Positions 1 to 64,000 of a stretch of DNA of 64,000 nucleotides are shown one piece after another (within the stretch, counting starts at the first letter, position 1; each line of letters starts with the position of its first letter). Location: the NCBI RefSeq assembly GCF_900475675.1, contig NZ_LS483403.1, positions 310,001 to 374,000 on the forward strand. The letters run 5' to 3'. Both the position numbers and the translations under genes were made by a program. This DNA is from Streptococcus lutetiensis. Its GTDB lineage: Bacteria; Bacillota; Bacilli; Lactobacillales; Streptococcaceae. The notes under the pieces were generated by a model that ran no database searches, had not been told where the DNA came from, and worked only from the letters and a program-made list of their open reading frames with translations.

Positions 1-1351
1 CTGATCGGAAGAAGGATTTGTATAGGGCACGAACTGCCTCTTTTTCGTGTTCTGTTTGAGTAACGAACATAACAGATACTTCACTTGATCCTTGTGAAAT
101 CATTTCCAAGTTAATGTGTTTATCTGAAAGTGCTTTGGTTGCTGTTGCGGTTACACCAGTATGGTTTTTCATATCTTCACCCACAATCATGATGATTGAA
201 AGGTTGTGTTCGATATCAACTTCATCAACGCCAAGTTCACGAGTTAAGTATGATGTGATTTCTTGTTCTTTGATTGGTGTAAGTTCACGTTCGCGAACAA
301 TGACAGACATGTCATCGATACCTGTTGGAATGTGTTCCCAACGGATGTTTAAGTCTTCAAGAATTTGAAGGACTTTGCGACCAAAACCGACTTCACGGTT
401 CATAAGGTATTTAGACAAGTTGATACTTGCAAATTCGTCATCAGCAGCGATACCAATAACAGGAACTGTAGGCCCACTGTGTTTTAATGTAATACGTGTT
501 CCTGGGTGTTTGGGGTTGTTTGTATTTTTGATGACGAGAGGAATTTTACCTCGGTAAGCAGGAATAAGTGCTTCATCGTGGAGCACTGAAAATCCAGCAT
601 AAGCAAGTTCACGCATTTCACGGTATGTTAATTCTTGGATTGTGTGAGGTTTGTGAACCACTCCAGGGTGAGCTGCGAAGATACCATCAACATCGGTAAA
701 GTTTTCATACAAGTCTGCTTTGACACCTGCAGCAACGATAGAACCTGAAATATCTGAACCACCACGTGAGAAAGTACAGATTTGGCCATCAACTGTAACT
801 CCAAAGAAGCCTGGGATAACAAGGATTTCTTCTGAGTCACGCAATTCTTCAAGCTTATCATAGCTTGATGGAAGAATGCGTGCATTTCCTGGTTCACTTG
901 AAACAATGATACCTGCTTCTTTAGGGTGAACATAGCGTGCATTGAGTCCGTTTTTACGGAAAAATTCTGCCACAAGCTTAGCATTATTATCTTCACCTGC
1001 TGCAAGAAATGTGTCATAAAGGAATTCGTTACATTCAATTGGGAGTGTCGCAAGATTTGTAATCGTACCTGCAATTTTGCTCATAATTGATGAACTGAGT
1101 CCAAGCTCATCTGCAATGGCTTGGTAACGGTTGATAATCCATTCTTGTGCAGCAGTGACATCATCACCTGAGGTGTAGTCCTTGTAATACTTAATAAGAG
1201 CATCGGTTACCTTAGTATCTTCTGAGTTACGCTTTCCGGGTGCTGATACAACAACAAAACGTCGTTCGTTATCAGATTTCACAATATTCAAAACTTTTTT
1301 TAGTTGGTCAGCCGAAGCCAGTGAACTACCACCAAATTTGATTACTTTCAT
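1..1351 (-). CDS. lysC: Aspartokinase (partial, C-terminus beyond window)
   Basis: ATP:aspartate phosphotransferase, first step of the lysine/threonine/methionine pathway; cytosolic. The reading frame opens at the ATG complementary to 1349-1351, with an AGAAGG ribosome site before it, and stays open to the window edge, so about 450 codons are present and only the last few residues are missing. The N-terminus reads MKVIKFGGSSLAS, the kinase signature of the amino-acid kinase fold; further in are FSRGGSDISGS (the nucleotide/aspartate loop) and, in the last third, two ACT-like stretches typical of feedback-regulated aspartokinases. It is monofunctional, with no homoserine dehydrogenase part in view. 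Which isozyme it is, and so which amino acid inhibits it, cannot be told from the sequence alone. A TATAAT with an upstream TG sits at 1384-1389. Confidence 0.93.
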   Translation of the reverse strand, partial: MKVIKFGGSSLASADQLKKVLNIVKSDNERRFVVVSAPGKRNSEDTKVTDALIKYYKDYTSGDDVTAAQEWIINRYQAIADELGLSSSIMSKIAGTITNLATLPIECNEFLYDTFLAAGEDNNAKLVAEFFRKNGLNARYVHPKEAGIIVSSEPGNARILPSSYDKLEELRDSEEILVIPGFFGVTVDGQICTFSRGGSDISGSIVAAGVKADLYENFTDVDGIFAAHPGVVHKPHTIQELTYREMRELAYAGFSVLHDEALIPAYRGKIPLVIKNTNNPKHPGTRITLKHSGPTVPVIGIAADDEFASINLSKYLMNREVGFGRKVLQILEDLNIRWEHIPTGIDDMSVIVRERELTPIKEQEITSYLTRELGVDEVDIEHNLSIIMIVGEDMKNHTGVTATATKALSDKHINLEMISQGSSEVSVMFVTQTEHEKEAVRALYKSFFRS

Positions 1352-1383
1352 GACCTTCTCCACTTTTCTAAAATTTGTATACA

Positions 1384-1392
1384 ATTATAACA
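1384..1392 (-). promoter_or_regulatory. Extended -10 promoter of the aspartokinase gene
   Basis: On the minus strand TGTTATAAT is seen (TATAAT at 1384-1389, TG two bases upstream). No good -35 is visible, as expected for an extended -10. It lies about 30 bp upstream of the start codon. Confidence 0.5.
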
Positions 1393-1435
1393 AAATTCTG
1401 AAAATTTGTCAGTAGTTTTTCAAATAAAAAGATAG

Positions 1436-1441
1436 TATAAT
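1436..1441 (+). promoter_or_regulatory. -10 box only 6 nt from the start codon of the HAD gene
   Basis: TATAAT at 1436-1441 followed by AGAGGA and then the ATG at 1448. A start site 6-7 nt below the -10 would make the mRNA leaderless or nearly so. Confidence 0.45.
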
Positions 1442-1447
1442 AGAGGA

Positions 1448-2095
1448 ATGGAAAAATTTAAAGCAATTATTTTTGATATGGATGGTGTCTTATTCGATAC
1501 TGAAACGTTTTATTATCGCCGTCGTGAGAAGTTTTTGGCTGACAAAGGGATCAGTATAAAGCACTTACCGCCTAGTTCTTTTATTGGTGGCAATATGAAA
1601 CAAATTTGGCCAGACATTTTGCGTGACAATTTGGACAAATGGGATACTGATCAGCTACAAAAAGAGTATTCTATTTACAAAAAAACGTATCCGCTTCCTT
1701 ACAAAAACTTGATTTTTGAAGATACTTTTAAAGTGGTCAAAGGACTTTTTGAAAAGGGGTACCGTTTAGGGCTTGCTTCTAGTTCAACTAAACATGATAT
1801 TTTGAAAGCTCTTGAAGAAACTCAGTTGTTAGCGTATTTTTCAGTGATTTTATCAGGTGAGGAATTTGAAAAAGGAAAACCACATCCTGCGATTTATCAA
1901 GAAGCACGAAAACAACTTGGCTTTAACAGTGACGAAACGCTAGTTATTGAAGACAGCGAAAAAGGTATTCAGGCTGGTGTTTCTGCCGATTTAGAGGTTT
2001 GGGCAATTGAAGATCAGTTATTTGATATGAACCAAAGTAAGGCAAGTCGTCTGGTGAATAATCTAACACAAGTTATTGAAGAATTAAGCAAATAA
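1448..2095 (+). CDS. HAD-family hydrolase, beta-phosphoglucomutase-like
   Basis: 215 aa, subfamily IA HAD phosphatase. Motif I is DMDGVLFDTE at residues 10-19 (nucleophile Asp plus general acid Asp), motif II is the Ser in LASSSTKH near 117, and motif III/IV are the Lys in KGKPHP and the acidic VIEDSEKG near 170. The helical cap is inserted after motif I, as in beta-phosphoglucomutase and phosphoglycolate phosphatase relatives. The substrate is not predictable; small phosphorylated sugars are usual for the family. The gene stands alone, divergent from aspartokinase, and ends at a clear hairpin terminator. Its -10 box lies 6 nt from the ATG. Confidence 0.85.
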   Translation: MEKFKAIIFDMDGVLFDTETFYYRRREKFLADKGISIKHLPPSSFIGGNMKQIWPDILRDNLDKWDTDQLQKEYSIYKKTYPLPYKNLIFEDTFKVVKGLFEKGYRLGLASSSTKHDILKALEETQLLAYFSVILSGEEFEKGKPHPAIYQEARKQLGFNSDETLVIEDSEKGIQAGVSADLEVWAIEDQLFDMNQSKASRLVNNLTQVIEELSK

Positions 2096-2102
2096 TATGA
2101 TG

Positions 2103-2128
2103 AAAGTAGGTGTAATTCTACTTTTTTT
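2103..2128 (+). terminator. Rho-independent terminator after the HAD gene
   Basis: Seven-bp stem AAAGTAG/CTACTTT (2103-2109, 2118-2124), 8-nt loop, followed by a T run. Confidence 0.75.
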
Positions 2129-2194
2129 AAACAATAGTTTGATAGTTTAAATATTAAAAAATCAAACTAAATTAATCAAAATGTGATTTTTTTC

Positions 2195-2224
2195 TTGATT
2201 TATCGAGGAATAGTATGCTAGAAT
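2195..2224 (+). promoter_or_regulatory. fabM promoter
   Basis: TTGATT (2195-2200), 18-bp spacer, TAGAAT (2219-2224). The FabT-like operator at 2239-2255 falls in the expected first transcribed bases. Confidence 0.5.
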
Positions 2225-2238
2225 AGCTGGTGCTAAAT

Positions 2239-2255
2239 AGTTTAATAACCAAACT
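2239..2255 (+). promoter_or_regulatory. FabT-like operator before fabM
   Basis: AGTTTAATAACCAAACT is a 17-bp inverted repeat (AGTTT-N7-AAACT), extended to 9-bp arms AAATAGTTT/AAACTATTT at 2235-2259. Same arm spacing as the boxes before fabT and fabK. A second pair of arms (AGTTTGAT 2136-2143, ATCAAACT 2161-2168) lies further upstream with wider spacing. Confidence 0.6.
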
Positions 2256-2285
2256 ATTTTTATCACATCTGATGGAGGTAGATAG

Positions 2286-3074
2286 ATGTCTTTCGATAAT
2301 ATGATTTATGAAAAGGGAGAAGTTGCAACTTTGACCTTGAATCGCCCAGATATTTCGAATGGTTTTAATATTCCAACTTGTCAAGAAATTCTTGAGGTTT
2401 TAGACTTAGTGAAAGCAGATGATTCTGTGAAAATTTTGGTCATTCAAGCAGTTGGTAAAATCTTTTCAATTGGTGGGGATTTGGCTGAGATGCAACGTGC
2501 AGTTGAATCAGATAATGTCGAATCGCTAGTTGAAATTGCAAGTTTAGTTAATAAAATTTCCTTTGCCATGAAAAAATTACCAAAACCAGTGATTATGAGC
2601 GTAGATGGTGCGGTTGCTGGTGCAGCAGCAAATATGGCTGTTGCGGCGGATTTTGTGGTCGCAAGTGAAAAAGCCAAATTTATTCAAGCCTTTGTTGGTG
2701 TTGGTCTTGCTCCAGATGCTGGAGGAATTTTCTTGATGAGTCGCGCTATCGGAACAACACGTGCGGTTCAGTTAGCTATGACTGGTGAAGGGGTAAATGC
2801 AGAAAAAGCCTTTGAATATGGCATTGTTTATCGTCTTTGTGAATCTGAAAAACTAGAAAGAACGACAAATCAGTTAACGAAACGTCTGCTTCGCGGTTCA
2901 ATTAATTCATACCGTGCCATCAAAGAAATGTCGTGGAAATCCCAATATGAAGGCTGGGAAGACTATACAAAACTTGAATTGCAACTTCAAAAAGAATTAG
3001 CTTTTAAGGAAGATTTCAAAGAAGGTGTTCGTGCTTTTGCTGAAAAACGCCGTCCGAAATTTTCAGGAAAGTAA
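2286..3074 (+). CDS. fabM: Trans-2,cis-3-decenoyl-ACP isomerase FabM
   Basis: 262 aa, enoyl-CoA hydratase/isomerase (crotonase) fold. In streptococci FabM isomerises trans-2-decenoyl-ACP to the cis-3 isomer and so creates the double bond of unsaturated fatty acids, in place of FabA. The oxyanion-hole region is visible as [13 protein letters not shown] (about residues 58-70), and [13 protein letters not shown] follows. The position immediately before fabT-fabH identifies it among crotonases. Start chosen at 2286 behind GGAGGT. It has its own promoter and, unlike what is reported for S. pneumoniae, a FabT-like palindrome just downstream of it. Confidence 0.92.
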
Positions 3075-3127
3075 TGTAAATAATAGTTTGGTTTTCAACT
3101 TATTTTTCCAGTTTGACCAAAAATACC

Positions 3128-3156
3128 TTGCAAAATATTTTGATGTTTGATATACT
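3128..3156 (+). promoter_or_regulatory. fabT promoter
   Basis: TTGCAA (3128-3133), exactly 17 bp, TATACT (3151-3156). The -10 overlaps the FabT operator at 3154-3170, which fits autoregulation. Confidence 0.7.
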
Positions 3157-3170
3157 TTGATTGTCAAAGT
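3154..3170 (+). promoter_or_regulatory. FabT operator before fabT
   Basis: ACTTTGATTGTCAAAGT, a 17-bp palindrome with arms ACTTT/AAAGT around a 7-bp centre, overlapping the -10 of the fabT promoter. Confidence 0.8.
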
Positions 3171-3189
3171 TTATTTAGGAGGTGAAATC

Positions 3190-3624
3190 TTGGATTATAA
3201 TAGAATTAATGAATATTTGGTTGATATTTTTAATCGTGTTCAGGTTATTGAAGAGACTAGTTTGCGAACAAGTCAATTCAATGATGTTTCATTAAAGGAA
3301 ATGCATACCATTGAGATTATTGGTAAGAATTCTAATGTGACTCCAAGTGATATTGCACGTGAGTTGATGTTGACCCTCGGTACAATAACCACTAGTTTAA
3401 ATAAGCTTGAGGCAAAAGGTTATATTGAAAGACGACGTTCGAAATTGGACCGTCGTGTGGTTCATTTAACTTTGACAAAAAAAGGAAGATTATTAGATAG
3501 GCTTCATCATAAATTCCACAAAAATATGGTTTCTCATATTGCGGAAGATATGAATGAAGAAGAACTAGAAGCACTTTTGAGAGGGCTTAAAAATCTTCAC
3601 AAGTTTCTTGAGGAGTTAATGTAA
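3190..3624 (+). CDS. fabT: MarR-family fatty-acid synthesis repressor FabT
   Basis: 144 aa from a TTG start, winged-helix MarR repressor. FabT with acyl-ACP as co-repressor binds the fab promoters and turns fatty-acid synthesis down when exogenous fatty acids are available. The start is set at TTG 3190 because a strong AGGAGGTG lies at 3177-3184 and the product then begins [10 protein letters not shown], matching the family length; the upstream in-frame ATT/ATA-like codons overlap the promoter. The recognition helix region is [34 protein letters not shown], split here by the wing RSKLDRR. It is followed after two bases by fabH. Its own promoter carries a FabT box. Confidence 0.93.
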
Positions 3625-3626
3625 TA

Positions 3627-4601
3627 ATGGTATTTGCAAGAATTGCTCAGGCAGCAGCCTATGCCCCTGAACAAGTGATTACAAACGATGATTTGTCTGA
3701 AATCATGGACACCAGCGATGAATGGATTTCATCACGTACGGGAATTAGAAGACGACATATCACTCGAGATGAAACAACTAGTGATTTAGGGACGCAAGTT
3801 GTCAAGCAACTACTTTCAAAAGCTGGTTTATCAGCTGTAGATATTGATTTCATCATTGTTGCAACAATTACCCCTGATAGTCTGATGCCGTCAACAGCAG
3901 CTCGTATTCAAGGAAATATCGGTGCTGTAAATGCTTTTGCCATGGATGTGACAGCGGCATGTAGTGGCTTTGTGTTTGCTCTTTCGACTGCGGATAAATT
4001 TATTCAATCGGGTATCTATAAGCGCGGTATTGTTATTGGTGCTGAAACATTGTCAAAAACACTAGACTGGTCAGACAGAAGTACTTCTGTTTTATTTGGC
4101 GATGGTGCTGGTGGTGTTTTGCTTGAAGCAACAGAAACAAAACATTTCTTAGCAGAGTCTTTAAATACTGATGGAAGTCGTGGTCTTAGCTTGACATCCG
4201 CCAAAGTTGGCTTGTCTTCACCATTTTCTGAAAAAGAAGAGGATGATAAGTTCTTGAAAATGGATGGTAGGGCTATCTTTGATTTTGCAATCAGAGATGT
4301 GGCTAAGAGTATCAAGGCACTTATTGAAACTTCTGAAGTTTCAGCTGAAGATCTTGATTACTTGCTTTTGCATCAAGCTAATATTCGTATCTTGGATAAA
4401 GTGGCGCGAAAAATGTCTATTGACCGAGATAAATTTTTAGCAAATATAATGGAATATGGTAATACTAGTGCGGCAAGTATTCCAATTCTCTTATCAGAAT
4501 CAGTGGGTAAGGGACTTATCAAATTAGACGGTTCTCAAACAATTCTTCTATCAGGATTTGGTGGAGGTTTGACATGGGGAAGCCTAATTGTTAAAATCTA
4601 G
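3627..4601 (+). CDS. fabH: Beta-ketoacyl-ACP synthase III FabH
   Basis: 324 aa. Condenses acetyl-CoA (or another starter) with malonyl-ACP to begin each fatty-acid chain; cytosolic. The catalytic triad is complete: Cys112 in TAACSGF, His in LLHQANIR and Asn in YGNTSAAS near the C-terminus. [11 protein letters not shown] glycine-rich end is typical. The ATG at 3627 follows GAGGAG in the end of fabT, so the two are translationally close. First gene of the synthesis block after the regulator. Confidence 0.95.
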
Positions 4602-4661
4602 TTACAAACTTGTGCATTATAGCATGAGGTATTATATATATTTATTAAGGAGAAATTAATC

Positions 4662-4886
4662 ATGGCAGTATTTGAAAAAGTACAAGAAATTATCGTTGAA
4701 GAACTTGGTAAAGAAGCAGAAGAAGTGAAATTGGAAACTACTTTCGATGAACTTGATGCTGACTCACTTGATGTTTTCCAAGTAGTTTCTGAAATCGAAG
4801 ATGCATTTGATATCCAAATCGAAACTGAAGAAGGTCTTAACACTGTAGGTGACTTGGTTGCTTACGTTGAAGAAAAAACAAAATAA
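4662..4886 (+). CDS. acpP: Acyl carrier protein
   Basis: 74 aa, strongly acidic four-helix carrier. Ser35 in the DADSLDVFQ motif is the site that receives 4'-phosphopantetheine. Preceded by AAGGAG. Placed between fabH and fabK as in other streptococci. FabT activity depends on acyl forms of an ACP, so this gene product is both substrate carrier and regulatory ligand in the locus. Confidence 0.95.
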
Positions 4887-4895
4887 TGACATGGC

Positions 4896-4922
4896 TGGAG
4901 TTGGGATTAAAAACTAACTCCA
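4896..4922 (+). other. Hairpin between acpP and fabK
   Basis: TGGAGTT (4896-4902) pairs with AACTCCA (4916-4922), 13-nt loop, no T run. Could stabilise the acpP transcript end or act as a partial stop; this gap (4887-5050) also holds the fabK FabT box and no gene. Confidence 0.35.
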
Positions 4923-5003
4923 CTATATATTTAGTAGAAAGGGCTGTGGGATAGGTTGCTAGTAAGCGAAAACTTATCTTACTCCCTCTCTTCTTATTAT
5001 GAT

Positions 5004-5020
5004 AGTTTGACTATCAAATT
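5004..5020 (+). promoter_or_regulatory. FabT operator before fabK
   Basis: AGTTTGACTATCAAATT at 5004-5020, arms AGTTT/AAATT (longer ATAGTTTGA...TCAAATTAT symmetry). A TATGAT that could be a -10 overlaps its left side at 4998-5003. S. pneumoniae has the second FabT site at the same place, controlling fabK and the downstream genes. Confidence 0.78.
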
Positions 5021-5050
5021 ATTGTTTGGTAAAGACTAAGAAGGTTTAAC

Positions 5051-6019
5051 ATGAAAACACGTATTACAGAATTATTAAATATCAAATATCCAATTTTTCA
5101 AGGTGGTATGGCTTGGGTTGCCGATGGTGACTTGGCTGGTGCAGTTTCATTCGCTGGTGGCTTAGGTATTATCGGTGGTGGTAATGCCCCTAAAGAAGTT
5201 GTTAAAGCAAATATTGATAAGGTTAAACAAATTACTGATAAACCTTTTGGTGTTAATATTATGCTTTTGTCACCATTTGTTGATGAAATTGTTGATCTTG
5301 TGATTGAAGAAGGGGTTAAAGTTGTTACAACTGGTGCTGGTAACCCTGGTAAATACATGGAACGTTTCCACGAAGCTGGTATTACTGTTATTCCAGTTGT
5401 TCCTAGTGTTGCGCTTGCAAAACGTATGGAAAAACTTGGAGCAGATGCGGTTATCGCTGAAGGTATGGAAGCTGGTGGTCACATCGGTAAATTGACTACA
5501 ATGACACTTGTTCGTCAAGTTGTTGATGCGGTTAATATTCCAGTTATTGGTGCTGGTGGTGTCGGTGATGGACGTGGTGCAGCAGCTGTCTTTATGCTTG
5601 GTGCTGAAGCTGTTCAAGTGGGAACTCGCTTTGCTGTTGCCAAAGAATCTAATGCTCACCAAAACTTCAAAGATAAAATCTTAAAAGCAAAAGATATTGA
5701 TACGGTTATTTCTGCGTCTGTCGTTGGACATCCAGTACGTGCCGTTAAAAATAAATTGACAACATCATATACTCACGCAGAGAAAGATTTCTTGGCAGGT
5801 CGTAAGACAAAAGAAGACATCGAAGTATTGGGAGCAGGTGCTTTGCGTAATGCTGTTGTCGATGGTGATGTTGTGACTGGTTCAGTCATGGCAGGTCAAA
5901 TTGCAGGTTTGATTCGTAAAGAAGAAACATGTGAAGAAATCTTGAAAGATCTCTACTATGGAGCTCAAGAAGTTATCTTAGAAGAAGCTAAACGTTGGGC
6001 TGATATTGAGAAAGATTAA
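5051..6019 (+). CDS. fabK: Enoyl-ACP reductase II FabK
   Basis: 322 aa. FMN-dependent NAD(P)H enoyl-ACP reductase of the 2-nitropropane-dioxygenase-like TIM-barrel family, which replaces FabI in streptococci and makes them triclosan resistant. The N-terminal YPIFQGGMAWVADGDLAGAV, EGMEAGGHIG (catalytic His region, residues about 138-147) and GAGGVGDGRGAAAVFMLGA (phosphate-binding loop) are all present. Start ATG at 5051 behind AAGAAGG. Begins the second transcription unit of the locus, 30 nt after a FabT box. Confidence 0.95.
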   Translation: MKTRITELLNIKYPIFQGGMAWVADGDLAGAVSFAGGLGIIGGGNAPKEVVKANIDKVKQITDKPFGVNIMLLSPFVDEIVDLVIEEGVKVVTTGAGNPGKYMERFHEAGITVIPVVPSVALAKRMEKLGADAVIAEGMEAGGHIGKLTTMTLVRQVVDAVNIPVIGAGGVGDGRGAAAVFMLGAEAVQVGTRFAVAKESNAHQNFKDKILKAKDIDTVISASVVGHPVRAVKNKLTTSYTHAEKDFLAGRKTKEDIEVLGAGALRNAVVDGDVVTGSVMAGQIAGLIRKEETCEEILKDLYYGAQEVILEEAKRWADIEKD

Positions 6020-6064
6020 TATTTCTATTTAAATAAAAAATCAAATTCCGTTTGGGAGGATTTA

Positions 6065-6991
6065 ATGACGAAAACTGCCTTTTTATTTGCTGGCCAAGGG
6101 GCTCAAAAACTTGGAATGGCAAGTGATTTATACGAAAAATATCCTATAGTAAGGGAGACCTTTGATCAAGCTAGTTCTATTCTTGGCTATAATCTTCGTG
6201 ATTTAATTGATAAGGAAGAAGATAAATTAAATCAAACACGTTATACACAACCAGCTATTTTGACAACTTCAGTTGCAATTTATCGATTGCTTCAGGAAAA
6301 AGGATTTAAAGCTGACATGGTTGCTGGACTTTCATTAGGGGAGTATTCAGCTTTAGTAGCATCAAGGACGTTGAGCTTTGAGGATGCTGTTGCTTTGGTA
6401 GCTAAACGTGGTGAATTTATGGAGACTGCAGCTCCAGCAGGAACTGGGAAAATGGTTGCTGTCATGAATACGGAAGCATCTCTTATTGAAGAGATTTGTC
6501 AAAAAGCTTCAATTAAAGGTGTTGTGACACCAGCTAACTATAACACACCAGCACAGATTGTGATTGGTGGTGAGACTGAAGCTGTGAACTATGCTGTAGA
6601 ATTACTTAAGCAAGCCGGTGTGAAACGCTTGATTCCTTTGAAAGTTTCAGGACCTTTCCACACTGCTTTATTGGCACCTGCTAGCAAACGCTTGTCAGAA
6701 GTACTTGATAAAGTGACTTTTTCGGATTTTGAAATTCCTTTGATTGGAAATACAGAGGCTAAAGTCATGCAGTACGACGATATCAAAGCTTTGCTTGCTA
6801 GACAAGTGAAAGAACCAGTTCGTTTTTATGATTCTATCGAGACCATGCGTAAGCTTGGCATGACAGAAGTTATTGAAATTGGTCCAAGTAAAGTTTTGAG
6901 TGGCTTCCTTCGTAAAATTGATAGAAGTATTCCAACAGCAAGTGTTGAAGACGAAGCAAGCTTAAGTGTTTTGCTAAAAAATAGGAGATAG
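6065..6991 (+). CDS. fabD: Malonyl-CoA:ACP transacylase FabD
   Basis: 308 aa. Moves malonyl from CoA to ACP, supplying the extender unit. The nucleophile Ser90 is in GLSLGEYSAL and the catalytic His199 in SGPFHTALL; the N-terminal FLFAGQGAQ is the family hallmark. GGGAGG lies before the ATG. FabG follows after two bases. Confidence 0.95.
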   Translation: MTKTAFLFAGQGAQKLGMASDLYEKYPIVRETFDQASSILGYNLRDLIDKEEDKLNQTRYTQPAILTTSVAIYRLLQEKGFKADMVAGLSLGEYSALVASRTLSFEDAVALVAKRGEFMETAAPAGTGKMVAVMNTEASLIEEICQKASIKGVVTPANYNTPAQIVIGGETEAVNYAVELLKQAGVKRLIPLKVSGPFHTALLAPASKRLSEVLDKVTFSDFEIPLIGNTEAKVMQYDDIKALLARQVKEPVRFYDSIETMRKLGMTEVIEIGPSKVLSGFLRKIDRSIPTASVEDEASLSVLLKNRR

Positions 6992-6993
6992 TC

Positions 6994-7725
6994 ATGGATA
7001 TCAAAAATAAGAATGTTTTTGTAACTGGGTCAAGCCGCGGAATTGGTTTAGCTATTGCCCACCGTTTTGCAAGCCTTGGGGCTAATGTAGTGCTTAACGG
7101 TCGTTCAGAAATTTCAGTAGAATTGCTTGATAGCTTTAAAGATTATCAAGTGAAAGTTGCTGCCATTTCTGGTGATGTGTCACAATTTGATGATGCTAAA
7201 CGCATGGTTGATGAAGCAATCGCGAAACTTGGTTCTGTTGATATTTTGGTTAACAATGCTGGTATCACACATGATAAACTGATGTTGAAAATGACTGAAG
7301 CTGATTTCGAATCAGTGCTTAAAGTGAATTTGACAGGTGCTTTCAACATGACACAATCAGTCTTGAAACCGATGACGAGAGCGCGTCAGGGTGCTATTAT
7401 TAATTTATCTAGCGTTGTTGGTTTGACAGGAAATGTAGGTCAAGCAAACTATGCAGCTTCAAAAGCTGGTTTGATTGGTTTTACAAAATCAGTTGCGCGT
7501 GAAGTTGCCGCACGTGGTGTTCGAGTCAATGCTATTGCTCCTGGATTTATCGAGTCAGATATGACAGATGTGATTCCCGAAAAAATGCAAGAAGCTATTT
7601 TAGCAGGTATTCCGATGAAACGTATCGGTAAAGCTGAAGAAGTGGCAACAGTAGCAAGCTTCTTAGCTGAGCAAGAATACTTGACTGGACAAGTCATTGC
7701 AATTGATGGTGGTATGGCAATGTAA
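6994..7725 (+). CDS. fabG: 3-oxoacyl-ACP reductase FabG
   Basis: 243 aa short-chain dehydrogenase. Reduces beta-ketoacyl-ACP with NADPH. TGSSRGIGLAIA (dinucleotide loop, residues 11-22), NNAGITHD, and the catalytic Ser...Tyr-x3-Lys (NLSSVVG...NYAASKAG) are visible. Start ATG 6994 preceded by AATAGGAGA at the end of fabD. The stop codon lies inside an inverted repeat that precedes fabF. Confidence 0.95.
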   Translation: MDIKNKNVFVTGSSRGIGLAIAHRFASLGANVVLNGRSEISVELLDSFKDYQVKVAAISGDVSQFDDAKRMVDEAIAKLGSVDILVNNAGITHDKLMLKMTEADFESVLKVNLTGAFNMTQSVLKPMTRARQGAIINLSSVVGLTGNVGQANYAASKAGLIGFTKSVAREVAARGVRVNAIAPGFIESDMTDVIPEKMQEAILAGIPMKRIGKAEEVATVASFLAEQEYLTGQVIAIDGGMAM

Positions 7726-7754
7726 ACTATTGTTTGCTTTGCTGTAATAGTTTA
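7723..7754 (+). other. Inverted repeat between fabG and fabF
   Basis: TAAACTATT (7723-7731, includes the fabG stop) and AATAGTTTA (7746-7754), 14-nt loop. The arms resemble FabT half-sites (AGTTT) but spacing is not that of the 17-bp box. It may be an RNA hairpin or a weak regulatory site. Confidence 0.35.
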
Positions 7755-7791
7755 AAATTAGAAGTATAATTTCTCTTAAAAGGAGACAAAA

Positions 7792-9024
7792 ATGACATTA
7801 AATAGAGTTGTCGTAACAGGTTACGGTTTAACATCCCCTATCGGAAATACACCAGAAGAATTCTGGAACAATCTTCATGATGGTAAAATTGGTATCGGAC
7901 CAATTACTAAATTTGATAATTCTGAAATCCCAGTTCATAATGCTGGGGAAATCCATGATTTTCCTTTTGATAAATATTTTGTTCGTAAAGATAAAAATCG
8001 CATGGATCAATACTCACTTTATGCGATTTATGCGACTTTAGAAGCTCTTGAAAATGCAAAACTTGATATGGATACAGTTGATCGTGACCGTACTGGTGTC
8101 ATCGTATCATCAGGTATTGGTGGTTTGCAAGAAATGCAAGAACAAATCATTCGTATGCACGAAAAAGGTATCAAACGTATTCAACCAATGTTTATCCCTA
8201 AAGCTTTGTCAAACATGGCTGCTGGTAACATTGCTCTTCGTATTGGTGCGCGTGGTGTATGTAAATCAATCACAACTGCTTGTGCCTCATCTAACGATGC
8301 TATCGGTGAAGCTTTCCGTGAAATCAAATTCGGCTACCATGATGTAATTCTTGCTGGTGGTGCTGAATCTACTATTAATGAAATTGGTATCGGTGGTTTC
8401 AATGCTTTGACTGCCCTTGCTACAACAGAAGACCCAGCTCGCTCTGCTATTCCATTTGATAAAGATCGTAATGGTTTTGTTATGGGGGAAGGTGCGGCTG
8501 TGCTTGTCCTTGAAAGTCTTGAACATGCTCAAAAACGTGGTGCAACAATCCTTGCTGAAGTTGTTGGTTATGGTAGCAACTGTGATGCTTACCACCAAAC
8601 AACACCAACTCCTGATGGCTCAGGTGCAGCAAAAGCTATTGAATTGGCAATCAAAGAAGCTGGTATTTCACCAGAAGATGTGGACTATGTCAACGCACAT
8701 GGTACATCAACTCAAGCTAATGAAAAAGGTGAAAGTAAAGCTATCGTAACTGTCCTTGGTAAAGATGTTCCAGTATCTTCAACAAAATCATTCACTGGAC
8801 ACCTTCTTGGTGCTGCAGGTGCTGTTGAAGCTGTCGCAACTATCGAAGCAATTCGCCACAACTACATTCCAATGACTGCTGGTACTCGTGAATTGTCAGA
8901 AGATATCGAAGCAAATGTAGTTTACGGACAAGGTCAAGAAGCAGAATTAGAATATGCCATTTCAAATACATTCGGATTTGGCGGACACAATGCTGTTCTA
9001 GCATTTAAACGTTGGGAGGCTTAA
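7792..9024 (+). CDS. fabF: Beta-ketoacyl-ACP synthase II FabF
   Basis: 410 aa. Elongation condensing enzyme. Catalytic Cys164 in TTACASSNDAIG, the first His in NAHGTSTQANEKGE and the second in KSFTGHLLGAAGAVEA give the Cys-His-His set of chain-elongating synthases; C-terminus SNTFGFGGHNAVLAF. AAGGAG precedes the ATG. Only two bases separate it from accB. It is the only elongation synthase in the locus (no FabB), consistent with the FabM route to unsaturation. Confidence 0.95.
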   Translation: MTLNRVVVTGYGLTSPIGNTPEEFWNNLHDGKIGIGPITKFDNSEIPVHNAGEIHDFPFDKYFVRKDKNRMDQYSLYAIYATLEALENAKLDMDTVDRDRTGVIVSSGIGGLQEMQEQIIRMHEKGIKRIQPMFIPKALSNMAAGNIALRIGARGVCKSITTACASSNDAIGEAFREIKFGYHDVILAGGAESTINEIGIGGFNALTALATTEDPARSAIPFDKDRNGFVMGEGAAVLVLESLEHAQKRGATILAEVVGYGSNCDAYHQTTPTPDGSGAAKAIELAIKEAGISPEDVDYVNAHGTSTQANEKGESKAIVTVLGKDVPVSSTKSFTGHLLGAAGAVEAVATIEAIRHNYIPMTAGTRELSEDIEANVVYGQGQEAELEYAISNTFGFGGHNAVLAFKRWEA

Positions 9025-9026
9025 GC

Positions 9027-9500
9027 GTGAATATTTCTGAAGTAAAAGACTTGATGGTTCAATTTGACCAGTCAAGCCTACGTGAATTCTCATTTAAAAC
9101 AGATGAGTCTGAATTAACATTTAGTAAAAATGAATACACTGCGCCTGTAGCACCAGTTACTACAGCTGCACCTGTTTCAGCTCCTGTTGAAGTGGCTGCG
9201 GCACAAGCACCGCAAGCAGCACCTGCTGAGGCTGAAGTAGCAGCTGATACTGATATTTTTGCTGAAGGTGAAGAAGTACCAAGCCCACTTGTTGGGGTAG
9301 CTTACCTTGCACCAACTCCAGATAAACCAGCCTTTGTATCAGTTGGTGATGCTGTTAAAAAAGGTCAAACATTGTTAATCATTGAAGCTATGAAGGTCAT
9401 GAATGAAATTCCAGCTCCAAAAGATGGTATCGTGACAGAAGTGATGGTAAATAACGAAGACGTTGTTGAATTTGGACAAGGATTGGTACGTATTAAATGA
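9027..9500 (+). CDS. accB: Biotin carboxyl carrier protein AccB
   Basis: 157 aa from GTG 9027, set by GGGAGG in the end of fabF and by the N-terminus [14 protein letters not shown] typical of the family. An Ala/Pro/Glu-rich linker (about residues 35-78) joins to the biotinyl domain; Lys123 in EAMKVMNE is the biotin site. Carries CO2 between AccC and AccAD. Overlaps fabZ by four bases (ATGA). Confidence 0.94.
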
Positions 9501-9919
9501 TTGATATTAAACAAATTCGTGAAGCTTTACCACACCGTTACCCAATGCTTTTGGTTGACCGTGTGCTTGAAGTGAGTGATGATGAAATTGTTGCTGTTAA
9601 AAATGTGACAATCAATGAACCATTTTTTAACGGTCACTTTCCAGAATACCCTGTGATGCCAGGGGTTCTCATCATGGAAGCTCTTGCTCAAACAGCAGGT
9701 GTTCTAGAACTTTCAAAAGAAGAAAATAAAGGGAAATTGGTCTTTTATGCTGGAATGGATAAAGTGCGTTTCAAGAAACAAGTTGTTCCAGGTGACCAAT
9801 TGGTGATGACAGCAAAATTTGTTAAACGTCGTGCTACAATTGCCGTAGTTGATGCAAAAGCGGAAGTTGACGGGAAATTAGCAGCTTCTGGCACATTGAC
9901 ATTTGCTATTGGCAGTTAA
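9497..9919 (+). CDS. fabZ: 3-hydroxyacyl-ACP dehydratase FabZ
   Basis: 140 aa hot-dog fold. Dehydrates beta-hydroxyacyl-ACP to the trans-2-enoyl form, which FabK reduces or FabM isomerises. The catalytic His is in [12 protein letters not shown] and the Glu in [14 protein letters not shown], with [10 protein letters not shown] between them. Start overlaps the accB stop (ATGA), a translational coupling. Confidence 0.94.
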
Positions 9920-9966
9920 GAAGAATAGTAGTTTAACGTAAACTGTGACAAAAAAAGAATTTTGAC

Positions 9967-9986
9967 TGGAATGCTAATACATTCCA
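9967..9986 (+). other. Small hairpin before accC
   Basis: TGGAATG/CATTCCA with a 6-nt loop, without a T run, in the 89-nt fabZ-accC gap. The same gap has AGTTTAACGTAAACT at 9930-9944, a palindrome built from FabT-like arms but with a 5-bp centre. Confidence 0.3.
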
Positions 9987-10008
9987 AATAGGAGGAAAAA
10001 GCAGACGT

Positions 10009-11379
10009 ATGTTTAAAAAGATATTAATTGCCAATCGTGGAGAAATTGCGGTGCGTATTATTCGTGCGGCACGTGAATTGGGAATCAATACGGTAGCTGT
10101 CTATTCTGAAGCTGATAAAAATTCTTTGCATACGATTTTGGCTGATGAAGCAATTTGTATCGGTCCAGCTCGTTCGACAGACTCTTATCTTAATATGAAT
10201 GCCGTCTTGTCAGCTGCTATTGTAACAGGTGCTGAAGCCATTCACCCTGGATTTGGTTTTTTGAGTGAAAACTCAAAATTTGCAACCATGTGTGAAGAAA
10301 TGCATATCAAATTTATCGGTCCTAGTGCTGAAATCATGGATAAAATGGGTGATAAAATCAATGCTCGTGCTGAAATGATTGCTGCAAACGTACCTGCTAT
10401 TCCTGGTTCTGATGGTGAGGTATTTACTGCAGAGGAAGCACTTGAAGTGGCTGATAGACTTGGTTATCCTGTTATGCTAAAAGCTTCTGCTGGTGGCGGT
10501 GGTAAAGGAATTCGAAAAGTCGAATCTGCAGAAGAACTTGTACCTGCCTTTGAATCAGCTTCACAAGAAGCTTTGGCGGCTTTCGGTAACGGTGCCATGT
10601 ACATCGAAAAAGTCATCTATCCAGCTCGACACATCGAAGTTCAAATTTTAGGTGATTCTCATGACAATGTCGTTCATCTTGGTGAACGTGACTGCTCTCT
10701 TCAGCGTAATAACCAAAAAGTTTTAGAAGAAAGTCCATCAGTTGCTATTGGTAAAACCTTGCGTGCTCAAATTGGCGATGCCGCCATTCGTGCCGCAAAA
10801 GCAGTTCACTATGAAAATGCAGGTACGATTGAATTCTTGCTTGACGAGAAAACCTCAGAATTTTACTTTATGGAAATGAACACACGTGTTCAGGTAGAAC
10901 ACCCTGTCACTGAGTTTGTTACTGGTGTTGATATTATTAAGGAACAAATTCGTATTGCAGCAGGTCAACCATTATCTGTAACACAAGATGATATTACAAT
11001 CACAGGTCATGCGATTGAATGTCGTATTAACGCTGAAAATCCGAAATTCAATTTTGCACCAAGTCCTGGTAAAATTACAGATTTGTATTTACCAAGTGGT
11101 GGTGTTGGACTGCGTGTCGATTCAGCTGTTTACAATGGCTACACCATTCCACCATATTACGATAGTATGATTGCAAAAATCATTGTTCATGGTGAAAATC
11201 GGTTTGATGCTTTGATGAAAATGCAACGTGCGCTTTATGAATTGGAAATTGAAGGTGTGACAACAAACGTTGAATTCCAAATGGATTTGATTTGTGATGA
11301 GCATGTGATTGCAGGGGATTATGATACTTCATTCTTGATGGAGACATTCTTACCAAACTACAATAAGGAAAATGATTAG
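10009..11379 (+). CDS. accC: Biotin carboxylase AccC
   Basis: 456 aa. ATP-dependent carboxylation of the biotin on AccB. Begins [20 protein letters not shown]-grasp glycine loop [15 protein letters not shown] (around 159-173), [14 protein letters not shown] near 290 carries the metal/biotin-interacting Glu and Arg. Full family length. AGGAGG lies about 12 nt upstream of the ATG. First of the closely packed accCDA trio. Confidence 0.96.
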
Positions 11380-11387
11380 GAGATTTC

Positions 11388-12254
11388 ATGGCTTTATTTA
11401 GTAAAAAAGATAAGTACATCCGAATTACTCCCAATAACTCTATAAAACAAGCGGAACCTCGTGAAGTTCCTGAGGTTCCTGATGAATTATTTGCTAAGTG
11501 TCCAGCTTGTAAGCACATGATTTATCAAAAAGATTTAGGGGTTGTAAAGATTTGTCCAGCTTGTTCTTATAACTTCCGTATTTCTGCTAAAGAACGTTTG
11601 GCGATTACTGTAGATGAAGGTAGTTTTGAAGAACTTTTTACTGGGCTTGAAACAAGTGACCCACTTAAGTTCCCTGGTTATCAGGAAAAATTGGTTAAAA
11701 TGCGTGAAAAGACTGGTCTTGAAGAGGCTGTCGTGACCGGTAAAGCTTTGATTAAAGGGGAAAAAGTAGCGCTTGCTATCATGGATTCTAACTTTATCAT
11801 GGCTTCAATGGGAACAGTTGTCGGCGAAAAAATCACGCGTTTATTTGAAATGGCGACTGCTGAAAAATTACCTGTTGTCATCTTTACAGCATCAGGCGGT
11901 GCTCGTATGCAAGAAGGTATCATGAGTTTGATGCAAATGGCAAAAATTTCAGCTGCCGTTAAACGTCACTCTGAAGCTGGTTTATTCTATTTGACAATCT
12001 TGACTGACCCTACAACAGGAGGAGTGACAGCAAGCTTTGCCATGGAAGGTGACATTATCCTAGCAGAACCGCAAGCTTTGGTTGGTTTTGCCGGTCGTCG
12101 TGTTATTGAGACAACGGTGCGCGAAAACTTACCTGAAGATTTCCAAAGAGCAGAGTTTCTTTTGGAACATGGTTTTGTGGATGCCATTGTCAAACGTACA
12201 GAAATGCCAGACACTATTGCTAAACTAGTTGCGTTTCATGGAGGTGCTAAATGA
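11388..12254 (+). CDS. accD: Acetyl-CoA carboxylase carboxyltransferase beta subunit AccD
   Basis: 288 aa. Transfers CO2 from carboxybiotin to acetyl-CoA together with AccA, making malonyl-CoA. The N-terminal zinc ribbon is complete (CPAC...CPAC, four Cys between residues 38 and 60), followed by the crotonase-like carboxyltransferase domain with SGGARMQEG and [10 protein letters not shown]. Overlaps accA by four bases (ATGA), fitting their stoichiometric complex. Confidence 0.95.
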
Positions 12255-13024
12255 GTAGCGACGTATCAAGAATTTTGAAAGAAGCGCGTGATCAAGGGCG
12301 TTTGACAACCTTGGAATATGCTAATTTGATTTTTGATGACTTTATGGAACTTCATGGAGATCGTCATTTTGCTGATGATGGAGCAATCGTTGGGGGAATT
12401 GCTCGACTTGCAGGTCGTCCTGTGACAGTTATTGGTATTCAAAAAGGGAAAAACTTACAGGAGAATGTAAAACGCAATTTCGGTCAACCAAATCCAGAAG
12501 GGTACCGCAAGGCGCTTCGTTTGATGAAACAAGCTGAGAAATTTGGTCGTCCAGTAGTTACCTTTATTAACACTGCAGGAGCTTATCCTGGTGTTGGTGC
12601 AGAAGAACGTGGACAAGGTGAAGCAATCGCGCGCAACTTGCTTGAGATGAGTGACCTCAAAGTGCCAATTATTGCTATTATCATTGGAGAAGGTGGCTCT
12701 GGTGGTGCTTTAGCGCTCGCTGTAGCTGACAAGGTTTGGATGCTTGAACACAGCATGTATGCGATTTTGAGTCCAGAAGGCTTTGCCTCAATCCTTTGGA
12801 AAGATGGTTCGCGTGCAACCGAAGCAGCAGAATTAATGAAAATAACAGCTGGAGAACTTTACAATATGGGAGTTATTGATAAAGTGATTCCAGAACATGG
12901 TTATTTCTCAAGTGAAATCGTTGAGATGATTAAGACAAATCTTATTTCTGAATTAGAGGAGCTTAGCAAACTTCCTTTAGACCAATTAATTGAAAATCGT
13001 TATCAACGCTTTAGAAAATTTTAA
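12251..13024 (+). CDS. accA: Acetyl-CoA carboxylase carboxyltransferase alpha subunit AccA
   Basis: 257 aa, shorter than the about 315-aa E. coli protein but the usual length for streptococci. Central signatures [26 protein letters not shown] and [13 protein letters not shown] bind CoA and carboxybiotin. Last gene of the fatty-acid locus; the following region carries paired AAAAATCCC/GGGATTTTT arms that look like its transcription end. Confidence 0.95.
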
Positions 13025-13100
13025 AAATCCCACATTGTACTAGCCTCAATTCATAGAAATCATTTTCTTGATTTTGAGAATGGTTCAAAGGGGATTTTTT
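13023..13100 (+). terminator. Probable terminator after accA
   Basis: AAAAATCCC (13023-13031) pairs with GGGATTTTT (13091-13099), with a smaller inner stem (AAATCA/TGATTT), then T-rich bases. The large loop makes it less certain than simple terminators. Confidence 0.5.
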
Positions 13101-13107
13101 CTTATAC

Positions 13108-13145
13108 AAAAAACACCTGCTAATCAAGTGATTAGTAGGTGTTTT
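13108..13145 (-). terminator. Terminator of serS
   Basis: AAAACACCT-CTAATCA paired with TGATTAG-AGGTGTTTT; on the minus strand it is followed by a T run. May also stop readthrough from accA. Confidence 0.8.
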
Positions 13146-13152
13146 AGGTTTA

Positions 13153-14430
13153 TTATTTAGGTGAGATAACTTCAGCTCCACTCATGTATGGACGAAGTAC
13201 TTCTGGAATTGTTACAGAACCATCTTCGTTTTGGTAGTTTTCAAGGATAGCAGCAACTGTACGTCCAACTGCAAGACCTGAACCGTTAAGAGTGTGAAGA
13301 AGTTTAACTTTACCATCAGCTTCATCACGGTAGCGGATTTGTGCACGACGTGCTTGGAAATCTTCAGTATTTGAACAGCTTGAGATTTCACGGTAAGTGT
13401 TTTGAGCTGGAATCCAAACTTCTAGGTCGTAAGTTTTAGCAGCTGAGAATCCCATGTCTCCAGTACATAGTGTGATAACGCGGTATGGCAAACCAAGTTT
13501 TTGAAGAATGTTTTCAGCGTTAGCAACCATTTTTTCCAATTCATCGTATGAAGTTTCTGGTTTAGAGAATTTAACCATTTCAACTTTGTGGAATTGGTGA
13601 AGACGAATCAAACCACGTGTGTCACGACCAGCTGAACCAGCTTCTGAACGGAATGATGGGCTCATCGCTGTGAAGTAAACTGGAAGTTCTTTACCATCAA
13701 GGATTTCACCACGGTAGTAGTTTGTAAGTGGGACTTCAGCAGTTGGGATAAGAACATAGTCAGAATCAGCCAATTCAAATGTGTCTTCTTTGAATTTTGG
13801 ATATTGACCAGTACCAAACATAGAGTCGTGGTTTACCATGTATGGAGGAATAACTTCTGTGTAGCCTTCTTTAGCGTGTTCATCCAACATGAAGTTGTAG
13901 ATAGCGCGTTCTAGGCGAGCTCCAAGACCTTTGTAGAATAGGAAACGAGAACCAGTAACTTTTGCACCACGTTCCCAGTCAAGGATGTCAAGGTCTTCAC
14001 CAAGATCCCAGTGAGCTTTGATATCAAAGTCAAATTCACGAGGTGTTCCCCAACGACGAACTTCAACGTTTTCGTCTTCGTCAGCACCGACAGGAACATC
14101 AGCAGCTGGGATGTTTGGAAGTGTAGCTGTGAATTCAGATAATTTTTCATCGATTTCAGCTAGTTCAGCGTCAGTAGCTTTGATGTCTGCTGACAATTTT
14201 TGCATTGCAGTGATTTGTTCAGAAGCGTCTTCTTTGTTGCGTTTTGCTTGAGCGATAGCTGCAGAAGCTGTGTTACGTTCAGCTTTAGCTGATTCAGATT
14301 TAACAAGCAATTCACGACGTTTGTCGTCGAGTTCTTTAAGTTCAGAAAGTTTTTCAGCAGCAACGCCACGTGTAGCCAATTTTTTAGCGACTTCGTCGAA
14401 ATCGTTACGAATACGTTTGATATCTAACAT
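13153..14430 (-). CDS. serS: Seryl-tRNA synthetase
   Basis: 425 aa class II synthetase. The first about 100 residues form the Lys/Glu/Ala-rich coiled-coil arm that contacts the long variable arm of tRNA-Ser; motif 2 is [15 protein letters not shown] and motif 3 is [19 protein letters not shown]. Start ATG behind GGAGGAAACTT. It is preceded by a T-box leader, so expression should rise when uncharged tRNA-Ser accumulates. Confidence 0.96.
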
Positions 14431-14433
14431 AAG

Positions 14434-14660
14434 TTTCCTCCAGTTTTTTTAGCGCTCATAGGGGTTAGCTGTGCCCAGATGAACAAAAAGCACAGCATGT
14501 TAACTGCTGGAGCGCAATCGCGCGGTTCCATCCAGCTTCACATCCTGTGCACTTAATTTCTATTCTTAATTGATATAACGGTAGAATTTCAGACCTGTCG
14601 CTCTATCTGCTCACAGCAACCGCAGACTTTCTGAAAGAGCTCCACTCTTACTTATCCGTA
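14434..14660 (-). promoter_or_regulatory. T-box riboswitch leader of serS
   Basis: The minus-strand leader contains the T-box core TGGAACCGCG (complement of 14521-14530), a long upstream stem-I region (about 14580-14655) and a downstream GCACAG/CTGTGC stem with TGCTTTTTG that serves as terminator. A UCU in the AAUUCUACC part of stem I may be the serine specifier; that assignment is tentative. Confidence 0.8.
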
Positions 14661-14666
14661 CTATTT

Positions 14667-14695
14667 ATTATACTAGATTTATTTCTTTTTGACAA
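14667..14695 (-). promoter_or_regulatory. serS promoter
   Basis: Minus strand TTGTCA (14690-14695), 17-bp spacer, TATAAT (14667-14672). It overlaps the end of the upstream DUF956 gene. Confidence 0.8.
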
Positions 14696-15050
14696 ATCCT
14701 GTTAGTTTTTTCATAAGGACTTGAACAAGTGTAAGCATACGAACAACTTTATCGTTTCCGATATGTTGGCGAGCCACTTTTAAGATTTTTCCTGAGTCTT
14801 TTGAGGCAAAAAGAAATTTTCCTTTATCTGTAAAGACTTCAAAGTGACGGCTGACTTTGTTACGAGAAACGTTAGCGCCGATTTTTTCGATGTTTTCCCA
14901 AGGAATTTGGATATAATCCTCGACGTTAGCATCGCTATAAAATTCAAGACCTTTATTACCGAGAAGGAATTTCCCTACTTTTCCCCCCATGCCAAGATAA
15001 GAAACACCGGTAGTCGTTAATTCCACGGTAGAGTTAAGTGATTGTGCCAT
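14679..15050 (-). CDS. manO: DUF956 family protein (ManO-like)
   Basis: 123 aa, no membrane segment. DUF956 genes regularly follow the mannose-family PTS genes in streptococci and lactococci (called ManO there); biochemical role unclear, a regulatory function has been suggested. Visible here: small soluble beta-rich protein with VSYLGMGGKVGKFLLGNKG and a basic C-terminus ending KKLTGFVKKK. Separated from manN by a strong terminator, so its expression would need readthrough or the TATAAT at 15080-15085. Confidence 0.85.
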   Translation of the reverse strand: MAQSLNSTVELTTTGVSYLGMGGKVGKFLLGNKGLEFYSDANVEDYIQIPWENIEKIGANVSRNKVSRHFEVFTDKGKFLFASKDSGKILKVARQHIGNDKVVRMLTLVQVLMKKLTGFVKKK

Positions 15051-15092
15051 GTAATCTCCTCTGAATTAGCTTTTACTCTATTATAACATAAT

Positions 15093-15117
15093 AAAAAAAG
15101 AAGGACCGAAATCCTTC
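15093..15117 (-). terminator. Terminator of the man operon
   Basis: On the minus strand GAAGGA, loop, TCCTTC, then seven T. It separates manN from the DUF956 gene. Confidence 0.8.
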
Positions 15118-15127
15118 CTTTCTTTTA

Positions 15128-16039
15128 TTACATGATTCCGAAGAAACGAGCGGCGATACCAACGATGAACAATCCGATGATGATTGTGATTGGAGAAACT
15201 TTTTTCTTAAGCAACCACATGCAAAGAAATGTAAGGGCAAGTCCCATCAAACCAGGAATCAATGAGTTCAATTGACCTTGAAGTGTATTAGCTTTTTCTG
15301 GTGAAAGGCTAAGTCCATCAGCCACTTTACCAAGAATACCTTGAAGTTCAGTACCAGTTACGTTTCCTTTAGGAAATTCGATGTAAGCACCTTCTGAAAG
15401 TTTAGTTGAAGGAAGATTAACAGTGAAGTTAATTGATACCCAACGTTCAACCAAGACAGCCAAGATGAACATACCAAGGATTGAAGCACCTTTAGTGATT
15501 TTTTGGATGATACCACCTGAAAGGTCTTTAGTGATTTCAGAACCAGCTTTGTAACCAAGTTCTTGAGTGTACCACAAGAATGCCATACGGATGATGTTCC
15601 ATCCGAAGAAGAATAGAAGTGGACCAACGATGTTACCTGCCATAGCAAGTGAAGCACCAAGAGCACCAAGGATAGGACGAACTGTAAACCAGAAGACTGG
15701 GTCACCCACACCAGCAAGAGGTCCCATCATACCAATTTTAACCCCTTGGATAGCTGTGTCATCAATTTCAGCACCATTTGCGCGTTCTTCTTCAAGGGCA
15801 AGAGTTACACCGATGATTGGAGCAGCAACGTATGGGTGAGTATTGAAGAATTCCAAGTGACGTTTAAGAGCAGCAGCTCGGTCTTCTTTAGATGTATAAA
15901 GTTTTTTGATAGCAGGGATCAAAGCGTATGCCCAACCTAAGTTTTGCATACGTTCGTAGTTCCAAGAACCTTGTAGGAAAGTAGAACGCCACCAAACTTT
16001 TTGACGATCAGATTTTGATAATTGAAGTTTTTCAGCCAT
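15128..16039 (-). CDS. manN: PTS mannose/glucose transporter subunit IID
   Basis: 303 aa. One of the two membrane subunits of the mannose-family PTS, which takes up glucose, mannose, glucosamine and related sugars with phosphorylation. N-terminal soluble helical part starts at LSKSDRQKVWWRSTFLQGSWNYERMQN, a family signature; EEERANG and the GVGDPVFW motif follow; hydrophobic segments appear around 140-165, 185-200 and at the C-terminus. Third structural gene of manLMN; 14 nt from manM. Confidence 0.95.
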   Translation of the reverse strand: MAEKLQLSKSDRQKVWWRSTFLQGSWNYERMQNLGWAYALIPAIKKLYTSKEDRAAALKRHLEFFNTHPYVAAPIIGVTLALEEERANGAEIDDTAIQGVKIGMMGPLAGVGDPVFWFTVRPILGALGASLAMAGNIVGPLLFFFGWNIIRMAFLWYTQELGYKAGSEITKDLSGGIIQKITKGASILGMFILAVLVERWVSINFTVNLPSTKLSEGAYIEFPKGNVTGTELQGILGKVADGLSLSPEKANTLQGQLNSLIPGLMGLALTFLCMWLLKKKVSPITIIIGLFIVGIAARFFGIM

Positions 16040-16053
16040 GTTTGTACCCCTTT

Positions 16054-16857
16054 CTAGTAGTCTTCCAAGATGTCGCCGATTGGGTCACCAGAACCTGAGA
16101 TAGTTCCGCCACCATTTCCACCTTTTTCTGAAAGGTTAAGGTAGATGAATGCAAGAGCAACACCAATTGTACCAAGGGCGATAAGAGTAAGGTCAGATAC
16201 AGCGGCAACGGCAAAACCGATAGCGAAGAAAGGCCATACTTCGCTTGTAGCCATCATGTTGATAACCATAGCGTAACCTACGGCAACAACCATACCACCA
16301 CCGACAGCCATACCACCTGACAACCAGTCTGGCATAGCGTTAAGGATAGATTGTACTGCTGAAGTTGGTACTGCAAGAAGAAGAGCAGCAGGAACAGCAA
16401 TACGAAGACCTTGAAGGAATAGAGCTACTAAGTGAGTACGTTCAACTGCAGCGATGTTACCTTCTTTAGCGGCAGCGTCAGCACCGTGAACAAGGGCAAC
16501 AGAAGCAGTACGAACAAGCATAGTAAGGAAAAGACCTGCAACGGCAAGAGGGATAGCTGTTGCTGTTGCAACGGCGATACCTTTAGAAGTGAAGTCTCCA
16601 CCTTTAACCATGATGATAGCAGCGGCTATAGAAGCAAGGGCAGCATCTGGCGCAACAGCGGCACCAATGTTAGCCCAACCAAGAGCGATCATTTGTAGAG
16701 AACCGCCAAGGATGATACCTGCTTCAAGGTTACCAGTAACAAGACCGATAAGTGTGCAGGCAACTAGTGGTTGGTGGAATTGGAATTCGTCAAGGATACC
16801 TTCAAGACCAGCGAAGAAGGCAACTACAACGACTAAAATCATAGAAATAACTGACAT
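16054..16857 (-). CDS. manM: PTS mannose/glucose transporter subunit IIC
   Basis: 267 aa, mostly hydrophobic with several membrane segments (for example residues 2-20, 85-110, 140-170, 180-200, 210-235). Forms the sugar channel with IID. The N-terminal FFAGLEGILDEFQFHQPLVACTLIG region, broken here, is typical, as is LGGSLQMIALGWANIG. The PTS-Man IIC/IID pair is also the known docking receptor for class IIa bacteriocins in related bacteria, which is of interest given the bacteriocin immunity gene at 59.8 kb. Confidence 0.95.
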   Translation of the reverse strand: MSVISMILVVVVAFFAGLEGILDEFQFHQPLVACTLIGLVTGNLEAGIILGGSLQMIALGWANIGAAVAPDAALASIAAAIIMVKGGDFTSKGIAVATATAIPLAVAGLFLTMLVRTASVALVHGADAAAKEGNIAAVERTHLVALFLQGLRIAVPAALLLAVPTSAVQSILNAMPDWLSGGMAVGGGMVVAVGYAMVINMMATSEVWPFFAIGFAVAAVSDLTLIALGTIGVALAFIYLNLSEKGGNGGGTISGSGDPIGDILEDY

Positions 16858-16960
16858 TATTCTAGTTCCTTTCGTTTATAAAAGTTTTCAATGTGCAATT
16901 GTAAGCCAGAAACCAAGGCTTACGTGTTTTGGATAAAAACAGGAAAGTTTGATTCAAAAA

Positions 16961-17953
16961 TTATTGAACATTTGCTTTTTTGATTAGATCAAACAAGTCT
17001 TTTTTAGAATCATTAGGGACTTTACGAACATCGAATGTTACGCCAAGGTCACGTAATTTTTCAAATGTAGCAACGTCATCTTTGTCCATTGACAATACGT
17101 TGTTAACCATTGTTTTACCTGTTGAGTGAGCCATTGAACCAACGTTAAGTTCTTTAATTGGCACACCGCCTTCGATAGCTTCAAGAGCTTCTTGAGGTGT
17201 TTCAAACAAGATAAGTGCGTGTGTGTTACCAAAACGAGGGTCTTTAGAAGCTTCAATCAATTTCTTGATTGGAACAACGTTTGCTTTAACACCGTTTGGT
17301 GCTGCTTGTTTGATCAAGCTTTTACGTAATTCATCTTTAGATACAGTGTCAGATGCAATGATGATACGATCAGCTTTAGAAGCAGGTGTCCAGTTTGTTG
17401 CAACTTGTCCGTGAAGAAGACGTGTGTCAATACGAGCGAGGTTGATTTTAAGTTTACCATCACCGATGACAGTTCCTTCAGGGATAGCACCTTGAGGAGC
17501 AGCTTGTGCGGCAGGCGCTGCAGCAGCTGTTTCAGCTGGGTTGAGTTCTTCAGGAAGTGCTTTAACACCGTCTTTAGACTCTTTAATGATATTTGCGGCA
17601 ACTTGTTCAACACCTGCATTTGCGTCCATCATACGCTCAGTGTAGGCTTGGATAAGCATTGGCAAATTAAGACCTGTAATGATAGCCATCTTGCGATCTG
17701 GATTTTCACCCATTACGCGACTAGCTTGGTTAAATGGAGAACCACTCCAAAGGTCAGCTAGTACGAGGATTTCATCATCAGCATCAAATTGTGCGATAGC
17801 ATCGTTGAAGTGTGCATATAAATCATCAGGTCCTTCGCTTGGCATGAAAGTTACAATTTGAACTTTCTCTTGGTCACCAAAGATCATAGAACCTGATTGA
17901 TGAATACCTTCAGCAAATTTACCATGGCTGGCAATAATAATACCGATACCCAT
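16961..17953 (-). CDS. manL: PTS mannose/glucose transporter subunit IIAB
   Basis: 330 aa fused IIA-IIB. The IIA phosphoryl acceptor is His10 in ASHGKFAEG; an Ala/Pro/Gln linker around residues 143-160 joins to IIB, whose His is in [15 protein letters not shown]. Phosphoryl flows HPr to IIA to IIB to the incoming sugar. First gene of the operon, preceded by AGGAGG and a promoter carrying a cre-like element. Confidence 0.95.
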
Positions 17954-17993
17954 TCTTGTTCTTCCTCCTTATGATTATTTTTCGTTGAAACAA

Positions 17994-18034
17994 AAAAGAA
18001 TAATCTCCTTTCGGACAAGTCCGACAATTCTTTT
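17994..18034 (-). other. Leader hairpin of the man operon
   Basis: On the minus strand AAAAGAAT and ATTCTTTT close a stem that holds an inner TCGGA-CTTG-TCCGA hairpin, followed by TTGTTT. It sits between the promoter and manL and resembles a terminator/attenuator. Confidence 0.4.
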
Positions 18035-18064
18035 CCGTTCCAAGGAAATTTTAAGAACGATATT

Positions 18065-18093
18065 ATTGTAAAACGTTTTCACAAAAAATGCAA
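18065..18093 (-). promoter_or_regulatory. man operon promoter with cre-like site
   Basis: Minus strand TTGCAT (18088-18093), 17-bp spacer, TACAAT (18065-18070). The spacer holds TGTGAAAACGTTTTACA (18067-18083), 12 of 14 bases of an ideal CcpA box. The remaining part of the 320-bp gap up to 18273 is AT-rich with no gene; TGAAAAACTTC-type pairing around 18240-18270 may end the neighbouring HAD transcript. Confidence 0.6.
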
Positions 18094-18273
18094 TAGCTTT
18101 TTGAAAAAAAATAACAGAAATCATGAAAAATTTTCAGAAACCCGCAAAATAAAGCGATTAAATTGTATAATTCGCAAAATAATGTTCGGTAAAAATGCTA
18201 TGTTTTTTGAAAGAATCATGAAAAGGTTTTTAAAACGATGAAAAAACTTCCTAAAAAGAAGTTTTTCAGAAAT

Positions 18274-19089
18274 TTATAGAAAAATTTTCGCCAATTCTTT
18301 CGCAACACCGTCTTCTTCGTTGGTAAAGTCTGTTTGTTTGTCAGCAAATGGTAGGAGTACGTTGCTAGCATTTTTCATGGCGTATCCTGTACCGGCGAAG
18401 GTCAACATTTCGGTATCGTTGTGTTCATCACCAAAGGCAATCAAGTCTTCTCGGTTCATGTTTAGGGTTTTTAGTAAGTACTTGAGAGCATAGGCTTTGT
18501 TGATGCCCTTAGGTGAGAATTCCAAGATATTAAGCGGTCCGCCCCATGAATCAATTTCGATTTCGTGGTTGAAGTATTTGCGCATTTCATCGGCAAGACT
18601 ATATTTGTCTTCGTGATGAGTTTGCATCAAAAGACCATTTGGATTTTCAGTAATTTTTGTTACATCAAGTGTCATTTTATCGGTGATTTTATCGACACCA
18701 AAAAGCTGTGGATTGATGATGTCGTGATTATCGGCACTGATGAAGAATTTTTTACGGTATTCACTAGCGATAAAGTCTGCTTGGATACTTTTTTGGATGT
18801 CTAGGACATCTAAAAGGTATTGTTTATCAATAGTGACGCTGTGTTCAAAGTCCCATTTTTTTTCAGGAAGATGTGTCAAGGAACCGTTAAAGGTAATCAT
18901 AGGTGTTTCAAGTTGTAAGCGACGGTAGTGTTCAAGAGCCATACGGTATGGACGACCTGTCGCAATAACGACCTTGTGACCTTTTTCTTGTATTTTTTTA
19001 ATAGTATCAACAGTATAATCTGAGATGGTATTGTCACTGCGCAGCAGCGTACCATCCAAATCAAGAGCAATCATTTTTTTCTTTGTCAT
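18274..19089 (-). CDS. Cof-type HAD-IIB sugar phosphatase family protein
   Basis: 271 aa. HAD superfamily with a IIB cap. Motif I IALDLDGTLLRSD at residues 7-19, motif II TFNGS, motif III Lys in GINKAYAL, motif IV GDEHNDTEML. Family members dephosphorylate sugar phosphates or flavin/pyridoxal cofactors; the substrate here is not predictable. The ATG at 19089 is preferred over a start ten codons upstream because that region carries TGTTATAAT (-10 at 19097-19102), only 7 nt before the ATG; there is no Shine-Dalgarno sequence, so the mRNA is probably leaderless. Confidence 0.85.
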   Translation of the reverse strand: MTKKKMIALDLDGTLLRSDNTISDYTVDTIKKIQEKGHKVVIATGRPYRMALEHYRRLQLETPMITFNGSLTHLPEKKWDFEHSVTIDKQYLLDVLDIQKSIQADFIASEYRKKFFISADNHDIINPQLFGVDKITDKMTLDVTKITENPNGLLMQTHHEDKYSLADEMRKYFNHEIEIDSWGGPLNILEFSPKGINKAYALKYLLKTLNMNREDLIAFGDEHNDTEMLTFAGTGYAMKNASNVLLPFADKQTDFTNEEDGVAKELAKIFL

Positions 19090-19096
19090 AGGTGTT

Positions 19097-19105
19097 ATTA
19101 TAACA
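19097..19105 (-). promoter_or_regulatory. Extended -10 promoter giving a leaderless mRNA
   Basis: TGTTATAAT on the minus strand; 7 nt lie between the -10 and the ATG at 19089. Confidence 0.5.
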
Positions 19106-19141
19106 AAAAAGGGTAGCAAAGAAAAAGAAAAGTAGGTATGA

Positions 19142-19147
19142 TATAAT
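19142..19147 (+). promoter_or_regulatory. -10 box of the first DUF1361 gene
   Basis: TATAAT at 19142-19147. It overlaps an in-frame ATG at 19146 and therefore rules that start out. Confidence 0.5.
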
Positions 19148-19175
19148 GGTTTTAATAAAAAATGAGGTTACGCTA

Positions 19176-19760
19176 ATGTATAAAATTTTTTGGAGTCATG
19201 TGTTTGCTTTAGGGATTATTTTAAGCATTACTTTCTTTCATGCAGACAGCAATGGGTTGATGAATGATGTGCTATTTTCCTTGTTAACAGTAGAAATGGG
19301 ATTTTTCGTTTTTTATTTTAAAAACATTGTTCTACGAGTGGCAGCATTTGTCTTGTGGTGTTTTTTCTATCCAAACAACTTAAATGTTTTGTTTAGTGTG
19401 GCAGACAGATCATGGGCAACATCTGTTTTATGGTCAACTGATGGGATGACATCATTTATGATTTATCTGGCAGTTCTTGTGTTTTCACTAGTTGCAGGGA
19501 CACTTAGTTTACGGATGATTTTAAAACCATTGAAATTAAATCAGTATATTCAAGTATTCTTTGTAATGGGGGTGTCCTTCTTTGCTAGCTTGCTTTTTCA
19601 GGTACTCCGAACATTAGGAATTACGTGGAAGGTGATTATTAACCAACACTTAAATATCTTTGAAGAAGCGGCGAAAGCTTTATTGACGATTAATATACCT
19701 TTTATTCTCGGGTTGGTGATCGTTCAAGTCATGATGTTTGTTGTTCTTGATAATGATTAA
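19176..19760 (+). CDS. DUF1361 family membrane protein (copy 1)
   Basis: 194 aa, at least five hydrophobic segments (about residues 3-20, 27-50, 85-110, 122-145, 165-190). DUF1361 proteins are integral membrane proteins of unknown function. The FYPNNLNVLFSVAD stretch after the second segment is shared with the next gene (FYPNTFYMLTDIVH), showing a common origin. Start at 19176 chosen for the GAGG eight bases upstream and because the earlier ATG overlaps a -10 box. Monocistronic: a strong terminator follows. Confidence 0.75.
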   Translation: MYKIFWSHVFALGIILSITFFHADSNGLMNDVLFSLLTVEMGFFVFYFKNIVLRVAAFVLWCFFYPNNLNVLFSVADRSWATSVLWSTDGMTSFMIYLAVLVFSLVAGTLSLRMILKPLKLNQYIQVFFVMGVSFFASLLFQVLRTLGITWKVIINQHLNIFEEAAKALLTINIPFILGLVIVQVMMFVVLDND

Positions 19761-19767
19761 ATAGAAA

Positions 19768-19804
19768 AATGGAGGCGAGTTATTCTCGTCTCCATTATTT
19801 GTTT
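19768..19804 (+). terminator. Terminator between the DUF1361 genes
   Basis: Twelve-bp stem AATGGAGGCGAG/CTCGTCTCCATT with a 5-nt loop, then ATTTGTTTT. Confidence 0.75.
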
Positions 19805-19862
19805 TAAAGGGTAATTTTAGGACTTTTTTGCTATAATAAGCCTTAAGGAAGGGGAAGAAAAT

Positions 19863-20462
19863 ATGGCTAAAAAGAACGTATTGATTCATGTCTTTTTTGG
19901 AATCATTTCGTTTGGCATTTATTACTACCATTTGCGAGGTCCAGATTTGGTATGGAACATGTTTTTGGCGCTGCTAGCTCTTGATTTTTCACTTCTTTCC
20001 TACTGTATAAAGCAAAAAGTGGTGAGATGGTCAAGTGGTCTCTTATGGTTGTTTTTTTATCCGAACACCTTTTATATGCTAACCGATATTGTTCATATGA
20101 ATTTTACTGATTCGGTTTTATGGAATAAAACTAGCTTGATTTTGTACATGTTGTACGTGTCTAGTATCTTATTTGGGGTTCTATGTGGTATTGAAAGTGT
20201 GAAGAATATAGTGGTGACTTTTAAGTTGAAAAATTATTATATCCGGATGCTTTTCGTTATAATTCTGTCTTTTGTTTCGAGTTTCGCGATTCATATTGGA
20301 CGTTATGCAAGGTTAAATTCTTGGGATATTTTCACTAGACCTGGTCTTGTTATTGATGAAATTTTGAATGTAATTAGCTGGAATGCTATTCATTTCGTGC
20401 TTGGTTTCACTTTTTTGCAGGTTTTATGTCTTATTTTTTTAGACCGTGAAAATTTTAAATAA
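19863..20462 (+). CDS. DUF1361 family membrane protein (copy 2)
   Basis: 199 aa, paralogue of the preceding gene with the same order of hydrophobic segments and the shared FYPN motif after segment two. Own promoter (TATAAT near 19832) and AAGGAAGGGG ribosome site. Function unknown. Divergence between copies is high, so the duplication is old or one copy was acquired. Confidence 0.75.
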   Translation: MAKKNVLIHVFFGIISFGIYYYHLRGPDLVWNMFLALLALDFSLLSYCIKQKVVRWSSGLLWLFFYPNTFYMLTDIVHMNFTDSVLWNKTSLILYMLYVSSILFGVLCGIESVKNIVVTFKLKNYYIRMLFVIILSFVSSFAIHIGRYARLNSWDIFTRPGLVIDEILNVISWNAIHFVLGFTFLQVLCLIFLDRENFK

Positions 20463-20501
20463 AGTTATTGAAAACTGAACAATCTTTTGGTAGACTATAT
20501 A

Positions 20502-20531
20502 AGTCGTTCGGAAATAGAAGAAAAAACGACT
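20502..20531 (+). other. Hairpin in the purine permease leader
   Basis: AGTCGTT (20502-20508) pairs with AACGACT (20525-20531), 16-nt loop, close to the expected transcript 5' end. No purine riboswitch core is recognisable. Confidence 0.35.
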
Positions 20532-20566
20532 ATTATTAACCTTATTAAAGGAGAAACCATTTAAAA

Positions 20567-21988
20567 ATGGAAAAGTTTTTTAAACTTAAAGAACATGGTA
20601 CAGATGTTCGTACAGAAGTAACTGCTGGTTTAACAACATTCTTTGCAATGTCATATGTATTGTTCGTTAACCCATCAATCCTTTCACAAGCTGGAATGCC
20701 TACACAAGGTGTGTTCCTTGCTACAATTATCGGTGCTGTTGTAGGTACATTGATGATGGCCTTCTACGCTAATCTTCCATATGCACAAGCACCAGGTATG
20801 GGACTTAACGCCTTTTTCACATATACAGTTGTCTTTTCATTGGGTTACTCTTGGCAAGAAGCTCTTGCGATGGTATTCATCTGTGGTCTCATTTCACTAT
20901 TTATCACAGTAACTAAAATTCGTAAATTGATTATTGAATCAATTCCAGCAGCATTGAAATCAGCTATTTCAGCTGGTATTGGTATTTTCCTTGCTTATGT
21001 CGGAATTAAAAATGCAGGTTTCTTGAAATTCTCTATTGATGCTGGTACATACACAGTAGCTGGTACTGGAGCTGATAAAGGTCTTGCTTCAATTACAGCT
21101 AACGCATCAGCTACACCAGGATTGGTCGCTTTTAACAACCCAGGTGTTATTCTTGCATTGATTGGTCTTGCTATCTCAATCTTCTTTATCGTTAAAGGAA
21201 TTCGTGGTGGTGTTATCCTTTCAATTGCTGCAACTACAGTTGTTGGTATTTTGATTGGTGTTGTTGATCTTGGTTCAGTTAACTGGGCTGCAACTAACTT
21301 GTCAGCTTCGATCAATGATTTGAAAGAAATCTTTGGTGTAGCTCTCGGTAGTCAAGGTCTTGGTTCATTGTTCTCAGATGCTTCACGTATCCCAGGTGTC
21401 TTGATGGCAATCCTTGCTTTCTCATTGACAGATATCTTTGATACAATCGGTACACTTGTTGGTACTGGTGAAAAAGTTGGTATCATCGCATCAACTGGTG
21501 AAAACAAAGAATCTAAAGCTCTTGACCGTGCTCTTTACTCTGACTTAGTTGGTACAACATTAGGTGCCATCGCAGGTACTTCAAACGTTACAACTTACGT
21601 TGAATCTGCTGCAGGTATTGGTGCTGGTGGTCGTACTGGTTTGACTGCTCTTACAGTTGCCGTACTATTTGCTATCTCAAGCTTCTTTAGCCCGCTTGTT
21701 TCAATCGTTCCTACACAAGCAACAGCTCCAATTCTTATTATCGTTGGTGTTATGATGCTTTCAAATCTTAAAAACGTTAAATGGGACGATCTTGGCGAAG
21801 CAGTTCCAGCATTCTTCACATCAATCTTTATGGGATTCAGCTACAGCATTACTTACGGTATCGCTGCTGGATTCATCACTTACACATTAGTTAAAATTGT
21901 AAAAGGTCAAGCAAAAGAAGTTCACGCTGTTATGTGGGTTCTTGACTTATTATTCATTCTTAATTTCGTTAGCTTGGCTATTTTATAA
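20567..21988 (+). CDS. NCS2-family purine permease (PbuG/AzgA-like)
   Basis: 473 aa, 12-14 hydrophobic segments. Proton-coupled uptake of guanine/hypoxanthine (or adenine) is usual for the AzgA-type branch. The N-terminus FKLKEHGTDVRTEVTAGLTTFF and YAQAPGMGLNAFFTY (segment 3, substrate site) are signatures of that branch, as are TDIFDTIGTLVG and TNVTTYVESAAGIGAGGRTG (split at the G run). Highly biased codon use suggests strong expression. Monocistronic with a long structured leader and a strong terminator. Confidence 0.9.
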   Translation: MEKFFKLKEHGTDVRTEVTAGLTTFFAMSYVLFVNPSILSQAGMPTQGVFLATIIGAVVGTLMMAFYANLPYAQAPGMGLNAFFTYTVVFSLGYSWQEALAMVFICGLISLFITVTKIRKLIIESIPAALKSAISAGIGIFLAYVGIKNAGFLKFSIDAGTYTVAGTGADKGLASITANASATPGLVAFNNPGVILALIGLAISIFFIVKGIRGGVILSIAATTVVGILIGVVDLGSVNWAATNLSASINDLKEIFGVALGSQGLGSLFSDASRIPGVLMAILAFSLTDIFDTIGTLVGTGEKVGIIASTGENKESKALDRALYSDLVGTTLGAIAGTSNVTTYVESAAGIGAGGRTGLTALTVAVLFAISSFFSPLVSIVPTQATAPILIIVGVMMLSNLKNVKWDDLGEAVPAFFTSIFMGFSYSITYGIAAGFITYTLVKIVKGQAKEVHAVMWVLDLLFILNFVSLAIL

Positions 21989-22005
21989 AATATAGTTTTT
22001 GACAA

Positions 22006-22043
22006 AAAGCTGAAGGTACGTTCTCTCACCTTCGGCTTTTTTT
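22006..22043 (+). terminator. Terminator after the purine permease
   Basis: AAAGCTGAAGGT (22006-22017) pairs with ACCTTCGGCTTT (22028-22039) and is followed by T residues. Confidence 0.85.
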
Positions 22044-22147
22044 GTATGGTGAAAGTGGAGAAAGCTTGTCATTAGTGAATTTAATAGTCTATTGGATAAA
22101 ATCTACCGATGAAAAAACTGGCGAGACTTGGAAGGTAAGCAGAATTT

Positions 22148-22156
22148 TGATATAAT
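22148..22156 (+). promoter_or_regulatory. Extended -10 promoter of tsaE
   Basis: TGATATAAT (22148-22156), only 6 nt before the ATG at 22163; no Shine-Dalgarno sequence between them. Confidence 0.5.
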
Positions 22157-22162
22157 GGACTC

Positions 22163-22606
22163 ATGTTTTATAGTCATAATGAAGATGAGTTGATGACTTA
22201 TGGTTATCAGCTCGGTCGAAAATTACAAGCAGGAGATGTTCTGGTTTTAACTGGAAATCTTGGTGCCGGTAAGACGACATTAACCAAAGGAATCGCAAAG
22301 GGACTTGATATCGATCAGATGATTAAGAGCCCGACCTATACGATTGTTCGGGAATACGAGGGGCGTTTACCACTCTATCATTTAGATGTTTACCGTATTG
22401 GAAATGACCCAGACTCTATTGATTTGGATGATTTCTTGTATGGTGATGGTGTTGCTGTTATCGAATGGGGTGAACTTTTAGAAGAAGATTTGCTTGGCGA
22501 TTACTTAGAAATCATTATCACTCCTTCAGGAGATGGTCGTGACATTGAGTTACAATCTAATGGCCCACGAAGTAAGGAACTTTCGGAGGCTATAGAACGT
22601 GGCTGA
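22163..22606 (+). CDS. tsaE: tRNA threonylcarbamoyladenosine biosynthesis ATPase TsaE
   Basis: 147 aa P-loop ATPase that resets the TsaB/TsaD complex making t6A37 on ANN-decoding tRNAs. Walker A is GNLGAGKTTLTKG near residues 31-43; SPTYTIVREYEG and YHLDVYRI follow, and VIEWGELL carries a family-conserved Trp-Gly. Essential in many bacteria. Probably leaderless. Its stop overlaps the next gene by 8 bases. Confidence 0.93.
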   Translation: MFYSHNEDELMTYGYQLGRKLQAGDVLVLTGNLGAGKTTLTKGIAKGLDIDQMIKSPTYTIVREYEGRLPLYHLDVYRIGNDPDSIDLDDFLYGDGVAVIEWGELLEEDLLGDYLEIIITPSGDGRDIELQSNGPRSKELSEAIERG

Positions 22607-23111
22607 ACAAGAGGTAATCGTTGAAGAAGCCCAGCTCTCTGATGTCAAAACCTTGGTTGATTTGCTTAGTCAGGTTAGCCAAGAGACAGATTTTGTGGTT
22701 GCAGAGACGATTTTGTCGCAAGAAGATATGGAGATTTTCTTGGCGCGACATCTCGAGTCTGTTAATGAAATTTGCTTGGTCGTAAGAGTTGGTAAAAAGT
22801 TGGCTGGTGTTTTAAATGTATCCAGCACTAGCTCACCACAAACTAATCATATCGGTGATATTTTCATTGCTGTGCAAGAAAAATACTGGGGGTATGGTCT
22901 CGGTTCACTTCTTATGGAAGTTGCTCTTGATTGGGCTTACCACACGCCAGTGATTCGTCGTTTGGAGCTGACAGTTCAGGCTAGAAATAGCAGAGCTGTT
23001 CACCTTTATGAAAAGTTCGATTTTAAGATTGAAGCTACAAAAGAACGTGGCGCAAAAACTAAAGATGGAGAATTTCTTGACGTCTACTTGATGAGTAGGT
23101 TGATAGACTAA
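22599..23111 (+). CDS. GNAT-family N-acetyltransferase
   Basis: 170 aa from GTG 22599 inside the end of tsaE (GGAGGC just upstream supports it). The acetyl-CoA loop is EKYWGYGLGSLLMEVALDWA (a Q/R-x-x-G-x-G/A-like pattern) and the C-terminal VQARNSRAVHLYEKFDFKIE is typical of GNATs. Substrate unknown; RimI-like or small-molecule acetylation are both possible. Its position after tsaE is widely seen in streptococci. Confidence 0.85.
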   Translation: MAEQEVIVEEAQLSDVKTLVDLLSQVSQETDFVVAETILSQEDMEIFLARHLESVNEICLVVRVGKKLAGVLNVSSTSSPQTNHIGDIFIAVQEKYWGYGLGSLLMEVALDWAYHTPVIRRLELTVQARNSRAVHLYEKFDFKIEATKERGAKTKDGEFLDVYLMSRLID

Positions 23112-23121
23112 AAGTAAACAA

Positions 23122-24282
23122 ATGAAACTCGGAAAAAAAATTCTGCTTATGATAGCAGCAATCGTTGTGACAACAGTTGTTGCATTAGGTGTTTATATTA
23201 CAAGTGCTTACAATTTCTCAACAAGTGAGCTCTCAAAAACGTTTAAGGATTACAAGACGTCTGGTTCAAGTAGCAATGCTATTAAACAGACAAAACCTTT
23301 CTCAATTCTCTTGATGGGGGTTGATACAGGGGATTCTGAACGTCATTCAACTTGGGAAGGTAACAGTGACTCAATGATTTTGGTAACTGTTAACCCTAAG
23401 ACGAAGACAACAACAATGACAAGTCTTGAACGTGATATTCTTATTGAATTAACAGGACCTGAAGATAATGATATGAATGGTGCTCAAGCTAAATTGAATG
23501 CTGCTTATGCTTCAGGCGGAGCTCAAATGGCTATTATGACCATTCAAGATTTGCTAGATATTAAAATTGATTACTACATGCAAATCAACATGCAAGGTTT
23601 GGTCGACTTAGTTGATGCCGTAGGTGGTATCACAGTCACAAATAATTTTGATTTCCCAATCTCAATTGAAGAAACAGAGCCTAAGTATACGTCATCAATC
23701 GAACCTGGAACTCACAAAATTAATGGTGATCAAGCTTTGGTATACGCACGTATGCGTCACCAAGATCCAAAAGGTGACTACGGTCGTCAACAACGTCAAC
23801 GTGAAGTTATTCAAAAAGTGCTTAAGAAAATTTTAGCTCTTGATAGCGTGTCATCTTACAAGAAAATTCTATCTGCTGTAAGTAAGAACATGCAAACAAA
23901 CGTTGAAATTTCATCACGTACCATTCCAAGTCTTCTTGGTTATGCGGATTCTCTAAAAAATATTGAAACGTATCAGTTAGAGGGTGAAGGACAAACGATT
24001 AATGAAATTTCTTACGAAATCGTAAGTTCTGATCATTTGCTTGAGGTGCAAAACCGTATTAAGAAACAACTTGGTTTAGAAGAAAGCACAGAATTAAAAA
24101 CAACAGCAGTTCTTTCTGAGAATCTTTACGGTACTTCATCTTATTATAGTAGCGATTATAGCAGTTATGATAGTGGCTATAGCACAGGTTATGACACTGG
24201 TTATAGTGATTATAGCAACAGTGGCTACAGTGATTACTCAACCGATACTTATTCACAAGATGCAAGTGCTTATGCATATTAA
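23122..24282 (+). CDS. LytR-CpsA-Psr (LCP) family cell-wall protein
   Basis: 386 aa. LCP proteins attach wall teichoic acid or polysaccharide to peptidoglycan at the outer membrane face. One N-terminal membrane anchor (residues about 6-28), then the LCP domain: LLMGVDTGDSE, DSMILVTVNPKTKTTTMTSLERD (divided here by family blocks) and ALVYARMRHQDPKGDYGRQQRQR with the conserved Arg residues. After the domain comes an odd tail of about 48 residues (from about 338) made mainly of Tyr, Ser, Asp and Gly, with 13 Tyr. Third gene of the tsaE operon. Known as brpA/lytR in other streptococci. Confidence 0.9.
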   Translation: MKLGKKILLMIAAIVVTTVVALGVYITSAYNFSTSELSKTFKDYKTSGSSSNAIKQTKPFSILLMGVDTGDSERHSTWEGNSDSMILVTVNPKTKTTTMTSLERDILIELTGPEDNDMNGAQAKLNAAYASGGAQMAIMTIQDLLDIKIDYYMQINMQGLVDLVDAVGGITVTNNFDFPISIEETEPKYTSSIEPGTHKINGDQALVYARMRHQDPKGDYGRQQRQREVIQKVLKKILALDSVSSYKKILSAVSKNMQTNVEISSRTIPSLLGYADSLKNIETYQLEGEGQTINEISYEIVSSDHLLEVQNRIKKQLGLEESTELKTTAVLSENLYGTSSYYSSDYSSYDSGYSTGYDTGYSDYSNSGYSDYSTDTYSQDASAYAY

Positions 24283-24287
24283 CATAA

Positions 24288-24313
24288 AAAAGTCGACTAT
24301 TTGGTCGGCTTTT
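24288..24313 (+). terminator. Terminator after the LCP gene
   Basis: AAAAGTCGAC (24288-24297) and GTCGGCTTTT (24304-24313), 6-nt loop, one G-U pair. Confidence 0.65.
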
Positions 24314-24336
24314 CATTTTAGATTTGAGAGGCGTAC

Positions 24337-24366
24337 AAAAAGTACTGGAATTTTCCAGTACTTTTT
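24337..24366 (+). terminator. Bidirectional terminator
   Basis: Perfect 14-bp arms AAAAAGTACTGGAA/TTCCAGTACTTTTT around a TT loop; serves the converging LCP and coiled-coil genes on both strands. Confidence 0.8.
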
Positions 24367-24367
24367 G

Positions 24368-24673
24368 TTATTGTTCTAATTCTTGGTATTTTGAAAGTGT
24401 CGTTTTGATTTGTTCAAGTCGGCTTTTGCTTTCTTGTTCAAATAAGCGACGTTTGTAGTCCAATTCTTGGCTAATGCTTTCAAGTTTTGGTAATTGTTGG
24501 TTGATATTATCAATCGCTTTGCTGATTTTTGTAATATCACTGGCAATTTTGTCACTGATGTCGTTAGCATCAGCGATATCGTCTTTAATCTCTTCGCGTT
24601 TTTGGTAAGCTTGGTAGGCTGTAAATCCAGCGCAGCCAGCTAGGCCTAAGGCGATAAAAGAGCTTAATTTCAT
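24368..24673 (-). CDS. Small membrane-anchored coiled-coil protein, unknown function
   Basis: 101 aa. One hydrophobic N-terminal segment (residues 4-22, LSSFIALGLAGCAGFTAYQ) followed by a charged helical part rich in Lys, Glu, Asp, Ile and Leu with heptad-like spacing to the end, so probably a single-pass protein with a cytosolic or surface coiled coil. A Cys at 14 is not in a convincing lipobox. It starts in the stop codon of the HIT gene (ATGA), so it is translated with it. Similar small proteins occur at this place in other streptococci; no function is known to me. Confidence 0.65.
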   Translation of the reverse strand: MKLSSFIALGLAGCAGFTAYQAYQKREEIKDDIADANDISDKIASDITKISKAIDNINQQLPKLESISQELDYKRRLFEQESKSRLEQIKTTLSKYQELEQ

Positions 24674-25089
24674 GCTTCCACCTCTTTAGTAATTTGCTCT
24701 GCTAATTTTCCAAGAGTTTCAAAATCTAGTTCGTGTTCTGTAAAGTTAAGTGAGAATTCGTCGTCGCTAGCATAACGTGGAATGAGATGAACGTGAGCGT
24801 GGAAAACGGTTTGTCCAGCGACTTCTTCGTTATTGTTGACAATGTTCATGCCAACAGCACCAGTTGCTTTTTGAACGGCACGCGTAATTTTTGGCAAGCG
24901 CGCAAAGAGTTCTTGTGAAGTTTCTTCAGACATAGCAAGGACGTTACGAACGTGTTCTTTTGGAATGAGAAGAGTGTGTCCTTTAGTGGTTTGTGAAATG
25001 TCTAAGAAAGCTAAGACTTTATCGTCTTCATAAACTTTTGATGACGGAATGTCACCTGCGATAATTTTACAAAAGATGCAATTTTCCAT
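24670..25089 (-). CDS. HIT-family nucleotide-binding protein
   Basis: 139 aa. Histidine-triad hydrolase/transferase acting on nucleoside phosphoramidates or similar. The triad is FHAHVHLIPRY (H-x-H-x-H) near residue 100; an N-terminal CIFC pair suggests a zinc site as in many Hint proteins. ATG 25089 is chosen over GTG 25098 because AGGTGA just upstream is a good ribosome site that overlaps the GTG. Divergent from ecsA. Confidence 0.9.
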   Translation of the reverse strand: MENCIFCKIIAGDIPSSKVYEDDKVLAFLDISQTTKGHTLLIPKEHVRNVLAMSEETSQELFARLPKITRAVQKATGAVGMNIVNNNEEVAGQTVFHAHVHLIPRYASDDEFSLNFTEHELDFETLGKLAEQITKEVEA

Positions 25090-25115
25090 TTGAATCACCT
25101 ATAATCCTTTGATTT

Positions 25116-25124
25116 TGTTATAAT
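25116..25124 (+). promoter_or_regulatory. Extended -10 promoter of ecsAB
   Basis: TGTTATAAT (TATAAT 25119-25124) in the short divergent gap between the HIT gene and ecsA. Confidence 0.5.
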
Positions 25125-25152
25125 TATTATATCAAAAAAATGTGGGTAGCTT

Positions 25153-25878
25153 ATGTTAAAAATTGAAAATGTCACAGGTGGATACATTAATATCCCTGTT
25201 TTAAAAAATATTTCTTTTGAAGTTGGTGACGGTGAGTTGGTCGGCTTGATTGGGCTAAATGGTGCTGGGAAGTCAACGACGATTAATGAAGTTATCGGAC
25301 TTTTGACGCCTTATCAAGGAAAGATTACGCTTGACGGCTTGACTTTGGCTGATAACCAAGCAGAGTATCGCAAAAAGATTGGCTTTATTCCTGAAACGCC
25401 AAGCTTGTATGAAGAGTTAACTTTACGTGAGCATTTAGAGACGGTTGCTATGGCTTATGACCTTGATTTTGATCAAGCGATGGCGCGTGCTAAGGAATTG
25501 CTAAAACTTTTCCGTCTGTCTGATAAGCTTGAATGGTTCCCGATTAATTTTTCAAAAGGGATGAAGCAAAAGGTTATGATTGTGTGCGCCTTTATGATTG
25601 ATCCTTATTTGTTTATCGTTGATGAGCCATTTTTGGGACTAGATCCTTTGGCGATTTCTGATTTAACGGATTTGCTAGCGCAGGAAAAAGCAAAAGGCAA
25701 AGCTATTTTGATGTCAACACACGTGTTAGATGCTGCTGAAAAAATGTGTGATCGATTTGTGATTTTGCATCATGGTCAAGTGCGTGCAATGGGAAATCTA
25801 GCTGAATTGCGTCAAGCTTTTGGTCAAGAAGATGCTAGTTTGAACGATATTTACATAGCTTCAACTAAAGAGGGATAG
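25153..25878 (+). CDS. ecsA: ABC transporter ATP-binding protein EcsA
   Basis: 241 aa. Walker A GLNGAGKST, signature SKGMKQK, Walker B YLFIVDEP followed by FLGLDPLA, switch His in STHVLD. Energises EcsB; the Ecs exporter is linked to protein secretion and regulated proteolysis in Bacillus, its substrate is not settled. ecsB follows two bases after the stop. Confidence 0.9.
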   Translation: MLKIENVTGGYINIPVLKNISFEVGDGELVGLIGLNGAGKSTTINEVIGLLTPYQGKITLDGLTLADNQAEYRKKIGFIPETPSLYEELTLREHLETVAMAYDLDFDQAMARAKELLKLFRLSDKLEWFPINFSKGMKQKVMIVCAFMIDPYLFIVDEPFLGLDPLAISDLTDLLAQEKAKGKAILMSTHVLDAAEKMCDRFVILHHGQVRAMGNLAELRQAFGQEDASLNDIYIASTKEG

Positions 25879-25880
25879 AA

Positions 25881-26915
25881 ATGAAAGAAGTTTTTCGAAA
25901 ACGACGCAGCCTCTTTTTAGGGCAATGTCTGAAATACTTACGTTATGTATTGAATGATCACTTTGTCTTGGTCTTGCTTTTCTTATCAGGTTTTTTGATG
26001 GTTCAATACGGAGAACTATTGAAGCATTTTCCAAAGCGGCATTGGTGGCTTGAGGCTATTCTAGTTATTGTGACAGTTGCCCTGCTTAGTCTTGGAAAAA
26101 TTGCGACTTATATTGAGGCACCAGATAAACTATTTTATTTGCCAAAGGAAGAAGAAGTGGTGGCTTGGATTCATCAAGCGAGAGTGCGTTCTTTTGGTGT
26201 TTGGGCAGTTTTGCAAACGGCTGTTTTCTTGTTGTTAGCACCCATTTTCTTTAAATTAGGTTTCTCAATTCCTGTATTTTCGGTACTTTTGCTAATTTTG
26301 CTTGGTATCAAGTGGGTGATTATGGCAAGAAAAGAAAAAGTCTTTTTTAGAGATGATCATTTTTCTTGGGAAGCTGCCATTACTTATGAAACTAAGCGTC
26401 GTCAATCTATTTTGAAATTCTTTGCTCTCTTTACAACGGTTAAAGGAATTTCAGCAAGCGTCAAACGTCGTGCTTACTTAGATAAGCTTCTTGTTTTGGT
26501 TAAGAAAGGTCACGATAAAACATGGTCAAACCTTTATCTTAGGGCTTTTCTTCGCAGTTCAGATTATCTAGCTTTGACCTTGCGTTTAGTTTTGTTAAGT
26601 GTTCTTGCTTTGCTATTTATTCCAAATCATTTGGTAGCAGTTGGACTTGCTTTGATTTTGAATTATCTTTTACTGTTTCAGTTGTTAGGACTTGCCCAAC
26701 ATTTTGAGTATCAATATTTAACACGCTTATACCCTATTTCAGAAATACAGAAACTGGCTAATTTAAAGGCTTTGTTGAAGACTTTGTCTTATGTTATTTG
26801 CTTGATTGAGCTTCTGCTATGTTTTTCTTTGAAGGCTGCAGGGCTTCTGATTTTGATTACTGTAATTGTTACAGAATGGTATCTTCCTTACAAAATTGCG
26901 AAGATGATTGACTAG
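25881..26915 (+). CDS. ecsB: ABC transporter permease EcsB
   Basis: 344 aa with hydrophobic segments near residues 25-42, 58-75, 105-150 (two), 235-275 (two) and 300-335 (two). The C-terminal half and YIEAPDKLFYLPKEE near residue 75 are characteristic of EcsB. Forms a heteromer with EcsA encoded just upstream. Confidence 0.88.
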   Translation: MKEVFRKRRSLFLGQCLKYLRYVLNDHFVLVLLFLSGFLMVQYGELLKHFPKRHWWLEAILVIVTVALLSLGKIATYIEAPDKLFYLPKEEEVVAWIHQARVRSFGVWAVLQTAVFLLLAPIFFKLGFSIPVFSVLLLILLGIKWVIMARKEKVFFRDDHFSWEAAITYETKRRQSILKFFALFTTVKGISASVKRRAYLDKLLVLVKKGHDKTWSNLYLRAFLRSSDYLALTLRLVLLSVLALLFIPNHLVAVGLALILNYLLLFQLLGLAQHFEYQYLTRLYPISEIQKLANLKALLKTLSYVICLIELLLCFSLKAAGLLILITVIVTEWYLPYKIAKMID

Positions 26916-26991
26916 GGGCTGTAAAACAAGTAAAATAAAGGTGAAGAAAAGTATTAACGTATTATATATGAAAGAAAAGGAGGGCAGACAG

Positions 26992-27789
26992 GTGACAACA
27001 GTATCAGATCAGGAATTGACAATGACACCACTTCGAGGAAAAAGTGGGAAAGCCTTTATTGGTCAATATCCGAATGGTGAAAAAATCTTTATCAAGTTTA
27101 ACACAACACCAATTTTACCAGCTCTTGCTAAAGAGCAGATTGCGCCACAATTGTTGTGGGTACGTCGCACTGGTAATGGCGATACAATGAGTGCACAAGA
27201 ATGGCTTGATGGAAGAATTTTGACTAAAGAGGATATGGGTAGTAAACAAATTGTCCATATTCTTTTACGTTTACACAAGTCACGACCATTGGTTAACCAA
27301 TTGTTACAGTTAAACTATAAGATTGAAAATCCATATGATTTGTTGGTTGACTGGGAAAAAAATGCACCCTTGCAAATTCGTGAAAATACGTATTTGCAAG
27401 GGATTGTAAAAGAACTAAAACGTAGCTTACCAGAATTTCGTTCTGAAGTTGCGACTATTGTACATGGGGATATCAAACACAGTAACTGGGTTATTACAAC
27501 AAGTGGTATGATTTACCTTGTTGACTGGGATTCAGTTCGTTTGACAGATCGAATGTACGACGTAGCCTTTCTTTTGAGTCACTACATTCCTTACACACGT
27601 TGGGGTGAGTGGTTGAATTCTTATGGCTATAAAGACAATGAAAAAGTACGCAGTAAAGTTGCTTGGTATGGGCAATTTTCATATCTATCACAGATTTTGA
27701 AATGTTTTGACAAACGTGATATGGAACACGTCAACCAAGAAATTTACGGCTTACGAAAATTTAGGGAGTTAGTTAGTAAAAAGAAATAA
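26992..27789 (+). CDS. ccrZ: Cell-cycle regulator CcrZ (kinase-like fold)
   Basis: 265 aa, choline/aminoglycoside-kinase fold. In S. pneumoniae CcrZ links FtsZ-ring position to DnaA-driven replication initiation. The kinase-like catalytic elements are intact: [11 protein letters not shown] (H-G-D-x-K-x-x-N) and [18 protein letters not shown] 26992 is set by AAGGAGGG seven bases upstream and by the family N-terminus; the longer reading frame back into ecsB has no support. Overlaps trmB by one base (TAATG), as in other streptococci. Confidence 0.9.
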
Positions 27790-28427
27790 TGCGAGTTAGA
27801 AAACGTAAGGGTGCTGAGGAGCACTTAGAAAATAACCCACACTATGTTATCTTAAATCCAGAAGAAGCAAAAGGACATTGGCGTGAAGTCTTTGGTAATG
27901 ATAACCCAATCCACATCGAAGTTGGTTCAGGAAAAGGGGCATTCATTACTGGAATGGCTTTGCAAAATCCAGATATTAACTATATCGGAATTGACATTCA
28001 AGTATCAGTGCTTAGCTATGCTTTGGATAAAGTTCTAGATAGTCAAGCACCAAATGTTCGTTTGTTGCTAGTTGATGGTTCTGATTTGACAAATTATTTT
28101 GCGGATAGCGAAATTAATTTGATGTATTTGAATTTCTCAGATCCATGGCCTAAGAAACGTCACGAAAAACGTCGTTTGACTTACAAAACATTCTTAGATA
28201 CTTACCGTCAAATCTTACCTGAACAAGGTGAAATTCATTTCAAAACGGATAACCGTGGTTTGTTTGAATACAGTTTGGTAAGTTTCTCACAATATGGCAT
28301 GATTTTAAAACAAGTTTGGTTAGACTTACATGCTAGTGATTTTGAGGGAAATGTCATGACTGAATATGAGGAAAAATTTTCTCAAAAAGGACAAGTCATT
28401 TACCGTGTTGAAGCACAATTTCAGTAA
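27789..28427 (+). CDS. trmB: tRNA (guanine-N7)-methyltransferase TrmB
   Basis: 212 aa. SAM-dependent m7G46 formation on tRNA. SAM loop [12 protein letters not shown] near residue 40; [13 protein letters not shown] and the C-terminal YEEKFSQKG are family signatures. Starts in the ccrZ stop codon. In the streptococci I know trmB is directly followed by rimP; here about 6.7 kb of other sequence intervenes. Confidence 0.95.
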
Positions 28428-28441
28428 TTAGTGGACTGGTT

Positions 28442-28467
28442 AAAGAAGTAGTTATCTAAGCTTCTTT
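28442..28467 (+). other. Hairpin after trmB
   Basis: AAAGAAG (28442-28448) pairs with CTTCTTT (28461-28467), 12-nt loop; weak terminator or processing structure directly before the tRNA-like sequence. Confidence 0.4.
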
Positions 28468-28468
28468 C

Positions 28469-28540
28469 GGAGAGGTCGCATAGTGGCCGAGTGCGCGTGT
28501 AGTCCAATTGGATTCGGGGGTTCAAATCCCCTCCTCTCCT
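28469..28540 (+). pseudogene. tRNA-like sequence lacking an anticodon arm
   Basis: 72 nt. A perfect 7-bp acceptor stem GGAGAGG/CCTCTCC (28469-28475, 28533-28539), a T arm GGGGG-TTCAAAT-CCCCT (28516-28532) and a 4-bp D-type stem GCAT/GTGC (28478-28481, 28491-28494) around AGTGGCCGA are present. The 21 nt in between contain the palindrome TCCAATTGGA and cannot form a 5-bp stem with a 7-nt loop. The ends and GGCCGAGTG recall a serine tRNA. It may be a decayed tRNA, a tRNA mimic, or an old integration scar. CCA is not encoded. A terminator follows. Confidence 0.6.
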
Positions 28541-28561
28541 TACACAATTGAATAGTAAAAG

Positions 28562-28610
28562 ATGCCCTTTACTTTATAAATAATGATTAAAAAATTAGGG
28601 TATTTTTTAT
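28562..28610 (+). terminator. Terminator after the tRNA-like sequence
   Basis: ATGCCCT (28562-28568) with AGGGTAT (28597-28603), 28-nt AT-rich loop, followed by a T run. Confidence 0.55.
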
Positions 28611-28622
28611 TTTTAATTTTTT

Positions 28623-28631
28623 TGCTATAAT
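28623..28631 (+). promoter_or_regulatory. Extended -10 promoter of the GGDEF/exopolysaccharide operon
   Basis: TGCTATAAT (TATAAT 28626-28631). Leaves a leader of about 155 nt before the cyclase gene, holding a 31-codon ORF and a GGTAGT/ACTACC hairpin. I find no c-di-GMP riboswitch core in it. Confidence 0.55.
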
Positions 28632-28678
28632 TTACTATAAAATGAGGGTCAGATGATTCTATAGTTATGGGGTTATGA

Positions 28679-28774
28679 ATGGGAAAAACTCTTACCAGAG
28701 TTAAGAAATCTTTAAAAATTAGTAACTACAGTTTGATTGTTTGGGAGCAAGCTGCTGGTAGTATGACTACCTAG
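28679..28774 (+). CDS. Possible 31-aa leader peptide upstream of the GGDEF gene
   Basis: ATG 28679 to TAG 28774 on the same strand. The product begins MGKTLTRVKKSLKISNY, a basic half, and ends in a less charged half with one Trp, so it could be an amphipathic helix. The only ribosome-site candidate is a GGGG about 10 nt upstream. It ends 17 nt before the cyclase ATG. A leader peptide, a small membrane-active or regulatory peptide, and chance are all possible; I do not recognise it. Confidence 0.3.
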   Translation: MGKTLTRVKKSLKISNYSLIVWEQAAGSMTT

Positions 28775-28791
28775 AAAATGGTAAGGCTGAA

Positions 28792-29823
28792 ATGATTTTA
28801 GGAAAAGTAAGTGATTTTTTAATCAAGCACCAAAGATTGTTAACGTACTCGAGTATTTTTGCTGCGTTAATGTTATTAACGCACTTAGTGTATGATGCTT
28901 GGATTGATCATGATAATCCTACCATTTTGGTAACCTTGGTCGTGATACTCGTCCTCTGTACCGTAGCTTCTTACCTTAATCGAAGACAACATATATTATC
29001 CCACTTTATTTTAGAGAGTGCGAAGCTTATTAATGTCTATGCTGTGGACTTAGATTATCGTTTTATTGCGGTCAATAAGAACGATATTCGGCTTATGGAA
29101 GAAGTTTTTCATTTCACTCCCAAAATTGGTGATTTTCCAATGAATTATCTTGATAGTGAAGAGGCTGCGCGTTTAAAAGTGAGTGTTGATCGTGCGAAGA
29201 AGGGTGAAACGTTTACATTTATAGATACTATTAAGGCAGGTGATAAAACGCTTTACTGGCAAAACATGTATTCTCCCATTTATAACAATCGCCAAAAGGT
29301 GATTGGCGTTTTTTGTTGTGTTCTTGATGTTACAGAGCAGAGAGTTCATGAACTTGAAATACAGAAGATGGCATACGAAGATGTTTTAACACGGGTTCAT
29401 AATCGACGATATATTGAGCTTGCTTTTGAGGAATGTCTGATGCGTAAAGAAGAAAGGATTACGGTTATTATATCTGATTTGGATAAATTCAAAGAAGCCA
29501 ATGATACCTTTGGACATGCTACGGGAGATAAAATTCTTATTGAGTTTGGTGATATTTTAACGAAGATAATGCCTGAAAGTGCTGTAATAGCAAGGTTAGG
29601 TGGAGATGAATTTGCCATTTTACTCCCTGGAGTTTCTGAAAATCAAGCTGAATTTTTAATAAAACTTGTTCAAGCAGAAATGACTCTCAAAGATGCGGGG
29701 GTTACAGCATCTTTAGGTGTTTATACGGACTCTTATCAATCACATAAAAACTTCGTTGATTTTTGTGCAATAGCTGATAAGAAAATGTACGAAAATAAAA
29801 GTCAGAAAGGAGAACGTCGATGA
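28792..29823 (+). CDS. Membrane PAS-GGDEF diguanylate cyclase
   Basis: 343 aa. Expected to make c-di-GMP from two GTP. Two membrane segments (about residues 15-32 and 42-62), a PAS-type sensor domain (about 75-185, VYAVDLDYRFIAVNK... to DVTEQR) and a C-terminal GGDEF domain starting at DVLTRVHNRR. Metal/GTP residues are in place: SDLDKFKEANDTFGHATGD (cut here) and the active-site GGDEF at residues 270-274. The RxxD inhibitory site expected five residues earlier is absent (PESA there), so product inhibition by that route is unlikely. Overlaps the next gene by four bases. First gene of a four-gene operon whose third product has a c-di-GMP-binding PilZ domain. Confidence 0.92.
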   Translation: MILGKVSDFLIKHQRLLTYSSIFAALMLLTHLVYDAWIDHDNPTILVTLVVILVLCTVASYLNRRQHILSHFILESAKLINVYAVDLDYRFIAVNKNDIRLMEEVFHFTPKIGDFPMNYLDSEEAARLKVSVDRAKKGETFTFIDTIKAGDKTLYWQNMYSPIYNNRQKVIGVFCCVLDVTEQRVHELEIQKMAYEDVLTRVHNRRYIELAFEECLMRKEERITVIISDLDKFKEANDTFGHATGDKILIEFGDILTKIMPESAVIARLGGDEFAILLPGVSENQAEFLIKLVQAEMTLKDAGVTASLGVYTDSYQSHKNFVDFCAIADKKMYENKSQKGERR

Positions 29824-30887
29824 TGTTTCAAGATGTTGTTATTGTCATTCCTGCCTATGAACCTGATGACCGTTTGTTGGAACTTTTGAAAAATATTCGG
29901 GATAAGGAAAATCAAATGTTTGACATTATTTTAGTCGATGACGGTAGTGGAGCTGATTTTGCATCGTTATTTGCAATAGCGCAGAGTAACTATGCTTGTC
30001 ACTTGCAAAAACACGCTGAGAATAAAGGAAAAGGTCGTGCTTTAAAAACGGCTTTTTCATATATTTTGGATAATTTTCCTAATGCCAAAGGAATTGTGAC
30101 GATTGATTCTGATGGTCAACATACCTACGAAGACATGATGAAATGTTTGGCTGAATTTTTGCAACATCCTGATAGTTTGGTGCTGGGTGTTAGAACATTT
30201 GAAAAATCTGTTCCTTTACGTAGTAAATTGGGAAATTTATTGACAAGAGACGTCTTGGGGGCTATGACAGGTATGAACGTTTCTGATACGCAAACAGGGC
30301 TTCGTGTGATTCCTATGTCATGGCTACCAAAACTCTTAACCGTGGAGGGTGAACGGTATGAATTTGAGATGAATATGTTACTTGAGGCAAAAGAGGACAA
30401 TATTTCAATTTGTGAAGTTGGCATTGCAACGATTTATTTAGAGGAAAATCAGTCATCACATTTTGATGTGATTCGTGACTCGATTAGAATTTACAAGGTT
30501 TTCTTCAAGTACATTTTTTCATCATTGTTTTCCTTCTTGGTTGATATTGTTGCTTTTACGATTTTAATTTCTTTGTTTAATGGATTGAGTTTTAGTGCGG
30601 TGACGTTAGCTTCGGTTTTAGCGCGTGCGATATCATCTGTTGTTAATTTCACCTTGAATCATAAAGTGGTTTTTAAACAAGGTCAATCAAATAGTGCGAT
30701 AAAATACTTCACTTTGGTGGTAGTACAGATTGTTTTGTCAAGTTTATTGGTAACAGTTCTAGGAAATACCTTGACGATGCTGCCAATTTCATTGGTGAAG
30801 ATTTTAGTTGATGGTACACTTTTCTTTGTCAGTTATTTTGTGCAAAAACATTTGATTTTTAGTGGAGGCGAGAATGAAGACCAGTAA
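29820..30887 (+). CDS. GT2 glycosyltransferase fused to GtrA-type membrane domain
   Basis: 355 aa. Residues 1-225 form a GT-A family 2 transferase of the polyprenyl-phosphate type (IPAYEPDD, ILVDDGSG, TIDSDGQHTYED metal site, MSDTQTGLRVIP-like acceptor loop VSDTQTGLR). Residues about 230-350 hold four membrane segments of the GtrA family (SLFSFLVDIVAFTILIS..., NFTLNHKVVF). Together this suggests transfer of a sugar to undecaprenyl phosphate and its flipping across the membrane, for use by an outward-facing transferase. AAGGAGA sits before ATG 29820. Its stop overlaps the start of the BcsA-like gene by 14 bases. Confidence 0.88.
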   Translation: MMFQDVVIVIPAYEPDDRLLELLKNIRDKENQMFDIILVDDGSGADFASLFAIAQSNYACHLQKHAENKGKGRALKTAFSYILDNFPNAKGIVTIDSDGQHTYEDMMKCLAEFLQHPDSLVLGVRTFEKSVPLRSKLGNLLTRDVLGAMTGMNVSDTQTGLRVIPMSWLPKLLTVEGERYEFEMNMLLEAKEDNISICEVGIATIYLEENQSSHFDVIRDSIRIYKVFFKYIFSSLFSFLVDIVAFTILISLFNGLSFSAVTLASVLARAISSVVNFTLNHKVVFKQGQSNSAIKYFTLVVVQIVLSSLLVTVLGNTLTMLPISLVKILVDGTLFFVSYFVQKHLIFSGGENEDQ

Positions 30888-33099
30888 GAGGGTACTCTAT
30901 TTCGTTGCATTTGTAACGACTGCCTTTTATTTAACTTGGCGTTTGGTGGCGACTATTCCGTGGCATGATTCATGGTTTGCGCTAATCTTTGGGATTTTAT
31001 TGTGGGGAAGTGAGGTAGTTTCAGCCATTACAGGTTACATTCTCATTTGGAATAAGCAAAAGGACTTTGAGCTTGAAAAGCCTGAGATCGCTAAGGAGCG
31101 TTACCCAGATGTGGATGTTTTGATTGCAACGCATAATGAGGATCCAGAGTTGCTTTATAAGACGATTAATGCCTGCACTTTTATGGAATATCCTGATAAG
31201 TCTAAGGTGCATATCTACGTCTGTGATGATACCAATCGTCTAGAAGTTTCCAAATTGGCTGATGAGCTTGGTGTTGGTTATTTTGGTTTGGCGGATAATA
31301 AAGATGCCAAATCAGGAAACTACAATAATGCTTTACATCAGACGTCATCACCTTTGGTGGCGACATTTGATGCTGATATGATTCCTTATCGTAAATTCCT
31401 GTTGGAGACTGTGCCCTATTTTGTTGAACAAGTTGAGGCTTATGAAAATGGTGACGATTATGATAAGTCAAAAGTTGGTTTGATTCAAACGCCACAAAGT
31501 TTTTACAATGCTGATATTTTCCAATTTAACTTGTTTTCAGAATCAACCTTACCAAACGAACAAGATATCTTTTCCAAAGAAATTAATATTTTCAATAATT
31601 CGCACGGTGCAGCGGTTTATACGGGATCTAATACGGTTATTTTCCGCAAGGCGATTGAAGATGTTGGTGGTTTTCCGACAGATACCATTACGGAGGATTT
31701 CGAGCTAGGTGTTCGGATGAATGTGGCTGGCTATGTAAATTATTCGACGAAAAGTCCAATGGCTAGTGGGTTAACGCCAACAGATTTGAAGAGTGTCATC
31801 AAACAGCGCGTGCGCTGGGGACGTGGCGTTATTCGCAGTAGCTACAATATGAATATCTTCTTTAATCCCAAATTGACAAAGGGGCAAAGAATTGTTTATA
31901 TTAATAGCTATCTTTATTGGTGGTCTTTCTTTAGACGGTTGTTGTATATCTTGGCGCCGATTTTATATACGGTTTTCCATGTGCGTGTGGTGGTGTCAAA
32001 TATCTGGCTACTGTTCCTATTCTGGTTGCCAAGTTACGCCTTGACACGCTTGTCAATGCGAGAAGTCTCAAAACAATACCGAACACAGGTTTGGGGAGAA
32101 ATTGTGGAAACGATTTTTGCTCCGTATTTGTTTATTCCCATGATGTTGGAGTCCTTTGGCATTAGCGAGAAAAAATTTAAGGTGACACGTAAGGGAAATG
32201 ATACGTCGTGGACGTTGTACCTTTATGCGCTTCCTTATCTTGTTTTGTGGGGATTAGCCGTTTATGGTTTGGTGATTTTTAACTATGGAAAATTTGGTTC
32301 AGAGCTTTTTTATGGAAGTATTATCAGTTTTTGGTTAATTTATCATATTATCAATTTGACCTTTGCGATTTTCTGTGCGTTTGGTCGTCCGATTTATCGC
32401 TCAAGTGAGCGTTTTACTGTTGATGAAGCTATGGTTGTTGAGGTTGATGATGATTCTTACCAAGTGAGAGTCTGTGATATTTCAGAAACGGGGATTTCAT
32501 TCTATACGAATTTACCATTGTATTTGCCGAAAGAAAAAGAACTGACGCTTAATTTGCAATCACGTGATTATCATGCGAGGGTAAAAGGTCATGTTATTCG
32601 TGTTTTTGCGATTGATAATGGCTGGCGCTACGGCGTTCAATTTTCAGAAGTTCCTGAAGCTGATAAGCGTGAATTTTATCAGTACATTTATGACCGCGTT
32701 AATCACAATCTTCCGAAGGAAAAAGACCCTTGGATGACAACATGGGATGATTTATTTGAGAACTTTAGTCAACGTTTCCAAAGTAATGAACGTCCTATTT
32801 CAGCCTATGACCAAGTAGCTTTTCCGAAAGTCCGAGTCAATGAAGAGGTTCAAGTTGCTGGAAAAAAACGCCAGCTTAGAAAGACAGATTATTATTACAT
32901 GACATTTTCTGGAAAATTGACCAATCCTAAAAAAGAACCGAATGTCGCATTTACCTACAAAGATTTACCAATTCAGTTGACTTTTGTGTCCTATGATATT
33001 GATAGAGGCGAATCGCTTTATCAAGTTACCAATTTAGCGGATTTGGATAGCTTACCTGCTTTTAAAGCCTTAGCCAATGAGTGGAGAGGGAGAGCATGA
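30874..33099 (+). CDS. BcsA-like processive glycosyltransferase with PilZ domain
   Basis: 741 aa from ATG 30874 (GGAGG five bases upstream; the GTG at 30862 overlaps that site). Two N-terminal membrane segments, then a GT2 core with every processive-synthase motif: D118-D119, D166-A-D168, T273-E-D275 and Q311-R-V-R314-W315. Four or more membrane segments follow (about 350-480), then a PilZ domain with RSSER at 509-513 and DISETG at 535-540, the c-di-GMP-binding pattern RxxxR...DxSxxG. So chain synthesis coupled to export should be switched on by c-di-GMP from the cyclase two genes upstream. The polymer is unknown: cellulose-like glucan, mixed-linkage glucan or an aminosugar polymer are all possible. 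Confidence 0.92.
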   Translation: MKTSKRVLYFVAFVTTAFYLTWRLVATIPWHDSWFALIFGILLWGSEVVSAITGYILIWNKQKDFELEKPEIAKERYPDVDVLIATHNEDPELLYKTINACTFMEYPDKSKVHIYVCDDTNRLEVSKLADELGVGYFGLADNKDAKSGNYNNALHQTSSPLVATFDADMIPYRKFLLETVPYFVEQVEAYENGDDYDKSKVGLIQTPQSFYNADIFQFNLFSESTLPNEQDIFSKEINIFNNSHGAAVYTGSNTVIFRKAIEDVGGFPTDTITEDFELGVRMNVAGYVNYSTKSPMASGLTPTDLKSVIKQRVRWGRGVIRSSYNMNIFFNPKLTKGQRIVYINSYLYWWSFFRRLLYILAPILYTVFHVRVVVSNIWLLFLFWLPSYALTRLSMREVSKQYRTQVWGEIVETIFAPYLFIPMMLESFGISEKKFKVTRKGNDTSWTLYLYALPYLVLWGLAVYGLVIFNYGKFGSELFYGSIISFWLIYHIINLTFAIFCAFGRPIYRSSERFTVDEAMVVEVDDDSYQVRVCDISETGISFYTNLPLYLPKEKELTLNLQSRDYHARVKGHVIRVFAIDNGWRYGVQFSEVPEADKREFYQYIYDRVNHNLPKEKDPWMTTWDDLFENFSQRFQSNERPISAYDQVAFPKVRVNEEVQVAGKKRQLRKTDYYYMTFSGKLTNPKKEPNVAFTYKDLPIQLTFVSYDIDRGESLYQVTNLADLDSLPAFKALANEWRGRA

Positions 33100-34934
33100 T
33101 TAGTATTGCTAGATTACTGTTGTTCTTTGTAATTACTATAGGGTATGATGCTTTTTTCCGTAATACTGTGAAGATGAATCGTCGTTTGACATGGGTGTTT
33201 ACATTTTCGGTCATTACATTGGCATTGTACCTTGGTAGTTTGTTAGGCTTTATGTTACAGACTGTGTATGCCATTTCTGTTTTAGGCTGTCTTTTGAGTC
33301 TTTATTATCTTTGGGCGGTATGGAAAAAGAAATATCGCTTTAGGAGACTTGATTATATTGCGCTTGGAATGATGGCTTATTTGCTTTTGTTTGGAATAAC
33401 GCTCTGGTATTCACCGCTTTTACATTATGATAATTTTACGCATTGGGCAACGATTGTAAAATTTTTCCATATCAATAATGCTTTGCCAACACAGCAGGAT
33501 ACGATTATTAGTTATTATACCTATCCTGTTGGAAGTTCACTTTTCATTTATTTTTTCACGACTATCGTAGGCTTTTCAGAAGGCAGTATGTTGATCGGGC
33601 AATTCTTCTTGATTGCTTCATCTCTTTATGCCATGTTTGCAGCACTTCGTGATGATCGACGTGTCTTAATGGTTAGCATGATTTTTGCTTCGTTTGCTGT
33701 TTTTAATACGTTCAACATTGCTATTCGATTAAATAATTTGCTGGTTGATTTTCTGCTTCCAGCCTTGGCTTTGGCAGCCATAGCAGGTTGTTTTGCCTAT
33801 CGTAATCGTTTCTGGTTTTTGTCGCTAAATACGGCGGTAATTCTTGGATTATTAAGTATCGTCAAAGTAAGTGGACTTTTCTTTGTCGCTCTCGTTTTAG
33901 TAGCTTATGTGGTTTGTATTGTGCGTTTACTTGTTCGTAAAAGAGCACGTTTAAAGGCACTAGTGCTGCTCATAATGACCTTACTAGTCAGCTTTCTTCC
34001 TTTTGTTATTTGGCAAAAGCATGTGACGGATAACTTTCCAAATGCCTCAAGTGCCAAGCATGCGGTGTCCATGTCAGAACTTGGTCAGGTATTGACGGGA
34101 AATCTGTCAGGCGACCCACAAAAAATTATCACTCTTTTTGTCAAATCGGTGTTTACGTTTGACAGTTTGGCAAGCAATGGAATTTTGATAATCAATCTGA
34201 TTATGCTGATTGCCTTTGTTGTGATTGGCATTCGTTTGAAATATAAGAAATTTGTCTTGTTGACATGGGGATTTGTTGATATTTCGATTGTGACTTACTA
34301 TATTGGTATTTTGCTCATGTATCTGACAGCAATGCCGACTGATGAAGCGTTAGAATTAGCAGGATTTGAGCGCTATGCTTCGAGCATCGTTATCTTTGCT
34401 TTTGGTTGTTTGACCATGTCTTTAGCATGGGTAATGGACAAGTGTCTGTATGAAAAAATCATTAGTAAACGTAATGCTAGGTCTTACAAGAGCTTATTTA
34501 ATAAACGCTTGTACCAATACGCAAGCCTTGTTTTGACAGTTTATGCCATTGGAATGTTCTTGTCAGAAAATAATAGCATTGTTTACAATAACAATCAGGA
34601 AACAAACGAGGTCGCAAAAGAAATTCATCAGCTTACTGGAAGTCAGAGTGATTCGTCAACGGATAGAATTTTGGTTGTAACAGCAGACAAGGAGAATGTA
34701 GATAGTTATTTTGTCCAATATACTAGTAGTTATTACCTCTGGAATGAAAATGTCGATACTAGAGATGATTTCAATTTAACAGACGATGACTCTATTGCAC
34801 TCTTAAAAACATATGACGAAGTCTTGATTTTAGATGACCATTATACGTTTAATGCCTTGACGAAAAAGCTTTTCGGTCGGACATATTCCCCAGGATTGTA
34901 TAAAGTATCAGATATTCTTGCTGGAAAAGGGTAA
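33096..34934 (+). CDS. GT-C-like polytopic membrane protein, probable glycosyltransferase
   Basis: 612 aa from ATG 33096, which overlaps the previous stop (ATGA). Ten or more membrane segments to about residue 490, then an extracytoplasmic C-terminal domain. The first outer loop has YDNFTHW (D112, H116), placed like the catalytic acidic residue of GT-C enzymes that use lipid-linked sugars. No close family assignment from sequence alone. In context it may use the lipid-linked sugar made and flipped by the GT2-GtrA protein to decorate the PilZ-controlled polymer; a polymerase or acyl-transfer role cannot be excluded. Last gene of the operon. Confidence 0.75.
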   Translation: MISIARLLLFFVITIGYDAFFRNTVKMNRRLTWVFTFSVITLALYLGSLLGFMLQTVYAISVLGCLLSLYYLWAVWKKKYRFRRLDYIALGMMAYLLLFGITLWYSPLLHYDNFTHWATIVKFFHINNALPTQQDTIISYYTYPVGSSLFIYFFTTIVGFSEGSMLIGQFFLIASSLYAMFAALRDDRRVLMVSMIFASFAVFNTFNIAIRLNNLLVDFLLPALALAAIAGCFAYRNRFWFLSLNTAVILGLLSIVKVSGLFFVALVLVAYVVCIVRLLVRKRARLKALVLLIMTLLVSFLPFVIWQKHVTDNFPNASSAKHAVSMSELGQVLTGNLSGDPQKIITLFVKSVFTFDSLASNGILIINLIMLIAFVVIGIRLKYKKFVLLTWGFVDISIVTYYIGILLMYLTAMPTDEALELAGFERYASSIVIFAFGCLTMSLAWVMDKCLYEKIISKRNARSYKSLFNKRLYQYASLVLTVYAIGMFLSENNSIVYNNNQETNEVAKEIHQLTGSQSDSSTDRILVVTADKENVDSYFVQYTSSYYLWNENVDTRDDFNLTDDDSIALLKTYDEVLILDDHYTFNALTKKLFGRTYSPGLYKVSDILAGKG

Positions 34935-34946
34935 GTTTTCTAGCTT

Positions 34947-34967
34947 TATCAAGCATAAGTCTTGATA
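34947..34967 (+). other. Hairpin after the exopolysaccharide operon
   Basis: TATCAAG/CTTGATA with a 7-nt loop followed by TTTC; weak terminator candidate. Confidence 0.4.
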
Positions 34968-34987
34968 TTTCAAATAAAATATGCTAC

Positions 34988-34993
34988 TATAAT
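34988..34993 (+). promoter_or_regulatory. -10 box of the rimP operon
   Basis: TATAAT at 34988-34993, with TTGATA at 34962-34967 at a long 20-bp spacing. Confidence 0.45.
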
Positions 34994-34999
34994 AGAAAA

Positions 35000-35192
35000 T
35001 ATGTAGAAGGAGGCGGAGTTTGTGACTTCGCCTCTTGTGGTGCTTAAATCTCATTTTAGCCTAAAAGGCTAGTGATTACACGAGATTAAGAGCAAAGTTC
35101 TACGATGAGACGCTACAAATCTACTTTCTAGAAGTGAATGAGCGTAGTGAACTTTCTATTTTTGATTTTGAAAGATAAAGGAGGGGATTCTT
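35000..35192 (+). ncRNA. Structured leader RNA of rimP-nusA-infB
   Basis: No gene. Three successive foldable parts: GAGGCGGAGT/ACTTCGCCTC (35010-35019, 35025-35034); AATCTC...GAGATT enclosing AGCC/GGCT (about 35046-35094); and AAGTTC-TACG...CGTA-GAACTT enclosing ACTT/AAGT (about 35096-35158). The Shine-Dalgarno sequence follows at 35178-35184. Looks like a regulatory leader of the operon; ligand or protein unknown. Confidence 0.5.
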
Positions 35193-35672
35193 ATCGCAAA
35201 CGCAAATACAATCATTGATGTCGTTACAGAAGTGGTTGCACCAGCTATTAAAGAGCCGTTTGAATTGGTTGATGTCGAGTATGGGAAAATGGGTAGCGAT
35301 TATGTGCTTAGCATTTTAATTGACAAACCAGAAGGGATTACCGTAAATGATACAGCTGATTTGACTGAAATCATCAGCCCTTTGCTTGATGCGATTAAAC
35401 CAGACCCATTTCCAGAGCAATATATGTTGGAAGTGTCTAGCCCTGGTTTAGAACGCCCGTTAAAAACGAAAGAAGCTCTTGAAAAAGCTGTAGGTTCTTA
35501 TGTCAATGTTAGTCTTTACAAAGCTATTGATAAAGTTAAGGTGTTCCAAGGAGACCTTGTAGCTTTTGATGGTGAAACATTGACCATTGATTATTTGGAC
35601 AAAACACGCAAGAAAACCGTTGAAATTCCATATTCAACAGTTGCAAAAGCGCGTTTGGCAGTGAAATTGTAG
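35193..35672 (+). CDS. rimP: Ribosome maturation factor RimP, probable AUC start
   Basis: 159 aa if started at ATC 35193. RimP assists 30S subunit assembly. The body [41 protein letters not shown] (split) and LERPLKT is unmistakable. No ATG, GTG or TTG lies in frame between a TGA at 35169 and GTG 35232; the GTG would remove the first helix and has no ribosome site. An AAGGAGG at 35178-35184 is eight bases from ATC 35193, giving an N-terminus (M/I)[10 protein letters not shown] like that of relatives. First gene of the rimP-nusA operon. Confidence 0.85.
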
Positions 35673-35753
35673 TCAAACTACTACAACAAACTACAATCTG
35701 ATTTTACTTAGATATAAACGAAAGGATTACATCCTGCTTATCCATGCAGGGCA

Positions 35754-36935
35754 ATGAAAAAAATGAGCAAAGAAATGCTAGAAGCCTTCCGTATTTTGGA
35801 AGAAGAAAAACACATTAACAAAGACGATATCATCGACGCTGTCAAGGAATCTTTGAAATCAGCTTATAAACGTCGTTATGGTCAATCTGAATCATGTGTT
35901 ATTGAATTCGACGACAAAAAAGGTGACTTTAAAGTCTACACAGTTCGTGAAGTTGTTGAAGAAGTTTTTGATAGCCGTCTAGAAATCAGCTTGTCAGATG
36001 CATTGAAAATTAGCTCAGCTTACGAATTAGGTGACAAAATTCGCTTTGAAGAATCTGTTGCTGAATTTGGTCGTGTGGCTGCTCAATCAGCTAAACAAAC
36101 AATCATGGAAAAAATGCATCGTCAAATTCGTGAAGTGACTTACAACGAGTACAAACAACACGAAGGCGAAATCATGACTGGTACTGTTGAACGCTTCGAC
36201 CAACGTTTCATCTATGTTAACCTTGGTTCTCTTGAAGCACAATTGTCACACCAAGACCAAATTCCTGGTGAAACATGGAAATCACACGACCGTATAGAAG
36301 TTTACGTTTACAAAGTTGAAAACAATCCAAAAGGTGTTAACGTCTTTGTAAGCCGTAGCCACCCTCAATTCATCAAACGTATCATGGAACAAGAAATTCC
36401 TGAAGTATTTGACGGAACTGTTGAAATCATGAGCGTTTCACGTGAGGCTGGAGATCGTACAAAAGTTGCTGTTCGTAGCCACAATCCAAACGTTGATGCT
36501 ATCGGTACAATCGTTGGTCGTGGTGGAAGCAACATCAAAAAAGTTATCAGCAAATTCCATCCAAAACGTTACGATGCTAAAGCTGGCGTAGAAGTTCCTG
36601 TTGAAGAAAATATTGATGTTATCCAATGGGTTGAAGATCCAGCTGAATTCATCTACAACGCTATCGCACCAGCTGAAGTTGATATGGTTCTTTTCGACGA
36701 AGAAGACAGCAAACGTGCAACTGTTGTTGTTCCTGACAACAAATTGTCACTTGCTATCGGTCGTCGTGGACAAAACGTTCGTTTGGCCGCACATTTGACT
36801 GGCTACCGTATCGACATCAAATCTGCTTCAGAATATGAAGCACTTGAAGCTGAACGTGCAGAACAAGCAGCTGCTCCAGCTGAAGAAGTTGCTGAAACTG
36901 CTGAAACAGAAGTTGTAGCAAACGACGCAGAATAA
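35754..36935 (+). CDS. nusA: Transcription termination/antitermination factor NusA
   Basis: 393 aa. N-terminal RNA-polymerase-binding domain (1-125), S1 domain (about 135-200), KH1 and KH2 ([11 protein letters not shown] near 260, [11 protein letters not shown] near 340), then a short acidic Ala/Glu tail. The start is unclear: ATG 35754 gives [12 protein letters not shown] and ATG 35763 gives MSKEMLEAF, the family N-terminus; neither has a proper ribosome site, and a CCTGC/GCAGG hairpin (35733-35750) lies immediately before. Confidence 0.94.
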
Positions 36936-36953
36936 GAAAGATAGAGGTGTTTC

Positions 36954-37250
36954 ATGGCTAAAACACGTAAAATACCTTTAAGAAAATCAGTTGTTTCAGG
37001 TGAAGTTATTGATAAGCGTGATTTACTTCGCATTGTTAAGAACAAAGAAGGTGAGATTTTTATCGATCCAACTGGTAAGCAAAACGGACGTGGTGCTTAC
37101 ATCAAACTTGACAATGCAGAAGCTCTTCAAGCCAAAGAAAAACGCGTCTTTAACCGTAGCTTTTCAATGGAAGTTCCTGAATCATTTTATGATGAATTGA
37201 TTGCTTACGTAGATCACAAAGTCAAAAGAAGAGAGTTAGGTCTTGAATAA
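36954..37250 (+). CDS. rnpM: RNase P modulator RnpM (YlxR)
   Basis: 98 aa basic RNA-binding protein. YlxR proteins bind the RNA subunit of RNase P and reduce its activity. Visible: IPLRKSVVSGEVIDKRDLLRI (two blocks) and GRGAYIKLDNAEA, the GRGAYI signature. AGAGGTG precedes the ATG. Overlaps ylxQ by 8 bases. Confidence 0.9.
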   Translation: MAKTRKIPLRKSVVSGEVIDKRDLLRIVKNKEGEIFIDPTGKQNGRGAYIKLDNAEALQAKEKRVFNRSFSMEVPESFYDELIAYVDHKVKRRELGLE

Positions 37251-37545
37251 CCACCAAAGATTGTCAAATTTAATTGGCCTAGCACAACGTGCAGGAAAAG
37301 TTATTTCTGGAGAAGAATTAGTTATTAAGGCTATCCAATCTGGCAAAGCAAAATTTGTTTTTCTGGCAAATGATGCTGGTGATAATTTGACAAAGAAAAC
37401 AACTGATAAAAGTCATTATTACAAAGTAGAAGTCTCCACAGTGTTTAACACACTGGAATTAAGTGCTGCGCTTGGTAAACCACGTAAAGTGGTTGCCATA
37501 GCAGACGCTGGATTTTCAAAGAAAATGAGGACTCTTATGAACTAA
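37243..37545 (+). CDS. ylxQ: YlxQ-type L7Ae-family RNA-binding protein
   Basis: 100 aa from TTG 37243, which lies inside the end of rnpM. L7Ae/L30e fold, usually binding kink-turn RNA; role in bacteria unsettled. Core [18 protein letters not shown] and [12 protein letters not shown] are characteristic. Followed after 19 nt by infB. Confidence 0.88.
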
Positions 37546-37564
37546 CAGAATAGGAGGACATCAA

Positions 37565-40288
37565 TTGTCAAAGAAAAGATTATATGAAATCGCTAAAGAA
37601 CTGGGCAAATCAAGCAAAGAAGTTGTTGACTATGCTCAAGAGCTAGGACTTGATGTGAAGAGCCATTCTTCTAGCGTTGACGAATCTGATGCCAAACGAA
37701 TTGTGGCGAAATTCTCAGGGAATGCCAAACCAGCTGCGGCAAAAGCCAAAGTTGAAAAAGTAGCTGAGAAAATAGTTGCAGAAGCTCCTAAAGTAGCTCC
37801 TGCTAAACCTCAGAGCCGTAATTTCAAGGCGGAACGTGAAGCGCGTGCTAAAGCTGAAGCTGAAAAACGAGCTAAAGGCGGCGATAAAAAGCGCAATAAC
37901 AATAAAGGACGCGACAATCGTTCTAATCGTGACAGGCAAGAGAATGCCCGAAATAATCGCAAACAACGCGATCGCAATTCTCAAAATCATAATCGAAGAG
38001 ATCAACAGCGTGATAATCACCAAAGAGATCAACGAAACGATCGAAATCAAGCAGCAAAACCACGTATCGATTTCAAGGCACGTGCCGCTGCTTTGAAAGC
38101 AGAACAAAATGCTGAGTATTCTCGCCAAAGCGAAAATCGCATTCACGAAAAAGAAGCTGCTAAGCGTAAAGCAAAAGCAACTAAAGAACAAGAGCACAAA
38201 GCTCATGTGGAAGCGAAAGCTAAGGCTGAAGAACACAAAGCAAAAGCAGCAAAACCTGCAACTTCTGCGTCAAAATATGTGGCTGCAGAACAAGCAGCAC
38301 CTGCTGTAGATAAACGTCGTAAGAAACAAGCTCGTCCTGAAAAATCACGTGATTATGAACGTGATAATGAAGATAGACTACGCAAGAATAGAAAAAATTG
38401 GAATAATCATAACCAAGTGAGAAATCAAAGAAATAGTAACTGGAATAATAATAAGAAAAACAAAAAAGGTAAACATAACAATCGTAACAACGCTCCAAAA
38501 CCTGTAACAGAGCGTAAGTTCCACGAATTACCTAAAGAATTTGAATATACTGAAGGCATGACTGTTGCTGAAATCGCAAAACGTATCAAACGCGAACCAG
38601 CAGAAATCGTTAAGAAACTCTTCTTGATGGGTGTTATGGCCACTCAAAACCAATCCCTCGACAGTGATACAATCGAATTGTTGATGGTTGATTATGGTAT
38701 TGAAGCACACAAAAAAGTCGAAGTTGATGAAGCTGATATCGAACGCTTCTTTGCTGACGAAGGCTACCTCAACCCAGACGAAATGGTTGAACGTGCTCCT
38801 GTCGTAACTATCATGGGACACGTTGACCACGGTAAAACAACCCTTCTTGATACCCTTCGTAATTCACGTGTCGCTACAGGCGAAGCTGGTGGTATCACTC
38901 AACACATCGGTGCTTACCAAATCGTTGAAAATGGTAAGAAAATTACCTTCCTTGATACACCAGGTCACGCGGCCTTTACATCAATGCGTGCGCGTGGTGC
39001 CTCAATCACAGATATCACTATCTTGATTGTTGCCGCTGATGACGGTGTTATGCCTCAAACAATCGAAGCTATTAACCACTCTAAAGCCGCTGGTGTCCCA
39101 ATCATCGTTGCTATCAACAAGATTGATAAACCAGGTGCTAACCCAGAACGTGTTATCGGTGAATTGGCAGAACACGGAATCATCTCATCTGCTTGGGGTG
39201 GTGACTGTGAATTCGTTGAAATTTCAGCTAAATTTGGTAAAAACATTGATGAATTGTTAGAAACAGTTCTTCTTGTTGCTGAAATGGAAGAATTGAAAGC
39301 TGACCCAACAGTTCGCGCTATCGGTACTGTTATCGAAGCTCGTCTTGATAAAGGTAAAGGACCTGTGGCAACACTTCTTGTCCAACAAGGTACTCTTCAT
39401 GTTCAAGACCCAATCGTTGTTGGTAACACATTCGGTCGTGTTCGTGCTATGGTTAATGACCTTGGACGCCGTGTTAAAGTGGCAGAACCATCAACACCAG
39501 TATCAATCACTGGTTTGAATGATGTGCCTATGGCAGGTGACCACTTTGCGGTTTACGAAGATGAAAAAGCTGCGCGTGCAGCCGGTGAAGAACGTGCTAA
39601 ACGTGCTTTGTTGAAACAACGTCAAGTTACTCAACGTGTTAGTCTTGAAAACCTCTTTGATACCCTTAAAGCAGGTCAAGTTAAGACTGTTAACGTCATC
39701 ATCAAAGCTGACGTACAAGGTTCTGTTGAAGCCCTTGCTGCCTCACTTCTTAAAATCGATGTTGAAGGCGTAAAAGTTTCAGTTGTTCACTCAGCCGTAG
39801 GTGCTATCAACGAATCAGACGTTACTCTTGCTGAAGCATCAAATGCCTTCATCATTGGATTTAACGTCCGCCCTACACCACAAGCTCGCGAACAAGCAGA
39901 AGCTGATGAAGTAGATATTCGTCTTCACTCAATCATCTACAAAGTTATCGAAGAAGTTGAAGATGCTATGAAAGGTATGCTTGACCCTGAATACAAAGAA
40001 AAAATCATCGGTGAAGCTCTTATCCGTGAAACATTTAAAGTATCTAAAGTTGGTACAATCGGTGGATTCATGGTTACAAATGGTAAAATTACGCGTGATG
40101 CTAGCGCACGTGTCATCCGTGACGGTGTCGTTATCTTCGACGGTAAACTTGCCAGCCTTAAACACTTCAAAGATGACGTTAAAGAAATCGGAAACGGCCA
40201 AGAAGGTGGTTTGATGATTGAAAACTACAACGATATCAAAGTTGATGACGTTATCGAAGCTTACGTTATGGAAGAAATTAAACGTTAA
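37565..40288 (+). CDS. infB: Translation initiation factor IF-2
   Basis: 907 aa from TTG 37565, with AGGAGG at 37552-37557. GTPase that places fMet-tRNA on the 30S subunit. IF2-N module at the N-terminus ([17 protein letters not shown]), then a long low-complexity region (about 75-310) rich in Lys, Arg, Asn, Asp, Gln and Ala, a second IF2-N module near 325, and the G domain: [14 protein letters not shown] (G1, about 416), DTPGHAAF (G3), NKID (G4). Domains II-IV follow to the end. The low-complexity part generates long but meaningless antisense frames. Confidence 0.96.
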
Positions 40289-40300
40289 TTCCCATTGAGA

Positions 40301-40356
40301 CTGAAGTTTCTAATGGGAATACGGCAAGCACTATGGTGCCTTGCCTAAACGTTACA
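40301..40356 (+). repeat. 56-nt element, copy A, in the infB-rbfA gap
   Basis: Aligns without gaps to 40425-40480 at roughly three quarters identity (shared TCTAATG, GAATA, GGCAA, CTATG, TAAACGTTACA). This copy folds well: ATTCCCATT (40288-40296 region) with AATGGGAAT, then GGCAAG...CTTGCC. Confidence 0.55.
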
Positions 40357-40359
40357 CTA

Positions 40360-40398
40360 GTCTAAAACTTTCAGTATAATCGACTGAAAGTTTTAGAC
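40360..40398 (+). repeat. Perfect 16-bp inverted repeat between the two 56-nt copies
   Basis: GTCTAAAACTTTCAGT (40360-40375) and ACTGAAAGTTTTAGAC (40383-40398), 7-nt loop ATAATCG, no T run. Could be a hairpin for processing, or an operator; a TATAAT falls in the loop side (40375-40380). Confidence 0.6.
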
Positions 40399-40424
40399 GT
40401 CGAAACGCTCCATTTTCTAAGAAA

Positions 40425-40480
40425 CTAAAATCTCTAATGAGAATATGGCAATCCCTATGTAGCTTTTCTTAAACGTTACA
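40425..40480 (+). repeat. 56-nt element, copy B, in the infB-rbfA gap
   Basis: Second copy of the element at 40301-40356, period 124 nt, ending in the identical TAAACGTTACA; pairing is poorer than in copy A. Together with the hairpin and a terminator it fills the whole 260-nt gap. Confidence 0.55.
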
Positions 40481-40493
40481 GTTATAAATGAAT

Positions 40494-40523
40494 AAAAGCT
40501 AGGCTTGCTTAGCCTAGCTTTTT
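40494..40523 (+). terminator. Terminator-like hairpin before rbfA
   Basis: AAAGCTAGGCT (40495-40505) and AGCCTAGCTTT (40511-40521), 5-nt loop, followed by T residues. It would separate rbfA from infB unless read through. Confidence 0.75.
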
Positions 40524-40548
40524 CAAAAAGATTAGAAAGGAAATAACT

Positions 40549-40899
40549 ATGGCTAATCATCGTGTCGACCGTGTTGGTATGGAAATCAAACGTGAAGTCA
40601 ATGAAATTTTGCATAAAAAAGTTCGCGACCCACGTGTTCAAGATGTGACAATTACTGATGTTCAAATGCTTGGAGACCTTTCAATGGCTAAAGTGTATTA
40701 CACAATTCACTCTGAACTTGCATCAGATAACCAAAAAGCCCAAATTGGTCTTGAAAAAGCTAAAGGTACAATCAAACGCGAACTCGGTCGCAACTTGACA
40801 ATGTACAAAATCCCAGATTTGATATTTATCAAAGATGAATCAATCGAATACGGAAATAAAATCGATCAATTGCTTCGTGATTTGGAAGTTAAAAAATAA
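40549..40899 (+). CDS. rbfA: 30S ribosome-binding factor RbfA
   Basis: 116 aa. Cold-shock assembly factor for the 16S rRNA 5' end. KH-like fold with [18 protein letters not shown] at the start, [20 protein letters not shown] and [20 protein letters not shown] (blocks). AGAAAGGA upstream of the ATG. A terminator-like hairpin before it suggests its expression is partly uncoupled from infB. Confidence 0.95.
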
Positions 40900-40927
40900 A
40901 TTTTAGTTAACTAGAATTTTATATGAG

Positions 40928-40957
40928 AAAGGTCTGCCACTTGGCAGGCCTTTTTTG
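40928..40957 (+). terminator. Terminator of the rimP-rbfA operon
   Basis: GGTCTGCCA (40931-40939) with TGGCAGGCC (40942-40950), tight loop, then six T. Confidence 0.85.
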
Positions 40958-40994
40958 GGTGTGATATAATGAAAGTGGTTTAGCGAGGAATATT

Positions 40995-41582
40995 GTGAAG
41001 ATGAAAATTACGGTTTATTTGGGGTCAAGTTTTGGCAATGACCCGATTTATAAGGAAAATATCATTGAATTAGGTCATTGGTTAGCCAAACAGAAGCATC
41101 AATTAATCTATGGTGGCAGTAAAGATGGTCTAATGGGCATTTTGGCAGATACGGTTTTAGCTGATGGCGGAGAGGTTTATGGTATTATTCCGCTTGATTT
41201 TAAAAAGCGTGAAAAAGCTCATTTGCATTTAACAGAGCTCACTGTGGTAGCTGATATGGATGAGCGTAAGCGACTCTTAATGGATAATGGGGAGCTTTTT
41301 TTGGCTTTTCCAGGTGGTCCTGGAACTCTTGAGGAAATTGTCCAAGCTTTTTCTTGGGCACGCATTGGGCTCCATCATAAACCGTGTCTTTTTCTTAATT
41401 TGAATGGTTATTATAACCCTCTCAAAGCCCTTTTTGACCAAATGGTGACTACGGAATTTTTGAGACAAGAAGATCGTGATAAGGCCATTTTTGTAGATGA
41501 TTTAAAGGCTCTGCAAGAATTTGTAAAAGCTTATCAAAGAGAGGAAAATGATAGATTTCAAAGCTTTATTTGCAAGCGATAA
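40995..41582 (+). CDS. LOG-family (TIGR00730) Rossmann-fold protein
   Basis: 195 aa from GTG 40995 (GAGGAA six to seven bases upstream; ATG 41001 is the alternative). Family members hydrolyse nucleoside 5'-monophosphates, releasing a free base. The catalytic signature PGGPGTLEE is intact near residue 101-109, with YGGSKDGLMG and MDERKRLL earlier. The cytokinin name comes from plants; the bacterial substrate is probably AMP or a modified nucleotide. Its last 35 bases overlap a decayed nucleotidyltransferase gene. Confidence 0.88.
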   Translation: MKMKITVYLGSSFGNDPIYKENIIELGHWLAKQKHQLIYGGSKDGLMGILADTVLADGGEVYGIIPLDFKKREKAHLHLTELTVVADMDERKRLLMDNGELFLAFPGGPGTLEEIVQAFSWARIGLHHKPCLFLNLNGYYNPLKALFDQMVTTEFLRQEDRDKAIFVDDLKALQEFVKAYQREENDRFQSFICKR

Positions 41583-42092
41583 AGAGTTGATAGCGATTTT
41601 AACTATAATAGCTGAGCTTGAGCTGCCAGATGCTTGGCTTGCTGCGGGGGCACTTCGTAATTACGTTTGGATGTCTTATCAGGAAAGCCAGGTTTGTTGG
41701 ATACAAGTGACATTGATGTTGTCTTTTTTGCCCCTGAGATTACTTATGAGAAGACTTAAGCTATTCAAGAACAGCTTCAAGTGGCCTACCCTAGTTATCA
41801 ATGGGAAGTCAAAAATCAGGTCTTTATGCATGGTCACAGTCCGCACACAGCCCCTTATCAAAATGCTAGAGGTGCTATCAGTAAATATCCAGAACGCTGT
41901 ACAGCTATAGCAGCACGTTTAAAAGATGGTGATTTAGAATTATTTTTGCCTTACGGTGATGATATTGTTAATTTTATTGTGCAACTGACACCACATTTCT
42001 TAGCAGATGAAGAGCGTATGGCAGTCTACCGTGAGCGCTTGAAAAAGAAAGATTGGCAAAAGAGATGGCCGCGCTTGCAAATTCTAGCGTAA
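41548..42092 (+). pseudogene. Decayed nucleotidyltransferase-family gene (COG3575-like)
   Basis: Would encode a protein of about 180 aa of the family that carries a TDIDVVFFD-type metal motif. Frame 1 gives MIDFKALFASDKELIAILTI and LPDAWLAAGALRNYVW; after a one-base loss near 41668-41676 the sequence continues in another frame with LSGKPGLLDTSDIDVVFFAPE, then meets an in-frame TAA at 41757-41759, and resumes AIQEQLQVAYPSYQWEVKNQ and on to SKYPERCTAIAARL and LPYGDDIVNF. One frameshift plus one nonsense codon make it a pseudogene. Confidence 0.85.
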
Positions 42093-42155
42093 AGAACTAG
42101 GATGAAGGTGTAAACTCTTCTAAATTACTCAGAGCACAAAGTTATTTGTGTTTAA

Positions 42156-42187
42156 AGTTCGAAATATTAAATTTCGGACTATTTTTT
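42156..42187 (+). terminator. Terminator before the copper operon
   Basis: AGTTCGAAAT paired with ATTTCGGACT (42171-42180), 5-nt loop, then ATTTTTT. Confidence 0.75.
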
Positions 42188-42197
42188 GCAGTTATAG

Positions 42198-42241
42198 TTG
42201 ACAAATGTAGACCATAGAAATATAATGAATTTACAAACGTA
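42198..42241 (+). promoter_or_regulatory. copYAZ promoter with two cop boxes
   Basis: TTGACA (42198-42203), 17-bp spacer, TATAAT (42221-42226). GACAAATGTA at 42200-42209 matches the CopY box xACAnnTGTx and overlaps the -35; TACAAACGTA at 42232-42241 differs by one base and lies just below the -10. Confidence 0.82.
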
Positions 42242-42272
42242 AACCAAAAAAAGATATTTAGAAAGGAATGCT

Positions 42273-42704
42273 ATGTCAATTTCAAAATCAGAATGGGAGA
42301 TCATACGCGTGATTTGGACTAAAGATGCGGCGACGAGTGGTCAGATTCTTGATGTTCTAGGTGAAAAAAATAGCTGGACAGCCTCAACGGTTAAGACTTT
42401 GTTGAAACGTTTAGTTGATAAAGGTTACTTGACAAGAAAGAGGTCTGGCAAAGCTTTTCTCTATTCAAGTCTCTTGTCTGAGCAAGAAGCTATGAACCAG
42501 CAGGCTGATGACTTATTTGATAAATTTTGTCAGCGTAAGCACAAGACTATTCTTGAACATCTGTTGAAAGAAACGCCAATGAGACTTTCTGACATTGCTG
42601 ATTTACAAGCTCTGCTATCATCCAAAGAAAAAGAAGCTTTGGATGAAGTACCGTGTAATTGTATTCCTGGACAATGTCGTTGTAAAGAACACCTTGGTCT
42701 TTAA
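42273..42704 (+). CDS. copY: Copper-responsive repressor CopY
   Basis: 143 aa, BlaI/MecI/CopY winged-helix family. Releases the cop promoter when Cu(I) replaces zinc in its C-terminal CxCxxxxCxC site, here CNCIPGQCRC at residues 129-138, complete. The DNA-binding part is SEWEIIRVIWTKDAATSGQI and WTASTVKTLLKRLVDKGYL. First gene of copYAZ behind a promoter with two cop boxes. Confidence 0.95.
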   Translation: MSISKSEWEIIRVIWTKDAATSGQILDVLGEKNSWTASTVKTLLKRLVDKGYLTRKRSGKAFLYSSLLSEQEAMNQQADDLFDKFCQRKHKTILEHLLKETPMRLSDIADLQALLSSKEKEALDEVPCNCIPGQCRCKEHLGL

Positions 42705-42741
42705 TGGTTGATTTGTCAGATTTCTGATAGGAAGGTATCTT

Positions 42742-44979
42742 ATGGAAAAAGAAGAAGTCTTTGTCATTGACGGTATGACTTGTGCGGCTTGTGCTTTAAC
42801 CGTCGAGAATGCTGTCAATAAAATAGATCATGTCGATTCAGCGGTTGTTAATCTGACAACAGAGAAGATGACTGTACGCTATAATCCTGACTTAGTCAGT
42901 GAAGCTGAGATTGAAAAAGCTGTTGTGGATGCTGGGTATGGCGCTTGTGTCTTTAACCCAACAACAGCTAAAAGCCAATCAGAACGCCAGAGCGAAGCCA
43001 CTCATAATATGTGGCATAAGTTTTTGTGGTCTGCGACTTTTGCGATTCCCTTGCTTTATCTCTCGATGGGCAGTATGATGGGCATGTGGGTGCCAAAAGT
43101 TGTTAGCATGAGTGAGCATCCTTTGATTTTTGCGCTGGTTCAGCTTGCATTGACTTTACCAGTCATGTACTTTGGGCGCCGTTTTTATGTTAATGGTTTT
43201 CGTGCTTTGTTAAAAGTACATCCTAATATGGATTCCTTAGTAGCTTTGGCAACAACCGCAGCATTTCTTTATAGTCTTTACAGCACTTACCACATCATTC
43301 TTGGGCATGTTCATCACGTGCATATGCTGTACTTTGAATCAGTTGCGGTGATTTTGACCTTGATTACCTTGGGAAAATATTTTGAAACCTTGTCGAAAGG
43401 CCGAACATCCGATGCCATCCAAAAGCTCTTAACCTTGTCTGCTAAAGAAGCAATGGTTATCCGAGATGGTGTTGAGCAGAAAATCCCAATTGATCAGGTT
43501 CAAGTAGGTGACCTTATCATGGTCAAACCAGGTGAAAAAATTCCTGTTGATGGTTATGTGGTGTCAGGACATTCGGCTATTGATGAATCAATGCTGACGG
43601 GTGAAAGTATCCCAGTGGAAAAAGTAGCAGATGATAAGGTGTTTGGAGCTTCAATCAATGGACAAGGTTCCCTAACCATTCGTGCTGAAAAAGTCGGTGA
43701 TGAAACTCTTTTAGCCCAAATCATTAAACTGGTTGAAGATGCCCAACAAACCAAAGCACCGATTGCTAAGATTGCTGATAAGGTTGCTGGTGTTTTTGTG
43801 CCAGCAGTTATGACTATCGCTTTGATTACTTTCTTATTCTGGTATTTTGCCAAGGGTGAAAGTTTTGTTTTTGCTCTCCAAGTCGCTATCGCTATTCTGG
43901 TGATTGCTTGTCCATGTGCTCTTGGACTTGCCACACCAACAGCCATCATGGTCGGAACTGGTCGAGGCGCTGAAAACGGGATTCTTTACAAACGTGGTGA
44001 CGTCCTTGAAAATGCTCATCACATTGATACCATGGTCTTTGATAAGACAGGAACTATTACACAAGGAAAACCACAAGTGGTTGATGTTATCGCCTATCAC
44101 GGTGATGAAAAGAGCCTGCTTGTTCAGGTCGCTTCCGTTGAAAAGTATTCAGAGCATCCACTTAGTCAGGCTATTGTAGAAAAAGCTAGCGCTGACAAAC
44201 TAACTTTGGAAGAAGTTGAGAATTTCACTTCTTTGACAGGACGAGGTTTACAAGCTGATCTTGCAGGGAAGACCGTTTACGTCGGTAACCGCAGATTGAT
44301 GGAAGAGTTACAAGTTGATTTGACCGCGAGTGAAACAGCTGTGCTGGCTGCGACACAAAAAGGTCAAACACCGATTTACATCTCGGCTAATGAGCAACTG
44401 ATAGGAGTAATTACCGTAGCGGATTTGTTAAAAGCAGATAGTAAAGATACCGTCGCTAAATTACAAAATCAAGGCATTGATGTTGTTTTACTAACAGGAG
44501 ATAACAGCAATACCGCGCAAGCTATTGCCAAACAAGCCGGCATTAAGACTGTGATTAGCGAAGTCTTGCCTGACCAAAAATCACAAGCTATTAAGGACTT
44601 GCAGCGTCAAGGAAAAATGGTTGCCATGGTCGGTGACGGGATTAATGATGCGCCAGCGTTAGCAGTAGCAGATATTGGGATTGCGGTAGGTTCAGGAACT
44701 GACATTGCCATTGAGTCAGCGGATATTATCCTAATGAAACCAGAAATTTCAGATGTCCTCAGAGCTTTAAGCATCAGTTGTTTGACGATTAAAGTGGTTA
44801 AGGAAAATCTCTTCTGGGCATTCATCTACAATATTCTAGCGATTCCAGTTGCGATGGGAGTTTTGTATCTCTTTGGTGGACCTTTGCTTAATCCCATGAT
44901 TGCAGGACTTGCTATGGGCTTTAGTTCAGTGTCAGTGGTTCTAAATGCCCTTCGCTTAAAATACATGACATTAAAATAA
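42742..44979 (+). CDS. copA: Copper-exporting P1B-type ATPase CopA
   Basis: 745 aa. One N-terminal heavy-metal domain with [15 protein letters not shown] (CxxC at about 12-15), eight membrane segments, CPC in the sixth ([15 protein letters not shown], about 391-393), phosphorylation [18 protein letters not shown] (His-Pro of P1B pumps) and [16 protein letters not shown]. Exports Cu(I), protecting against copper in host phagocytes or feed. Repressed by CopY. Confidence 0.95.
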
Positions 44980-44990
44980 AGGAGTTTCTC

Positions 44991-45197
44991 ATGGAAAAAA
45001 CATATGAAGTAACAGGCATGAAATGCCAAGGTTGTGTCACAAAAGTGACTGAAAAATTATCAGCTGTTTCTGGCGTGAAAGCAGTTAATGTTGATTTAGA
45101 GAAAAAACAAGCGACTATCACAGGACGTCCATTTAAGTTCTTTTTAAAACGTGCGCTTAAAGGAACAAAATTTAGCCTCGGAAAAGAAATTAAGTAA
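44991..45197 (+). CDS. copZ: Copper chaperone CopZ
   Basis: 68 aa heavy-metal-associated fold. Cu(I) site MKCQGC at residues 9-14, then VTEKLSAVSGVKAVNVDLE. The C-terminal KFFLKRALKGTKFSLGKE is basic, a feature of streptococcal CopZ. GGAG precedes the ATG, 11 nt after copA. Delivers copper to CopA and CopY. Last gene of the operon. Confidence 0.92.
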   Translation: MEKTYEVTGMKCQGCVTKVTEKLSAVSGVKAVNVDLEKKQATITGRPFKFFLKRALKGTKFSLGKEIK

Positions 45198-45204
45198 AAT
45201 TTAG

Positions 45205-45230
45205 AAAAACAGAGCTTGCTCTGTTTTTTT
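45205..45230 (+). terminator. Terminator of the cop operon
   Basis: AAAACAGAGC/GCTCTGTTTT around TT, then T run. Confidence 0.85.
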
Positions 45231-45286
45231 ACTTCTTTAAAAATGATAAACTAGTCTAGTAAGAAAAAATATAGTTTGGAATCAAA

Positions 45287-45913
45287 ATGACGATGAATGT
45301 TTGGGATTTATTAAGTATCATTGGTTCTATCGCCTTTGCTTTATCTGGAGCAATCGTCGCGATGGAAGAAGATTTTGACATACTTGGGATTTTTATCCTA
45401 GGTTTTGTGACTGCCTTTGGTGGTGGAGCTATTCGTAATCTTTTGATTGGTTTGCCGATTAGCGCCCTCTGGTCTCAGAGTCAGTGTTTTTATTTTGCCT
45501 TGGCAGCCATGTTATTTATCATGGTATTTCCAAATATCATTACTCACAAAGGTTGGCGAAAAGCAGAAGTCTTGACGGATGCTATTGGTCTTGCAGCTTT
45601 TAGTGTTCAAGGAGCTATGTATGCTGTTAAACTTCATCAACCTTTAAGTGCGGTGATTGTTGCCGCTGTTTTGACTGGTGCAGGTGGTGGTATTGTCCGA
45701 GATATCTTAGCTGGTCGAAAACCAAGTGTGCTTAGAAGTGAAGTTTACGCTGGTTGGGCAATTTTAGCGGCGCTTGCGATTTATTTTAAAATCGTTCATA
45801 ACGATCCAGGCTATTATGTATTAGTTTTAATTCTGACAATCTTACGTATGATAGGCTACTGGCGTCAGTGGCATTTGCCAAAAATTAAACGGAAGGTCAC
45901 TAAAAATGATTAA
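45287..45913 (+). CDS. Trimeric intracellular cation channel (TRIC/YadS, UPF0126) family protein
   Basis: 208 aa with seven short membrane segments as two related halves: LSIIGSIAFALSGAIVAM, FGGGAIRNLLIGLP and, in the second half, LAAFSVQGAMYAV, GAGGGIVRDILAGRKP. The two GGGAIRN/GGGIVRD loops are the family signature. Prokaryotic members conduct K+; physiological role unknown. ATG 45287 or the in-frame ATG two codons later. Overlaps the HAD gene by 8 bases. Confidence 0.85.
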   Translation: MTMNVWDLLSIIGSIAFALSGAIVAMEEDFDILGIFILGFVTAFGGGAIRNLLIGLPISALWSQSQCFYFALAAMLFIMVFPNIITHKGWRKAEVLTDAIGLAAFSVQGAMYAVKLHQPLSAVIVAAVLTGAGGGIVRDILAGRKPSVLRSEVYAGWAILAALAIYFKIVHNDPGYYVLVLILTILRMIGYWRQWHLPKIKRKVTKND

Positions 45914-46718
45914 ATTAATTGCAATCGATTTAGATGGAACATTACTTAATTCAGATAAAAAAATTCCTGAAGAAAATGTCAAAGCAATCCAAAAAGCGGC
46001 ACAAGCCGGGGTAAAAATTGTTCTTTGTACAGGACGTCCAAAATCAGGAATTCTTCCATTTTTTGAAAAATTGGGCTTGGACGATGAAGAATACATCATC
46101 ATGAATAATGGTTGCACCATTTACAATACCAAAAATTGGGAACTTGTTTTTTATGCTCAAGTCACAAATGAAGAGCTAGATAAATTGAACGAAGCTGTTG
46201 CTGATTATCCAGATGTTTGCTTAACCTTGACAGGTGAAAAACATTATTACGCTGTAGCTGAAGAAGTTCCAGAACTTGTCCAATACGATGCTGGTCTTGT
46301 CTTTGATATCGCTCATGCAGTCACACTTGATGAGATGAAGGCGACAGACGAAATCATCTTCCAAGCTATGTACATGGCAAAAGCGCCACAATTAAATCCA
46401 TTTCAAGAAGCAAAAGAAACAGCTTTGGCTAAAGATTTTAGTGTGGTTCGTAGCCAAGAATATATCTTTGAAGCTATGCCAAAAGGCTACACGAAAGCAA
46501 CAGCTCTTAAAGCTTTGTCAGAAAAACTTGGCTTCTCACCAGAGCAAGTCATGGCACTTGGTGATGCTGCCAACGACCTTGAAATGCTTGAATTTGCTTA
46601 TCATAGCGTTGCTATGGGAAATGCGACAGACGAAGTCAAATCTATTTGCCGCTACGAAACAACAACTAATGACAATGCCGGAGTAGCTCAGGCTATTTAC
46701 GATTATGTTTTGAAATAA
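45906..46718 (+). CDS. Cof-type HAD-IIB phosphatase family protein
   Basis: 270 aa. Motif I IAIDLDGTLLNSDKKI (residues 4-19), motif II CTGRPKSG, motif III Lys in GYTKATALKAL, motif IV GDAANDLEMLEFA. Resembles the YidA group of sugar phosphatases; substrate not assignable. Translationally coupled to the TRIC-type gene. A perfect bidirectional terminator follows. Confidence 0.88.
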   Translation: MIKLIAIDLDGTLLNSDKKIPEENVKAIQKAAQAGVKIVLCTGRPKSGILPFFEKLGLDDEEYIIMNNGCTIYNTKNWELVFYAQVTNEELDKLNEAVADYPDVCLTLTGEKHYYAVAEEVPELVQYDAGLVFDIAHAVTLDEMKATDEIIFQAMYMAKAPQLNPFQEAKETALAKDFSVVRSQEYIFEAMPKGYTKATALKALSEKLGFSPEQVMALGDAANDLEMLEFAYHSVAMGNATDEVKSICRYETTTNDNAGVAQAIYDYVLK

Positions 46719-46720
46719 TA

Positions 46721-46751
46721 AAAATACCGACCTAATTGTGGTCGGTATTTT
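46721..46751 (+). terminator. Bidirectional terminator
   Basis: Perfect 12-bp arms AAAATACCGACC/GGTCGGTATTTT, 7-nt loop, between converging genes. Confidence 0.85.
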
Positions 46752-46755
46752 CTTC

Positions 46756-47313
46756 TTATAAGAAAAGTGGCAAGCCGATTGCAGCTACTTCCTCAGCAGG
46801 GATACGCATGTCATCAGCTACCCAGTTTGAAAGAACTGAGATAATGGCGTTACTCCAGAAAGAATTCGTGTAGTGTGAATCATGTTTTTTATTGAACCTT
46901 TGGTAAGCTTTTAATCGTTTAGAGACGATGCTCGTCAAGAGTTTTTCTAGGTGTTGTTCAAAAATGAAGCCAAGAACTTGTGCCTCTTTTTTGGCTTCAT
47001 TCAGAATGAAAAGCCATGCTTGGGAGAGCTGATTTTTCAAATCAAATGCTTTGAGACCACGAAAAATACGACGAACGATTTGGGTTAGAATAGACTCTAA
47101 AATAGCTTCTTTAGACTTATAATTACGGTAGAAAGCGTTGCGTGAGACACCAGCTTTAGCAACGAGTTCTGAAATCGTAATTTGGCTCAAGGTTTTCTTT
47201 TCAAGAAGGAGCAAAAGTGCAGTTTCTAGCGCTTCACGTGTCAATTTTCGTGATTCTTTATTAGAAACTTTTAAATTTTGTAAGGACTTTTTTGAAATTA
47301 TCTTTTCCGTCAT
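46756..47313 (-). CDS. TetR-family transcriptional regulator
   Basis: 185 aa. Helix-turn-helix LSQITISELVAKAGVSRNAF then YRNYKSKEAILESI (residues about 38-72) is of TetR type; the N-terminus is a Lys/Ser-rich extension of about 20 residues. The C-terminal part is a helical ligand domain of unknown specificity. Divergent from the DegV gene, with 130 bp between them; the intergenic region also has a FabT-like box, so control of degV by one or both is possible. Confidence 0.85.
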   Translation of the reverse strand: MTEKIISKKSLQNLKVSNKESRKLTREALETALLLLLEKKTLSQITISELVAKAGVSRNAFYRNYKSKEAILESILTQIVRRIFRGLKAFDLKNQLSQAWLFILNEAKKEAQVLGFIFEQHLEKLLTSIVSKRLKAYQRFNKKHDSHYTNSFWSNAIISVLSNWVADDMRIPAEEVAAIGLPLFL

Positions 47314-47372
47314 GACAAAACCCTCTTACTTGTGACATCTGATTGTTTTTAATACTAAGATAAAGACATTAA

Positions 47373-47411
47373 TGATATAATTTTAGGTGAAAATAGTTTG
47401 TTTGTCAAATG
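47373..47411 (+). promoter_or_regulatory. degV promoter with FabT-like operator
   Basis: Extended -10 TGATATAAT (TATAAT 47376-47381), then AGTTTGTTTGTCAAATG at 47395-47411: arms AGTTT/AAATG around 7 bp, matching the fabK box at AGTTTG...TCAAAT. Position relative to the -10 is like that of the fabM box. Confidence 0.55.
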
Positions 47412-47445
47412 AATTTAAATTTCGAATGAATTGGAGGAAATAGAT

Positions 47446-48291
47446 ATGACTTGGAAAATTGTGACTGATTCAGGTTGTGACCTTCGACATATTGAAGGGC
47501 TTGCAGAACACACAGAATTTCAAAATGTCCCACTAACAATTCAAATTGGTTCAGAAATTTTTGTGGATGATGAAGGATTAGACGTTGCTAATATGATGAC
47601 AACCATGTACGCAAGTCCTGTTTCATCAAAATCAAGTTGCCCTAGCCCAGATGCCTTCTTACAAGCTTACCAAGGTGCTGAAAATGTTATTGCTATCACG
47701 ATTACAGGTAATCTTTCAGGAAGTCACAATAGTGCGCAGGTTGCAAAACACATGCTTTTGGAGGAACATCCAAATGTCAATGTTCACGTTATTGACTCTT
47801 TGTCTGCAGGTGGTGAGATTGATTTAATCGTCGAAGAATTAAATCGTCTGATTGCTAAAGGCTTAAGCTTTGATGAAGTGGTCGAAGCTATCACGGCTTA
47901 TCAAGAAAAGACAAAATTGCTATTTGTTTTGGCACGTGTGGATAACCTTGTCAAAAATGGACGTTTGAGCAAGCTAGTCGGGAAAGTTGTTGGCCTTTTT
48001 AATATCCGCATGGTTGGTAAAGCTAGTGACGAAGGAAAATTGGAACTCCTTCACAAAGTGCGTGGTCAAAAGAAAGCTGTTCAAGCAACCGTTGAGGAAA
48101 TGTTCAAAGAAGGTTACCAAGGTGGCAAGGTTATGATTGCTCACGCAAATAACGAAAAAACTTGTCAACAATTGAGTGACAAAATCAAAGAAAAATACCC
48201 ACAAGCTGATGTTCGCTTTATCCCAGCATCAGGTCTTTGCAGCTTTTACGGTGAAGATGGTGGTATTTTATTAGGATATGAAACAGTGTAA
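47446..48291 (+). CDS. DegV-family fatty-acid-binding protein (FakB type)
   Basis: 281 aa from ATG 47446 behind GGAGGAA. DegV/FakB proteins hold a fatty acid for phosphorylation by FakA, the route by which exogenous fatty acids enter phospholipid. Visible family features: TDSGCDLR at the start, SSKSSCPSPDAF (the S-x-P-S loop), GNLSGSHNSAQ (fatty-acid carboxyl site) and VKNGRLSK (conserved Arg). Specificity for saturated or unsaturated chains is not readable. A FabT-like operator in the leader would tie it to the fab locus. Confidence 0.88.
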   Translation: MTWKIVTDSGCDLRHIEGLAEHTEFQNVPLTIQIGSEIFVDDEGLDVANMMTTMYASPVSSKSSCPSPDAFLQAYQGAENVIAITITGNLSGSHNSAQVAKHMLLEEHPNVNVHVIDSLSAGGEIDLIVEELNRLIAKGLSFDEVVEAITAYQEKTKLLFVLARVDNLVKNGRLSKLVGKVVGLFNIRMVGKASDEGKLELLHKVRGQKKAVQATVEEMFKEGYQGGKVMIAHANNEKTCQQLSDKIKEKYPQADVRFIPASGLCSFYGEDGGILLGYETV

Positions 48292-48300
48292 GTCAATATA

Positions 48301-48331
48301 AAACTGCATGAGTATGACTCATGTAGTTTTT
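48301..48331 (+). terminator. Terminator after degV
   Basis: AAACTGCATGAGT/ACTCATGTAGTTT with ATG loop and following T residues. Confidence 0.8.
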
Positions 48332-48353
48332 GCATATTAAAAAAACGTCTTAA

Positions 48354-48396
48354 CTAAAATCAATTTCATGTCATTATTGCCACAACTTGATTTTAG
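48354..48396 (+). repeat. Inverted repeat CTAAAATCAA/TTGATTTTAG
   Basis: Ten-bp perfect arms (48354-48363, 48387-48396), 23-nt spacer, in the noncoding stretch between the DegV terminator and the minus-strand pseudogene. Nothing else recognised there. Confidence 0.4.
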
Positions 48397-48420
48397 GACT
48401 ATTTGCGAGTGAAACGAGCA

Positions 48421-48456
48421 ACAAAAAAAGATACTTTCACCACGGCAGAAAGTATC
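48421..48456 (-). terminator. Terminator of the minus-strand YgjV-like unit
   Basis: GATACTTTC (48430-48438) with GAAAGTATC (48448-48456); on the minus strand followed by seven T. Confidence 0.75.
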
Positions 48457-48495
48457 AGAAAATGAGTTTATTTCTAGTTGAGTCTTGATGAAAAA

Positions 48496-49007
48496 TCAAG
48501 ATTTATTTTTCTTATGACTAAGTGAACTGTATTTTGAAATAGCTATTAAGGTCGTTAATGTGATAACAACTTCCATAACTAAAGTAGGGTAAGCTTTGAT
48601 GGTGAAATCGTAAAAAGACTACAGTAGCATATTTTCAACAGTAACCCAGCGCAGCCATTGAACTTTGCTAGTCATAAAGGTGATGATGGTATAAGACACA
48701 GATGAAATCAAGGGAAGAAAGCCAATCAAACCAAGGTTGTTAAAGTAAGTTCCTGCAGAAACTTGGATAATCACTAAAATAACGGTTGTGTAGATGGAAT
48801 CCCAGTGTTTAATCATTAACGTGTTATGAATGATAGACACGCTAATCGAAATAGCGCCAGTGTAACCACCGAGTAAAAAATTAGCAATCATCGTAAAGAA
48901 ATAATCCGATAATTGCCAAGTTAACATAGTTTTTTCGTTTTAGCAAATGATGAAATGGCTAAGCAAGTTGCACCAATTGCCGAGAAGATAAATCCAATTG
49001 AGATCAT
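48496..49007 (-). pseudogene. YgjV-like inner membrane protein gene, broken
   Basis: Originally about 170 aa, all hydrophobic segments. It starts at the ATG complementary to 49005-49007, inside the stop of the upstream gene (MISIGFIFSAIGATCLAISS), loses frame near 48930-48940 at an A-rich run (AAAACGAAAAAAC on the minus strand), continues in a second frame from MLTWQLSDYFF to TVENMLL, hits TAG at 48619-48621, and goes on in that frame with FYDFTIKAYPTLVMEVVITL to a TGA at 48496. So one frameshift and one nonsense codon (probably TGG to TAG). Confidence 0.8.
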
Positions 49008-49618
49008 TAATAGCTATAATAAGTATAAGTACCATCATTTGTAACTGATGTAGGAGTGCGAGAGGTGTTATTTGGGTCAACAGTAGACTCAGTTGTGTCG
49101 TCAGAAGATGTAGCAGTATTTGTAGTTGTAGTTGCTGTATTGGCAGCAGCAATAGCGTTAGAAACAGCGTCAAGACGTGCTTGAAGTTGATCTTTAGTAG
49201 CTTGGTTAGTTAGCACATCAATCGCAGCTTGAGCAGCAGTGACATTGTCGCTAGTTTGATTGTCTTCAGCAGTTTTGACAGCATTTTCAGCATTTGTTTG
49301 ATTTGTTACTTCAGCAGAAACAGCATCTAGTTGAGACTGGAAATCTGTTTTCTTAGCTTCATCAGAGATTTTGTTGATAGCCGCTTGTGCATTTGTCACA
49401 GCTTCAGCAGACGGATTAGCTTGAGCAGCAGATAATAATTCTTGGGCTTTAGCTTCTAGGTCAGCTTGACTAAAAGAGGAAGAACTGATTGAGCTTTTTG
49501 GTTGTGAACTTGACGTATTAGTCTTTGTATTACCAAAGAAAAGGTAAATACCACCAGCAAAGGCAATTAAAATGATACTTAGAATAAAATAAGTAACTTC
49601 ACTTTTTGAGGCTTTCAT
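49007..49618 (-). CDS. Membrane-anchored Ala/Gln/Asn-rich helical repeat protein, unknown function
   Basis: 203 aa from ATG 49618 with GAAGGAG upstream. One membrane segment (residues 8-28) near the N-terminus, a Ser/Gln linker, then two related helical units of about 45 residues (ending DFQSQLDAVSAEV and QLQARLDAVSNAI, each preceded by AQAAI) and a Thr/Ser/Asn-rich C-terminus ending YTYYSY. With a type II topology the repeats would face outward. Units of this type occur in wall or matrix-binding surface proteins, but I cannot name a function. Upstream -10 TATAAT at 49731-49736 (minus). Confidence 0.7.
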   Translation of the reverse strand: MKASKSEVTYFILSIILIAFAGGIYLFFGNTKTNTSSSQPKSSISSSSFSQADLEAKAQELLSAAQANPSAEAVTNAQAAINKISDEAKKTDFQSQLDAVSAEVTNQTNAENAVKTAEDNQTSDNVTAAQAAIDVLTNQATKDQLQARLDAVSNAIAAANTATTTTNTATSSDDTTESTVDPNNTSRTPTSVTNDGTYTYYSY

Positions 49619-49730
49619 GAAAACTCCTTCTATAATAAAATAAATGCGATGTGACAAAGAAGTTGTTATCACATTTTTTGATAATAAACGTATTTAGTAG
49701 CATTCTGTGGCAAGCACAGCGCCCTTAACT

Positions 49731-49759
49731 ATTATAACATATAAATGACAGCGCATTAA
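49731..49759 (-). promoter_or_regulatory. Promoter of the helical-repeat protein gene
   Basis: Minus strand TTAATG (49754-49759), 17-bp spacer, TATAAT (49731-49736). The rest of the 363-nt gap up to 49981 holds no gene; it has a GCTACT/AGTAGC pair of arms and the start region of the phosphate symporter. Confidence 0.45.
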
Positions 49760-49981
49760 TTTTTTCTAAAAACCTCCCTCAAATTTTAGTCTTTTTATCA
49801 TTTATGTTTAGAAATAGCTACTAAAAAGGGGAAAATGACCGCTTATCTTAAAAGAGTAGCATTTTTCAGTTAGTTATCAATTTAGAAAAAGCTTAAAAAA
49901 CACTTGTTTGTTTTCTTTGAATACATTAAAATGGAAACATCGGGTTTTTCCGGTAAAATTATAATATTTGAGGATAAGACT

Positions 49982-51613
49982 GTGTCAGTAAATTGGCAAG
50001 AAATTGCTTTTGGTTTTTTTGGAGGTCTAGGACTCTTTCTCTTCAGTATTAAATATATGGGAGACGGTCTACAACAGGCTGCAGGAGACAGACTTCGTTT
50101 TTATATCGACAAATATACGAGTAATCCTTTTTTAGGAATTCTTGTTGGTTTAGCCATGTCAGCCCTAATCCAATCAAGTTCAGGGGTAACAGTTATCACT
50201 GTTGGCCTTGTGTCAGCAGGACTTTTAACCTTGCAACAAGCGATTGGTATTGTCATGGGAGCCAATATCGGGACGACTGTAACGTCCTTTCTGATTGGTT
50301 TTAATTTAGGTGACTATGCACTCCCAATGATTTTTATTGGTGCTGCTTTGTTATTCTTCACGTCAAACCGACGTTTGAATAATATCGGACGTATCATCTT
50401 TGGTGTAGGAGGAATTTTCTTCTCGCTTAATATCATGGGTGATGCTATGGGACCATTAAAAACTGTTCCAGCCTTTCAGGATTATTTAGCAACCTTAGGT
50501 GACAAACCGATTATGGGTGTTTTGATTGGGACTGGCTTGACCATGCTTATCCAATCATCAGCTGCCATCATTGGTATTTTACAAGGGTTATACGCAGGTC
50601 ATTTACTTGATCTTCAAGGCTCAATTCCTATTCTTTTAGGAAGTAATATCGGTACTTGTATCACAGCCGTGTTAGCAGCGATTGGTTCAAATATCGCAGC
50701 CAAACGTGTGGCTGGAGCTCACGTTCTCTTCAACGTTGTCGGAACAGTGCTCTTTATGATTCTTTTGGTACCATTTACTAACTTGATGCAATGGATGGAA
50801 GTTCACTTTAAATTGACACCAGCCATGACGGTTGCCTTTGCCCATGGAACATTTAACATTACAAATACCATCTTGCTCTTCCCATTCATTGGAACATTGG
50901 CATTTGTTGTGACAAAATTAATTCCTGGTGAAGATGAAGCTGCTAAATACAAAGCTGTTTACCTTGATAAGATTATTCTAAAACAAGCGCCAGCTATTGC
51001 CCTTGGTAATGCTAAAAAAGAATTGATTCACTTGGGTGCCTTTGCCACACAAGCCTTTGAAGCAGCATTCTTATTTGTTGAAACATGTAATGAAAAATAC
51101 GCTGATAAGACACAAAAATTTGAAGATACTATCAATAATGTCGATGAAGAATTGACTAAATATTTGATTGATCTTTCAAGTGAACAATTGAATCGACACG
51201 AAAGTGAAATTTTATCAAGTATCTTAGATTCATCACGTGACTTGGAACGTATCGGTGACCACAGTATCAGTTTGGTTCACTTGATGGAGCACAATATTTC
51301 AAAAGATATTACTTTCTCACCAGCTTCCGTTCAAGAAATTGATCAACTTTACCATGAAACACATCGCATGATTTTGGATTCATTGAAAGTTGTTATCGAT
51401 AACGACCTACCTTTGGCAAATGAGTTGGTAGATCGTCATAAAGATATCGCTCATTTGGAACGCCGCATCCGTAAGAACCATATCAAACGCATGAACAACG
51501 GTGAATGTACACCACTTGCAGGGGTTAACTTCATCGATCTGATTACGCCATGTACACGTATCACAGATCACGCTCTAAACTTGGTCGAAAAAGTACTTGA
51601 AAATCAAATTTAA
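49982..51613 (+). CDS. Na+/phosphate symporter (PNaS family) with PhoU-like domain
   Basis: 543 aa from GTG 49982 (GAGGATAAG upstream; the longer frame back to 49904 crosses a TATAAT at 49960-49965). About eight membrane segments with the two inverted-repeat QSSS-type motifs LIQSSSGVTVI and LIQSSAAIIGI, each followed by GANIGTTVT or GSNIGTCIT, as in NptA/NPT2 carriers. C-terminal third (from about 345) is a soluble PhoU-like helical domain (SSILDSSRDLERIGDH). Imports phosphate with Na+. Confidence 0.9.
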   Translation: MSVNWQEIAFGFFGGLGLFLFSIKYMGDGLQQAAGDRLRFYIDKYTSNPFLGILVGLAMSALIQSSSGVTVITVGLVSAGLLTLQQAIGIVMGANIGTTVTSFLIGFNLGDYALPMIFIGAALLFFTSNRRLNNIGRIIFGVGGIFFSLNIMGDAMGPLKTVPAFQDYLATLGDKPIMGVLIGTGLTMLIQSSAAIIGILQGLYAGHLLDLQGSIPILLGSNIGTCITAVLAAIGSNIAAKRVAGAHVLFNVVGTVLFMILLVPFTNLMQWMEVHFKLTPAMTVAFAHGTFNITNTILLFPFIGTLAFVVTKLIPGEDEAAKYKAVYLDKIILKQAPAIALGNAKKELIHLGAFATQAFEAAFLFVETCNEKYADKTQKFEDTINNVDEELTKYLIDLSSEQLNRHESEILSSILDSSRDLERIGDHSISLVHLMEHNISKDITFSPASVQEIDQLYHETHRMILDSLKVVIDNDLPLANELVDRHKDIAHLERRIRKNHIKRMNNGECTPLAGVNFIDLITPCTRITDHALNLVEKVLENQI

Positions 51614-51623
51614 TCATACATTT

Positions 51624-51661
51624 AACACCTTTGAACTTTTGCTGGTTTGAAGGTGTTTTTT
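51624..51661 (+). terminator. Terminator after the Na/Pi symporter
   Basis: AACACCTT (51624-51631) with AAGGTGTT (51650-51657), then T run. Confidence 0.7.
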
Positions 51662-51683
51662 GTCGTTTTTATTAGATAAGCAC

Positions 51684-51714
51684 TTGACTTGGAGTTTAGT
51701 CTAAGGTGTAGGAT
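51684..51714 (+). promoter_or_regulatory. MerR-type promoter with 19-bp spacer before the DUF3737 remnant
   Basis: TTGACT (51684-51689), 19-bp spacer, TAGGAT (51709-51714); the spacer contains CTTGGAGT/AGTCTAAG, an imperfect inverted repeat. This is the architecture used by MerR-family activators. No MerR gene is nearby. Confidence 0.55.
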
Positions 51715-51745
51715 GGTGCTATCAAGAGATGATAAAGAGATTGAT

Positions 51746-52588
51746 TTGAAAACACTTATTAAGAATCAGACTTACGACGAGGAGTGAACTTTATATGCTA
51801 GCTCCGATATTTTAGTGGATACTTGTCAATTTACGGGACCAGCAGGTGGTGAAAGTGCCTTAAAAGGAAGTAAGAATATCGAAGTAAGAGACTTTTATTT
51901 TAATTTACGCTATCCATTTTGGCATGACAAAGGATTGGTGATAACTGACTCAGAAATGACGGAAAATTGTAGAGCTGCTCTCTGGTATTCAGACAATATT
52001 GGGATTAGTTATTCGAAACTACACGGGATTAAGGCTTTACGCGAATATTCAAATGTTGCCATTTCTGACAGTGAGATTATCTAACCTGAATTTGGTTGGT
52101 CGGTGAAAGATATTGCGATGACGGATACTGTTGTCACTAGCGAGTATTTTATGTTGCATTCGGATAGACTTCATTTTCATCAAGTAACTTTGAATGGAAA
52201 ATATTCTTTTCAGTACATTTCTGATTCTATTTTTGAGGATTGTGAGTTTAATACCAAAGATGCTTTTTGGCATGCTAAAAATGTTGTCGTTAAAAATAGT
52301 ATTGTTAAAGGTGAATATCTCGCTTGGTATAGCGAAAATGTGACCTTTGAAAATTGTACCATCATTGGAACGCAACCTTTTTGTTATTGTAAAAACCTAA
52401 CATTGATTAATTGTAAAATGCTTGATGCAGATTTAGCTTTTGAAAAGTTAGAAGTTACAGCCGGTATCACAACACCAGTGATTAGTATCAAAAATCCTTT
52501 AAGTGGAGTGATTACAGTTTCTGATCTTGGTGAGTTGATAATGGATGATGCTACGGCTAAAGGAAAAGTTATTATCTGTAATCAATAG
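51746..52588 (+). pseudogene. DUF3737 family gene with two in-frame stop codons
   Basis: About 280 codons in a single frame, right-handed beta-helix-like repeats (CQFTGPAGGESALKGSK, NLRYPFWHDKGLVI, YSDNIGISYSKLHGIKALRE). TGA at 51785-51787 follows YDEE (an Arg in relatives, so CGA to TGA), and TAA at 52082-52084 follows SEII before PEFGWSVKD. No frameshift. Start probably TTG 51746. Unless stops are read through the gene is dead; decay looks recent because the rest of the frame is intact. Confidence 0.85.
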
Positions 52589-52619
52589 AAAGGTCTGTTA
52601 ATAAAAATTGGTCTAATTT

Positions 52620-52631
52620 TGGTATATACCA
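52620..52631 (+). promoter_or_regulatory. Probable NagR (GntR-family) operator
   Basis: TGGTATATACCA, a perfect 12-bp palindrome directly before the -35 of nagA, of the TGGTnTAnACCA type bound by NagR in streptococci. Confidence 0.6.
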
Positions 52632-52660
52632 TTTACAAAAAAGCGCTTTTATTTTATAAT
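52632..52660 (+). promoter_or_regulatory. nagA promoter
   Basis: TTTACA (52632-52637), 17-bp spacer, TATAAT (52655-52660). The spacer holds AAAAGCGCTTTT, a palindrome close to the core of a CcpA cre site but without the outer TG/CA. Confidence 0.65.
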
Positions 52661-52681
52661 ATAAGCATGGAGGCGATTCAA

Positions 52682-53830
52682 ATGACAAAATATATCAAAG
52701 CAGATGAATTTTACTATCCTTACCATGTTAAGGGTGCAGGTTACCTTGCTATCGAAGGTGACTCTTTTGGCGATTGGCAAGCAGAAGCACCGCATGATGC
52801 AGACATTATAGATTATACAGGTTTTAGTGTGGCACCTGGTTTAGTAGACACACATATCCATGGTTTTGCTGGTGTTGATGTCATGGACAATCATCAAGAG
52901 GTTTTTGAGACAATGAGTAAGGCTCTTTTGGGAGCTGGTGTCACAAGTTTTTTACCAACAGCTTTGACGGCATCATTTGAGATCTTAGATGATATTTGTC
53001 GTACGGCAGCTGATTTTGCTGGTAAAGAAAGCGGTGCGCGGATCCAAGGACTTTTCTTTGAAGGACCTTATTTTACAGAAAAATACAAAGGGGCTCAAAA
53101 CCCGTCTTATATGAAAAATCCTTCAACAGCTGAACTTGATCAATGGCTTAAAAGTTCAAAAGGATTATTGAAAAAAATTGCTTTAGCACCTGAACGAGAC
53201 GAAGTCGAAGACTTTATTGATTATGCGACTCGTAAAAATGTGATTGTAGCTCTTGGACATTCAGATGCTACTTACCAGCAAGCAGCGCAAGCAGTCGAAG
53301 CAGGGGCTTCTGTTTGGGTTCATGCTTATAATGGTATGCGTGGTCTTAATCATCGTGAGCCAGGTATGGTCGGTGCAGTTTATGAACTACCAAATACCTA
53401 TGCTGAGTTGATTTGTGATGGGCATCATGTGCATCCATCAGCATGTGATATTTTGATGCATCAAAAAGACCACGAACATGTTGTCCTGATTACGGATTGC
53501 ATGAGTGCTGGTGGTCTTGAAGATGGCGATTATATGCTTGGAGAATTTCCTGTTATCGTTGAAAAAGGAACAGCACGTTTGAAATCAAATGGCGCTCTAG
53601 CAGGTTCTATTCTTCAGTTGAAGGATGCTGTTAAAAATGTAGTCAATTGGGGAATCGCCTCAAAAGCGCAAGCCATTAGTATGGCAAGTCTCACAGCAGC
53701 AATTTCTGTTGGGATTGACGATAGATGCGGTCAAATCAAAAAAGGTTACAAAGCTGATTTTATCGTTCTAGACAAGGACCTTGACTTACGAGCAACATAT
53801 CTAGGCGGACAAGAAGCCTGGAAAGCGTAA
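52682..53830 (+). CDS. nagA: N-acetylglucosamine-6-phosphate deacetylase
   Basis: 382 aa from ATG 52682 (GGAGG at 52668-52672). Amidohydrolase that makes glucosamine-6-P from GlcNAc-6-P for glycolysis or wall synthesis. Metal and substrate residues: DTHIHGFAGVDVMD, FFEGPYF (catalytic Glu), ALGHSDATY, VHAYNGMRGL, LITDCMSAGG (catalytic Asp). Monocistronic behind a NagR-type operator. Works with the GlcNAc/glucosamine uptake of the ManLMN PTS. Confidence 0.94.
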   Translation: MTKYIKADEFYYPYHVKGAGYLAIEGDSFGDWQAEAPHDADIIDYTGFSVAPGLVDTHIHGFAGVDVMDNHQEVFETMSKALLGAGVTSFLPTALTASFEILDDICRTAADFAGKESGARIQGLFFEGPYFTEKYKGAQNPSYMKNPSTAELDQWLKSSKGLLKKIALAPERDEVEDFIDYATRKNVIVALGHSDATYQQAAQAVEAGASVWVHAYNGMRGLNHREPGMVGAVYELPNTYAELICDGHHVHPSACDILMHQKDHEHVVLITDCMSAGGLEDGDYMLGEFPVIVEKGTARLKSNGALAGSILQLKDAVKNVVNWGIASKAQAISMASLTAAISVGIDDRCGQIKKGYKADFIVLDKDLDLRATYLGGQEAWKA

Positions 53831-53881
53831 TAGACTAAAAGTTGAATTTACAGTAGTAGATTCAGCTTTTTTGATATTTAC

Positions 53882-53910
53882 TAGACACTCAATTACATTT
53901 GTGCTAAAAT
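53882..53910 (+). promoter_or_regulatory. glyQS promoter
   Basis: TAGACA (53882-53887), 17-bp spacer, TAAAAT (53905-53910) with TG upstream (TGCTAAAAT). Confidence 0.65.
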
Positions 53911-53916
53911 AGCTGG

Positions 53917-54110
53917 TAAAGAGAGAAATCCTCATGGTGTTTCTTAGCGAGTCCGAGGTGGTGGAAGTCGGATGAAACTGAAATGAGTTGCTGGCGCTTT
54001 CACTTAGCTAGGCTAAGTTAAAATCAAATAAATGAAGTAATAAAATAGGGTGGAACCGCGTTTTAACGCCCCTTATGAGGTATCATATAGGTGTGTTGGC
54101 GGTTTTTTAT
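53917..54110 (+). promoter_or_regulatory. T-box riboswitch leader of glyQS
   Basis: T-box core AGGGTGGAACCGCG at 54047-54060. AACCGC (54054-54059) can pair with GCGGTT (54099-54104), which is followed by a T run, giving the terminator alternative. Stem I lies at about 53920-54010 and contains GGC at 53993-53995, a possible glycine specifier. The region from nagA to glyQ (53831-54177) holds no gene. Confidence 0.85.
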
Positions 54111-54177
54111 ATTGTAAAAAAGCTGATTTCCTTAGATACTTCGCAAAAACTAAGTTAACAAAATAAGGAGTAGATGT

Positions 54178-55095
54178 ATGTCTAAAAAATTGACTTTTCA
54201 AGAAATTATTTTGACTTTGCAACAATTTTGGAACGACCAAGGTTGTATGTTAATGCAAGCTTACGATAATGAAAAAGGTGCTGGTACAATGAGCCCTTAC
54301 ACATTCCTTCGTGCCATCGGTCCAGAACCATGGAATGCAGCTTATGTAGAACCATCACGTCGTCCTGCAGATGGTCGTTACGGTGAAAACCCTAACCGTC
54401 TTTATCAACACCACCAATTCCAAGTTGTTATGAAACCATCTCCATCTAACATTCAAGAACTTTACCTTGAATCATTGGAACGTTTGGGAATCAACACTTT
54501 GGAACACGACATCCGTTTCGTTGAAGATAACTGGGAAAATCCATCAACTGGTTCAGCTGGTCTTGGATGGGAAGTTTGGCTTGACGGTATGGAAATCACT
54601 CAATTTACTTACTTCCAACAAGTTGGTGGTTTGCAAACTGGTCCTGTAACTTCAGAAGTTACTTATGGTCTTGAACGTTTGGCATCATATATCCAAGAAG
54701 TAGATTCAGTTTATGATATCGAATGGGCTCCAGGTGTTAAATATGGTGAAATCTTCCTTCAACCAGAATTTGAACACTCAAAATACTCATTTGAAATTTC
54801 TAACCAAGACATGCTTCTTGAAAACTTTGAAAAATTTGAAACAGAAGCTAAACGTTGCTTGGAAGAAAACTTAGTTCACCCAGCTTACGATTACGTTTTG
54901 AAATGTTCACACACATTCAACTTGCTTGATGCGCGTGGAGCTGTTTCTGTAACAGAACGTGCTGGTTACATCGCTCGTATCCGTAACTTGGCTCGTGTCG
55001 TTGCTAAAACATTTGTTGCGGAACGTAAACGTCTTGGTTACCCATTGCTTGATGAAGCAACACGTGAAAAACTTTTGAAGGAGGATGCTGAATAA
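54178..55095 (+). CDS. glyQ: Glycyl-tRNA synthetase alpha subunit
   Basis: 305 aa. Class II catalytic subunit of the bacterial alpha2beta2 enzyme. [19 protein letters not shown] start, [22 protein letters not shown] (blocks) and [17 protein letters not shown] [13 protein letters not shown] are characteristic. Overlaps glyS by one base (TAATG). Confidence 0.96.
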
Positions 55096-57134
55096 TGGCT
55101 AAAAATTTACTTGTAGAACTTGGTTTAGAAGAATTACCAGCTTATGTTGTTACTCCAAGTGAAAAACAACTTGGCGACCGCATGGCAGCATTTTTAAAAG
55201 AAAAACGTTTGGCTTTTGAAGGCATTCAAACCTTCTCAACACCACGTCGTTTGGCTGTTCGTGTTCTTGGTCTTGCAGATACTCAAACTGATTTAATAGA
55301 AGACTTCAAAGGTCCTTCTAAAAAAATTGCTTTGGATGCTGATGGTAACTTTACAAAAGCTGCTCAAGGTTTTGTTCGTGGTAAAGGTTTGACAACTGAT
55401 GACATCGAATTCCGCGAAGTCAAAGGTGAAGAATATGTCTACGTTACAAAACACGAAGCAGGAAAAGCTGCTAAAGAAGTCCTTGTTGGCATTCCAGAAA
55501 TTTTGTTAGCTATGACTTTCCCAGTAAACATGCACTGGGCAAACAACACATTCGAATACATCCGTCCAGTTCACACATTGACTGTACTTCTTGATGACGA
55601 AGCACTTGACCTTGACTTTTTGGATATCCACTCGGGTCGTGTGAGCCGTGGTCACCGTTTTCTTGGTCACGAAACAGAAATTGCAACTGCTGATTCATAC
55701 GAAGAAGATTTGCGTAAAGTTTTTGTTATCGCTGACGCAAAAGAACGTCAAGACATGATTGTTAACCAAATCAAAGCTATCGAAAAAGCTCAAAACGTTC
55801 GCGTTGAAATCGATGACGAATTGCTTAATGAAGTGCTTAACTTGGTTGAATACCCGACTGCTTTCATGGGAAGCTTCGATACTAAATACCTTGAAGTTCC
55901 AGAAGAAGTGCTTGTGACATCAATGAAAAACCACCAACGTTACTTCGTTGTTCGTGACCTTGATGGTAATTTGATGCCAAACTTCATCTCAGTTCGTAAC
56001 GGTAATGAAAACCACATCGAAAACGTTATTAAAGGTAACGAAAAAGTTCTTGTTGCTCGTTTGGAAGATGGTGAATTCTTCTGGCGTGAAGACCAAAAAC
56101 TTAAAATCGCTGACCTTGTAGCTAAGCTTGATAACGTAACATTCCACGAAAAAATTGGTTCACTTTCAGAACACATGAAACGTAGCAAGGTGATTGCTGC
56201 TTACCTTGCTGAAAAAGCTGGCGCTTCTGCAGAAGAAAGCAAAGCACTTGCACGCGCTGCTGAAATCTACAAATTTGACCTATTGACTGGTATGGTTGGT
56301 GAATTTGACGAATTGCAAGGTATTATGGGTGAAAAATATGCTCTTCTTGCTGGTGAAGATGCCGCAGTAGCAGCAGCTATTCGCGAACACTACCTTCCAA
56401 ACTCAGCTGATGGTGACCTTCCAGAAACTAAAGTTGGTGCACTTTTGGCACTTGCTGATAAATTGGATACTATCTTGTCATTCTTCTCAGTTGGTTTGAT
56501 TCCATCAGGTTCAAACGACCCATACGCTCTTCGTCGTGCGACGGCTGGTGTGGTTCGTATCATGGATGCCTTTGGCTTGAAAATTCCAATGGATGAATTG
56601 GTTGACAACCTTTATGCTTTGTCATTTGATAGTTTGACTTACGAACACAAAGCAGAAGTGATGGACTTCACTCGTGCACGTGTTGAAAAAATGATGAACA
56701 AATCAGTTTCTAAAGACATTAAAGAAGCTGTTCTTGCTGGTTCAAACTTTGTTGTGGCTGAAATGCTTGAAGCTGCTGACGCTCTTGTTGAAGCAAGCAA
56801 AGCAGAAGGTTACAAAGCCGCTGTTGAAAGTCTTTCACGTGTCTTCAACCTTGCTGAAAAAGCACAAGCAGGTGTAGCAGTTGATGCTAATTTGTTTGAA
56901 AATGATGAAGAAAAATCTTTGGCACAAGCCGCAGCTGACTTAAACTTGGCTGGTTCTGCTAGCGATAAATTGGCACAATTGTTTGCTCTAAGTTCAGTTA
57001 TCGACAAATTCTTTGACAATACAATGGTTATGGTAGATAATGAAGCTGTTAAAAATAACCGCTTAGCTATTCTTACTGAATTGACAGCAAAAGCAAGCAG
57101 CGTTGCCGCATTTAACAAATTGAATACCAAATAA
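55095..57134 (+). CDS. glyS: Glycyl-tRNA synthetase beta subunit
   Basis: 679 aa. Recognises tRNA-Gly; contains a B3/B4-like N-terminal part ([21 protein letters not shown] in blocks), an HD-like middle part and a C-terminal anticodon-binding domain of DALR type near 580-670. Full length. Starts in the glyQ stop codon. Regulated with glyQ by the T-box. Confidence 0.95.
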
Positions 57135-57139
57135 GCTTA

Positions 57140-57166
57140 AGAAATCTACTCTTTGAGTAGATTTCT
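57140..57166 (+). terminator. Hairpin after glyS
   Basis: Perfect 12-bp arms AGAAATCTACTC/GAGTAGATTTCT, 3-nt loop, no T run; a second hairpin ACCTCT/AGAGGT with TTTT follows at 57179-57199. Confidence 0.55.
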
Positions 57167-57260
57167 GGTGTATATCAGACCTCTTAGTTTAGAGGTTTTG
57201 GTAAATTATAGAAAGGAAATAACGTTTAAACATAATTTAGACGTTAGGTGAGTTTTAGTC

Positions 57261-57518
57261 ATGAATGAAAAAAAGATTCAACGCATTAATGAACTTGCAC
57301 GCAAGAAAAAAACAGTTGGTTTGACTGGTCCTGAAAAAGTTGAACAAGCTAAATTGCGTAAAGAGTATATTGACGGTTACCGTCATTCATTTCTTCACCA
57401 CATCGCTGGTATTAAAATCGTCGATGAAGATGGAAATGATGTGACACCAGAAAAACTTCGTCAATTACAACGTGAACGTGGTTTGCACGGTCGTAGTCTT
57501 GACGATCCAAATTCATAA
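57261..57518 (+). CDS. DUF896 (YnzC-like) small protein
   Basis: 85 aa, basic and helical. DUF896 proteins form a two-helix hairpin; the B. subtilis relative YnzC is linked to the SOS-response region but has no defined activity. [36 protein letters not shown] (blocks) are typical. Upstream AAAGGA is far; GTGAGT near 57250 may serve as ribosome site. Confidence 0.85.
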
Positions 57519-57525
57519 GAAAATC

Positions 57526-57553
57526 GCTCAGCTGTGTTTAGCTGGGCTTTTTT
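57526..57553 (+). terminator. Terminator after the DUF896 gene
   Basis: GCTCAGCT/AGCTGGGC, 6-nt loop, six T. Confidence 0.85.
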
Positions 57554-57610
57554 AGAAATTACTTACAAGAAAGCAAATGACAATTTAATTTAAAAAGTCA
57601 AGTATTTTAT

Positions 57611-57619
57611 GTTATAATA
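57611..57619 (+). promoter_or_regulatory. Extended -10 promoter of tkt
   Basis: TGTTATAAT (TATAAT 57614-57619), 51 nt before the ATG. Confidence 0.55.
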
Positions 57620-57669
57620 GAATCCGAACAATAATACTTTAAGTCCTTAAAAACAGAAAGGTTTCACTC

Positions 57670-59655
57670 ATGACATTTGATGCTATTGATCAGTTGGCAG
57701 TAAACACTGTCCGTACGCTCTCAATTGATGCCATTCAGGCAGCCAATTCAGGTCACCCAGGCCTTCCAATGGGAGCTGCACCTATGGCTTATGTTCTTTG
57801 GAATCATGTAATGAATGTTAATCCAAAGACAAGTCGTTCTTGGTCTAACCGCGACCGTTTCGTATTGTCTGCAGGTCACGGTTCTGCTCTTTTGTATAGC
57901 CTACTTCACTTATCAGGCTACGATGTAACAATCGATGACTTGAAGAACTTCCGTCAATGGGGTTCAAAAACACCGGGTCACCCAGAAGTTAACCACACTG
58001 ATGGTGTAGAAGCAACTACAGGACCTCTTGGTCAAGGTATCGCTAACGCTGTTGGTATGGCAATGGCAGAAGCTCACTTAGCTGCTAAATTTAACAAACC
58101 TGGTTTTGATATTGTAGACCACTACACTTATGCTTTGCATGGTGATGGATGCTTGATGGAAGGTGTCAGCCAAGAAGCTGTTAGTCTTGCAGGTCACTTA
58201 AAACTTGGTAAATTAGTCCTTCTTTATGATTCAAACGACATCTCACTTGATGGTCCAACATCAAAAGCCTTTACAGAAGATATTAAAGGTAAATTCGAAG
58301 CTTACGGTTGGCAACATATCTTGGTAAAAGATGGTAACGACCTTGAAGCTATTGCTAAAGCTATCGAAGAAGCTAAAGCTGAAACAGAAAAACCATCTAT
58401 CATCGAAGTGAAAACAATCATTGGTTTTGGTGCCGAAAAACAAGGTACATCAGCTGTCCACGGTGCACCTCTTGGTGTTGACGGAATTGCTTACGCTAAA
58501 AAAACTTATGGTTGGGAATATCCAGAATTCACAGTTCCAGAAGAAGTTGCAAAACGTTTCGAAGTTGGTATTAAATTCCGTGGTGAAGCTGCTCAAAACG
58601 CATGGGAAACTAAATTCCATGAATACGAAGCTGCTTACCCAGACTTAGCTGCTGAATACAAAGCTGCATTTGCTAACAAACCAGTTGACGTAAAACTTGA
58701 AGACTTTGAAATCGGAACTAGCCTTGCTAGCCGTTCATCAAGTCAACAAGCTATCCAACAAATCTCAGCACAAGTTCCATCATTCTGGGGTGGTTCAGCT
58801 GACCTTTCTGCATCAAATAATACAATGGTCAAAGTAGAATCTGATTTCCAATCAGATAACTATCTTGGTCGCAACATCTGGTTTGGTGTGCGTGAATTTG
58901 CCATGGCAGCTGCTATGAATGGTATTGCCCTTCATGGTGGTACTCGTGTTTACGGTGGTACATTCTTCGTATTCTCTAACTACCTACTTCCAGCTGTTCG
59001 TATGGCAGCTCTTCAACAATTACCAACTGTTTATGTCATGACTCACGACTCAATCGCCGTTGGTGAAGATGGTCCAACTCACGAACCAGTTGAACAATTG
59101 GCTAGTGTTCGTTCTATGCCAAACCTGAACGTTATTCGTCCAGCTGATGGTAACGAAACAAACGCTGCATGGAAACGTGCTCTTGCTGAAACAAACCGTC
59201 CAACAATGCTTGTCTTGACTCGTCAAAATCTTCCTGTTCTTGAAGGAACAAAAGAATTGGCAGAAGATGGTGTGAACAAAGGTGCTTACATCCTTTCAGA
59301 AGCTAAAGGTGACCTTGACGGTATCCTTATTGCTACTGGTTCTGAAGTGAAATTAGCTCTTGATACTCAAGCTGCTTTGGAAGCTAAAGGTGTTCATGTT
59401 CGTGTGGTTTCAATGCCAGCACAAAACATCTTTGACGAACAAGATGCAGCTTACAAAGAAAGCATTCTTCCAGCTAACGTTACAAAACGTTTGGCAATTG
59501 AAGCTGGCTCAAGCTTTGGTTGGGGCAAATACGTTGGTCTCCAAGGTAAAACTCTTACAATCGATACTTGGGGAGCTTCTGCACCAGGTGCTAAAATCTT
59601 TGAAGAATATGGATTCACAGTTGATAACGCTGTTAGCCTTTTCGAATCTTTATAA
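57670..59655 (+). CDS. tkt: Transketolase
   Basis: 661 aa, thiamine-diphosphate enzyme of the pentose phosphate pathway, moving two-carbon units between sugar phosphates. [33 protein letters not shown] (ThDP/Mg loop), [11 protein letters not shown], and ThDP-activating Glu in [14 protein letters not shown] are present. Codon use is strongly biased, as for highly expressed genes. AGAAAGG before the ATG; monocistronic with its own terminator. Confidence 0.95.
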
Positions 59656-59672
59656 TCAATTATAAATAATCT

Positions 59673-59702
59673 AAAATGCCCTTGCTCAGCAAGGGCATTT
59701 TT
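59673..59702 (+). terminator. Terminator after tkt
   Basis: AAAATGCCCTTGC/GCAAGGGCATTTT with a TCA loop. Confidence 0.85.
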
Positions 59703-59710
59703 GTTATTTG

Positions 59711-59739
59711 TTGACAAAAAATGAGATAAACGGTAAGAT
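59711..59739 (+). promoter_or_regulatory. Promoter of the immunity/ABC unit
   Basis: TTGACA (59711-59716), 17-bp spacer, TAAGAT (59734-59739). Confidence 0.65.
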
Positions 59740-59798
59740 ATTGTAAAAGGTAATTGTGTTAATTTAATAGTACAAAATTAAGGAGAAGGTGAGGTTCG

Positions 59799-60092
59799 AT
59801 GGAAGAGCGATGTGGTAAATTGTATAAGGCAATAAAAGTAGCTTTTGAAGATATGAGTGTGCGTCAGAATGTTGAATTGTCTAAAATTTTACTGTCTGCC
59901 TCTAATGAAATCATTAAAAGTAATGATGCTGGATTGTCTGCCATGCACTTAGAGCATGAACTAAATCTTTTTTATACTCACAATGATTTTCAATTACCTC
60001 GAGGTGTTTTGAATTTGAAAGATTTAACTCACAAATGGGCAGCGGACTATTATGAAAAAAAGGAAGTTTCAAAGTGGATAAAGCCACTTTGA
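59799..60092 (+). CDS. Bacteriocin immunity protein (EntA-immunity type), orphan
   Basis: 97 aa, all helical. Resembles the enterocin A/class IIa bacteriocin immunity family, four-helix cytosolic proteins that protect the Man-PTS of the producer or bystander: central pattern SNEIIKSNDAGLSAMHLEHEL and LNLFYTHNDFQLPRGVLNL. No bacteriocin structural gene with a double-Gly leader lies nearby, so it is an orphan immunity gene. Followed after 22 nt by an ABC transporter and probably co-transcribed with it. Confidence 0.7.
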   Translation: MEERCGKLYKAIKVAFEDMSVRQNVELSKILLSASNEIIKSNDAGLSAMHLEHELNLFYTHNDFQLPRGVLNLKDLTHKWAADYYEKKEVSKWIKPL

Positions 60093-60114
60093 GGATATTT
60101 AGGGGGGAAATAAA

Positions 60115-60846
60115 ATGATTCGTTTTGAGCATGTTTCAAAATTATATGGAGATAAGGAAGCACTTAGTGACCTTAATGTAACTATTGAGAACGGTGAGAT
60201 TTTTGGTCTTATTGGTCACAATGGTGCCGGGAAAACAACGGCTATTAGTATTTTAACCTCAATTATTGAGGCTACTTACGGTGAGGTTTTTGTAGATGAT
60301 TTGGCTTTGTCAGAACATCATGATGAGATTAAAAAACGTATTGGTTATGTTCCTGACTCACCAGATTTATTTTTGAATTTGACGGCGAGTGAGTACTGGC
60401 ATTTCTTAGCAAAAATTTATGGTGTGGATGAAGCAAAAGTTGAAGAACGCATTAACCGTCTATCGCACTTATTTGATATTGCTGGGTATGTTGATGAATT
60501 GATTGAAAGTTTTTCACATGGTATGCGTCAAAAAGTGATTGTAATCGGAGCTTTGATTTCAAATCCAGATATTTGGATTTTGGATGAACCATTGACAGGA
60601 CTTGACCCACAAGCAGCTTTTGATTTGAAAAAGATGATGAAAGAGCATGTGCGCAGTGGCAATACAGTGCTTTTCTCAACACATGTTTTGGCAGTTGCTG
60701 AACAATTGTGTGACCGCATTGGCATCTTGAAAGAAGGAAAATTGATTTTTGTTGGTTCATTAGAAGAGTTGAAAGCAAATCATCCTGATAAAGATTTAGA
60801 AACGATTTACCTAGAACTTGCTAGACGCAAGGTGGAAGAGGGGTGA
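60115..60846 (+). CDS. ABC transporter ATP-binding protein
   Basis: 243 aa. Walker A GHNGAGKTTAIS, signature FSHGMRQK, Walker B IWILDEPLTGLDPQA, His switch STHVLA. Drug/peptide exporter type (ABC-2 family). AGGGGGGA upstream of the ATG. Its partner permease starts 5 nt after the stop. Substrate unknown; the immunity gene upstream makes a peptide or stress-defence export role conceivable. Confidence 0.88.
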   Translation: MIRFEHVSKLYGDKEALSDLNVTIENGEIFGLIGHNGAGKTTAISILTSIIEATYGEVFVDDLALSEHHDEIKKRIGYVPDSPDLFLNLTASEYWHFLAKIYGVDEAKVEERINRLSHLFDIAGYVDELIESFSHGMRQKVIVIGALISNPDIWILDEPLTGLDPQAAFDLKKMMKEHVRSGNTVLFSTHVLAVAEQLCDRIGILKEGKLIFVGSLEELKANHPDKDLETIYLELARRKVEEG

Positions 60847-60850
60847 GTGT

Positions 60851-62473
60851 ATGAACTGGTCAACTGTTAGGGAACTCGTTAAGATTAATATTCTTTACTC
60901 AAATCCCCAAACTGTAACGGCGGTTAAACGTAAGCAAGAAAAGAATCCGAGAAAAAATTTTTCAACTTATAAAAGTGTGATTCGTCAGCAAATATTTTTA
61001 AGTTTGTTCTTTGCGGTGATTTACATTTTTATGTATGCTAATCTTAATTTTAAGCATTATCCTGGTTACTTTTCTTTTTACACAGCGATTTTCTTTATCA
61101 TGGCAACCTTGAATGCTTTCTCAGCCATGTATAGTATTTTTTACGAAAGCGATGATGTGAAACTTTATGCTCACTTACCGATTAAATCCAGTGAGCTATA
61201 TTTAGCAAAAGTGATTTCAAGTTTTGGTATGGGCGTGACGTTTTTGATGCCTTTGTTATCATTATTTTTTATAGCCTATTGGCAAATGGCGGGGCTATTT
61301 GTGGCGATTATTGCTACCGTGATTGTTTTTGGGATTCTCTTTACAGCTTCGACAGTATTAGCACTTTATGTGAATAGCTTGGTTGGTGGGGTGATTGTTC
61401 GCAGCAATCATCGTAAATTGATTTCAACAGTCTTGATGTCTCTTTCGACGATTGGCGCTGTCGGAACGATTCTTTATATGAATGTTGTCAACAGTAAAAA
61501 TATAGGAAGTGACAGCTTGACGATTCCTGATCGTCCAATCATTCCTTATTTTAGAGGTTTTTATGACGTGGTTAATGTGCCGTTTAGCTTGGCTGCATTG
61601 TTAAACTTCTATTTACCTTTAGTCGTTCTTTTAGGCTTAATGATTGGTTTGGTTAAATGGGCAATGCCAAATTATTACCAAAGTACTTTGTATGCTAGTC
61701 CTAAAAAAGCTAAAGCTAAGAAGCAGACGAAAAAAACGTCAAAGAGCTCAGCTTCTTTAACAAATATGATGCTTCATCATCACCTTTCAACGCTTCAAAA
61801 TGCAACTTTGATCAGTCAGACTTATCTCATGTCACTGATTTATGTGGTGATTTTCTTAACACCAGTTTTGGTAAATGGCATCAATCTTTCTAATATACCA
61901 AACGATTATTTCGGAATTTCAATGCTTGTTGGGGTTATTTTGGGAAGTAACTGTGCTACACCATCAACGTTTCTTGGTGTAGGAATTTCACTTGAAAAAG
62001 AGAACTATCACTTTATTAAATCACTTCCTTATCCTTTCAAGAAGTTTTTAACTCAGAAATTTCTTGTTTTGGCAGCTCTTCAAGCCTTTGTCCCTGCGAT
62101 GGTTTATTTGATTGTTGGCGCCTTTCTTTTGAAACTTAAACCACTTTTGATATTTGGCTTTTTACTTGGTTTGCTTATGATGATTAGTATCCAAGGGCAA
62201 CTGATTTACTGGCGTGATTATAAAAATCTTAATTTGCTTTGGCAAGATGTGACACAACTTTTTAATCGACATTCAGGTCAGTGGCTTGCTTTTGCGATTA
62301 TGATGGTAGCTTATCTTCTTGGTGGTGGCTTAGCAGTAGGTTTAGTTACTCTTGGTAATATCACACAGCAAATTCTACTGATTAACATGACGCTGGCAAT
62401 TGTTCTTTTGATTTTAGCAATTGTTGGTCAAGTTTTGATTAGCCACAAATTTTGGAAGAAAATCTCACATTAA
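60851..62473 (+). CDS. ABC transporter permease (ABC-2 like)
   Basis: 540 aa from ATG 60851 (GGTGAG upstream; an earlier frame start inside the ATPase gene has no ribosome site). Twelve or so membrane segments in two halves, joined by a basic Lys/Ser linker near residues 285-305 (KKAKAKKQTKKTSKSS). Resembles large streptococcal permeases paired with a single ATPase. Function not known. Confidence 0.82.
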   Translation: MNWSTVRELVKINILYSNPQTVTAVKRKQEKNPRKNFSTYKSVIRQQIFLSLFFAVIYIFMYANLNFKHYPGYFSFYTAIFFIMATLNAFSAMYSIFYESDDVKLYAHLPIKSSELYLAKVISSFGMGVTFLMPLLSLFFIAYWQMAGLFVAIIATVIVFGILFTASTVLALYVNSLVGGVIVRSNHRKLISTVLMSLSTIGAVGTILYMNVVNSKNIGSDSLTIPDRPIIPYFRGFYDVVNVPFSLAALLNFYLPLVVLLGLMIGLVKWAMPNYYQSTLYASPKKAKAKKQTKKTSKSSASLTNMMLHHHLSTLQNATLISQTYLMSLIYVVIFLTPVLVNGINLSNIPNDYFGISMLVGVILGSNCATPSTFLGVGISLEKENYHFIKSLPYPFKKFLTQKFLVLAALQAFVPAMVYLIVGAFLLKLKPLLIFGFLLGLLMMISIQGQLIYWRDYKNLNLLWQDVTQLFNRHSGQWLAFAIMMVAYLLGGGLAVGLVTLGNITQQILLINMTLAIVLLILAIVGQVLISHKFWKKISH

Positions 62474-62548
62474 TTTCTAAAATCTCCTGAAATTAAGATG
62501 AGTATTAAGGGTGGTTAAAAAGCTACCGTTTTCTTGATAAAAGATGAT

Positions 62549-62577
62549 AAAAAACAGTTCCTCGGACTGTTTTTTTA
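62549..62577 (+). terminator. Terminator before proB
   Basis: AAAACAGT/ACTGTTTT, 7-nt loop, T run. It ends only 4 nt before the proB -10 box. Confidence 0.75.
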
Positions 62578-62580
62578 GTG

Positions 62581-62586
62581 TATAAT
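62581..62586 (+). promoter_or_regulatory. -10 box 6 nt from the proB start codon
   Basis: TATAAT at 62581-62586, ATG at 62593, no Shine-Dalgarno sequence; probable leaderless mRNA. Confidence 0.45.
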
Positions 62587-62592
62587 AAGCAT

Positions 62593-63396
62593 ATGACACG
62601 TAATTTTGAATCAGTAAAACGAATTGTTATAAAAATCGGGACAAGTTCGCTTGTCATGCCAAATGGCAAAATTAATCTTGAAAAAATCGATCAGCTAGCT
62701 TTTGTCATCTCTAGTTTGATGAACAAGGGATTAGAAGTTGTTTTGGTATCATCTGGTGCCATGGGATTTGGTCTTAATGTCTTAAACATGGACAAACGTC
62801 CGACAGAAATTGCACGACAACAGGCTGTATCAAGTGTCGGTCAGGTGGCCATGATGAGCCTTTATTCGCAAATCTTTTCACACTATCAGACAGAAGTTAG
62901 TCAGCTTTTGATTACACGTGATGTTATTGAGTATCCAGAAAGTTTGGCAAACTTCACCAACGCTTTTGAAACTCTTCTTTCAATGGGAATTGTTCCAATC
63001 GTTAATGAAAATGATGCTATCAGTGTTGATGAAATGGATCATGCCACAAAATTCGGAGATAATGACCGTTTGTCAGCCATTGTAGCTAAAGTGACTAAAG
63101 CTGATTTGCTAATCATGTTGTCAGATATTGATGGCCTTTATGATAAAAATCCAAATGTTTATGAAGATGCTAAACTTCGTGAACATGTTAGTGAAATCAC
63201 TGATGAAATCATTAAGTCAGCTGGCGGTGCTGGTAGCAAATTTGGTACAGGTGGCATGCTTAGCAAGATTAAGAGTGCCCAAATGATTTTTGACAATAAT
63301 AGTCAAATGATTTTGATGAATGGAGCTAATCCACGAGATATTTTATGTGCCCTTGAAGGAGCTAATATTGGAACGTGGTTTTCACAATCTAAGTAA
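62593..63396 (+). CDS. proB: Glutamate 5-kinase
   Basis: 267 aa from ATG 62593. Phosphorylates glutamate, first step of proline synthesis. Amino-acid kinase fold: [48 protein letters not shown], and [12 protein letters not shown]. It lacks the C-terminal PUA domain of the E. coli enzyme, which is usual in streptococci. A -10 box lies so near the ATG that the message should be leaderless. proA follows after 16 nt. Confidence 0.94.
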
Positions 63397-63412
63397 TAAA
63401 GGAGGTCTTGAA

Positions 63413-64000
63413 ATGGGCTATATTGATGAACTAGGGAAAAATGCAAAAATCGCTTCTCAAAGTTTGGTAAAACTTGGAACAGCAGAGAAAAATCGAATCT
63501 TGAATCTAGTTGCTAAGGCTTTACTAGACGAAACAGATTTTATCTTGCAAGAAAATGTGCGAGATGTTGAAAAAGCACAAGAAAATGGCATTTCACCGGT
63601 TATGCTTGACCGTTTGCGTCTCGATGCAAAACGCATTGAAGGCATTGTGGAAGGAGTTCGTCAAGTAGCTGATTTACAAGACCCGATTGGTCAAGTCGTT
63701 CGTGGATACACTAATCTTGATGGTCTAAAAATTGTGCAAAAGCGTGTGCCTCTCGGTGTGATTGCTATGATTTTTGAAAGTCGTCCAAATGTTTCAGTCG
63801 ATGCTTTCAGCTTAGCTTTTAAAACAAGTAATGCCATTATTTTACGTGGTGGGCGCGATGCAATTCATTCAAATACTGCGCTTGTAACAGTTATTCGTAA
63901 GGCTCTTGCTAAAGCAGGTCTTAATAAAAATGTTGTTCAGCTTGTTGAGGATATAAGCCATGCGGTTGCTGAAGAATTGATGCAGGCTGTTGATTATGTC
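63413..64000 (+). CDS. proA: Gamma-glutamyl phosphate reductase (partial, runs off the window)
   Basis: First 196 codons of about 415, open to the window end. NADPH-dependent reductase of the aldehyde-dehydrogenase superfamily, second step of proline synthesis, reducing the labile product of Pro[21 protein letters not shown] and [12 protein letters not shown] are the family signatures present. AGGAGG seven bases before ATG 63413. Confidence 0.94.

Follow-up and report, generated by a model that had tools for sequence, protein, structure and literature searches.

In streptococci, a c-di-GMP polysaccharide module located between trmB and rimP in several clades has been noted in a review of 2023 (PMC10333796), which cites Liu et al. 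2020. In Streptococcus gallolyticus, gallo_0364-0367 was already listed as a hemicellulose locus in 2014 (PMC4051162), and a 2025 paper describes it as a putative hemicellulose locus that is present in 40 S. gallolyticus strains and inactivated in a few, with similar loci in S. infantarius, S. lutetiensis, S. equinus, S. salivarius and S. ruminicola (PMC12445087). According to that paper, subsp. pasteurianus does not have the locus and the type strain of subsp. macedonicus has it in partly broken form (PMC12445087), and partial loss in macedonicus and in some gallolyticus strains is a published observation (PMC12445087, PMC4051162).

The operon analyzed here occupies positions 28792-34934 on the forward strand of the window (the whole stretch of 64,000 nucleotides that was analyzed), which comes from a single-contig genome of 1,793,521 bases. 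It is intact and comprises four overlapping genes that are presumably co-transcribed. Gene 1 (28792-29823, +) encodes a predicted PAS-GGDEF diguanylate cyclase of 343 amino acids that has no RxxD I-site. Gene 2 (29820-30887, +) was identified by family scans as a GT2-GtrA fusion of 355 amino acids. Gene 3 (30862-33099, +) encodes a BcsA-like GT2 synthase with a PilZ domain, 745 amino acids long from GTG, and gene 4 (33081-34934, +) a large membrane protein, 617 amino acids long from GTG, whose predicted fold is that of a GT-C glycosyltransferase. The probable starts of genes 3 and 4 are the ATG codons at 30874 and 33096. An earlier note on the same DNA had drawn this anatomy of four overlapping genes and their domains, and family scans and gene positions bore it out; the synthase motifs that it listed (D-D, DAD, TED, QxxRW, RxxxR and DxSxxG) were recovered by alignment, and the GGDEF active-site motif of gene 1 is intact, as it had claimed, by family scan and motif reading. 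Its assignment of the DNA to Streptococcus also held, with nusA 96-97% identical to that of S. equinus, which indicates the bovis/equinus group.

It is close to certain that this operon is the known streptococcal c-di-GMP polysaccharide module. Like gallo_0364-0367 and the module of Liu et al. 2020, it combines a cyclase, a Dpm1-GtrA hybrid, a cellulose-synthase-like glycosyltransferase and a membrane protein; it shares the trmB-rimP site at a serine tRNA, of which only a remnant persists in the window; and it occurs in the bovis group among others, where syntenic copies were found. It differs in that the window allele shares 76% nucleotide identity with the copy that S. equinus has at this site and is closest to copies in S. 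rubneri, genome G113 and S. vestibularis. The idea that the operon is undescribed in Streptococcus, which the earlier note had implied, was rejected because descriptions of the locus have appeared both for S. gallolyticus (PMC12445087, PMC4051162) and for a number of streptococcal clades (PMC10333796). For the same reason the Listeria Pss locus, put forward in that note as the nearest described analogue, does not hold that place. What the present analysis adds to these published accounts is a predicted GT-C fold for gene 4, one genus in which PilZ motifs and cyclase are missing together, and detail on horizontal exchange.

The position of the operon between trmB and rimP was established by identification of TrmB and RimP and by synteny with relatives. 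Between trmB and the operon (28469-28540, +), alignment revealed a tRNA-Ser(GGA) remnant from which the anticodon arm is missing and which is the sole near-full-length match in its own genome. ARAGORN detected no tRNA in the window and an intact tRNA-Ser(gga) adjoining trmB in loci L018, L021 and L022. A weak candidate trmB terminator (GCCCT...AGGG followed by a T-run; 28562-28609, +) and, upstream of the operon, a candidate extended -10 element (TGCTATAAT; 28623-28631, +) were read by eye. The former is absent from the terminator-like sites of the scan and gained no support from the RNA fold of 28565-28616 (z 1.13), and the latter is absent from the consensus scan list. RNA folding identified a strong hairpin at 35008-35036 (+) that lies within the transferred segment described below, close to its 3' end (fold of 35003-35052, -20.9 kcal/mol, z -4.62). 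No c-di-GMP riboswitch was found in the window, where Rfam at the gathering threshold returned only SSRC34 and SpR19.

The best explanation, which we hold with somewhat better than even confidence, is that a c-di-GMP-gated synthase makes a cell-surface polymer to which the gene 2/gene 4 pair adds side sugars. The PAS-GGDEF protein would sense a signal and produce c-di-GMP, which would bind the PilZ domain of the synthase and open its gating loop. From a UDP-sugar, the BcsA-fold synthase would form and extrude a beta-linked polymer. The GT2-GtrA protein would load a second sugar onto undecaprenyl phosphate, with the GtrA part moving the sugar outward, and the GT-C protein would attach this lipid-linked sugar to the polymer extracellularly, as a side group.

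By alignment, the gene 3 synthase carries the DD, DAD, TED and QRTRW motifs, the gating loop, and the PilZ motifs RxxxR and [D/N]xSxxG. The BcsA fold extends across residues 3-635, and an extra C-terminal beta domain lies at about residues 655-722, for which a Pfam scan of residues 621-745 gave no match. The BcsA fold and the similarity to E. coli BcsA (E 1e-67), together with the published names "cellulose-like" and "hemicellulose," are what would be expected if the enzyme made unbranched cellulose or a plain beta-glucan and genes 2 and 4 served export or another glycan. This reading is unlikely given that the synthase scores 340.1 against the NCBIfam cellulose synthase model TIGR03030, below the curated cut-off of 699.1, that no bcsB was found among the four genes with Pfam or NCBIfam, and that VYTGS stands in place of the FFCGS stretch of BcsA. 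Genes 2 and 4 also recur near the synthase across the order, which argues against it. Among 20 non-streptococcal loci used for neighbors (30 were fetched, L109-L118 for the synthase only), a gene 4 relative was found in 17, a gene 2 relative in 13, a cyclase in 9 and an EAL gene in 7 by tblastn at E 1e-5 within the fetched stretch, which for L105 begins just before the synthase; gene 4 was missing near the synthase in 3 of these loci and gene 2 in 7.

The motif content of gene 1 suggests an active cyclase, and cyclase activity was reportedly shown for a streptococcal protein by Liu et al. 2020. The genome that holds the window has one GGDEF match and one PilZ match, with no EAL match and no HD_5 (HD-GYP) match. 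Since one cyclase and one PilZ receptor were found, and no EAL or HD_5 enzyme, the operon represents a one-producer, one-receptor circuit. Across Streptococcus genomes, PilZ was detected in 11 of 284, and GGDEF was present in 11 of 197, 10 of them above the cut-off. All 11 PilZ-bearing genomes had a GGDEF match, which in G058 contains an internal stop. Among 13 streptococcal genomes that carry the module in full or in part, 3 have EAL, near the module in G252 and G078 and away from it in G147. In G078, a cluster of the general kind of the Lactobacillus acidophilus gts operon adjoins the streptococcal module.

Binding of c-di-GMP by the PilZ domain and gating of the synthase are suggested by the motifs of the gene 3 product. 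The gate-locking Glu of BcsA is replaced by T307 in this protein, with Asp next to it; across a 39-row motif alignment (the 34 synthase genomes of the order sample plus L015, L020, L023, L044 and L045), the gate position is E in 2 rows and T in 22, and the next residue is Asp in 37. The isolated PilZ domain of the Romboutsia synthase RiGT2, which has RxxxR and NxSxxG, bound no c-di-GMP, and RiGT2 activity was independent of c-di-GMP yet required the PilZ domain (PMC10374906). Because RiGT2 is unresponsive despite the same PilZ motifs and the same Thr, the motifs alone do not prove c-di-GMP control. Both the behavior of RiGT2 and the missing Glu would suit a structural PilZ domain, with a synthase that is not switched by c-di-GMP and a cyclase that acts elsewhere or by transcription. 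We nevertheless consider such an arrangement improbable, since the genome has no second PilZ protein and since the two genomes of the order sample that are without GGDEF have lost both PilZ motifs while keeping the catalytic motifs.

This order-wide sample, drawn evenly from a larger group, comprised 395 genomes, and 34 of them encode a relative of the synthase at an E value of 1e-100 or lower. GGDEF and RxxxR are present in 32 of the 34; the GGDEF searches covered these 34 genomes plus 197 streptococci. The [D/N]xSxxG motif is present in 31, being missing also in G531, whose frame ends there. The synthase frame of G313 stops soon past the motifs. The two exceptions, G604 and G414, belong to one genus; they are without GGDEF, RxxxR and [D/N]xSxxG and retain DD, DAD, TED, QRTRW and the gating loop. 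As evidence for receptor use, this joint absence is suggestive and not proof, because the two genomes probably trace back to a single loss of the PilZ motifs and the counts of GGDEF cover synthase genomes and streptococci rather than the order at large.

Side-sugar addition, the second element of the preferred explanation, concerns genes 2 and 4. The gene 2 product is a probable polyprenyl-phosphate sugar synthase with a GtrA membrane domain, and its nearest solved chains are those of ArnC (E 1.2e-4). Fold comparison predicted a GT-C fold for gene 4, with ArnT as the best match, in agreement with what the earlier note had guessed. This likeness was detected by fold comparison only, and a profile search of gene 4 against solved structures yielded no credible relative (best E 0.68, a 14-3-3 protein). 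The idea that a repeat underlies a 34-codon difference in the length of gene 4 gained no support. The operon contains a GT2 donor synthase, a GtrA domain and a transferase of predicted GT-C fold, which are the parts of a lipid-linked sugar side-chain system, and the products of genes 4 and 2 may add side sugars to the polymer. That they instead glycosylate a polymer of the wall (teichoic acid or rhamnan), unconnected with what the synthase makes, is quite improbable: fold and family would suit a lipid-linked-sugar transferase whatever its acceptor, but the tight overlap with the synthase gene and the recurrence beside it speak against this. Counted against the c-di-GMP-gated, side-chain-adding model were the behavior of RiGT2, T307, the probable single event in G604 and G414, and the loci from which gene 2 or gene 4 is missing.

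Decay of the module was evident in relatives. In G138, cyclase pieces lie in two frames, the synthase match breaks off after residue 349 and gene 4 is reduced to its end. Only the cyclase is left at trmB-rimP in G147, the cyclase and synthase are fragmented in G058, and an IS3-family transposase lies within the synthase gene of G252.

A segment at 28751-35048 (+) is common to the copies in S. rubneri (L015), G113 (L016) and S. vestibularis (L017), at 91-97% nucleotide identity over its pieces and with identical end points in all three. Identity of the pieces to the window is 95.9 and 94.7% in S. rubneri, 91.2, 97.0 and 95.3% in G113, and 95.2 and 94.1% in S. vestibularis, whereas nusA identity is 73.7, 83.4 and 82.1%, respectively. 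In contrast, identity to the window falls to 75.8% for the module that S. equinus (G209, Sb05) carries at the shared trmB-rimP site, with nusA at 96-97%. G211, also at trmB-rimP, is 91.6% identical over flank and module and 92.4% in nusA. Thus, the module, highly similar to that of nusA-distant species and divergent from that of the nusA-close S. equinus, has been exchanged horizontally between streptococcal groups.

The GT2-GtrA tree conflicts with the nusA tree, both being single-gene DNA trees of 11 rows. In AU tests of groups named after the trees were seen, the nusA grouping was rejected for GT2-GtrA (p 0.003), and two module groupings were rejected for nusA (p 0.0005 and 5e-6). Long rows are those of G058 and G078, which meet in the GT2-GtrA tree, and of G186 in the nusA tree. 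One clade (97/98) unites the three copies that lie outside trmB-rimP; it joins the window at weaker support (84/86), and together they are nested in a well-supported clade with G211 and G138 (100/99). This nesting favors, without proving, transfer out of the bovis group.

In S. rubneri, the module is preceded by a DeoR-type regulator gene and a PfkB-family gene cut to 79 codons, which we read as fruR and fruK; no specific family reached its cut-off for the regulator. An ISL3-type transposase lies upstream. G113 has the S. rubneri upstream piece with part of the regulator and a chimeric upstream open reading frame (Epimerase_2 plus DeoRC), and S. vestibularis has about 32 bases in common with the same piece. 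A change of promoter behind the truncated fruK-like gene is a guess.

Collectively, we propose, tentatively and with rather less than even confidence, that a minimal c-di-GMP circuit (a cyclase without a product-inhibition site, one receptor, and no dedicated phosphodiesterase of EAL or HD_5 type found) drives a branched exopolysaccharide, that the GT2-GtrA/GT-C pair adds its side sugars extracellularly, and that the unit moved between streptococcal groups, once to a place behind a truncated fruK-like gene where another promoter could take over. The module is a rare case of c-di-GMP signaling in streptococci and perhaps among the smallest, so that a handful of deletions could probe it all the way from the signal to the polymer. 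For gene 4, the predicted GT-C fold suggests a role that can be tested, and the genus in which PilZ motifs and cyclase are missing together provides natural, if single, evidence of receptor use.

Compared with BcsA, the synthase shares the catalytic motifs, the gating loop, the PilZ motifs and the fold over residues 3-635; it differs in having no bcsB in its four-gene operon, a score below the TIGR03030 cut-off, VYTGS, T307 and the C-terminal beta domain. The mixed-linkage glucan synthase RiGT2 of Romboutsia ilealis is likewise a Gram-positive PilZ synthase that needs no BcsB and has the gating loop, RxxxR, [D/N]xSxxG and Thr at the gate; c-di-GMP has no effect on it, and the term GtrA does not occur in the main text of that paper (PMC10374906). 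The ArnC/ArnT and GtrA-type systems also pair a GT2 donor synthase with a GT-C transferase, whereas here GT2 and GtrA are fused and sequence identity is low. In the gts operon of L. acidophilus, as described, a single cyclase also lies near a BcsA-like GT2 and the I-site is missing in both systems, but the receptor there is a degenerate EAL protein and the present genome has no EAL match. The Listeria Pss locus, as described, similarly directs a c-di-GMP-controlled exopolysaccharide made by a glycosyltransferase (PssC); its effector PssE is encoded by a separate gene, whereas here PilZ is fused to the synthase within a four-gene unit.

The structure model of the synthase encoded by the third gene of the operon predicted a second small beta domain following the PilZ domain, at residues about 655-722 (32824-33027). 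No Pfam match was found for this predicted domain. Judging from their length, the shorter synthases of one family (about 640-665 aa) probably lack it.

The fourth gene, predicted to encode a GT-C-fold membrane glycosyltransferase, was found in two length forms that differ by 34 codons, in-frame and close to the 3' end. The match spans 617 codons in the window (33081-34934) and in genome G037, and 651-652 codons in S. equinus, S. rubneri, S. vestibularis, S. vicugnae and genomes G113 and G211. Variation was also observed in and around the cyclase gene: a 77-base piece is repeated near the cyclase/GT2 junction in G113 (locus L016, about 7716-7868), and an ILAIF repeat is extended in the N-terminal part of the S. 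vestibularis cyclase (locus L017, 928-1992).

Between trmB and the operon lies a tRNA-Ser(GGA) remnant (28469-28540) from which the anticodon arm is gone. A search of the same genome found no second near-full copy of this tRNA. By alignment, loci L019, L020 and L025 likewise carry degraded forms of tRNA-Ser(GGA). Elsewhere in the window, Rfam matches identified the sRNAs SSRC34 (17954-18081, minus strand) and SpR19 (53937-54068, plus strand).

Additional c-di-GMP-type genes were detected in other genomes. In G147 (loci L012-L014 and L119), further GGDEF matches lie away from the module, and two of these share one open frame of 1118 codons with an EAL match. In G078, the module is adjoined by a cyclase gene, two genes for EAL proteins, a gene whose 166-aa product has no assigned family, and a second GT2 synthase gene (locus L023, 5139-9695). 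The layout of this adjoining cluster is like that of the L. acidophilus gts operon, in which a single cyclase lies near a BcsA-like GT2 and the receptor is a degenerate EAL protein.
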